Assembly (NCBI GenBank): GCA_028819565.1
Contig: JAPPLD010000002.1
Location: forward strand, 1-36,710
DNA: 36,710 bases
Source of the DNA: Gammaproteobacteria bacterium
Lineage (GTDB): Bacteria > Pseudomonadota > Gammaproteobacteria > Poriferisulfidales > Poriferisulfidaceae
Direction: 5' to 3'
This document shows, in pieces, positions 1-36,710 of the stretch. Within the stretch, counting starts at the first letter, position 1. Every line of letters starts with the position of its first letter. The notes under the pieces were generated by a model. It made no database searches. It was not told the DNA's origin and saw only the letters and a program-made list of their open reading frames with translations. The translations under genes and the position numbers were made by a program.

Positions 1-29
1 ATCCCAACAAAAAGACCATCCTACTCTTC

Positions 30-88
30 ATTCCACACAAAATCTCGAAGCGCCAACTACTAAGGCGCTTCGCGATTAAGTGTGGAAT
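30..88 (-). repeat. Right-end palindrome of the TnpB element (probable omega-RNA 3' hairpin)
   Basis: Arms 30-54 and 64-88 are 25 bases each, pair with only three mismatches, and enclose a 9-base loop (AACTACTAA). The inner 8 pairs (GAAGCGCC/GGCGCTTC) are perfect. The palindrome overlaps the tnpB stop codon at 76-78. In studied TnpB systems the guide RNA comes from the end of tnpB and the adjoining right end, so this is the likely scaffold hairpin; that role is inferred. Confidence 0.7.
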
Positions 89-1482
89 TCGGGCCTGTCC
101 CGATAATTCCACTGCATCGTTGACGGATCATTGACGGTGTCCACTAGGCACTCCATGAAGAATGCCCCCGCTTCGTTGTCCTCTCCCCGTCCCGTCACCG
201 GAGCGCCTCCGGCCAGGAGCCTGTTCAATCCCAGGTCCAGGATGTTTCTCGCGGCATTGAGGTCCGCGTTGTCCGTGTGCCCGCAGGCCAGGCACTTGAA
301 GCGCACCTGTTCCTTTCGGTTGTCCTCGTCCACGTGCCCGCACTCCGCGCAAGTGCGACTGGTGTTCCGCGCCGGCACTCGGATCAGATCCCAAGCCTTG
401 TACTGAAGAAAGCGGTCCACCATCCCCATGCAGGAGACCTGCGCCATCTTCCGGTTCAGCGCCGACTTCGCCTTTACACGCTTTCCGGGTTTCTCCTTCG
501 TCCCCTGCGCCGAGCGACGCATCGACTGCACGTCCAGCTCTTCCAGTACGATGTGACCGAACAGCCGCGCCAGGTCCGCCGAGGACTGATGGCTGAAGTC
601 CTTCCGGATCTCCGCCGCCCTGCGCTTCGCCTTCGCCGCGCGCTGCTGCAGCCGCTGCCGGCGGTTCGAGGCCATCTTCACCGCCTTGCCCGACTTCGTG
701 CGCACTGGCTCCCCGTCAGTGTCCTTCAGTTCGATCCACTCCCGGCGGCTCGCCCGCCACTGATAGTGCCGGACCCGGGCCTCGTATTTCTTGATCCGCT
801 CATACGGGATTTTGATAAGCCTCTGCCCCCCGATCCAGTCCGCCGCGATGTTCTCCGAGTTGCGGTCGATCCCGCAGACCCCGCCGTGCCAGCGCCGGTC
901 CGGGTCCGGCACCTCCCACAGCACCGACACGTACCACTTGTCCAGTTCCCGGTACACCACCGCAACCTTGGCTTCGCCGCCATCCCAGGGGTCGGTCCCC
1001 CGCGTGCGTGAGGCCGCCTTGCGGTTCATGCGGATCCAGCCCACCTTCGGCACCCACAGTCGCTTGTTCTGCACTTTCACATCGTGCGGGATCGTGAACG
1101 ACTCCCGGCTGACGCCCTTGACCTTGAAGCGGGGGAACCCGGCCTGTCTTCCGCGCTTGCCTTCCCGAATCCGCCGGGAGAAATGCGCGAACGCCGCTCC
1201 CAGAGGAAACGCGCCCGTGCCGCGGACGACGACGGACGACAGCTCTCGCAGCCACTCGTGGCCTTCCTTTGCCTTCAGGCGTGCATACCGCTTCGCGAAA
1301 TCGAACTCGGAACACCCCGGCTTCTCCACCTCGCCGGCCTCGAAACGCTCATATTCCCGGATCTGATCGGCCAGCAGTTCGTTGTAGACGAACCGCCCGG
1401 CTCCGCACAGCCGGATGAACTGTTGTTCCTGTTTTTTGTTCGGGTGCAGGCGGTAGCGGGAGGCCCGATGCATGATGGGCAT
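76..1482 (-). CDS. tnpB: TnpB, RNA-guided nuclease of an IS200/IS605 element
   Basis: A 468-residue TnpB. Proteins of this family are RNA-guided DNA endonucleases, ancestors of Cas12, that use an omega RNA made from the element's right end. The order is an N-terminal OrfB-type region, a RuvC-like nuclease and a C-terminal zinc ribbon (CAECGH...CLACGH, about residues 375-398). All three RuvC acidic residues are visible: Asp in GIDRN (about 206), Glu in VLEEL (about 312) and Asp in NADLNAA (about 406), so the nuclease looks intact. Base composition is GC-rich like the host chromosome and unlike the AT-rich genes beside it, suggesting separate arrival. ATG at 1480-1482 was chosen; a second ATG three codons later is possible. 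The stop codon lies inside the right-end palindrome. Confidence 0.93.
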   Translation of the reverse strand: MPIMHRASRYRLHPNKKQEQQFIRLCGAGRFVYNELLADQIREYERFEAGEVEKPGCSEFDFAKRYARLKAKEGHEWLRELSSVVVRGTGAFPLGAAFAHFSRRIREGKRGRQAGFPRFKVKGVSRESFTIPHDVKVQNKRLWVPKVGWIRMNRKAASRTRGTDPWDGGEAKVAVVYRELDKWYVSVLWEVPDPDRRWHGGVCGIDRNSENIAADWIGGQRLIKIPYERIKKYEARVRHYQWRASRREWIELKDTDGEPVRTKSGKAVKMASNRRQRLQQRAAKAKRRAAEIRKDFSHQSSADLARLFGHIVLEELDVQSMRRSAQGTKEKPGKRVKAKSALNRKMAQVSCMGMVDRFLQYKAWDLIRVPARNTSRTCAECGHVDEDNRKEQVRFKCLACGHTDNADLNAARNILDLGLNRLLAGGAPVTGRGEDNEAGAFFMECLVDTVNDPSTMQWNYRDRPEFHT

Positions 1483-1496
1483 ACTCTAACATCGAT

Positions 1497-1530
1497 ATTC
1501 CACACGAAACCCTGAAGCGCCACTACTAAA
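1497..1530 (+). repeat. Left-end copy of the TnpB element terminal repeat
   Basis: An imperfect direct repeat of 30-63: ATTCCACAC, then GAAGCGCC, then a CACTACTAAA stretch. It sits 15 bases upstream of the tnpB start codon. Unlike the other end, no complementary second arm follows, so it does not fold into the same long hairpin. Confidence 0.65.
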
Positions 1531-1557
1531 ACTATAATTGGCAGCATTGCTGAATCA

Positions 1558-2511
1558 TTACGATTCGCTATAGGGTCCAAGAAAACGAGTGCCATTGAAA
1601 TGAATCAGGTGAGATGGAGAATCAGCGACCCAGACCTCCGTCTCCCAGGCAATTTCAGCAAGAAACTGTCGCATAGAGGCGCGATCAGGAAAGGCAGTGA
1701 CGTATAGGAGATCAGCCTTAGCTTCCACACATAGTTCGGCTAATTCTTCGTGCCGTTTACCATCAACCGGTCCGTGGCTGGTTACGGATTCGACCAGGAT
1801 CAACCAATTTTTATCCGCATAATGCAACATCACATCAGGCATCTTGCCGTGTAAGTCGGGATTGATACCGAGTTTGCCCATAAGATCAGTGTCAAAGTAA
1901 CCCCATTTGTCACCAGTGTCTCCAGCGTAGACTAAAGTACTTCCTGGAGCAAAACGTGGGGCGAACTCCTCAATAACATCCCGAATAAGCTCACTATGAT
2001 TACCCGGGCTAAGGGTTATTTCTTGGCTTGGTGAGATCTTGACAGGGACAAGAGTTTGTTCGCGCGGTTTTGCGTAGCGGGAGATAAGAGTCTGGCGTTC
2101 ATTTAGATAGGATATAAGTGCTTTATCCCATGCAGGGGTTTTGTACAAACGCAGTAAATCCAAAGCTTCAGGGGCAATTTGATAGACAGCTTTAGGGCTG
2201 TTTACAGGGCGGTCTGGCTGATCTGGGTTGTATAAGGCAAGGCCCGCATCACAAAACTGGTGCATCGTTTGGCGACGAATTGTTTCCCGAGTATTAGGTG
2301 CGTAGTCTTTACCGTAATGTTCTCTAACCCAGTCCATGATTGGAGTGATGCCGATGTATGGGTCTTCCGCTTCTGCCCATACTTTGTTTGAAGTGAGGTT
2401 TAGCAGTGCCAGTAAGCATAGGGCTGAACGCTCATTTTGTTGAGCCCTTGGCAGGCCCAGAAAAACAATAATTTCATGGGCCTCCTGAATACGGTCGTTT
2501 TTGTCCCTCAT
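1558..2511 (-). CDS. BsuBI/PstI-type restriction endonuclease
   Basis: A 317-residue type II restriction enzyme, close to the known length of BsuBI and PstI (about 316-326). The C-terminal catalytic part contains PDVMLHY, then WLILVESVTSHGPVDGKR at about residues 225-255, the family's conserved core with acidic and lysine residues of a metal-dependent nuclease. By family, the target would be CTGCAG, but specificity cannot be read from sequence. The start codon overlaps the stop of the upstream methyltransferase (ATGA at 2508-2511), so the nuclease is translated after its protective partner. The gene is AT-rich compared with the chromosome and was probably acquired together with its neighbours. 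Confidence 0.92.
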   Translation of the reverse strand: MRDKNDRIQEAHEIIVFLGLPRAQQNERSALCLLALLNLTSNKVWAEAEDPYIGITPIMDWVREHYGKDYAPNTRETIRRQTMHQFCDAGLALYNPDQPDRPVNSPKAVYQIAPEALDLLRLYKTPAWDKALISYLNERQTLISRYAKPREQTLVPVKISPSQEITLSPGNHSELIRDVIEEFAPRFAPGSTLVYAGDTGDKWGYFDTDLMGKLGINPDLHGKMPDVMLHYADKNWLILVESVTSHGPVDGKRHEELAELCVEAKADLLYVTAFPDRASMRQFLAEIAWETEVWVADSPSHLIHFNGTRFLGPYSES

Positions 2512-4013
2512 GTGGAAAGTATTTGGATCCGGTCATCAATCATGGTTTGAGTGATCTTTTTATGCTTCATGGCCCACTTGCCTAACTTAAGCAAAGTAGT
2601 GCGGCTCGGGTATTTCATTAATTTTAAGTCAGTCGCATTGACTTGGGTGTGTCCGCTAAAGCATCGAAAATAATTATCAACGAGAGTCGAGTTGAGAAAC
2701 ACTGTCAAGCCATGTGCTAGTGCTTGTGGCAAGCTGCGTTTATTTTCGTGGAACAGATTCAAGTGATTTTCAAAACCGAGTGCTTTGGGTTCACCGAATA
2801 CACTAGGGTCTACCACGTTTGCTACGACCCGACGTTTTTCTTCCTTGGACGAAAAACGTCTAACTACACAGTAATAACCGCTGGGATACAGCCACTTTTG
2901 GGTGTCAGAACTGTAGCGAATAGCATTTCGTTTTTTCTCCCCAGAAACTGGCCAATTGGCACCATCATTGTTGAAATGCCCAGGATAAAGTAGGGGGACA
3001 CAATCGGGGTCAGGAGTTTCGCGCAAATATTTTCTGAGCCGGAAGTCGACAACGGGGCCCGTGGAAACACCGATACCCAATTCATCAAGCGTGTGGTGGA
3101 TAGCAGGGGGGAGTTTTGCTGTAACGGCAGAAGAGGTTGGAACATGAATAAACTGTTCAGGGTTATCTGGTAGTACGATTTGCTTAAACGGCCAAGAAAT
3201 CTCGGTCAGATCAGTGAATGTATTGTCAGTCGAGGTGGAAACGGTTACGGGTCCTTGCTGCCCATCTCGTTCGAGTTGGATGATGATAGTTTCTTGCAAC
3301 ACGTTATCATCCTTGAACGCTCTGGTGCGGGATTCGAACAAGTGTAGGTGCCGGATGGCAGTGTGAGCGAAGATGAATCTGCGGAAAGGTCGATAGTAAG
3401 GCCCATTGCAAAAACTGCGTGGAATAATTGCGACAATCTGCCCACCTGGTTCGGTTAGTGCGATGGTCAGCGCTAGGAAAGCGGAATAAAGGTTGATTGT
3501 CTCAATTCCAACCTTTCGCAAAAGTCCCCGATATCTGGAATCGCTCCGTATTTTTTTATAGGGGGGATTCAAGATTGCATGTGTGAAATTGTATTGCTGG
3601 AACTGGATTGCATTGGTGGCTTCTTCGACAAAATCATCGCTGATAATTTCGTAGGATAGGGGACATTTTTTAGTGTAAAAGGACAAGGAATCCCGCAATT
3701 CTGATTGCACTGTAGGATCTATTTCAAATGCCTTTAGTAGGATGGTGTCAAAGGCCATGTCTCCATTAACACATCTTTCAAGAAATGCGCTTGTCAAAGA
3801 ACCAATTCCTGCTCCAGCGTCGAGTAGGCGGCATTCTCCATTTGATCGAGGGAAAAGCCCTGCCATGAATGCAGCTGTATTCGCAGGCGTGAGGAATTGT
3901 CCGAGATGTGATTTCTTTTCTGCGCCGGTGCGTTTTGACACTTTCAGGCGAGTTTGGTCGACGGCCGTCAAGGAAGTCGTACTTTCTATCGAAAATCCTT
4001 CTCCAGAAGTCAT
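2508..4013 (-). CDS. BsuBI/PstI-type adenine-specific DNA methyltransferase
   Basis: A 501-residue N6-adenine methyltransferase, the protective half of the restriction-modification pair. The SAM-binding motif LLDAGAGIGSLTSAF lies at about residues 63-77 and the catalytic NPPY motif at about 149-152 (LNPPYKK). The following region matches the Eco57I/PstI type with a C-terminal target-recognition part. Length agrees with M.BsuBI/M.PstI (about 500). Expected methylation is the adenine of CTGCAG, inferred from family only. Many CTGCAG sites occur in this window (for example at 7072-7077 and 8193-8198), so an active nuclease would need this enzyme. It overlaps the nuclease gene by 4 bases. No separate controller (C) gene is seen upstream. 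Confidence 0.92.
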   Translation of the reverse strand: MTSGEGFSIESTTSLTAVDQTRLKVSKRTGAEKKSHLGQFLTPANTAAFMAGLFPRSNGECRLLDAGAGIGSLTSAFLERCVNGDMAFDTILLKAFEIDPTVQSELRDSLSFYTKKCPLSYEIISDDFVEEATNAIQFQQYNFTHAILNPPYKKIRSDSRYRGLLRKVGIETINLYSAFLALTIALTEPGGQIVAIIPRSFCNGPYYRPFRRFIFAHTAIRHLHLFESRTRAFKDDNVLQETIIIQLERDGQQGPVTVSTSTDNTFTDLTEISWPFKQIVLPDNPEQFIHVPTSSAVTAKLPPAIHHTLDELGIGVSTGPVVDFRLRKYLRETPDPDCVPLLYPGHFNNDGANWPVSGEKKRNAIRYSSDTQKWLYPSGYYCVVRRFSSKEEKRRVVANVVDPSVFGEPKALGFENHLNLFHENKRSLPQALAHGLTVFLNSTLVDNYFRCFSGHTQVNATDLKLMKYPSRTTLLKLGKWAMKHKKITQTMIDDRIQILST

Positions 4014-4524
4014 TGATCTTTTTCTAATTGGGGTGCCAGAATGTTCACAGTGATAGTAAGCGCATTGTAGAACATGACTATTAACTTAAATTTATATCAT
4101 AATATCAAAGACTTAGATGTAATATTTCTATGGACAAAAGATTCTACTGCATTTGGTTAGATTAGAACACTATGTGGCCAACTCCATCTGCTCAAAGTAT
4201 AGCAATGTGACTATTCCGGATATAAACGACAAAACTAAGCGTACTTGAAGAAATTTTTTTCTATCCGTCACATATTGGACAAACTGCAACTTGCCGTCAG
4301 AAATCTGTCCTTTTTTCCAAATTACGTAGCGTTCATATCATGAGGAATACTTCAATACAGCAGACAATGATATATCCCTAAAAGAGCGACCTAATCAAGG
4401 GAGAATATGAACTACTCCTACCTTGGGCTACGACTATAGCCGAGAAAGTTGTCGATATGGTGGGCGGGAGAAGTTTTGGCGATAAAGTGGAGCCATTATT
4501 CGAACCACAATCTTTCTCTGAAAT
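4014..4524. other. AT-rich intergenic region between the methyltransferase and the giant gene
   Basis: About 510 bases with no gene I can support. It should hold the minus-strand promoter of the restriction-modification pair near 4080-4110 (a TTGATA-like box at 4103-4108), but the -10 match is poor. A plus-strand stretch at about 4387-4604 reads open for some 70 codons (containing EKVVDMVGGRSFGDKVEP) without a good start, and could be a decayed gene end. Confidence 0.5.
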
Positions 4525-7500
4525 CTATCCAGATTTCTTTTTGAGGTCCGCGATAGATTTTGTAGGTTTTTCTACATCAAGCCCTGCCAACGTAATTGAC
4601 TTTGCGCGAAGATGAAACCAAGACCTTAACGGTAAAGTTATTTCCATCGCGCTAAGATGGAAGAGAAATAGTTGCAAAAAATCTTTTGGGTCGCTTGGCA
4701 AACGCTCGGCAAAATCGACCAGTTTTTTTTCGAGCCATTCAAGCCATAGTTCTCTTTCGCTGTAGGTGGCGGCGGCATGCAGCAAGATTACAAGCATCTG
4801 CGAAATTTTATCTATTTCTGGAATATCTTCTGCTAAGCGAATGATTCCGTTTCCGACGGAATCTGCGAGTATTCTGTCACCACTTGTAAGCGCGACAATG
4901 CTTGCCAAATTCAAACATTCCAATTTTTTAGAAAAATTCGAGGGAGCGACATCTTTAATTGTTAGGTTGACGGCTTGCCGAGCATATTCTAGCTCCGCTT
5001 CTCCTAGAGAAAATGATTGAGAAACTGTTACCATTCCCGACCACGGAAATGATTCCAAGTTTTGTGTTCCGCGAAGCCCCAATTCCTCTAATAAAGTGTT
5101 CGGAACAGGTGGGCTGGGACGCCTGTGTCCCTCGAGAAGCCCGGGGAGGTTAGGTGTGAACGATTGTCCACCGCTCTTACATTGATCAAGTGCCTTGTCA
5201 ATGTCGTGCAATCCCGGAATTTTTCTACCTTCTGTTTTATGGCGACTTACAAGTTTTAGCAAATGGTTAAGCACTTCATTTCGTAAGGTTTGTTGCACCG
5301 AGAGCATTGGTTCTTCTCGAGCATCAAAAAAAGCCATATACAGGCCGCCTGGCGTCATACCCTTGTTTGCCCATTCTTGAAGAGAATTAATATCGTATTC
5401 AGAGGAGTGTTCGATCAGAATTCGAACAATTAATCCAGCCTGCATCCATGCACACATACGTTTCCAGTAACTAGGGTAATTTGGACCATTTTCCAACACA
5501 TTGATTCGATTATGTATTAAATTTGCGAAGACTGTTAGAACCTCCCATATATTGCTATTTTCATCTTGCCCGAATTTGTCATCGGTGAGTTGACTGATTG
5601 CATTTGTAGAAAATTCCTGAAATCGAACATCATCTTGCCGATATAGCGCAACATCTAAAGCTCCAAGTAAAGAAAACGGGTTGTTTTGAACGTCACATGA
5701 CGAGAGCGCATCCCATAGGGTATCGTTATCAATGGATTGAAGCCATTGCCCAGGCATTAAATCATCACGGAGGGCTCCCAAGCAGCATATATCAAGCCCA
5801 GCCTTTAGATCTTTAACCAGAAGCGCCTTTCGATACTTCGCCAATGATCCAGAAATATAAGAATCAGGCGCTTCTTCATCAGGTGTGGGGCCAACGAATC
5901 GCTCAAAATAGGAGAGAGAATCTGGAATAAGATCCTTGACACTGAAATTGTTTAAAATTTTGTTATTCAATTCGCGCTGGGCGGCTGCAACTCCGTTGTG
6001 TGTCTCCTCAAATATGCTAGAAAGTTCATCGTAGTCCAGTTCGTGTGTTTGAGCCTTCTGTACCAAGTGATGAAAATCTGGTGCTGTCGGACCTAATCTC
6101 TTTATGAGGTTACGAAGCGTAGTAGTTCGGGCTTCTGGATCAGCAGAAAGAAGAAAAAAATCAGGTATCTTTGCACGATGATTTTCTGAATTTGTACTTT
6201 GCCACTCCAAGACAATAGAGCCATCCTCGTTATCAAGGCTGACTGATACCTTTATTCCATTGGGCTCTAGGGTAACTCTACTTTGGTCTTTCGAAAGAAC
6301 TTTCTTGGCTGCAACAAACAGGTCGATATCTGTAAGGCTAATATCTGCTCCAAGGTTAAATGTCTTTCGTGCTAGTAGGCCAAAAGGTTTTGAAAGGTCT
6401 GGTTTTTCGAAAACAATTCTGCGAAGAGTTTCTGGGAGGCATTTTAAAAACCAATATCCATACTGATTTGCTTGGTCACCAGCGAGCGACAAAACCGCGT
6501 TGCACGCAGTCTCGACTGTTTCCTCTATCAGGTCTTCATTGGCGAGCCAGAATGACGTAAGAACAGATTTATTTATCCAATTTGCGTAAGAGGTCTGCCG
6601 TTCTTCTGAGGACGAATGTGTCGGAGTATATAGGGTGGCTATGCGATTAACCACTGTAGCCCGAAGCCTATTCCAATAAACATCTTGTTCGGCATGTTGG
6701 CGAGCTAGCGCGGCCACTATCATTAAATAGTGCCAGATCCAGTCAGAGAGAGCTATTGCTTGCTCTATAGGTACCGATTCTTCTGACCACAAAGACCGAA
6801 TGGTTGTTGTGCAAGCGCTGGTAATATCGGAGGATAAAGCAAGAGTTTCTTGTAAGTTAGCTAGGCCCAAGTAATTGGTTTGAGCGGTTGTCTGTCGAAT
6901 AATTCGCAATTCAGCAGTTTCTTTCAGCCCCATTTCGTCGTACGTGGCGGCCTTAATCCAATGCATTAATTCTGCCGCTTCAAAAGGAACAAATACAAAA
7001 CCGCCTTGCCGCAGTTTATGTCGCATATTCCAATGATCAGTTTCGCTAAGACACTTACAAGAAACTAGATGCTGCAGTATGTCTAGTGTGCAAACGATGG
7101 GTATTGCTTCAGTATCATCAGTTTTTATAGTTAATCTGTCGTTGATGTAACGGTCATCACTACACAGTACATCGTAAGTGTCACAGGCTGCTAGTAGAGA
7201 TGCTGTGGCATGGGATTGTATGTCGAAATCTTCTAGGTTTTCTTCCTGATTTAAATTATGAGGAAGAAATGCTACTGTGCCAGAATCAATAGTATCCCGC
7301 AGAATGCCCCGGATATTTTCAACTTTCTCCATAAGAAGATCGCTCGCATCCTCCGCTTGTATTAGTATCTCCATATCGGCTAGAACGTTTGCATGGATTT
7401 GAATGTCTAGCCCGCTGGTAGAAGCGGATTGCAATACACTAGAACTTTGTAGGTAGGATAAAGCAAGGCGATCAATGAAAATAGTTTCATTGAGAATTGA

Positions 7501-10500
7501 TAATGGATCATCTGTATGCTCAATTTGGCCTTGACTGCGCAGAAAAGACATTATTCGACTGTAATCATCTTCTCCCACTCTTCCTGCATTCTGTAGGGCT
7601 ATGCAAAAATCGATAGTAGAAACGATTTGATCTTCATATTCATTAACATCTGCTTCTTTGTTCATAAGTGAACCAGCCTTGTAAATGGGTAGCGTGCATA
7701 CAACTTTCCCGTTTACACTTTTTGCTTGTTGCAATAAGGACGCCAACTCAAATCCCATTTCGCTAGTGACGTTGGTCGGGGGCGTCTTTGAATCAGAAAC
7801 TACTTGTATATGATTCAATCTTGCCAATTTTTGTAATTCTTTGGCTGCTTTAATTTGAGAAGGTTGATGAAAACGAATCCTATTCTTTTCTGATGCTAGA
7901 AATCTCAGAGTTTCTGGGGCAATCTTCACGTGTTCAAAAGTTTCAATAGCCTGTTCAAGTAGTCCAAGATAGAAAAGAATTACGATCGAAGTGATATCCA
8001 ATCCAACTACCCAGCCTTTCTGAAATTCAACAGAATTTCGTCTTCCCGCAAAAGCAGGAAGCACCGTACGACGGCGACCGTCTAATTCGACACGATTTTG
8101 ATTAGGGATTGCGATCAATAGACGTAGCAATGGTTCATTAAATAAATTAGTAGCAAAACTTGTCGGAATTTCACCTTCCAGCCACTGCCGCTCTGCAGCC
8201 CGAATGTGTTCCCTATGCTGCGGGATACTCTCAATTAAATCTGGCAAATTAATTTGCCACAATGGCCCTTTGCCAGGAGAAGAAAATTCAAGCGCATGTG
8301 CAAGCCAATCAGGGTCTATTTCATCATCGCGCCCCAGTTGCATGTGCAGCGCATAAGTGGCCATCAAAATGTGAGGATTGTCTGGAGCTTTTTGTGCGGC
8401 TAGTCGAGAAAGTTGTAATGCGCGCTCAGTATTTTGATTAAATTGACCAGCAAGTTGAGCTAGGGACATTAGCGTTTCTGGAGTGTGTGAACCTCGCCGA
8501 GACCATTCACGATTGACTATCTCTGGTATTCGTTCCCATTCTCCAGTTGCTATTGCTAAATCAACGTCGAGCAGTAAATCGTTTGGCTGCGTCCTCTGGT
8601 GTAAAAGAGAATCATTGGCGACTCTAGAATCTGCAAACCGCCCAACATGAAATAGCGCCTGCGCTTTGACCGCTTTCAAATCATCGGTCTGTGAAAGAAC
8701 ATTTGGATTTGCACCCAAAAATTTGATGATTTCTTTGTAATCAGCAAAAGGGTGTTTGGTAAGACATACCACATAATTGTGAGCATTTTCTGGAGTTGAG
8801 TGACGCTGGAACAGTTCATGGAGTAAAGGCCGTAGTGCCTTATGGTCGTTTACTCGCCTCAAATGTTCAATGAGATTTTGTAAATCAACAAGAGAATTTG
8901 TTTTGTGATAATTATTTTCGAGTTGAGGCCGAATGTCTTTTCCTTCACCAGCTTCTATTATCGCAGTCAAGCGATGTACACTTTCTTCATCAAGATTATC
9001 CTGATTTCCTTCTAAGACTTTACGCGCTTTTTTGATCTGGCTATCCTCAACAAGGGTTTCGATATTAATGCCTGTTACAACAACCGGAGGAATTATTTGC
9101 TTCAATCGCGCTTCATTTTGTTCTATATAAATCAGTAGATCATGAGGGGTCTTGGATGTTTCGGCTAGAAGGAATTCTGCTAAAAAATCACGATCATCTA
9201 AGCCACCAAATTGTTTTCTACGTTCTAGATAACGTCTCAAGGGTTCTTCACTAATTGTGATGTTAAAAGCCCATGCAAACATCATTAAATTCGCTGCTTG
9301 TTTGCCATCCTCCATTTTTTTGCTAATTTCTTGGCGAACACTTTTTGATGCTTCAGTATCCGGATTCATCAAACGAAGCCAAAGACGCCAGTCAGTGATG
9401 AATTGATCCAATTCATGGTCAACGACATTTGTTAAATTTTCATGAGCAAACTCGAAACAAGTTGTCGCGCGAGCATGGTGAATTGCAATTTCAGCCCCTA
9501 GATTTAAAGTCACATCTTTGTACACTGGAACTTTTTCCAGTGTCATACTACGCATCTCTTCGGGTAAGAGCATTGCAGCATTTACTATTCCCTCGATGAA
9601 CCTAAGTGCAGGCATCTCAAGTTCTGGTGATTCAACCTTGACAAGTTGTTGAATGGCTTCTTTCCACTTATTAGCTTTAGCCATATTAATGGCCCAATTA
9701 ATCCAACCGATGGCTGTAAAGAACAGAGGATCATTGCATGCATTTTCTTCACCATACCAAGTTAAAACATCTTGCAACTCTTTTGATTGAGTCAAGATTA
9801 TTAAGAAAACTGATCTAGATTCTGCGTCGTTTTGGTCGCGAAGAATGTGTAGAGCGTTATCCGTATCACCACTAGTATCAGCAAGCAGTGCATCTACGAT
9901 AGAGAGATTCCAATTCACGTCAGCCTGCTTAAGTTCAACTAATATTTGTTGCGAGATAGGAAGTGTTTCAGGGTCGCTGGCACATAATCTGGCGGTCCAA
10001 TAGGAAATGTTTAATTTAGTGTGATGGTCAATGAGTGAAAGATTCCCTTCATTTATCTGTTGCCACAGCTTTTGGATGTCTTGTCGCGCTTTAGGTGGAT
10101 TGAAAGGTCGAGAGACGAGGATTTTTGATAACGCCTGACATGCCTGTTCTGTCTGGTTTTTTTGAGTAATAGGGTTCTCGGTGTGTCGCAATCCTTCTTC
10201 CAAACGATCAAAGCGAGCACTTAGATTTTGAAAAATTGATTGGCTTATACCGACGTTTGCTAGTTGATTGTCAGGAATTTCCGACATATACCCTTGCTCA
10301 AGGATAAATACTATGGCTCTGATAGGTAGGTAGGCATTTTGGTCAATTTCGCCTGTAAATTTTGAATAACTTGTGACTAAACGTGCATAGGCTTCTGGGT
10401 CTTCATCAATATTGCTTATTCGATTTTGTGCGAGTAAGAATAGATCACGCACTACTTGATCTTCAGTGAGCCAATCCTGCACTGCTGGCTTTTTCAGAAA

Positions 10501-10743
10501 GCCCGGATCAATATATTGTTGACTGGCGGTGCTAAATGCGTTTTCCCACCATGAAGCTTCGACTCTTCCTCCTCGCAATCTACATAGGGTTTGGTCAAAG
10601 ATCAACTCCATTTGACTTCGAGAATGTTGAAAGGGTGCTTGCCCGGCTTGTCGTTCTGTGTGCAAGCGATTCAGAAACCCGAAGACACGTCCGAATGATT
10701 TAACTAGCCACGTCACTAGCACCGAGGTAGAGAAGTCAGACAT
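4525..10743 (-). CDS. Giant helical-repeat protein with two central PIN-nuclease-like segments
   Basis: A 2072-residue protein I do not recognise by name. Residues ~1-900 and ~1300-2072 are almost entirely helical with TPR-like spacing (for example PENAHNYVVCL, QALFHVGRFADSR). In the middle, two stretches resemble PIN RNase domains. The first (about 910-1060) opens with a strand-Asp motif VVGLDITSIVILF followed by IAPETLRFL. The second (about 1085-1255) has IFIDRLALSYL, IQIHANVLADME and ACDTYDVLCSDDRYIND, the last resembling the PIN C-terminal acidic motif, then IPIVCTLDIL and a FVFVPF strand. A short beta-rich segment lies near 1560-1610. No membrane segment or signal peptide is seen. It is AT-rich and sits beside a restriction-modification pair downstream of ihfB, a typical defence-island setting. 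RNase activity and anti-phage function are inferences. The ATG at 10741-10743 has no strong Shine-Dalgarno sequence. Confidence 0.8.
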   Translation of the reverse strand: MSDFSTSVLVTWLVKSFGRVFGFLNRLHTERQAGQAPFQHSRSQMELIFDQTLCRLRGGRVEASWWENAFSTASQQYIDPGFLKKPAVQDWLTEDQVVRDLFLLAQNRISNIDEDPEAYARLVTSYSKFTGEIDQNAYLPIRAIVFILEQGYMSEIPDNQLANVGISQSIFQNLSARFDRLEEGLRHTENPITQKNQTEQACQALSKILVSRPFNPPKARQDIQKLWQQINEGNLSLIDHHTKLNISYWTARLCASDPETLPISQQILVELKQADVNWNLSIVDALLADTSGDTDNALHILRDQNDAESRSVFLIILTQSKELQDVLTWYGEENACNDPLFFTAIGWINWAINMAKANKWKEAIQQLVKVESPELEMPALRFIEGIVNAAMLLPEEMRSMTLEKVPVYKDVTLNLGAEIAIHHARATTCFEFAHENLTNVVDHELDQFITDWRLWLRLMNPDTEASKSVRQEISKKMEDGKQAANLMMFAWAFNITISEEPLRRYLERRKQFGGLDDRDFLAEFLLAETSKTPHDLLIYIEQNEARLKQIIPPVVVTGINIETLVEDSQIKKARKVLEGNQDNLDEESVHRLTAIIEAGEGKDIRPQLENNYHKTNSLVDLQNLIEHLRRVNDHKALRPLLHELFQRHSTPENAHNYVVCLTKHPFADYKEIIKFLGANPNVLSQTDDLKAVKAQALFHVGRFADSRVANDSLLHQRTQPNDLLLDVDLAIATGEWERIPEIVNREWSRRGSHTPETLMSLAQLAGQFNQNTERALQLSRLAAQKAPDNPHILMATYALHMQLGRDDEIDPDWLAHALEFSSPGKGPLWQINLPDLIESIPQHREHIRAAERQWLEGEIPTSFATNLFNEPLLRLLIAIPNQNRVELDGRRRTVLPAFAGRRNSVEFQKGWVVGLDITSIVILFYLGLLEQAIETFEHVKIAPETLRFLASEKNRIRFHQPSQIKAAKELQKLARLNHIQVVSDSKTPPTNVTSEMGFELASLLQQAKSVNGKVVCTLPIYKAGSLMNKEADVNEYEDQIVSTIDFCIALQNAGRVGEDDYSRIMSFLRSQGQIEHTDDPLSILNETIFIDRLALSYLQSSSVLQSASTSGLDIQIHANVLADMEILIQAEDASDLLMEKVENIRGILRDTIDSGTVAFLPHNLNQEENLEDFDIQSHATASLLAACDTYDVLCSDDRYINDRLTIKTDDTEAIPIVCTLDILQHLVSCKCLSETDHWNMRHKLRQGGFVFVPFEAAELMHWIKAATYDEMGLKETAELRIIRQTTAQTNYLGLANLQETLALSSDITSACTTTIRSLWSEESVPIEQAIALSDWIWHYLMIVAALARQHAEQDVYWNRLRATVVNRIATLYTPTHSSSEERQTSYANWINKSVLTSFWLANEDLIEETVETACNAVLSLAGDQANQYGYWFLKCLPETLRRIVFEKPDLSKPFGLLARKTFNLGADISLTDIDLFVAAKKVLSKDQSRVTLEPNGIKVSVSLDNEDGSIVLEWQSTNSENHRAKIPDFFLLSADPEARTTTLRNLIKRLGPTAPDFHHLVQKAQTHELDYDELSSIFEETHNGVAAAQRELNNKILNNFSVKDLIPDSLSYFERFVGPTPDEEAPDSYISGSLAKYRKALLVKDLKAGLDICCLGALRDDLMPGQWLQSIDNDTLWDALSSCDVQNNPFSLLGALDVALYRQDDVRFQEFSTNAISQLTDDKFGQDENSNIWEVLTVFANLIHNRINVLENGPNYPSYWKRMCAWMQAGLIVRILIEHSSEYDINSLQEWANKGMTPGGLYMAFFDAREEPMLSVQQTLRNEVLNHLLKLVSRHKTEGRKIPGLHDIDKALDQCKSGGQSFTPNLPGLLEGHRRPSPPVPNTLLEELGLRGTQNLESFPWSGMVTVSQSFSLGEAELEYARQAVNLTIKDVAPSNFSKKLECLNLASIVALTSGDRILADSVGNGIIRLAEDIPEIDKISQMLVILLHAAATYSERELWLEWLEKKLVDFAERLPSDPKDFLQLFLFHLSAMEITLPLRSWFHLRAKSITLAGLDVEKPTKSIADLKKKSG

Positions 10744-11131
10744 TTATTTTTATCGCACCCCGAAACTTATTATCTAGTTTTTCCGTGAAGACCTTTTGAG
10801 AAATTTCAGCGTGTTATACATTTATTCCACTTATCTTTTCGTAAGTCAATTTTGCAGCAAGTTGCTTAGATAAGACTATTTCTCGACAAACTGTTCCAAT
10901 CCAATCCTTTGCCATACTTTGGAAGGGTGTTTTTTTAATTTCTCGCTGCTACCTACTATTTTTTACGTTAGCTTGCACTCCAATGTTTTGATTTAAACAT
11001 CCGAAGTAGGGGTTTTTCGACTATCCAGAGACTATGCTGAATAGACATGACATCACTTCCTCGTCATTCAGAGCGCTGAAAAAAAATTACAGGCTCTATG
11101 TTACAGATTTGGAATGCTCTTAACTATGGAA
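10744..11131. other. AT-rich spacer at the island/operon junction
   Basis: About 390 bases with no supported gene. Base composition changes abruptly at the ihfB stop (11132): GC-rich to the right, AT-rich to the left. It contains the upstream region of the giant gene and the 3' flank of ihfB. An A8 tract at 11079-11086 (T8 on the minus strand) follows ihfB, but I see no convincing hairpin before it, so a terminator is not called. No tRNA, integrase or direct-repeat attachment site is visible. Confidence 0.5.
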
Positions 11132-11446
11132 CTACTGGAATAGGTCGCGCAGTTTTTCGCGCAGGCTCTTGCCGGGCTTGAAGTGAGGCACGTGGCGCGT
11201 GCCCAGCATGACGTGGTCGCCGGTGCGGGGATTGCAGGCCATGCGCGGCTGGCGCTCGCGCAGGCTGAAACTGCCGAAACCACGCAATTCCACCCGGTCG
11301 TTCTGGGCCAGGCCCTCGGCAATATGGTCGAAGACCAGTTTGACCGCCTCGTCCACGTCGCGCGGCGACAGGTGCTTCTGCTTGGTCGTAATGCGATCGA
11401 TCAACTGGCTGCGGTTGATCTGGGAGGCGTTTTCTCGGGCAGGCAT
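11132..11446 (-). CDS. ihfB: Integration host factor subunit beta
   Basis: A 104-residue HU/IHF-family DNA-bending protein. It contains the beta-arm core FGSFSLRERQPRMACNPRTG (about residues 57-76), in which the Pro of the arm tip intercalates between base pairs, and the C-terminal PHFKPGKSLREKL typical of IHF-beta rather than HU. It pairs with IHF-alpha, encoded elsewhere, to bend DNA at specific sites in replication, transcription and recombination. It is the last gene of the operon, 14 bases after rpsA, the conserved gammaproteobacterial arrangement. The lapA/lapB genes that often follow are absent; the AT-rich island begins instead. Another reading frame at 11101-11322 is a shadow of this gene. 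Confidence 0.97.
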   Translation of the reverse strand: MPARENASQINRSQLIDRITTKQKHLSPRDVDEAVKLVFDHIAEGLAQNDRVELRGFGSFSLRERQPRMACNPRTGDHVMLGTRHVPHFKPGKSLREKLRDLFQ

Positions 11447-11460
11447 GATCGGGTCCAGGC

Positions 11461-13146
11461 TCAGGATTCGTTGCTCTTCCGGCCTACCAGTTTATCGCGA
11501 AGTATGCCGCCCAGCGATTTGCTGATCTTGGGGGCGGCTTCCTTGTACTCCTTGACCGCCTGTTTTTCCTCGGCCTGGTCCTTGGCTCGGACCGACAGGC
11601 TCAGGTGGCGGTTCTTGCGGTCGAACGACTGGATGATCGCCTCCAGGGTGTCGCCGACCTTGACGTGGTTGCGGGCATCTTCCACCGAGTCGTCTGCCAG
11701 TTCGGAGGCCGGAATCGAGCCGGTGATGTGCTCCGCCACCTCCACGGTAATAGTGCGAGGCTCGACTTCGATGACCGTGCAGGAGATGGTCTTGCCCTTG
11801 GGATGCTGTTTGAGCCAGCCTTGAACCGGGTCTTCCGCCAACTGCTTGATGCCGAGCGAGACGCGTTCGCGGTCGACGTCGACGGACAGCACCTTGGCTT
11901 CGATTTCGTTGCCCTTGCGGTACTCGTGGATAACTTGCTCGCCGGGATCGGTCCAGGACAGGTCGGACAGGTGGATCAGGCCATCGATGCCACCGTCCAG
12001 GCCGACGAAGATGCCGAAGTCGGTGATCGATTTGACGGTGCCGGTCACTTGGGCGCCCTTGGTGTACATGGCGGCGAATGCCTCCCAGGGATTGGAGGTG
12101 CACTGCTTCATGCCGAGCGAGATGCGGCGGCGCTCCAGATCGATTTCCAGCACCATCACCTCAACCGTCTCGCCGAGCGTCACCACCCGGGACGGGTTGG
12201 CGTTGCGCGAAGTCCAGTCCATCTCCGAGGCGTGCACCAGGCCCTCGATGCCGTCCTCGATCTCGACGAAGCAGCCGTAATCGGTAATGCTGGTCACCGT
12301 GCCCGGGACCTTGCTGCCGACCTCGTAGCGGTCCATGATGTTCTCCCACGGGTCCTCTGTCAGTTGCTTGATGCCGAGGGAGACCCGGCCGCTTTCCTGG
12401 TCGTAGCTCAGGATCTTGACGTCGATTTCCTGGCCGACTTCCACCACGTCGGACGGATGCTTGATGCGCCGCCAAGCCATGTCGGTAATGTGCAGAAGGC
12501 CATCGACACCACCGAGATCCAAGAAGGCGCCGTATTCGGTCAGGTTCTTGACCGTGCCGCGCACCACGCCGCTCTCGGAGAGCTTCTTCAGCATGGCATC
12601 GCGCTCGGCGCTGTGTTCGGTCTTGAGCACGGCCCGACGGGATACGACCACGTTGTCGCGGCGTCGGTCGATCTTGATGATCTTGAATTCCAGTTCGCGG
12701 TTTTCCAGGTAGGCGGTGTCGCGCACGGGGCGGACGTCGACCAGCGAACCCGGCAGGAAAGCGCGGATCGAGTTGAGGTTGATGGTGAAGCCGCCCTTGA
12801 TCTTGTTGACGATGGTGCCGGTGACGTTGGTGTTTTCCTCGTAGGCTTTCTCCAAGTCGCTCCAGATGCGGATGCGCTTGGCGCGTTCGCGCGACATGCG
12901 GGTCTCGCCGTTGCCGTCCTCGATGGCGTCCAGGGAGACCTCGACGGTGTCGCCGACTTCGACTTCCAACTTGCCGTCGGGGCCGACGAACTGGTCGGCC
13001 GGGATGAAGCATTCGGATTTCAGCCCGGCGCTGACGACGACGGAGTCCGGCCGGATGTCTACAACGGTGCCGTCGATAATCGAGCCGGCCCGCGTCTGCA
13101 GGTGTGCAATATTCTCTTCAAGAAGTTCTGCGAAGGATTCGCTCAT
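11461..13146 (-). CDS. rpsA: 30S ribosomal protein S1
   Basis: A 561-residue protein with six S1 (OB-fold) repeats, the usual length and number for gammaproteobacterial S1. The first two repeats (about 20-170) are the divergent ribosome-binding ones; the later four carry the RNA-binding pattern (for example [30 protein letters not shown] and [32 protein letters not shown]). S1 brings mRNA to the 30S subunit and is needed for translation of structured leaders. The ATG overlaps the cmk stop by 4 bases (ATGA at 13143-13146), so there is no free leader in which the usual S1 autoregulatory hairpins could sit outside coding sequence. A promoter inside cmk is possible but not seen. Confidence 0.98.
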
Positions 13147-13844
13147 GGATGGGTGCCCTTGTCTGATGGAGTTAATATTCCGGGCAGGCAGGCCCGGGCC
13201 TTTGCATGAACCTCCTCGATCGATTGTTCGCTGGTGTCGATCAGGCAGGCATCGGGAGCCTGAACCAGGGGCGATTCACCCCGCCGCATGTCTTGAAGAT
13301 CACGCTGATTCAACTCGTCGATTAGCGTATTAAGTCTAGCATTGATCCCCATTTCCTCCAACTGATGCTGCCTCCGGCGCGCCCGGACTTCCAGCGAAGC
13401 AATCAGGTGGAACTTCAGGCAGGCGTCCGGAAAAACCACGGTTCCCATGTCACGTCCGTCGGCCACCAACCCGGGCATGCGGCGTGCTGCACGCTGATGA
13501 TCCAGCAGGGCACGGCGGACTTCCGGATGGACCGAGATGCGCGAGGCGACCCGCCCGACTTCCGGAGCCCGAACACGGGTCGTGACGTCGGTTCCATCCA
13601 GCAGGATCCGGATCGATTCCGGCCGGGTCTCGATCTCGACTTGCATGGCTTGGGCGATCCCGCCGCAGGCGACTGCATCGTCGGGGTCCGTGTCCGCCTG
13701 TAGAACGGCCAGCCCGGCGGCGCGGTACAGGGCGCCGGAGTCGAGGTAGTGCCAGCCCAGTTCGTTCGCGAGGTTCCGGGCCAGCGTGCCCTTGCCGGAC
13801 CCGGCCGTGCCGTCGACGGCGATGACGGGAGCGGCCTCAGGCAT
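13143..13844 (-). CDS. cmk: Cytidylate (CMP/dCMP) kinase
   Basis: A 233-residue P-loop kinase that phosphorylates CMP and dCMP with ATP, in the cytosol. The Walker A motif is [10 protein letters not shown] at about residues 11-20. The following [13 protein letters not shown] forms part of the nucleotide-binding site, the [13 protein letters not shown] motif lies at about 127-139, and the lid Arg-rich segment RARRRQ follows. The start [12 protein letters not shown] at 13844 was chosen because homologues begin just before the P-loop; an open frame continues 65 codons upstream inside aroA in another frame and is not credible. It overlaps the aroA end by 8 bases and rpsA by 4. Confidence 0.97.
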
Positions 13845-15141
13845 CGTGCAGGCGTATTCCGGCCTGACGGGCGAGACCGGGGAATTCGGGGAACGAGGTC
13901 GCCGCCCATTGCGCGCCCTCGACGGTAACCGGTTCCGAGGCTGCCAGCGCGGCAATCGCGAAAGCCATGGCAATACGGTGATCCTGGTGGCTTTGGATCG
14001 TGCCGCCGCCCAGTGGCCCGCCTGTAATCCGGACAGCATCGTCGTCGATCTCCATCGGCACGCCCAGCGTTTTCAGGCCTTCCGCCATGGCGGCGATCCG
14101 ATCGCTTTCCTTGATCCTTAACTCGCTGACCCCGGACAGGGTAGTTACTCCTTCTGCACAGGCGGCAGCCACGCACAGCACCGGAAATTCATCAATGGCA
14201 TTGGCGACCAGATCGGGTCCGATGTCGGCCCCGGTCAACGAACTGCTGCGCACGGTGAGGTCGGCGACCGGCTCCCGGCCGACGGAATCAGCGGCATCAA
14301 GGGTCAAGTCGGCCCCCATTTTCTCTAGGATCTGCAGGATCCCGTCACGCCGCGGGTTGACGCCGATGCCGGGCAGCTTCAACTCAGAGCCCGGTGCGAT
14401 CAAGGCACCGACGATGAAGAAGGCAGCGGCCGACAGGTCGCGCGGGACAGTGATTTTGGCACCGTGCAGGGCCTGTCCGCCTTCGACACAGATTTGCGTG
14501 CCATTCACTTCGCAGTCCGCACCGAACAGTGGCAGCATGCGTTCGGTGTGGTCCCTCGACGGCACCGCTTCCGTCAGGCAGGTGCGGCCTTGGGCCTGAA
14601 GCCCGGCGAGCAGGAGGGCGGATTTGACTTGTGCGCTTGCGACCGGAGTCCCGTGGGTGATTCCCTGCAGGGAGGTGCCGTCGATACGGATCGGCGGGTG
14701 ACCGGAATCGGTCTCGATGCGTGCACCCATCTCCCTCAGGGGGACGGCGACCCGCTCCATGGGCCGCTGCGACAGCGAGGCATCCCCGATCAGTGTGGCG
14801 GGGAAAGGGCGGGCCGCCAGCAGGCCGCACAACAGCCGCATGGCCGTGCCGGAATTCCCAAGATCCAGGGGTGCTTCCGGAGCCGTCAATCCGTCGGGAC
14901 CGCGGCCTTCCACCACCCAGCTTCCGGGCGAGACTTCCCGGATGTCCACGCCCATCTGGGCAAGCGCGTGGGCGGTCGCCCGGCAGTCTTCGCTGTCCAG
15001 GACGCCTTCCAGCCGGCTGGTGCCCTCGGCAAGGGCGGCGATCAGGAAGGCCCGGTGGCTGATGGACTTGTCGCCGGGCAAGGCGAGGGTTCCGCGGACC
15101 TGACCTCCCGGTTCCAGTCGCCAGCCGTCACTCGTGTCCAT
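13837..15141 (-). CDS. aroA: 3-phosphoshikimate 1-carboxyvinyltransferase (EPSP synthase)
   Basis: A 434-residue EPSP synthase joining PEP to shikimate-3-phosphate, the sixth shikimate-pathway step. Visible motifs are LPGDKSISHRAF near residue 20, LGNSGTAMRLL near 95, SAQVKSALLLAGL near 170, RDHTERML near 197 and the late KESDRI (about 340). SAQVK with RDHTER resembles what has been described for class II, often less glyphosate-sensitive, enzymes; that is a family inference. The start MDTSDGW at 15141 was chosen; upstream codons of the open frame lie within tyrA and are not conserved-looking. It overlaps tyrA by 14 bases and cmk by 8. In Pseudomonas, aroA is fused to tyrA; here the two are separate overlapping genes. 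Confidence 0.97.
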   Translation of the reverse strand: MDTSDGWRLEPGGQVRGTLALPGDKSISHRAFLIAALAEGTSRLEGVLDSEDCRATAHALAQMGVDIREVSPGSWVVEGRGPDGLTAPEAPLDLGNSGTAMRLLCGLLAARPFPATLIGDASLSQRPMERVAVPLREMGARIETDSGHPPIRIDGTSLQGITHGTPVASAQVKSALLLAGLQAQGRTCLTEAVPSRDHTERMLPLFGADCEVNGTQICVEGGQALHGAKITVPRDLSAAAFFIVGALIAPGSELKLPGIGVNPRRDGILQILEKMGADLTLDAADSVGREPVADLTVRSSSLTGADIGPDLVANAIDEFPVLCVAAACAEGVTTLSGVSELRIKESDRIAAMAEGLKTLGVPMEIDDDAVRITGGPLGGGTIQSHQDHRIAMAFAIAALAASEPVTVEGAQWAATSFPEFPGLARQAGIRLHDA

Positions 15142-15997
15142 CGGGACGCAAGGTGTCGCGGGTCTTCTTCGCGGTCGTGAACGAGCCCCGCAGCACATCG
15201 GACTGGTCGTTGTGCAGGGCGGCGATCAACTCGCCGATGCGGCCTTGGAATTTCTCCAGGACGGGTGCTAGATGCTCACGGTTGGCTTGGCAGATGTCGA
15301 GCCAAAGTTCCGGATTGCTGGAGGCAATGCGGGTGAAGTCGAGCAGGCCGCCTGCGGCATAGCGTTTCAATTCCTCGGCCGGGAACGTGTCGGTCAGGAC
15401 CTCCATCAGGGCATAGGCGAGCACATGCGGGAGATGGCTGATGCCTGCGAACAGCGCGTCATGCGTATCCGCATCCATGCGCTCGACCTGCGCGCCAAGT
15501 TGCTCCCACATCCAGCAGACCCGGTCGACTTTCCCGGAGTCGGTGCCGCTGACCGGGGTCAGCACCACGCGACGGTCGCGGAACAGGCCGCTGCTGGCAT
15601 GTTGCGCCCCGCTTTTCTCCGTACCGGAAATCGGATGTCCGGGCACGAACCAGGGCGGAACCCGGCCGCACGCTTGCTCGATCTCTTGCAGCACGGGCTT
15701 CTTGATGCTGCCGACATCGGTGACCACCTGGTGTTCGGCAATATGCGGCTCCAGGTTTCGGCAGACCTCGGCAATAGCGGAAGGTGGAGTGGCCAGCACG
15801 ATCAATTCAACCTCTTTGGCCGCAGCCTCGGGGGTCGGGTGGATCGCATCGATCAGGTCGAGGCTGCGCGCTTGCTCCAGCGCCTCCGAGTCCGAATCGT
15901 AGCCGTGGATCGCATGTACGGCACCGGCTGCCCGCAGCCCTGCCGCCATGGATCCGCCGATGTGTCCGACTCCGATCAGCGCGAGAGACGTGCTCAT
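15128..15997 (-). CDS. tyrA: Prephenate/arogenate dehydrogenase
   Basis: A 289-residue NAD(P)-dependent dehydrogenase of the TyrA family converting prephenate (or arogenate) towards tyrosine. The N-terminal Rossmann motif is LALIGVGHIGGSMAAGL, and the substrate-side motif VTDVGSIKKPVL and FVPGHPISGTEKSGAQHA hold the conserved His and Ser/Gly residues (about residues 95-135). There is no chorismate mutase domain, unlike the enterobacterial fused TyrA; that activity lies in PheA here. The start at 15997 gives an ATGA overlap with hisC. An upstream ATG at 16009 would add four residues. It lies between hisC and aroA in the operon. Confidence 0.95.
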   Translation of the reverse strand: MSTSLALIGVGHIGGSMAAGLRAAGAVHAIHGYDSDSEALEQARSLDLIDAIHPTPEAAAKEVELIVLATPPSAIAEVCRNLEPHIAEHQVVTDVGSIKKPVLQEIEQACGRVPPWFVPGHPISGTEKSGAQHASSGLFRDRRVVLTPVSGTDSGKVDRVCWMWEQLGAQVERMDADTHDALFAGISHLPHVLAYALMEVLTDTFPAEELKRYAAGGLLDFTRIASSNPELWLDICQANREHLAPVLEKFQGRIGELIAALHNDQSDVLRGSFTTAKKTRDTLRPDGHE

Positions 15998-17115
15998 GAT
16001 GTCCGCCACGCTTGCAGAGCGCCGATCAGAGTCCGAGTTTCCTCGGCGGTGCCGATGGTGCAGCGCAGCCAGTTTGGCAGTTCATACTCCGGCAATGCAC
16101 GCACCAGAATCCCGCGCTCGCGCAGGAAATCCACCACGGCCCGGGCCTGTTCGCCGAAATCCAGGGTCAGGAAATTGGCATGTGTGCCCAGAGCGCGCAA
16201 TTCAAGCTCGCGTGCCGTCCTCAGTAGCTGTCGCATACCCTGGGCATTGACGGTCCGGCTGTGCGTCACGTGCTCCTCGTCGCCGACGGCGGCCACTGCG
16301 GCCTGTTGCGCCAGCGTGTTGACGTTGAAAGGCTGCCGCACCCGGTTGAGCATCGCAATGACTTCGGGGTGGGCCAGCGCGTAGCCGATGCGCAGACCGG
16401 CCAACCCGAAAATCTTGGAAAACGTCCGGGTCACGATCACCTGCGGGTATTCCAGGAAACGCCCGGCCGCCGGGACCGGATCGCGGTATTCGGCATAGGC
16501 TTCGTCCAGCACGACCAGTACATGAGGCGGCAGCGCCTCGATCAAAGCCCGGATCTCGTCGTCTTCCAGCACGGTGCCGGTCGGGTTGTTCGGGTTGGCG
16601 ATGAACACCACGGTCGTGGTCTCGTCCACGCATTCGAGCAGCGTCTTCGGGTCGTGCCCCAGCGGCTGCTCGTGCTCGACCGGGTATGGGGCCGAAATCC
16701 GTGCCGTGGCGCCTGCCGCCTGCACCACCAGAGGATAGACCACGAAGGCGTGCCGCGCGAACACGGCGCTGCGGCCCGCTTCCAGGTAGGCGCACGCGAC
16801 CAGGTCCAGCAGGTCGGAAGAACCGTTGCCGAAGATCAGGCAGTCGGGCGGGCAGTCGTGCCGGACGCTCAGCGCTTCTCTCAACGCGTGTCCGTCGTTG
16901 TCGGGGTAGCGGGACAGGTTGGCAGGCTCCCTCAGGGCGGCCATCGCCTCGGCGGATGGGCCAAGCGGATTCTCGTTGGAAGCCAGGCGGCAGACCTTCT
17001 CGTCCACGGTGCTGGGCCGGGCGCCGGGCACGTAGGGGGCCAGGCCCTGCACGCAGGGGCGTGCGGCCGCGACGATGTGCCGCAATGCCGCGGCATCGGA
17101 GTTGGGAACGGTCAT
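15994..17115 (-). CDS. hisC: Histidinol-phosphate / aromatic aminotransferase
   Basis: A 373-residue class I/II PLP-dependent aminotransferase of the HisC type. Motifs include LASNENPLGPS (about residues 43-53), IANPNNPTGT, the PLP-contacting DEAYAEY and the Schiff-base lysine in TFSKIFGLAGLRIGYA (Lys about 234). In this aromatic operon it probably transaminates phenylpyruvate and 4-hydroxyphenylpyruvate as well as, or rather than, imidazole-acetol phosphate; the same hisC copy placement is known from Pseudomonas (hisC2). It starts 4 bases after the pheA stop and overlaps tyrA by 4, consistent with co-translation. Whether a second hisC exists elsewhere in the genome cannot be seen. Confidence 0.94.
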   Translation of the reverse strand: MTVPNSDAAALRHIVAAARPCVQGLAPYVPGARPSTVDEKVCRLASNENPLGPSAEAMAALREPANLSRYPDNDGHALREALSVRHDCPPDCLIFGNGSSDLLDLVACAYLEAGRSAVFARHAFVVYPLVVQAAGATARISAPYPVEHEQPLGHDPKTLLECVDETTTVVFIANPNNPTGTVLEDDEIRALIEALPPHVLVVLDEAYAEYRDPVPAAGRFLEYPQVIVTRTFSKIFGLAGLRIGYALAHPEVIAMLNRVRQPFNVNTLAQQAAVAAVGDEEHVTHSRTVNAQGMRQLLRTARELELRALGTHANFLTLDFGEQARAVVDFLRERGILVRALPEYELPNWLRCTIGTAEETRTLIGALQAWRTS

Positions 17116-17119
17116 GAGG

Positions 17120-18193
17120 TCAACCCAATGCGCAGGGATAAGAGCCCAGGATCTTGCAGAATGCGGCAGCCGCGAGCAGTTGTTCCAGTGCCTGTGCCAC
17201 TTCGGGGTCCTTCTGGTGGCCCCGGATGTCGAGGAAGAAGATGTATTCCCAGTTGACGAGGTGCGTGGGGCGCGATTCGATGCGGGTCATGTCGATGCCG
17301 GCCTCGGCTAGCGGGCGCAGCAGCCCGAGCAGCGCGCCGGGCTGATTGCGTGCCGATACCAGCACGCTGGTCTTGTCCTCACCGGACGGCGCTTGGTCGT
17401 GCGGGCCGATCACCAGGAAGCGGGTCCGGTTGTTCGGATTGTCCTCGATGTCTTGAGCCAGGATGTTCAGGTTGTACTGCTCGGCCGCGTCGCGCGAGGC
17501 GATGGCTGCGGTGTCGGGGTGGCTAGCGGCATAGCGGGCGGCGGCAGCGTTGCTGGCGTCGCTGATGCAGTCCAGGCCCGGCAGTTCCCGGTCCAGCCAT
17601 TGCCGGCACTGAGCCAGGGCCTGCGGATGGGCACGCACCTGCCGCAAGGCCGCGCGATCCTCGTCGCGGGCCAGCAGGTGATGATGAACCGCCAGTTCCA
17701 CCTCGCCGGAGACCTTCAGCGGCGACTCTACGAACAGGTCCAGCGTGTGCGCGACGACGCCGTCGGTGGAATTCTCGACTGGCACCACCCCGTACTCGGA
17801 TTGGCCACTTTCCACCACGCGAAACACCTCGGTGATGTTGTCGCGCGGGGTGATTTCCGCGGAATTGCCGAAGTGGCGCAAGGCAGCCTGGTGGGTGAAC
17901 GTGCCTTCCGGACCGAGGTACGCGACCCGGGTCGGGTGTTCCAGCGCCAGACAGGCCGACATGATTTCGCGGAACAGGCGCACCATGCTGTCGTTGGAAA
18001 GGGGACCAGGGTTGGCTTCGCGGATGCGGCGCAAAACCTGCGCTTCGCGCGCAGGGTCGTAGAACGCGCCGCCTGCTTCCTTGGCGCGTGCCGTCTCCAG
18101 CGCCAGCGCCGCACGGCGGCTGATGCGCTCCATGATTTCGGCGTCCAGCGCATCAATCTGCTGCCGGGCCGATTCCAGTTCGTGATTCTTCAT
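17120..18193 (-). CDS. pheA: Bifunctional chorismate mutase / prephenate dehydratase (P-protein)
   Basis: A 357-residue bifunctional enzyme converting chorismate to prephenate and then phenylpyruvate. An AroQ-type chorismate mutase covers about residues 5-85 (RQQIDALDAEIMERISRRAALAL). The dehydratase covers about 92-275, with GPEGTFTHQAAL, VPVENSTDGVV and the catalytic TRF (NNRTRFLVIG). A C-terminal ACT domain at about 290-355 contains the ESRPTH motif that binds phenylalanine, so feedback inhibition is expected. The start [12 protein letters not shown] at 18193 overlaps the serC stop by 4 bases (ATGA); the frame is open for a further 169 codons upstream inside serC but that part reads as an out-of-frame shadow. 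Confidence 0.97.
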   Translation of the reverse strand: MKNHELESARQQIDALDAEIMERISRRAALALETARAKEAGGAFYDPAREAQVLRRIREANPGPLSNDSMVRLFREIMSACLALEHPTRVAYLGPEGTFTHQAALRHFGNSAEITPRDNITEVFRVVESGQSEYGVVPVENSTDGVVAHTLDLFVESPLKVSGEVELAVHHHLLARDEDRAALRQVRAHPQALAQCRQWLDRELPGLDCISDASNAAAARYAASHPDTAAIASRDAAEQYNLNILAQDIEDNPNNRTRFLVIGPHDQAPSGEDKTSVLVSARNQPGALLGLLRPLAEAGIDMTRIESRPTHLVNWEYIFFLDIRGHQKDPEVAQALEQLLAAAAFCKILGSYPCALG

Positions 18194-19266
18194 GCCTTTC
18201 GCTCGAAGTCCCGCATGAATTCGACCAGGGCTTCCGCCCCGGTTACAGGCATGGCATTGTACAGGCTTGCCCGCATGCCGCCGGTCACCTTGTGGCCGCG
18301 CAGCCCTATCAGACCTGCGGTTTCGGCCTGCTGCAGGAAGGCGGCTTCCAGTCCCGAGTCCGCCAGGGTGAAGCAGACGTTCATGCGCGAGCGGGCCCGG
18401 GGGACGATGGCGTTCGCATAGAGCGAACTGGCGTCGATGCAATCGTACACGAGGCTGGCGCGGGTCCGGGCACGCCGCTCCATTTCCTCCAACCCGCCCT
18501 GTTCGCGGATCCAGCGCAGCATCAGTGCGCTGACGTGCCAGGCATAGATGGGGGGCGTGTGATAAAGACAGCCCGTGCGGGCCTGGGCCGCGTAGGACAG
18601 GCCCGGAGCCAGCCCGGTCTCTTCGCGAAGGCAGTCGCGCCGGGCCACCAGCACCGTCAGGCCGGCCGTGCCGAAGTTTTTCTGGCTGCCGGCATAGCAC
18701 AGCGCATACGGGCGGATGTCGAACGGCCTGCTCAGGAAATCCGAGGTGCGGTCGCAGACCAAGGGGCAGGCCGCCTGCGGGGCCGGCATCGCCAGGCCGG
18801 TCAGCGTCTCATTGGAGACGTAGTGCAGGAAAGCCAGTCCATCCGCATCTGCCGGCGCGAGGTCGGGATAATCCGCCGGGTCCGGTGAATCCGGCAGCAC
18901 GCGGATTTCGCGAAGTTTTCGCGCCTCCTTGATAGCCTGTTGGGACCAGAAGCCCGAATCGACCAAGCCGATTCGGTCGCCCGGGGTGCTCAGGTTCTGC
19001 ACCCACAAGGTGTAGTGCACCCGCGCGCCGCCGTTCAGGAACAACACCACGTAATCGTCGGGGAGTGCGAGCAGGGCGCGCAGGTCGGCTTCCGCCTGCT
19101 CCGCGATGGCGCCGAAATCCGTACTGCGATGGCTCAGCTCCAGGATGGAGCGGCCATGCGGGGGGAAGGAACGGACGGCCTCGGCGGCCTTGGCGACGAC
19201 TTCCGGCGGAAGCTGGGCCGGTCCGGGCGCGTAGTTGTAACGTGCCGGGGTGCCCTCAGTGGACAA
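18190..19266 (-). CDS. serC: Phosphoserine aminotransferase
   Basis: A 358-residue class V PLP aminotransferase making 3-phosphoserine from 3-phosphohydroxypyruvate, also used for pyridoxine synthesis. It opens with [15 protein letters not shown] and SHRSTDF, has VSNETLTG, and carries the PLP lysine in [12 protein letters not shown] (about residue 196). RMNVCFTL and [22 protein letters not shown] form the C-terminal signature. Its start overlaps the gyrA stop by 11 bases and its stop overlaps the pheA start by 4, so it links gyrase to the aromatic genes, as in many gammaproteobacteria. Confidence 0.97.
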
Positions 19267-21841
19267 CCGGTTCGTCCTCTGTCTCGTCGTCGTCGTCCAG
19301 CGGTTCGACGCAGACGACCCGGGTCAGCTGCTCGCCGTCGCGCGGTTCGATCAGCCGGACGCCCTGGGTATTGCGCCCCACCACCGAAATCTCGTCGATT
19401 CGGGTCCGCACCAGGGTGCCGCCGTCGGTGATCAGCATGACTTCCTGGTTGGGTTCCGCCTCCACCGCTCCGATCACCCGGCCGTTGCGCTCGGAGGTGC
19501 GGATGGCGATGACGCCCTTGATGGCGCGGCCCTTGCGCGGGAAGTCGGCCAGTTCGGTGCGCTTGCCGTAGCCGTTCTGGGTTGCGACCAGCAACTGGCG
19601 ATGGTCCTGCGCCTCGGGATCGATGACCGCCAGGCTGATCACCTTGGCCTTCGGCTCCAGCCGGATTCCGCGCACGCCGGCAGAGGTGCGCCCCGTTGCC
19701 CGAACGGTGTTTTCGGCGAAGCGTACCGCTTTGCCGTTGTCGCTGACCAGGAGGATGTCGTCATTGCCGTTGGACAAGGCGGCTCCGACCAGCCGGTCGT
19801 CTTCGCGCAGGCTGGCGGCGATGATGCCGCAACGCAGGGGACGGGAGAACGCGGACAGCTTGACCTTCTTGACGACGCCGTTCTGGGTGGCCATGACCAC
19901 GTAGCGGTCGTCGCTGAATTCGTGCACCGGCATGATGACGTTGACTTTCTCTTCCGGTTGCAATTCCAGCAGGTTGACGATCGGGCGCCCGCGCGCGGTG
20001 CGCGAGCCCTGCGGGAACTGGTAGACCTTGAGCCAGTAAACCCGTCCGAGGCTGGTGAAGCACAGCACCGTGTCATGGCTGCTGGCCACGAACATCTGTT
20101 CGATGAAGTCTTCCTCCTTGGTGGAGGCGGCAGCCTTGCCGCGCCCGCCGCGGCGCTGTGCGCGGTAGGTGTCCGGCGACTGCGACTTGGCGTAGCCGTG
20201 CCCGGACAGCGTGATCACCCGGTCCTCGACCGGAATGAGATCCTCGTCCTCGATGTCGTAGTCCACGTCCTCGATCTCGGTGCGGCGCGGCTCGGCATAC
20301 TGTTCCTCGATGGCAACCAGTTCGGAGCGGATCACCTGCATCAGTCGCTCGGGGTCGGACAGGATGGAGAACAGCTCGGCAATGAGGTCGAGCACTTCCT
20401 GGTAGTCGCTGCGGATCTTCTCCTGCTCCAGGCCGGTCAACCGGTGCAGCCGCAACTCCAGAATGGCTTGGGCCTGAACCTCGGACAGGTAGTAGCCCTT
20501 CTTTTGGAACCCGAATTCCTTCGGCAGCCCCTCGGGGCGGGAAGCTTCGGCGCCTTTCTGTGCCAGCAACTGCGCCACGCCGCCGGGCGGCCAGGCGCGC
20601 TCCATCAATCCGGCCCGGGCGGTGGCGGCGTCCGGCGAGGCCTTGATCAGGGCGATGACTTCGTCGATGTTGGCCAATGCGACGGCGAAGCCCTCCAGGC
20701 GATGGGCGCGGTCGCGCGCCTCGCGCAGGTCGAACAGGGTGCGGCGGGTCACCACGTCGCGCCGGTGGCGCAGGAACGCCTCCAGCACGTCGCGGAGGTT
20801 GACGACTTCCGGCTGGCCGTCGACCAGGGCCACCATGTTGACGCCGAACGACTGGCGCATCCGGGTCTGCTGGTACAGGTTGTTGAGGACGACCTCGTGG
20901 ATCGCCCCTTTCTGCAGTTCGATCACGACGCGCATCCCGTCCTTGTCCGATTCGTCGCGCAGGGTGCGGATGCCTTCGAGGCGCTTGTCGCGCACCAGCG
21001 TCGCGATATGCTCGATCAGCTTGGCCTTGTTGACCTGGTAGGGGAGTTCGGTGACGATGATCTTCTCGCGCTCCTTGGCGCCCGTCTCGATTTCGGTGCG
21101 GGCGCGGATCATGACCCGGCCCCGGCCGGTGGCGTAGGCGGCGTGGATCCCGCCGCGGCTGATCAGTCCGGCGGTCGGGAAGTCCGGCCCCGGCAGGTGC
21201 GCCATCAGGCCGTCGAGGTCGATCTCGGGGTCGTCGATCAGTGCGATGCAGGCGCGCACCGTTTCGCCGAGGTTATGGGGGGGCATGTTGGTCGCCATGC
21301 CGACCGCGATGCCGGCCGCGCCGTTGATCAGCAGGTTGGGGACGCGGGTCGGCAGGACGGCGGGTTCCTGCTCGTTGCCGTCGTAGTTGGGCGTGAAGTC
21401 CACGGTCTCCCGGTCGAGGTCGGACAGCACCTCGTGCGCAATGCGCGCGAGACGCACCTCGGTGTAGCGCATGGCGGCCGGCGAGTCCCCGTCCACCGAG
21501 CCGAAGTTGCCCTGGCCGTCGATCAGCATGTGGCGCATCGAGAACGGCTGCGCCATGCGCACCATGGTGTCGTACACCGCGGTGTCGCCGTGCGGGTGGT
21601 ACTTGCCGATCACGTCGCCGACCACGCGCGCCGATTTCTTGTACGGCTTGTCCCAGTGGTTCTTGAGTTCGTTCATGGCGTACAGCACTCGCCGGTGCAC
21701 CGGCTTGAGGCCGTCGCGGACGTCGGGCAGGGCGCGGCCCACGATCACGCTCATCGCGTAGTCGAGATACGACTGGCGCATCTCGTCTTCAATCGTGATC
21801 GGCAGGATTTCGGGGCTTTGCAAAGGGTCGGGATCGCTCAT
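19256..21841 (-). CDS. gyrA: DNA gyrase subunit A
   Basis: An 861-residue type IIA topoisomerase subunit that introduces negative supercoils with GyrB. The breakage-reunion part includes the quinolone-determining region [11 protein letters not shown] and the catalytic tyrosine in [10 protein letters not shown]. The C-terminal beta-pinwheel contains the GyrA box QRRGGRGK. At E. coli position 83 the residue is Thr rather than Ser, with Asp87 kept; this is the usual wild-type state in some genera such as Pseudomonas and is not by itself a resistance mutation. The start [21 protein letters not shown] was chosen; the open frame continues 60 codons upstream without homology. The Shine-Dalgarno match is weak. 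It is the first gene of the nine-gene operon. Confidence 0.98.
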
Positions 21842-22365
21842 TCTGAGGGGGTTTTCCGTGGGTAAAAATACGTGGGATTTCGGGCTGATTTTCTGGCTGA
21901 TAATTTTACCAGAAACCGCGGGCTTCCGCACCTGTTCCGGGGGGCTTGGAGGGGCCGCCGGAAAGGCGGGTCCGGGAGCATGGGAGACGAGTCCAGGACC
22001 ACGGAAATCCGGCCGGGACACTGGCTTTTCGGGGCATGGTTGCTGCCGAAGGACATCTACAACTATTTGCTATGTTGACAGCAGTCGACTAGCCGATAAT
22101 CCAGTTGCCCACAGACTCAGCAAGATTCGAACCATGAGATATGGTTCTTATGCCCGAGCACTTCCCAGCCCTGGAGTCGGTGGGCCTTCCGCAGCACTCA
22201 TCCGGAATGCCGAAATTCACTGGTTGTCAGCATTATTCTCCATAAACGGGTCTGCCTTTAGGTGGATACGCCCAAGAAGCCACACTTCTCCTGCGCATTC
22301 GCTTGGTTATGCCTGGACTTCAAGTACAATAACGCCAAGACGCTTAGACTGGAGGTTATTTCATA
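21842..22365. other. Divergent intergenic region upstream of gyrA and the G-tract gene
   Basis: About 520 bases with no gene I can support. It must contain the gyrA-operon promoter on the minus strand, which I cannot place confidently. On the plus strand an exact TTGACA lies at 22075-22080 but without a well-spaced -10 box. An 84-codon plus-strand frame from 22133 has no protein-like character. Confidence 0.5.
22303..22330 (+). promoter_or_regulatory. Probable sigma-70 promoter of the G-tract gene
   Basis: TTGGTT at 22303-22308 and TACAAT at 22325-22330 are separated by 16 bases. Transcription would start near 22337, leaving a leader of about 30 bases that contains the GGAGG ribosome binding site at 22351-22355. 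Confidence 0.45.
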
Positions 22366-23057
22366 ATGTTCTCATATACTCTTAAACAGTGGTGGGGGGG
22401 GGGGGCTCCCTGACGTTCGCGCTCCTCGCCGCGCTGGTCACCCTGCCGATGCCGGCGATGGCGGACAACGACTGGCCCGCGCCGTATTACATCATCAAAC
22501 ACGCCGACAATCCGGACAGCCTTCAGGCGATGGCGAGCACGCCTCTTGAGGAAGGCCAGAGCCATTCAATCAGGATACTGTTTCAGGCGCGCAACATTCA
22601 CATATCCGATTTCTTTGGAGCCCCAGGGAGCGCTTTAGCGGACGAGACGAGCTGGCAAACGTGGGTGACGACGAATTGCGGTGGCGGACCCGCTGATCGA
22701 CTGGTCTGGAAAGGCTGCTATCACCCGAAGCCCAATTCAGGTCACAGACCTCTGATCGATCCGTACATCGAGGTTGCTCTTGGAACCGTCGACAGTGCCG
22801 CGTGGACCATCAACGCGTCCAGCTATCCCAGCAGCACGGGCGCTTCGTGGAACACCGAAGTGCCGCAGGGACCTGTCCTGAATCACTACGAGCATTTTGT
22901 GACGCTCACGATCATGGCCGTTGACGACACCTGCAAGGGGCAAACCCCCCACACGATCACGGTAAAAATAAAGGGGGACGACCCGCTACGCGATCTGAAG
23001 TCCGAAACGTTCACGATCAAGAAAAAGGACAATGACCTGGTGGCGCCGGCGTGCTGA
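22366..23057 (+). pseudogene. Calx-beta-like secreted protein, out of frame at a G12 tract (probable phase-OFF)
   Basis: GGAGG at 22351-22355 stands 10 bases before ATG 22366, which reads MFSYTLKQWWGGGAP and stops at 22411 after a run of 12 Gs (22394-22405). With 13 or 10 Gs the same ATG runs on to 23057, giving about 229-230 residues that begin with a clear signal peptide: hydrophobic LTFALLAALVTLPMPAMA, then the mature start DNDWPAP. Without it, translation would have to begin at a GTG at or inside the tract with no ribosome binding site. The mature part has EGQSHSIRILFQ, HYEHFVTLTIMAVDD, TITVKIKGDDP and ends FTIKKKDNDLVAPAC, resembling a Calx-beta-like sandwich; four cysteines could form disulfides. 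Slipped-strand phase variation is the likely explanation; a homopolymer sequencing error is the main alternative. Confidence 0.7.
22394..22405 (+). repeat. Homopolymeric G12 tract inside a coding region
   Basis: Twelve consecutive Gs between the start codon and the signal peptide's hydrophobic core. Such tracts change length by slippage and switch surface-protein genes on and off in many bacteria. At 12 Gs the frame is off; 10 or 13 would be on. Confidence 0.9.
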
Positions 23058-23203
23058 CCGAGGAGGTTGGAAGAGAGACGGGAAGACCGGCTTCCCCATT
23101 GCACGAGTTCTGCAGACTGAGGATGCGCGCCCAGCACTGAAGGATGGTTGCGGCCTGCTGTCAGCAGCTAACTGGATATTCGACGTGTCTTCGGATTATG
23201 AAA

Positions 23204-23280
23204 TGGTGGCTATGGGTGGACTCGAACCACCGACCTTGGCATTATGAGTGCCACGCTCTAACCAACTGAGCTACATAGCC
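23204..23280 (-). tRNA. tRNA-Met (CAT), elongator type
   Basis: A 77-base cloverleaf read on the minus strand. The acceptor stem GGCTATG (23274-23280) pairs with CATAGCC (23208-23214), the anticodon loop is CTCATAA with anticodon CAT, the T-arm contains GGTTCGAGTCC, and CCA is encoded at 23204-23206. The fully paired first acceptor base excludes initiator tRNA. The acceptor stem matches elongator tRNA-Met better than the lysidine-modified tRNA-Ile2, which shares the CAT anticodon; this is the remaining doubt. Confidence 0.93.
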
Positions 23281-23672
23281 AGATGCGTGCGCATTATAGT
23301 GACTGGGGCAGACTTCGGGAAGCGAGCGAGACGACAAGTCCGCTTTCCTTCCTCGGAACAAGATCGACCGGCGACTTCGCCGCGTGCGGCGCAAGGGGTG
23401 ATTTTCACCCGAAAGGGTCAGGCCGTGATGGCCATTTGCTCAGGTCATTCGGGTGTCATTCGAGCCGCATTCATGCGCTCTCGGAACCCACTCAAATTTT
23501 TTTGTCTTCCGCGTATGGGAAGCCGTCTGATGCGGGTTTCCCGCACAATTCGCCAAGCGAGCGGGGCTTACTCCTTCCCTGATCGAAATTGACTCGAATA
23601 TTGGGGTGCCGGAATGTCGGGGCCGCCCCGCCAGTCCAGCGAGGTTCTGCGGAGAGCGGGCCTGCGCTCGAC
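23281..23672. other. Intergenic region between tRNA-Met and the AAA ATPase gene
   Basis: About 390 bases with no supported gene. It holds the tRNA promoter next to 23290, and two short perfect hairpins: GGGTGA/TCACCC at 23396-23410 and TGCGGG/CCCGCA at 23531-23545. Neither is followed by a T-run on the minus strand, so termination after the ATPase gene is only possible. Confidence 0.45.
23293..23298 (-). promoter_or_regulatory. -10 box of the tRNA-Met promoter
   Basis: A perfect TATAAT on the minus strand lies 12 bases before the mature tRNA 5' end at 23280. The -35 region around 23316-23321 (TTCCCG) is weak. Confidence 0.55.
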
Positions 23673-24863
23673 TCAAGCCTCTGAGAGGAGCGCAGCCAGG
23701 CCGTTCAGGCTGATGGCCTCGATTCCTTCGCCCATGGAATACGAATCCTCTCCCGCATATACGACGAATGCACGCTCGGGTCTCAGGTCCTCTCTCGCGT
23801 GGTGGAATCCCTTGCGCAGTTTCGGCGCAAGGCCGTACTTGATCTCGATGGCCCACAGTTTCCCGTCCGGCATTTCCAGCACCAGGTCGATCTCGGCGCC
23901 GGCGGCCGTCCGGTAGAAAGACGCTGTTGCCCTCGGGGGGGTGGCCGCGAGCAGATTCTCCAGCGCAAACCCTTCCCAGCTGTTGCCCGCAACCGGGTGC
24001 CCGAGCACCGCGTCCCGGTGGTCGAGGCCGAGCAGGGTGTGGACCAGGCCGCTGTCGCGCACGTAGACCTTCGGGGATTTCACCAGGCGCTTCGCGACAT
24101 TGGCATGGAGCGGCGGCAGGCGGCGGACCAGCAGGAGGTCAACGAACAGGTCGAGATAGCGGGCGATGGTTTTCCCGTCGACGTCCAGGCTGCCGGCGAG
24201 TTGCGCCGCATTGAGTAGGCCGCCCTGCGCATGGGACAGCATGGTCCAGAACCGGCGCAGGGTTTCCGCCGGGATGCGCGGGCCCAACTGCGGGATGTCG
24301 CGTTCCAGGTAGGTTCGGATGAAGTTGTCCCGCCAGGTCACGCTGGCCTCGTCGTCCCGTGCGAGGAAACTGTCCGGGAATCCGCCCCGGACCCAGAGCC
24401 GTTCGCGGGCACCGGCCCCGACTTCCAGCACCCCGAAAGGTTCCAGTTCGACGTAGGCGATGCGCCCGGCCAAAGACTCGCCCGACTGCCTGAGCAGATT
24501 GCCGGACGCCGAGCCCAGGAGCAGGAATCGCCCGGCCCGAAAGCCGCGTCGCCGACCTTCGTCGATGAGGCTGCGAAGGGTCTGGAACAGGTCCGGCATC
24601 CGCTGGATTTCGTCCAGGATGATCAGCCGGTCTTCATGACGGGTGAGAAAGCTCTCGGGGTCTGCCAGTTTCTTCCGGTCCGGCGCCCGCTCCAGGTCGA
24701 GGTAGACGCTGGGGCGTTCCCCGGCGACCTGACGAGCCAGGGTGGTCTTGCCCGCCTGGCGTGGGCCGAGCAGGGCCACTGCCGGGAATTGTTTCAGCCT
24801 GGCATCAATGGTCTGTAATTTCTTCCGCACTACCATCCTTGTAATTATGGCATAGAATTCCAC
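23673..24863 (-). CDS. AAA ATPase with C-terminal DUF4143 domain
   Basis: A protein of up to 396 residues of the widespread AAA_14/DUF4143 family, whose cellular role is largely unknown. Walker A is ALLGPRQAGKTTLA (about residues 30-43) and Walker B is RLIILDEIQRM (about 78-88); LLLGSASGNLL follows as sensor 1. The C-terminal DUF4143 part has WEGFALENLL, then AEIDLVLEMPDGKLWAIEIKYG, a pattern like the D...ExK core of restriction-endonuclease folds. The start is either GTG at 24863 or ATG at 24836 (MVVRKKLQTIDARL, where homologues usually begin). A palindrome spans this start region. It stands alone between a tRNA and the phosphopantetheinyl transferase gene. Members are often found as stand-alone, laterally exchanged genes. 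Confidence 0.92.
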   Translation of the reverse strand: MEFYAIITRMVVRKKLQTIDARLKQFPAVALLGPRQAGKTTLARQVAGERPSVYLDLERAPDRKKLADPESFLTRHEDRLIILDEIQRMPDLFQTLRSLIDEGRRRGFRAGRFLLLGSASGNLLRQSGESLAGRIAYVELEPFGVLEVGAGARERLWVRGGFPDSFLARDDEASVTWRDNFIRTYLERDIPQLGPRIPAETLRRFWTMLSHAQGGLLNAAQLAGSLDVDGKTIARYLDLFVDLLLVRRLPPLHANVAKRLVKSPKVYVRDSGLVHTLLGLDHRDAVLGHPVAGNSWEGFALENLLAATPPRATASFYRTAAGAEIDLVLEMPDGKLWAIEIKYGLAPKLRKGFHHAREDLRPERAFVVYAGEDSYSMGEGIEAISLNGLAALLSEA

Positions 24864-24875
24864 AAATACAAGGAT
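24835..24875. promoter_or_regulatory. Inverted repeat over the AAA ATPase start (candidate operator)
   Basis: ATCCTTGTA at 24835-24843 and TACAAGGAT at 24867-24875 are perfect 9-base inverted arms 23 bases apart, flanked by further AT-rich similarity. They bracket the two possible start codons. Autoregulation is a guess; the repeat itself is exact. Confidence 0.5.
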
Positions 24876-24908
24876 AATAGCCCCTTTTTAGGTTTCCAAC
24901 GGGTTTTT

Positions 24909-25574
24909 TTATGAAGACGGCCAGAAAGCCAGCGCCACGATCCGGGGATGCGTCACGACCGCCACCCGCATGTCGGTTCCGCCTTTGATGTGGGCGCGCT
25001 CTTTCGCCAGATCCACCTCGACGTCCTGGAATCCCAGGAACTGCCCGGTTTTTGAATTGAAAGCCTTGTAGACGGCCTCTTTGGCGCAGAACAGGACGCG
25101 GCTTTGAAGGAGCTCGGCGTCGTACCGGCGTTGCTCGCCGGGAGTGGAGACCTCCTCCATGACCCTGGGCGGTAAGGGTTCTGCCGGCTCCACGTCAATG
25201 CCGACGAAAGACGAACCCTCGGAGTGCATCACGGCAGCCACGGTCACATCCCTGTCATGGGCGAGGGAGCCGGCCACGCCGTCCGGCCACTTGGGCGCGC
25301 CGTTCGGGAGCCGAGGCAACTCGGCATCGGGCAGGCCCAGTTGCCCCAGAAGTTGCCGCGCCAATATCCGGGCCGCGCCGCTCTGCCGGTGAACCTTGAG
25401 AGTGGCTTTCTCGCGGCCTGCGCGCTCGGCAGGCGAAAGCGCATGCTCGTCTCCCGGCGTGATGACGCGATGCCCCAGCAACAAGCCGGGTGCCTGCAAC
25501 GTTTCCAGAGCCTGCGCCAGCAGGGGGTCGACCGCCGGCCCGAAGCCGGGAGGCCTTATTTTTCTTTCAGCCAC
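24909..25574 (-). CDS. 4'-phosphopantetheinyl transferase, Sfp/EntD type
   Basis: A 221-residue enzyme that moves phosphopantetheine from coenzyme A to a serine of carrier proteins, needed for fatty-acid, polyketide, siderophore or other carrier-dependent synthesis. The Mg-binding GIDVEPAEPL motif (about residues 124-133) and FCAKEAVYKAF (about 162-172) with its Glu and Lys residues are the family signature. Upstream, LPNGAPKWPDGVAGSLAHDRDVTVAAV matches the conserved substrate-binding segment including the His. No synthase cluster is nearby, so its target is unknown. It overlaps the upstream glycosylase-like gene by 8 bases and is probably co-transcribed with it. Confidence 0.92.
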   Translation of the reverse strand: MAERKIRPPGFGPAVDPLLAQALETLQAPGLLLGHRVITPGDEHALSPAERAGREKATLKVHRQSGAARILARQLLGQLGLPDAELPRLPNGAPKWPDGVAGSLAHDRDVTVAAVMHSEGSSFVGIDVEPAEPLPPRVMEEVSTPGEQRRYDAELLQSRVLFCAKEAVYKAFNSKTGQFLGFQDVEVDLAKERAHIKGGTDMRVAVVTHPRIVALAFWPSS

Positions 25575-26235
25575 CCGCGAATCGCTCCCTTCCCGACATT
25601 TGTTCCTCTACTCCGTAGAGCCGGGACACGCCTTCGGCAAATGCCGCCTGCCCTCCATAACTGGGATGCCGCACCGGGTGGTGCTCCAGGCCGAACTCAT
25701 CCAGCGTGTCGTGGGCATCTCTCCCGATAGCGACGATCCTGCGGGGTTGGAGGGTGCCCAGCAGGGCGAAGAACAAATCCTGGCAGGTCTGGCGTTCGGC
25801 TCGGGTATGGCGGCGGTTGGACAGGGGCCTGCCGGGTTCGAATGGGTGCAGGGGGAAGACGTTCCAAAGGAAGACTGGCTGATCCACTTGAGCCAGCATC
25901 TTCCAGATCACGGCCGCGGTGCGTTCGGCAACGGGCGAGCCCTTGGTGGCACGGTGCAGGGCAAGACCGCCGTAGGCTTGGGAAAGGGCCGGAAGATGTT
26001 CTTCGTCGGTCAGCGGCAACCCGGTGCGGCGACCGCCGCGGTAACCGAGGTCCCGGGCGACCCAGAGGGAATCCACACGCATGCGAATCGCCGCATCGAG
26101 CAGGGCACGCAAATTGGCGCGGCGCCGGCGGTCCGCGTCGGCCCGGTCGCACAGGCGGCATCGCTCGCCATACGGATTGAAGACTCCGTCGAGACGGATG
26201 CGGCTCAGGGCCTTGACGAACGAGTGGGGAGTCAT
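25567..26235 (-). CDS. Uracil-DNA glycosylase-superfamily protein
   Basis: A 222-residue protein resembling the uracil-DNA glycosylase superfamily (UDG-like, near families 4/5), which remove uracil or related bases from DNA. Visible are RDLGYRGGRRTGLPLT (water-activating-loop region, about residues 61-76), VFLWNVFPLHPFEPG (motif with the conserved Asn and aromatic residues), RRIVAIGRDAHDTL and the C-terminal VRHPSYGGQAAF, equivalent to the HPS leucine-loop motif. An N-terminal CRLCDR is a single Cys pair, so a classical four-Cys iron-sulfur cluster is not evident. Base specificity cannot be assigned. It is divergent from the DUF898 gene and overlaps the transferase gene downstream. Confidence 0.75.
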   Translation of the reverse strand: MTPHSFVKALSRIRLDGVFNPYGERCRLCDRADADRRRRANLRALLDAAIRMRVDSLWVARDLGYRGGRRTGLPLTDEEHLPALSQAYGGLALHRATKGSPVAERTAAVIWKMLAQVDQPVFLWNVFPLHPFEPGRPLSNRRHTRAERQTCQDLFFALLGTLQPRRIVAIGRDAHDTLDEFGLEHHPVRHPSYGGQAAFAEGVSRLYGVEEQMSGRERFAGG

Positions 26236-26360
26236 AATCCCATTAAAGCACTAGGGTGGTTTCCGATTCGGTTCGGGTCGTGGCTGTCCGAAATCTCGTG
26301 TCCGTCTAAAATCCGTTTACCACGTCAGTCCGGATTCGCCGTCGGAGCCGGCAGATCGGC

Positions 26361-27419
26361 ATGGATGCAGAGACGCGACAATCGCCTTCCGACCCTATTC
26401 CCTTCGCATTCGAAGGGCGTGCCGAGGACTATTTCGCGATCTGGATCGTGAACCTGTTGTTCACGATTCTCACGCTCGGAGTGTATTCGGCCTGGGCAAA
26501 AGTTCGCCGGTTGCAGTTTTTCTACGGCAACACCCGCTTGGCGGGCGACGGATTCAGTTACCTGGCGCGTCCCATTGTCCTGTTGCGTGCCCGGCTTCTG
26601 GTGGTTGCCGTCCTGTCGCTTTATATCGCGGCCCTCTGGCTTTCGCCTCCGGTCGGTTTCCTGCTGACCCTTGGGTTCATTCCTGTCTACCCTTGGGTCA
26701 TTCATCGCTCGCTGCGCTTCAATAGCCGCATGACGGCATGGCGCACCGTACGATTTGATTGGCACGGAACCTATCCGCAAGCGTTCAAGGTGTTCGTCCT
26801 GTGGCCGGTTGCCAGCATCCTGACGCTGGGCATCGCGTTTCCCTTTGCCGCCCGCGCCATGCGCGAGTACGCCGCCAACAGCCAGGCGTTCGGGCATGCG
26901 AGGTTTTCGGCGCGCACGGGTGTTGCGGAGTACTACCTTGCCGCAGGAGTGACGCTTTTGGTCTTCCTGTTCGGTGGCAGTGTCATTGCGGCCGTGCTCA
27001 GCGTCGTTTTGGCATTGCTGGGGTTCGGGTTGGCGTCTGATGCTTTCGTCATTGGGGGAGCCAAGTTGATTGCTTTGCTGGCAGCGCCGTTGGCGGCCTA
27101 TGCCGGGGGCGAGTTGTTCATGGCCCTGACGCGAAACATCATCGTCAACCGGCTCGTCCTGCAGCCGGGGCATCACTTCGGTTGCAGCCTGTCCGGCGCC
27201 ACGATCATCTGGATCAGTGTGACCAACATGCTGGCCATCCTGTTTTCGCTGGGATTGCTGTGGCCGTGGGCTCAGGTGCGCCGCTGGCGCTATCTGGCCG
27301 AAGCCATGGCCTTGAGGCCGGTCGGGTCACTTGGGCACTTCATCGACTCGCAGCATGCCGCAGGAGTCGCCGTTGCCTCCGAATACGCGGATGTTGAAGG
27401 CTACGAGGTCGGGTTGTGA
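26361..27419 (+). CDS. DUF898 / YjgN-family inner-membrane protein
   Basis: A 352-residue polytopic membrane protein of the YjgN (DUF898) family, function unknown. The family start FAFEGRAEDYFAIWIVNLLFTILTLGVYSAWAKVRRLQFFYGNT is followed by about seven or eight hydrophobic helices with a repeated internal pattern; a similar WAKVR/WAQVRRWRYLAEA motif recurs near the C-terminus (about residues 305-318). The start at 26361 is preceded by CGGAG about 13 bases upstream. It overlaps the next gene by 4 bases (ATG within GTGA at 27416-27419 as GTG start). In other bacteria a DUF898 gene is commonly followed by an M48 peptidase gene, and the remains of one follow here. Confidence 0.9.
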   Translation: MDAETRQSPSDPIPFAFEGRAEDYFAIWIVNLLFTILTLGVYSAWAKVRRLQFFYGNTRLAGDGFSYLARPIVLLRARLLVVAVLSLYIAALWLSPPVGFLLTLGFIPVYPWVIHRSLRFNSRMTAWRTVRFDWHGTYPQAFKVFVLWPVASILTLGIAFPFAARAMREYAANSQAFGHARFSARTGVAEYYLAAGVTLLVFLFGGSVIAAVLSVVLALLGFGLASDAFVIGGAKLIALLAAPLAAYAGGELFMALTRNIIVNRLVLQPGHHFGCSLSGATIIWISVTNMLAILFSLGLLWPWAQVRRWRYLAEAMALRPVGSLGHFIDSQHAAGVAVASEYADVEGYEVGL

Positions 27420-27895
27420 GCGTACGCGGGAAGTTGTACCAGGGAGGCACCACCCTGGCCCGCGAAGCGGCGCTCACCCGAACTGAGGGCGGGGAGTTCA
27501 CCGCGGTCGTCGTCTCCGAAGGCAAGACCGTTTCCCTGGGCCGCATGAAGGGCGTGACGGCCCGCGTTGCGGGTTCCGATCGGCTAATCTATTTTTCCAA
27601 TGATTTCGCGTTCAGTACGGACGATCATGAAGGACTTGACGCGCTGTTGCCGGAAGGGCAGGCGCGGCGAAACCGCTTCCTCGTGTTTTTCGAGCAGACC
27701 CGCATCGGCTACATGGTGGCTTTGGCCGCCCTGCTGATCGGGCTGGCGGTGGCCTACCAGGTCTTTCCGGCCTGGTTTTCCGAGATGCTGGAGGGCCTGA
27801 TCCGCTTCGAGTTCATCCCGTTCGAATTTGATCGGGACGAAGGGGCCTGGGCGCGGGCGCACACTGCCGAAACGAAGCGACTTAATACGGCATAA
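27416..27895 (+). pseudogene. M48-peptidase partner of YjgN, lacking its peptidase domain
   Basis: A 159-residue open frame starting with GTG coupled to the DUF898 stop. Residues 1-85 (SVRGKLYQGGTTLAREAALTR ... LIYFSNDFAFSTDDHEGLDALL) match the N-terminal domain that normally precedes an M48 metallopeptidase, and a membrane helix follows at about 101-120 (YMVALAALLIGLAVAYQVF). The expected HExxH zinc-protease domain is missing: the frame ends about 40 residues later in a charged tail. The simplest reading is a 3'-truncated gene; a shortened functional form is possible. A secreted-protein gene begins 60 bases downstream, so a rearrangement near 27820-27900 is likely. Confidence 0.6.
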
Positions 27896-27958
27896 TCGCC
27901 ACAGTAATGTGCAGGGAGCCCCGACGGGCGACCCGCTCGCAGTTTGAGGGAGAAAATC

Positions 27959-28234
27959 ATGGAAATTCAATCGCGAGGAATCTCACTGATGGCGGCTGGC
28001 GCAATCCTGTGCGGGGCGCTGTTTCTTTCAAGCGACGCTCCTGCTTATAGCGGCACCGTCAATTACACCTGCCAAGGCCCGGAAGGGTATCTTAGCTGCA
28101 AGATCACGCTACCCTCTGTTTCTCTGGAGGCGCGCAGGCATGGCACGGGAAAGTACTATGGCGTCCGTTACAGGATCTACACCAAAGACGGCTCGGCGGA
28201 GGCACCGGACGATTATTATCCCGTCAAAAAAGAA
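27959..28234 (+). pseudogene. Calx-beta-like secreted protein, 5' part, interrupted by an IS1595-family element
   Basis: ATG 27959 follows GAGGGAG (27946-27952) by 6 bases. A signal peptide (LMAAGAILCGALFLSS...APAYS) leads into VRYRIYTKDGSAEAPDDYYPV, a pattern like Calx-beta domains. After 92 codons the element at 28235 breaks the gene; read-through adds five residues and stops at 28249. Joining 28234 to 30465 restores one frame of 168 residues, the second half being 30465-30695. An upstream TTG in the same frame at 27944 lies within the ribosome binding site region and is not the start. Confidence 0.88.
28227..28234 (+). repeat. Target-site duplication, left copy
   Basis: AAAAAGAA, identical to 30457-30464, directly abuts the element. 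Eight bases is the duplication length expected for IS1595-family insertions. Confidence 0.93.
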
Positions 28235-28257
28235 GGGAATTATATATAAAAGTAACG
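28235..28257 (+). repeat. Left terminal inverted repeat of the IS1595-family element
   Basis: It begins GGGAATTATATATAAAAG and matches the reverse complement of 30434-30456 at 22 of 23 positions. Confidence 0.95.
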
Positions 28258-28261
28258 AAAC

Positions 28262-28426
28262 TCACAGCATCCACTTCGGCTTCTGCTTGTACTGAATGCC
28301 CACATCCTGAACCACGGCTTTCACCAGTTTCAGGGGCGTGGACTTGATCCGCAAATCCTCTTCCAGCTCCGCCTTGCTCGGCTGGTGGCGCGGGTGCGGA
28401 ATCGTGATCGTCTTCTTCGGTTTCAT
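28262..28426 (-). CDS. 54-residue passenger protein of the IS element
   Basis: A small basic protein beginning MKPKKTITIPHPRHQPSKAEL and ending QKPKWML; I do not recognise it. The ATG at 28426 was chosen because it overlaps the stop of the preceding passenger gene as ATGA (28423-28426); an upstream ATG at 28453 would add nine residues. It is the last of three coupled small genes after the transposase and ends only a few bases inside the element. No domain is evident; the Lys/Arg-rich N-terminus could bind nucleic acid, which is speculation. Confidence 0.6.
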   Translation of the reverse strand: MKPKKTITIPHPRHQPSKAELEEDLRIKSTPLKLVKAVVQDVGIQYKQKPKWML

Positions 28427-28779
28427 TTCCACCTCCATCGGTGTTTGTGACATTGTTTGTCCGCTTCGGATTTTCCGGCATGAAGCAGGGCATCATAGAA
28501 AGCCCGTGCTTCTTTTGGATCTGCGCCCAGAGAAAGGTCTGATTCAAACGCATTCCGAAAAAATTTCTTCCAAGTCGATTCACGGGCATCGCAAAAAAAG
28601 ATTCCCGCAAGACGAAAGTCGGCGGGATCCGAATCAATCATTTCCGCCATAAACGCTTCCATGTACTCGCTCGCGACCTCGTGTCGTGCATCATGCAAAG
28701 GAGCCCCTTCTTCTGTGTAAGTCCCGTGTGCCATTACAACACCAGAATAGAAGGTTAGGAGAAGCGCAAGCATTTTCAT
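28423..28779 (-). CDS. 118-residue exported passenger protein of the IS element
   Basis: It starts MKMLALLLTFYSGVVMAHG, a signal peptide with a VMA-H type cleavage site, followed by a soluble, mostly helical, acidic domain (EVASEYMEAFMAEMIDS, FFCDARESTWKKFF) with two cysteines. I do not recognise the family. The ATG overlaps the stop of the 50-residue gene before it (ATGA at 28776-28779), and the stop overlaps the next gene's start in the same way. It is unusual cargo for an insertion sequence. Confidence 0.7.
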   Translation of the reverse strand: MKMLALLLTFYSGVVMAHGTYTEEGAPLHDARHEVASEYMEAFMAEMIDSDPADFRLAGIFFCDARESTWKKFFRNAFESDLSLGADPKEARAFYDALLHAGKSEADKQCHKHRWRWK

Positions 28780-28928
28780 CCAGTCGATTCCCTGCCGATA
28801 AAGCCTTCCATCAGGCCCTCCAGCCTTGCCATACGCTCCCGCAAATCAGAAACATCCCGATGCAGATTCCACAGGAAAGCGAGAATGGCAACAACCGCCG
28901 CAATCTGAACTCCTACTTCAACAGTCAT
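28776..28928 (-). CDS. 50-residue membrane-anchored passenger protein of the IS element
   Basis: A short frame starting MTVEVGVQIAAVVAILAFLWN, a single membrane helix, then a charged coiled-coil-like stretch LHRDVSDLRERMARLEGLME. GGAGG stands 8 bases before the ATG at 28928, and the stop overlaps the next start (ATGA). The layout resembles small helper membrane proteins of phage lysis modules, but the sequence is too short to assign. It is first of the three coupled genes, 62 bases after the transposase stop. Confidence 0.7.
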   Translation of the reverse strand: MTVEVGVQIAAVVAILAFLWNLHRDVSDLRERMARLEGLMEGFIGRESTG

Positions 28929-28990
28929 GGTCAATTCCTCCAAATAAGACCTTTACAGTATCCGCCTCGGCCAAATTTTGTCAAGCCCTG

Positions 28991-29935
28991 TCACGCCACC
29001 AGATCCCGGTACTTGAGCCGCTTGCCCACCATACCAGCAACGATACGGCGCATCTGCTGGAGGGTGTCCAATTCTCGTAGGTTGTGCTTGCCAGCAAACT
29101 CCTGGACATATCGGTTCAGGTGCTTCGGGCTGAACTGGTGGAAGGTTCCCTTATGGGCGCGTTTCAGGGTACTCCAGAACGATTCCACTCCGTTGGTATG
29201 CACCTGATCCTTGACGTACTCCCCAACCGAATGCTTCACCGATTCGTGCTTGTACGGGAGACTCGAATAGGCCGTTGCATCGTCCGTGTACACGATGGCT
29301 TCTGGGTCGGTGTGAGCCCGAATGAAGCCTTGTAGCGTCTCGGCATCGGTCTTTTCCACGACCTTCGCCCGCACCTGCTTGGTGGGGCGATCCTTGATGC
29401 CAGTGACGGCCACCTTGCCGACTGCGCCCCGGCCTTCGAGTTTCCTGCGCTTCGTCTTGTGCATATTCCTGCGCTTGCCGCCAAAGTAGGACTCATCCAC
29501 TTCTACGGGGCCGGAAAACAAAGCATCTTTATCATCAAGCGATTCGCGCAGGCGGTGCGCCAGATGCCATGCGGACTTCTGTGTAATGTCCAAGTCCCGA
29601 TGCAGTTTCATGCTGGATACGCCCTTCAGGTGCGTGGTCAGCAGGTAGATGGCGATTGCCCATGTCTGGTAGCCCAGCTTGCTCGACTGCATCACCGTCC
29701 CCGTCTTGACGCTGAACATCTTGGCGCATTCCTTTTCCCGGCATCGGTACGGCATCCGGGGATGCTTCGAGCCGGTCTGGACATTCTCCGATCCGCAGTG
29801 CGGGCAGTGGATTTTGCCTCCCCAGCGTTCCTCCACAAACCACGCTTCGGCGGTTTTGTCGTCGGGGAACATGCGCATGATCTCGATTAGGCTCATGCCT
29901 TTCCTGTAGTGCTTTCCGGGTGCTTTGTGTGCCAT
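28991..29935 (-). CDS. IS1595-family transposase
   Basis: A 314-residue transposase of the IS1595 (ISXO2-like DDE) family. An N-terminal zinc ribbon (CPHCG...CREKEC, about residues 44-70) precedes a helical region and the nuclease core. Catalytic acidic candidates are Asp in VEVDESYFGGKRRN (about residue 145), Asp in AIVYTDDATAYSSL (about 220) and the late NGVESFWSTLKR (Glu, about 252), where the family often has Asn or Glu. AAGGAG is 6 bases before the ATG. No frameshift or internal stop is seen, so it looks active. It lies within matching inverted repeats together with four passenger genes. Confidence 0.95.
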   Translation of the reverse strand: MAHKAPGKHYRKGMSLIEIMRMFPDDKTAEAWFVEERWGGKIHCPHCGSENVQTGSKHPRMPYRCREKECAKMFSVKTGTVMQSSKLGYQTWAIAIYLLTTHLKGVSSMKLHRDLDITQKSAWHLAHRLRESLDDKDALFSGPVEVDESYFGGKRRNMHKTKRRKLEGRGAVGKVAVTGIKDRPTKQVRAKVVEKTDAETLQGFIRAHTDPEAIVYTDDATAYSSLPYKHESVKHSVGEYVKDQVHTNGVESFWSTLKRAHKGTFHQFSPKHLNRYVQEFAGKHNLRELDTLQQMRRIVAGMVGKRLKYRDLVA

Positions 29936-29986
29936 GATTTTCTCCTTGTCTCTACGCCCCCATTGTACTGCAAAGTAACGAAAAAG

Positions 29987-30421
29987 TCAAGCCTTGTCGA
30001 TGTCCGAAAGAAGGTCGTCTATGGCCTTTTTCATGTCTTTTCTTATTTCTTCCTGTACTTTATCCAATTCTTTCTGTTTGCTTTTGACTTCCCTGAATTT
30101 GTAATATCCCCATACAAACAAAGCCGCCACAGACCCCCAGACAACCACGCGCAGAACGGAATTGATCATCAGCAAGTGATTCGTCATGGCCGGGTCTTCG
30201 AGAAAAGCCCACTCCAAGAAAATCCAGCTGAAGGTTTGCATGATGAGTTTCACAAGCCATAGACCAAACGCGACAAAAGCAAGCCAAATCACAAACTGAA
30301 CCGGCCTCTTGCCGATCACTTCCTCAAACTTTTTAACCAGTCCTTCCAGCCCTATTTCCACAAGAAGCCTCCTCGCTACATCTGCTGGCGCAGAATACAC
30401 AAAATTGAAAATCATACTCAT
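29987..30421 (-). CDS. 144-residue membrane passenger protein of the IS element
   Basis: The start MSMIFNFVYSAPADVARRLLV at 30421 was chosen because GGAGG lies 8 bases upstream; the frame is open 33 codons further but crosses the element's end. Two membrane helices (PVQFVIWLAFVAFGLWLVKLIM and SVLRVVVWGSVAALFVWGYY) are followed by a charged coiled coil (KSKQKELDKVQEEIRKDMKKA). I do not recognise the family. It is transcribed with the transposase, 51 bases ahead of it, and its ribosome binding site directly adjoins the right inverted repeat. Confidence 0.75.
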   Translation of the reverse strand: MSMIFNFVYSAPADVARRLLVEIGLEGLVKKFEEVIGKRPVQFVIWLAFVAFGLWLVKLIMQTFSWIFLEWAFLEDPAMTNHLLMINSVLRVVVWGSVAALFVWGYYKFREVKSKQKELDKVQEEIRKDMKKAIDDLLSDIDKA

Positions 30422-30433
30422 TCTACACTCCTC

Positions 30434-30456
30434 CGTTACTTTTGTATATAATTCCC
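30434..30456 (-). repeat. Right terminal inverted repeat of the IS1595-family element
   Basis: Reverse complement of the left end at 22 of 23 positions; the single difference is C for T at the thirteenth base. Confidence 0.95.
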
Positions 30457-30464
30457 AAAAAGAA
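30457..30464 (+). repeat. Target-site duplication, right copy
   Basis: AAAAAGAA, identical to 28227-28234. Confidence 0.93.
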
Positions 30465-30695
30465 TGGGGATGGAAGTGGCCGATGGTGAAGGGCGATGGA
30501 GGGTACAAGTGGAGCGCCAACCTGACCTACAACGTCAAGAAGGACGGGATTCCGGAAGGGCGGGAGTGGTTCTGGCTCTATCTGGACGACCCCGAAGTGA
30601 AAAAGAGTGCCAATGGGGCGTGGGAGTCCCATAGCGGCAGCAGCAACGTGCCGAAGCAGGTCCGTATCGAGTACGTAATCGAGGCCCATTCATAA
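30465..30695 (+). pseudogene. Calx-beta-like secreted protein, 3' part after the IS1595-family element
   Basis: It continues the frame of 27959-28234 exactly: ...YYPVKKE joins to WGWKWPMVKGDGGYKW. It runs through DGIPEGREWFWLYLDDPEV, a Calx-beta-like acidic motif, to VRIEYVIEAHS and a TAA at 30693-30695. No start codon or ribosome binding site serves this half alone, so it is not expected to be made while the element is present. Confidence 0.88.
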
Positions 30696-30701
30696 TAGGC
30701 T

Positions 30702-30720
30702 GCCCCGCGTTGCGCGGGGC
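30702..30720. terminator. GC-rich hairpin between convergent genes
   Basis: GCCCCGCG and CGCGGGGC form a perfect 8-pair stem with a TTG loop, directly after the TAA at 30695 and before the convergent permease gene end at 30780. No T-run follows on either strand, so it is a candidate only. Confidence 0.4.
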
Positions 30721-30779
30721 GGTGCCGGTCTCTCCCTGCCGGAGACCCGCGCAAGGGGGGGCGAAGGGCGGTGTCCCGC

Positions 30780-31991
30780 TTATTCGCCGCTCTGGAGGCC
30801 CGCGATCGGGTCGAGCCGCGATGCCTGGCGGGCGGGCTGGAGGCCGAAGAAGAGGCCGACGGCGCTGGCCGTGCCGAGCCCTCCCCCCACGGACATGCCC
30901 GAAATGAGGAAGATCCATTCCGTATACTGGCAGATTCCCCAGGTCACCACGAGACCGAGCAGGATGCCGAGCATGCCGCCCGCCATCGTCAGAATCACGG
31001 ACTCGATCAGAAACTGGCTTTGAATGTCCCGGCGCCGGGCGCCCAGCGCCCGGCGGATGGCGATCTCCCGGCGCCGTTCCGCCACGGACCCCAGCATGAT
31101 GTTCATGATTCCGATTCCGCCGACGACCAGGGAAATGCTGCCGACCGAACCGAGCAGAAGGGTGAAGATGCCCATCTGCGACTCCATCTGGGCAATCAGC
31201 TCCTTTGCGGTGACGATCGCGAGTTCCAGGCTCGGTGCCTGCTTTTGAAAGTAGGCTCGGACGCCGGACACCGCCGTTTCGTAATGAACGCCAGCCCGCG
31301 ACCGGGCGATGATGACATCGATCTCGGGGTTGGTGCTGACGCGTTTGGAGACGGTGATCGGCACAAAGACCGAATCGTTCGCCTGGATCTGCACGGGCAG
31401 GGCATAACTCTCCACCTTGGGGTTCAGCACGCCGACGACGGTGAAAAGGTGCTCCTCGACCTCGATCAGCGCGCCCACCGGCTGCTCAGTCCCGGCCTGG
31501 CGCATCGCCTCCGCGACGGCGGCTCCGACGACGCAGTAATGGCGGTCGATGTCCAGATCCGAGACGAACCGACCCTCCTGGACGGAGAGCCGGTTCACCC
31601 TTGCGAACGCCTCGGTCACGCCCTGGACGCTGCCCTGCCCGATCTCCTTGCCCGCGTGGCGGAACGTCCCGTAGCCCATGATTCTGGGCGCCGCATCGGC
31701 GATCGAGAGCACCACCTCCGGCATGGCGACGGCCTCGGCCAGACCAATTTCCGCGGGCCGGCCGGACACGGTGCCGCCCGATTTTCTGACCAGCAGGATG
31801 TCGGTGCCCAGGGCTTCAAAAGACTGGCGCGCCTGTTCCCGGGCGATCTCTCCGAGCGAGACCATCACGATGACGGACGAGATGCCGATCATGATGCCGA
31901 CGAGGCCCAGCACGGTGCGCAGCTTCGCCTTGCGCAGACTGTCGAGCGCCTCCCGCGCATTGGCGCCAAGAATGGAAAGGGTCTTGGACAT
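30780..31991 (-). CDS. ABC exporter permease, MacB/FtsX type
   Basis: A 403-residue permease with the MacB topology: one N-terminal membrane helix (TVLGLVGIMIGISSVIVMVSLG, about residues 24-45), a large periplasmic domain (about 50-270), and three C-terminal helices in the FtsX region (LLLGSVGSISLVVGGIGIMNIML, ESVILTMAGGMLGILLGLVVTW, VGGGLGTASAVGLFFGL) with the ERRREIAIRRALGARRRDI coupling loop between. Such mechanotransducing permeases power export of periplasmic substrates through an adaptor and TolC rather than carrying them across the inner membrane. The start MSKTLSILGANAREAL at 31991 was chosen, 22 bases after the ATPase stop; the earlier in-frame ATG lies inside the ATPase gene. Confidence 0.93.
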   Translation of the reverse strand: MSKTLSILGANAREALDSLRKAKLRTVLGLVGIMIGISSVIVMVSLGEIAREQARQSFEALGTDILLVRKSGGTVSGRPAEIGLAEAVAMPEVVLSIADAAPRIMGYGTFRHAGKEIGQGSVQGVTEAFARVNRLSVQEGRFVSDLDIDRHYCVVGAAVAEAMRQAGTEQPVGALIEVEEHLFTVVGVLNPKVESYALPVQIQANDSVFVPITVSKRVSTNPEIDVIIARSRAGVHYETAVSGVRAYFQKQAPSLELAIVTAKELIAQMESQMGIFTLLLGSVGSISLVVGGIGIMNIMLGSVAERRREIAIRRALGARRRDIQSQFLIESVILTMAGGMLGILLGLVVTWGICQYTEWIFLISGMSVGGGLGTASAVGLFFGLQPARQASRLDPIAGLQSGE

Positions 31992-32013
31992 CGCCCCGGA
32001 TCCCGGTCTTCCC

Positions 32014-32781
32014 CTAGGGGGCGGCTGCGCCTTGATCCCGGATCCCGTCGTCTGCCAGGGGGCGGGGGGGTCGGTCGGCACCCCGGTCCTGCCCCGGCAG
32101 CTCCAGAAGCTTGCCGTCGTCGATGCGCAGTTGCCGGGTGCACTGGCGCGCCACCGAGGAGTCGTGCGTGATGATCAGGATGGTCACGCCCTGCTCCGCA
32201 TTCAACTGCAGGAGCAGGGCCATCACTTCCTGGGCGGTTTCGGCATCCAGCGCCCCGGTCGGCTCGTCGGCCAGCAGCAGCACCGGGTTTCCCACCAGCG
32301 CCCGGGCAATGGCCACCCGTTGCTTCTGTCCGCCGGATAGCTGGCTCGGCTGGTGGTGGCTCCGATCCGCCATGCCGACCCGACCGAGAATCGCCTGCGC
32401 CCGGCGGATGGCCTCGGCGCGTCCGACCCCCCGGTACACCAGCGGCAGGCAGACGTTCTCCAGCGCGGTCAGACGCGGCAGCAGGTGGAACGCCTGGAAG
32501 ACGAAGCCGATGTACTCGTTTCTCAGGGTCGAGAGCATGTCGTCTTCCAGCCCAGAGACATCGTGCCCGTCGAGGACATGCGTGCCCGAGCTCGGGCGAT
32601 CCAGCAGGCCCACGATGTTCATGAGCGTCGTTTTGCCGCTGCCCGACGGTCCCATGATCGACATCAGGTCGCCGCTGCCGATTTCCAGGTTCACGCCGCG
32701 CAGAACCTCCGCCGTCACGGGCCCGATCCGGTAAGAGCGACAGACGTCGGTCAGGCTCAGCGTGTTCTGCGTCGCCTTCAC
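32014..32781 (-). CDS. ABC exporter ATPase, MacB/LolD type
   Basis: A 255-residue nucleotide-binding subunit with Walker A GPSGSGKTT (about residues 44-52), Q-loop FVFQAFHLLP, signature LSGGQKQRVAIARAL, Walker B LLLADEPTGALD and H-loop ITHDSS. The overall pattern is that of the MacB/LolD/FtsE branch. About 25 C-terminal residues (rich in Arg, Asp and Pro) extend beyond the usual end. In MacB proper, ATPase and permease are one chain; here they are separate genes. It overlaps the adaptor gene by 4 bases (32778-32781). Confidence 0.95.
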   Translation of the reverse strand: MKATQNTLSLTDVCRSYRIGPVTAEVLRGVNLEIGSGDLMSIMGPSGSGKTTLMNIVGLLDRPSSGTHVLDGHDVSGLEDDMLSTLRNEYIGFVFQAFHLLPRLTALENVCLPLVYRGVGRAEAIRRAQAILGRVGMADRSHHQPSQLSGGQKQRVAIARALVGNPVLLLADEPTGALDAETAQEVMALLLQLNAEQGVTILIITHDSSVARQCTRQLRIDDGKLLELPGQDRGADRPPRPLADDGIRDQGAAAP

Positions 32782-34595
32782 GGCGTCCCCCCTCGGGATA
32801 CGGGGAAGCCCCCGGCGGCGTCCGGCAGGACAATTTCATCGCCGGCCGACAGTCCGGCCACCACTTCGACCGAATCCAGTGTGGTCAGGCCGAGTTCTAC
32901 GGCCCGCCTGTCGATCGTGTCGGTTTTCCGGTCCCGAACGCGCACCCAGGTTTGCCCGCCCGCCTGCTGCACCGCGTCGAGGGGGACCAGCAGGGCCGCC
33001 GGGCGGTGGTAAACGACGATCGTGACGTGCGCGGACATTCCGACCCGAAGAAGGTCGCGGGCATGCTCTTCGAGCCGGGCGAGGGCGACCATGAGATCGA
33101 ACTCTGGCGCATAGCTTCGCCGTGCTCCCCTGCCTGCCTGCGAGGAGACCCGCTCCACGACCCCTTCGACCCGCAGGCCCGGAAAGCCCGGACCCGTCAC
33201 CCAGGCTCGCTGACCGGCCTTCAGCTTCCGCACATCCACCTCGTCCACGCGGGCCGTCACCGAAAGGTGGTCGAAATCGGCGAGAGTCAGCAGCAGCTCG
33301 CCCTGCGCCACCGAGCGGCCCTTCGTCAGGGGCTTGTTGCCGGGTCCTTCCGCGGCGATGACGATCCCAGAGATCGGCGCCCTGACCTGGGTCTGCTTCA
33401 GTTTCTCCTCATGCATCTGCAGACGGGTCAGTGCGGTTTCCGCCTCCAGCCGCGCCACCCGCTTTGCCTGCTCGCCGCCTTTTTCCTTGACGCCCTCCAG
33501 TTCCAGTTCCGCCGACTCGACATCCAGCAGCCGGTTCTCGAGGTTGCGCTGCGCCTGCTCGTGCTCCGAGACCGGGACGATCCCCAGATTCAGCAGGAAG
33601 GCGGCGCGCTCCATGGACTGTTCCGCATCGCCGAGGGCGATCTTCGCCTGGCGAAGTGCCCGCCGGGCGCGCGCCATCTCGGCGCTATTTTCCCAGTCCT
33701 CCAACTCGGCGAGCCGGTCGCGCGCCCGGATGTGTTCGATCTGGATCCCGCGGTGCTCCGTCATGAGCCGGTCGGTCTCGAACTCGACCAGCAGGTCTCC
33801 GGCGGCCAGCCGCTGGCCGGGCGCCGCATGCACTTCGCTCACATGGCTTTCGATGGGGCTGACCACTTTCACGACGCGGCCCGGCTCGAGACGTCCCCGC
33901 AGCGCGATGGTCGACTGGAATTCCCGGGGTTCGAGCGTCAACGTGGGCCAGGCTCCCGGCTCGCCGGGTTCGACGGTGGAATAGGCGTCCGGCGGGGCGG
34001 AGGAGATGAAGAGGTCCAGCGGTCGGATGTACCAGGTGCCGATGGCAAGAAACAGCCCCGCCACGAAAAGCACCGCGGTTCCGCGCGCTGCACGGACCTT
34101 CTTCGTCATCAGCGAGAGCATCTCGCTGCGGGCTTCGAGGTCGTGGTAGGCGTCCTGCAGCTCGCCGAGCTGCGTCTCGATGACTTTCGCCATGCGCAAC
34201 TCGGTCTCGCGCAACTCCCGGATCTCCGTGATGTCGGAGACCGTCGCGATCACCGCCATCTGGTCCGCATCGTCTTCCGGGGTCGCCTTCAGGTAGGACG
34301 TCGTGATGGTCAGGGAGCGCGGTTTGCCATCGATGCGGATGTCCGCGACCTGCCGGTCGGCGCCCCCCCGTTCGACGATCAGGTCGAAAATGACCTGCGT
34401 GAACTCGTCCAGCCCCTCCAGGGGGACGAAGACGTCCCCGAAGGTTTGGCCGATGATCGTGTCTGGATCCAGCTTGAACATCCGGCAGAAGGCCGGGTTG
34501 GCGATCTGGATGACGCCGTTGAAGTTGAGCACCAGGACGCCATCGGACAGGCTCTCCAGGAGCGTCCGGTAGATGGCCGGGTCGTGGGTTTTCAC
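32778..34595 (-). CDS. PAS-domain-fused HlyD-like periplasmic adaptor protein
   Basis: A 605-residue protein joining a cytoplasmic sensor to an export adaptor. Residues ~8-127 form a PAS domain (LLESLSDGVLVLNFNGVIQI, ANPAFCRMF, then VSDITEIREL), followed by a coiled coil (~128-165), one membrane helix (~171-190) and the membrane-fusion part: barrel-sandwich (RVVKVVSPIESHVSEVHA), a long helical hairpin (RARDRLAELEDWEN ... ALTRLQMHEEKLKQ), the second lipoyl half (VRAPISGIVIAAEG) and a beta-barrel. The adaptor part belongs with MacB-type ABC exporters. A PAS domain at the N-terminus of such an adaptor is unusual. It overlaps the TolC-like gene and the ATPase gene by 4 bases each, so the fusion is not an assembly artefact of separate genes. 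Confidence 0.93.
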   Translation of the reverse strand: MKTHDPAIYRTLLESLSDGVLVLNFNGVIQIANPAFCRMFKLDPDTIIGQTFGDVFVPLEGLDEFTQVIFDLIVERGGADRQVADIRIDGKPRSLTITTSYLKATPEDDADQMAVIATVSDITEIRELRETELRMAKVIETQLGELQDAYHDLEARSEMLSLMTKKVRAARGTAVLFVAGLFLAIGTWYIRPLDLFISSAPPDAYSTVEPGEPGAWPTLTLEPREFQSTIALRGRLEPGRVVKVVSPIESHVSEVHAAPGQRLAAGDLLVEFETDRLMTEHRGIQIEHIRARDRLAELEDWENSAEMARARRALRQAKIALGDAEQSMERAAFLLNLGIVPVSEHEQAQRNLENRLLDVESAELELEGVKEKGGEQAKRVARLEAETALTRLQMHEEKLKQTQVRAPISGIVIAAEGPGNKPLTKGRSVAQGELLLTLADFDHLSVTARVDEVDVRKLKAGQRAWVTGPGFPGLRVEGVVERVSSQAGRGARRSYAPEFDLMVALARLEEHARDLLRVGMSAHVTIVVYHRPAALLVPLDAVQQAGGQTWVRVRDRKTDTIDRRAVELGLTTLDSVEVVAGLSAGDEIVLPDAAGGFPVSRGGTP

Positions 34596-36040
34596 GGTGT
34601 TTCGGTCTCCAGTCGTATGCCCCAGCGCTCAAGCGTCTTCCCGGAGACCTGGTCGAGGCGCGTCAACCCGTCGAGATAGGCGATGATGGCTTCCACCTCG
34701 GCCTGCTCCGCCCGGATCAGGACGTCCCCGGACTCGGCCACCTCGAAACTCGACGACAGGCCCTGGCTGAATTTCTGCTCCTCGATCATCAGGCTCTCCT
34801 CTGCCAGTTCGCGCGCGCTGCGGGCCAGTTCGGTCAGCCGGAATCTCACCTCGACGTCCTTGATCGCCTCGCGCACCGCAATGCCGATCGACTCCCGCAG
34901 CTCCACCACGCTCCGCTTCGCCTTGCGCAAGGCCGTGTGCGCCTGCAATTGCCGAAGGTCCCGGTCCAGGTCGTCCAGGGGAATGCTGGCGTCCACCCGC
35001 ACGGCGGTATCCGTTTCGCCGGCGCTGTCGCGGCGCCACTCCAGCTTCAGGTCCAGGTCCGGCAGCAGGTTGTTGCGGGCCACCGTCAACCCAATCTCCG
35101 CGATCTCGGCCTGCAACTGGGCCTGCAGGAAATCCGGGCGGCTCCGAAGCGCTTCCTCGAAGGCGGCCTCGAAGACGATCTCTCTGCGCTCGACTTCCAG
35201 TGCGACCTGCGGGCGGATTGGAATGTCCCCTTCGAACTCCAGGATGTCGGCCAGGGCGAAGTTGGCCGTATCCAGGCGATTCTGCGCCTGGGTCAGCGAC
35301 ACTTCCCGGTTCGCGATCTCCACTTCGGAACGGACCGTCTCCCGCTGGGCCACGCGCCCGGCCTGGATCAGGGTGCGGGCCGTCACCAACTGCTCCCGGG
35401 CCCGCCGAAGCGAGTTCTCCGCGATCTCCACCCGCCGGATCGCGCTGATCAGCGCCCGGTACGCGCCGCTCACCGACACGATCAGGTCCTCCGCCGACTT
35501 GCGGAAGCTCAGGATGGCGATCCGCTCGTCCAGACGCGCTTGGCGGACGGATGCGGTATCGATCTCGGGCCAGGCCCCCCGCAGCAGCGGCTGGGAGTAG
35601 CTCAAGGCCTGCGACTTGGAATCCTCGAAATTCTCCGATACCACTTTATCCCAGCGCAGGTTGAACGTCCCCCCGGTCGGAACCCTCAGGTTCACCTCCG
35701 CCCCGCCCCCCGCCTTCTTGTCCGCCTCGTCCTGGCTGACGAAGGGCCGGAGGTTCAGCTTGGGCGTCCAGCGGTCCTCGGCGACCACCAGCGAGAATTT
35801 CTGCACTTCCCGGTCGCTTCGGCGATCCAGGAATGATCGGTTGCGCTCCAGCGCCAGCACGACCGCCTCTTCCAGCGTCAACTGGATCGCGCCCGCGGAA
35901 GCCGGGCCCGAAGGCCCCCCTTCGGGCAGGGAAGCGGGCGCGGCGAGGAGCCCCCAGAGGCAAAGCAACCCTTGGGCTACGACCCGCCCCACGACCGCTC
36001 TTCCCGTGCCCGCGACGCGGTCTGTGGAATCCTGTCGCAT
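34592..36040 (-). CDS. TolC-family outer-membrane efflux protein
   Basis: A 482-residue outer-membrane channel of the TolC type. It begins with an Arg-containing N-terminus and a hydrophobic segment (VVAQGLLCLWGLLAAPASL), then the family opening IQLTLEEAVVLALERN. Two repeats of long helices (YRALISAIRRVEIAENSLRRAREQL and the C-terminal VRFRLTELARSARELAEESLMIEEQKFSQGLSS) are separated by beta strands, as in other members. It would form the outer duct for the adaptor/ABC proteins encoded immediately downstream, and starts the four-gene operon. The Shine-Dalgarno match is weak and the start at 36040 could be shortened within the signal peptide. Confidence 0.92.
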   Translation of the reverse strand: MRQDSTDRVAGTGRAVVGRVVAQGLLCLWGLLAAPASLPEGGPSGPASAGAIQLTLEEAVVLALERNRSFLDRRSDREVQKFSLVVAEDRWTPKLNLRPFVSQDEADKKAGGGAEVNLRVPTGGTFNLRWDKVVSENFEDSKSQALSYSQPLLRGAWPEIDTASVRQARLDERIAILSFRKSAEDLIVSVSGAYRALISAIRRVEIAENSLRRAREQLVTARTLIQAGRVAQRETVRSEVEIANREVSLTQAQNRLDTANFALADILEFEGDIPIRPQVALEVERREIVFEAAFEEALRSRPDFLQAQLQAEIAEIGLTVARNNLLPDLDLKLEWRRDSAGETDTAVRVDASIPLDDLDRDLRQLQAHTALRKAKRSVVELRESIGIAVREAIKDVEVRFRLTELARSARELAEESLMIEEQKFSQGLSSSFEVAESGDVLIRAEQAEVEAIIAYLDGLTRLDQVSGKTLERWGIRLETETP

Positions 36041-36189
36041 TCCGGCTTGCCGATCCTAGTTCGCGGATGGTGAGGGTGATCCGAATAGTATCGACATGCA
36101 ATGTTCCTGAATTCAGCCCGACATTACTATACCTTGAGCAGGAGGATCGTTTAAAGAGTACCGGCCATGCTGATTAATTGCTAAGTTGT

Positions 36190-36710
36190 TCATCGAGGCG
36201 GATCAGGCCAATTTCCAGGTACACTGCAAGCCGCTACTCCGGGAGGCTCATCGTCAATTTTTGTCATTTCCACTGTATGACTTACCGAGTTTTCAGGCGC
36301 AAGAGAAACTGACAGCCTGGCGCTACTGATGTCTCCAGGTTGTTCTCCTAGACAGTTATCATTGTTGATGGAGACATAGACTCGCACAGTCTGTCGATAC
36401 TCGTCCGAACCCGTTTGTGAAAAATATGAATAGTGGTATTGTGGGACAATTTTCCAGCCTTTCTGATATTCTTGCCATTTATCCCCGCTAGTAGATGCCA
36501 GCTTATTACCCATGCTATCCTCCAAAGCAAATTCAATATCTTTGTCACCATCTTCCGGTCTCAAACGATCATACACATCTCGACTAGCAGTAATATTGAC
36601 TAGCACAATATTCAGCATTCCCTCCCGTATCGATACCTGACTCGGAGCGTCGAAAGTGACAAGTTGTTGCGCCTGCGCTGGCATTGCCGACAGCACGGCA
36701 GCAAGAGCGA
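36190..36710 (-). CDS. Small secreted Calx-beta-like protein, 5' end cut by the window
   Basis: The frame is open to the window edge. The visible N-terminus ALAAVLSAMPAQA followed by QQLVTFDAPSQ is the end of a signal peptide, so the true start lies beyond base 36710; the GTG at 36694-36696 is inside the signal peptide. The mature part (about 160 residues) contains VSIREGMLNIVLVNI, DKDIEFALEDSMGNKL, VRVYVSINNDNC, ARLSVSLAPENSVSHTVEMTKIDDEPPGVAAC, resembling Calx-beta-like sandwiches and similar in style to the proteins at 22366 and 27959. It is upstream of and in the same direction as the TolC operon, separated by about 150 bases, so it may or may not be co-transcribed. Confidence 0.75.
   Translation of the reverse strand, partial: ALAAVLSAMPAQAQQLVTFDAPSQVSIREGMLNIVLVNITASRDVYDRLRPEDGDKDIEFALEDSMGNKLASTSGDKWQEYQKGWKIVPQYHYSYFSQTGSDEYRQTVRVYVSINNDNCLGEQPGDISSARLSVSLAPENSVSHTVEMTKIDDEPPGVAACSVPGNWPDPPR

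Follow-up and report, generated by a model that had tools for sequence, protein, structure and literature searches.

With a probability of roughly 0.55, the giant protein encoded in the window analysed here (the whole stretch of 36,710 nucleotides) is a single-chain, self-contained bacterial immune protein, probably of the abortive-infection kind, belonging to a double-PIN branch of the TPR-GreA/B-C-PIN conflict systems, and we infer a mechanism in which it cuts RNA while docked on the transcription machinery. The domain content, the conserved acids, the exchange of N-terminal modules and the mobility are documented by sequence comparison and predicted structures. From its N-terminus, the predicted order is an N-terminal module, helical TPR-like repeats, an HTH domain, PIN1, PIN2, a helical region, a permuted GreA/B-C-like domain and a helical arm. 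The features of the protein and its surroundings are as follows.

4525-10743, minus strand: single open reading frame of 2072 aa with an ATG start; an end-to-end relative exists in a Magnetococcales genome
10159-10743, minus strand: exchangeable N-terminal module, residues 1 to about 195, helical by appearance and with no family match, otherwise present only in the Magnetococcales relative
8248-10158, minus strand: TPR-like helical repeat region, residues about 196-832; TPR_19 is below cut-off here and clearer in relatives
8038-8247, minus strand: HTH_upst_double_PIN (PF24407), residues 833-902, above the curated cut-off (E 3.3e-14)
7609-8013, minus strand: PIN1, residues about 911-1045; D916 and E952 invariant, E999 beside a mostly acidic column, P1019 invariant, no fourth acid
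7060-7488, minus strand: PIN2, residues about 1086-1228, with D1091, D1196, D1197, R1198 and D1221; third acid missing here
6166-6363, minus strand: strand-rich region, residues about 1461-1526, aligned with the permuted GreA/B-C (PF24388) of the relatives' separate downstream gene
4528-6165, minus strand: C-terminal helical arm, residues about 1527-2072, homologous to the remainder of the relatives' separate gene of 620-640 aa
2508-4013, minus strand: neighbouring PstI/BsuBI-type adenine DNA methyltransferase
1558-2511, minus strand: neighbouring PstI/BsuBI-type restriction endonuclease
76-1482, minus strand: TnpB, an RNA-guided nuclease of the IS200/IS605/IS607 type, at the contig end
11124-11132, no strand: left edge of the insert, coinciding with the ihfB stop codon; in same-genus genomes lapA-lapB-pyrF come next

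Alignments indicate that the open reading frame is a real gene, since a Magnetococcales protein of 2051 aa aligns to residues 1-2042 (25% identity, E 3e-147) and relatives are encoded at 22 loci in a search of 84,980 species genomes. The frame of 2072 codons is intact and far beyond chance length; the coordinates given in an earlier note on this DNA are exact, on the minus strand, and relatives match along the whole chain. Plasmid and genome searches recovered relatives from Rhizobiales, Oxalobacteraceae, Vibrio, Klebsiella, Providencia, Methylophaga, cyanobacteria and others. One contig binned as Roizmanbacteria (L036) encodes a protein deep inside the proteobacterial clade and is therefore probably misbinned, and in a Rhizobiales genome (L035:7200-11788) the large gene is split into two overlapping frames of 782 and 803 aa.

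The TPR-GreA/B-C-PIN conflict systems were predicted by Kaur, Iyer, Burroughs and Aravind in eLife in 2021 (PMC8195603; Pfam PF20698), who proposed that the target is a virus-hijacked RNA polymerase, that the PIN domain cleaves the transcript and that it is backed up by an N-terminal effector, which varies (PMC8195603); the polymerase as target is a proposal rather than data (PMC8195603). The literature searched yielded neither an experimental test of any class member nor a paper describing a double-PIN arrangement in mid-chain. By its domain order the giant protein is a sub-branch of this class distinct from the archetype, because its PINs lie ahead of the GreA/B-C region whereas the archetype carries a C-terminal PIN. 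Tandem PINs in mid-chain upstream of a permuted GreA/B-C, a fused arm and swapped N-terminal modules were not found in the literature searched and may be new. The earlier note had regarded the protein as a candidate for an undescribed system, which proved incorrect, as the class was predicted in 2021 (PMC8195603) and Pfam families exist both for the double-PIN HTH and for the permuted GreA/B-C. Its suggested relation to PIN_TPR-GreABC is confirmed, with PF20698 matching 23/23 aligned relatives at E <= 1. Thus, that reading correctly recognised the PINs, the scaffold, the family link and the defence-like insert, but overlooked both the GreA/B-C region and the exchangeable module at the N-terminus.

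At residues 833-902 PF24407 scores 53.4 bits against a cut-off of 27, and two PIN units follow downstream according to both profile and model. The large helical regions assumed earlier are likewise recovered by sequence and model; TPR_19 reaches only E 0.21 in the window protein, and TPR matches are clear in the relatives. The AlphaFold2 model (mean pLDDT 83, 23 sequences) contains two consecutive five-strand units with the PIN order of elements, at about 912-1042 and 1088-1217, in line with the PIN fold proposed for both segments. Both motifs from which the segments had been recognised are also present: D916 sits in VVGLDITSIVILF and D1196/D1197 in LCSDDRYIND. When their profiles are compared with those of the family's canonical single PINs, the two segments reach P about 2e-4 and 1e-4, while ten controls with shuffled columns all give P 0.12 or more. 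On the 608-residue piece of the window protein, PF20698 (PIN-TPR-GreABC) scores 22.3 bits over two stretches, under its cut-off of 27.8. The two PINs show no BLASTP similarity to each other and are alike by profile only (P 0.007). Querying the PDB by sequence, both with the protein itself and with profiles built from its PIN and C-terminal regions, gave no credible hit; NELF-B alone appeared, with an E of about 0.5. Foldseek and VIA-align searches with both long models returned helical-repeat matches only, with no PIN or GreA chain listed; these searches were dominated by the helical repeats and are thus uninformative on either small domain.

Conservation of the acidic residues was counted over 27 sequences, as distant as cyanobacteria. 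In PIN1, D916 and E952 are invariant (27/27), the third position is acidic in 24/27 (column 998; the window carries E at 999) and the fourth in 0/27. In PIN2, D1091 is acidic in 24/27, D1196 in 26/27, and D1197 and D1221 in 27/27, with R1198 also present in 27/27; the third position is acidic in only 16/27, the window not among them. Four acidic residues within one domain are therefore found in neither PIN of the window protein, PIN1 being without the fourth and PIN2 without the third, and nuclease activity is not assured. The earlier suggestion that PIN1 may be degenerate, leaving one active centre, holds insofar as PIN1 has lost one of the four acids in 27/27 sequences; however, PIN1 keeps the most conserved D916 and E952, and PIN2 of the window also lacks one acid, which makes a division into one degenerate and one active domain too simple. 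Sequences without D1091, e.g. the Magnetococcales one, keep D916.

This acid pattern possibly reflects one shared centre, and it would also fit two weak centres or none. A more specific proposal, which we regard as doubtful, is that the two tandem PINs contribute to a single active site, built from D916, E952 and the third acid of PIN1 together with D1197 and D1221 of PIN2, an intramolecular pseudo-dimer that would have arisen by duplication and complementary loss and that the GreA/B-C arm would position on the RNA polymerase of the infected cell; if true, this would represent a new kind of nuclease centre as well as a transcription-guided immune protein. A strictly complementary loss of acids is not seen, given that PIN2 retains D1091 in 24/27. 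A single PIN split by an insertion, an idea derived from the single-PIN relatives L025 and L026, is not favoured, as the model contains two complete five-strand units. L025, L026 and L063 represent an intermediate form with a single mid-chain PIN; in L025 and L026 its first half resembles PIN1 and its second half PIN2, with phosphorylase or death-like domains nearby.

The incomplete acid sets also bear on two readings in which the PIN pair does not cut. A tentative alternative, of clearly limited probability, is that the pair serves as a nucleic-acid-binding sensor rather than a nuclease, and that the N-terminal module is the effector, set free once the sensor has bound RNA of the phage or of the transcript: each PIN is without one canonical acid, and the N-terminal module varies by clade, a common trait of effectors, whereas the PINs form part of the constant core. 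Nevertheless, D916, E952, D1197 and D1221 are acidic in 27/27, more than mere binding needs, and the N-terminal module of the window contains no recognisable enzyme. Far less probable is that the protein is a decayed passenger, an inert remnant with both PINs inactive that is carried along with the restriction-modification pair, as might be suggested by its long tree branch, at 1.84 changes per column, and by the incomplete acidic set; the invariance of the acids across the 27 sequences argues against decay of both PINs, the family-invariant acids are all retained here, the frame of 2072 codons is intact and homology spans the whole chain.

The GreA/B-C-like region is assigned by homology to the split gene of the relatives. 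Strands are modelled at about 1461-1526 in an otherwise helical arm (model mean pLDDT 74.5), at the place where relatives match PF24388; the window protein itself has no direct Pfam match to this family, which matches 17/20 members of the C-terminal alignment. In 23/27 compared sequences the large protein stops soon after the PIN region and is followed by a second gene of 618-674 aa, overlapping or nearly so, which carries Permuted_GreAB-C (PF24388) where scanned; one of the 23, L035, with its broken large gene, was omitted from the split/fused test. Window residues 1426-2037 align with these separate genes (E down to 2e-18), and residues 1426-2072 correspond to the second gene along its length, so the window protein is the fused form. 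The split form, with the GreA/B-C arm in a separate downstream gene, is the commonest among proteobacterial relatives, and a two-gene version of about 1360 + 624 aa occurs in Vibrio and others. In the tree, one branch (support 91/95) divides split from fused forms; the long branches of the window and Magnetococcales rows leave their exact place unsure.

Homology to most relatives, and with it the constant core, starts at about residue 190-200. The modules ahead of this core vary by clade and include an alpha/beta hydrolase with an HSLGG motif, a hydrophobic or membrane segment, caspase-like, phosphorylase and death-like (bDLD3) domains; a variable N-terminal module on a constant core, as in the TPR-GreA/B-C-PIN class, is therefore present. 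A search of 398 genomes and of plasmids gave no further carrier of the window's module. Residues 1-30 resemble an amphipathic or hydrophobic helix, and the module is possibly an uncharacterised helical domain of membrane or adaptor type.

The gene lies in the AT-rich insert that had been noticed after ihfB, where GC is 40-47% against 60-67% for most of the remaining window, and it adjoins, as recognised earlier, a PstI-type restriction-modification pair, a defence-like setting. The loci around ihfB-lapA were compared in same-genus genomes (L027, L028, L029, L030). Two of these have lapA-lapB-pyrF directly after ihfB, the genes being named from translations and usual gene order, and in two more the ihfB junction holds an insert, of about 0.8 kb in one case (where a HicB-like ORF was recognised by eye) and 1.2 kb in the other. 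On another contig of the window's genome (G000:C6, L074), lapB is found 419 bases from the contig start, and the first 70 bases there are not genus-like, which places the insert between ihfB and lapA with a length of at least 11 kb. By this comparison, insertions recur at the ihfB-lapA junction within the genus, a hotspot whose content differs between relatives. The TnpB gene at the contig edge recurs as a copy on contig C6 (87% identical) and as several fragments elsewhere, and is probably the reason why the contig ends there. A second PstI-type endonuclease, 81% identical to the window copy, lies elsewhere in the same genome (G000:C21:38125-39063), and two same-genus genomes also carry one (79-80% identical).

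The spread of the family is sporadic: PF24407 occurs in 4/398 genomes of the phylum, the giant gene is found in 0/5 same-genus relatives, relatives are also carried on plasmids, and the tree places close copies in different classes. Neighbouring genes in the relatives include a Wadjet-like MksE, a type I restriction-modification system and a DUF1156/DUF499 operon, and SIR2 and HsdR, a defence-rich setting. In four loci, from Klebsiella, Providencia, Advenella and an Alteromonadaceae genome, the two-gene form is the cargo of an element that lies next to ssb (L041, L043, L048 and L049, at about 1700-7700); ahead of the cargo stand three tyrosine recombinase genes and a coiled-coil-like gene of 158 aa. 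In Magnetococcales (L052:129-13654, the same region as L024), the full-length relative closes an apparent operon that also holds genes for NADAR, a DUF1156 methyltransferase and DUF499. The view of the protein as a self-contained single-gene system is upheld, as no partner gene is broadly kept in the relatives' loci besides the split-off GreA/B-C arm. No relatives were found in phage genomes or viral contigs, the Klebsiella two-gene version has no DNA match in 5,426 E. coli genomes, and PADLOC gives no match to the giant protein.

Taken together, the sporadic spread, the hotspot insert and the recombinase and restriction-modification contexts speak for mobile defence and against housekeeping. 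They bear directly on the reading of the protein as a host transcription or RNA quality-control factor, in which the GreA/B-C-like domain would target RNA polymerase and the PINs would trim transcripts under stress. GreA/B-C domains do act on RNA polymerase in known proteins (PMC8195603), which favours such a role; yet we consider it improbable, because the gene is missing in 5/5 relatives of the same genus and in about 99% of the genomes sampled from the phylum, its relatives occur on plasmids and in recombinase elements, and it sits in a low-GC insert at a hotspot whose content varies between relatives.

In the preferred reading as an immune protein, the helical arms and the GreA/B-C-like region would sense, or dock onto, a transcription complex, which may be RNA polymerase at work on phage DNA; the PIN pair would then cut RNA, either the transcript or other cellular RNA, and the N-terminal module would give a second, clade-specific output. 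If confirmed, this would link phage sensing to the transcription machinery. The interest of the giant protein is that of a testable member of a predicted class rather than of a new kind of system: the double-PIN branch offers a concrete residue set and a natural, clonable two-gene version (about 1360 + 624 aa), and it raises the question of whether two PINs share one centre, form two weak ones or have none.

Among known systems, DS-3 (DefensePredictor 2026, PMC13092281) is similar, by description only, in being a single protein that needs its PIN for phage defence and has no antitoxin, whereas its one PIN is divided between the N- and C-terminus and no GreA/B-C is mentioned (PMC13092281). VapC-type PIN toxins have the PIN fold in common with the window protein, and RNA cleavage is expected by analogy; the window protein differs in its giant scaffold and its lack of an antitoxin gene, and profile comparison with two VapC proteins gave no detectable match. 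Common to the window protein and the TPR-GreA/B-C-PIN systems are the helical repeats, the GreA/B-C-like region as assigned by homology, a PIN of the same family, a variable N-terminal module, mostly stand-alone genes and sporadic spread. The archetype has one C-terminal PIN and open frames of about 1100-1470 aa, and the nine single-PIN proteins sampled from the phylum have 157-232 aa between the end of the PIN and the stop; the window protein departs from this order, with two PINs at residues 911-1228 of 2072, and in the double-PIN branch the GreA/B-C is permuted (in relatives) and often lies on a second gene, unlike in the archetype. From the PF24407 / PF24388 proteins the window protein differs by its fusion, by an N-terminal module present in one other genome only and by a GreA/B-C-like sequence too diverged for the Pfam model, and it resembles them in its above-cut-off PF24407, its HTH-PIN-PIN order and a C-terminal region homologous to PF24388 proteins.
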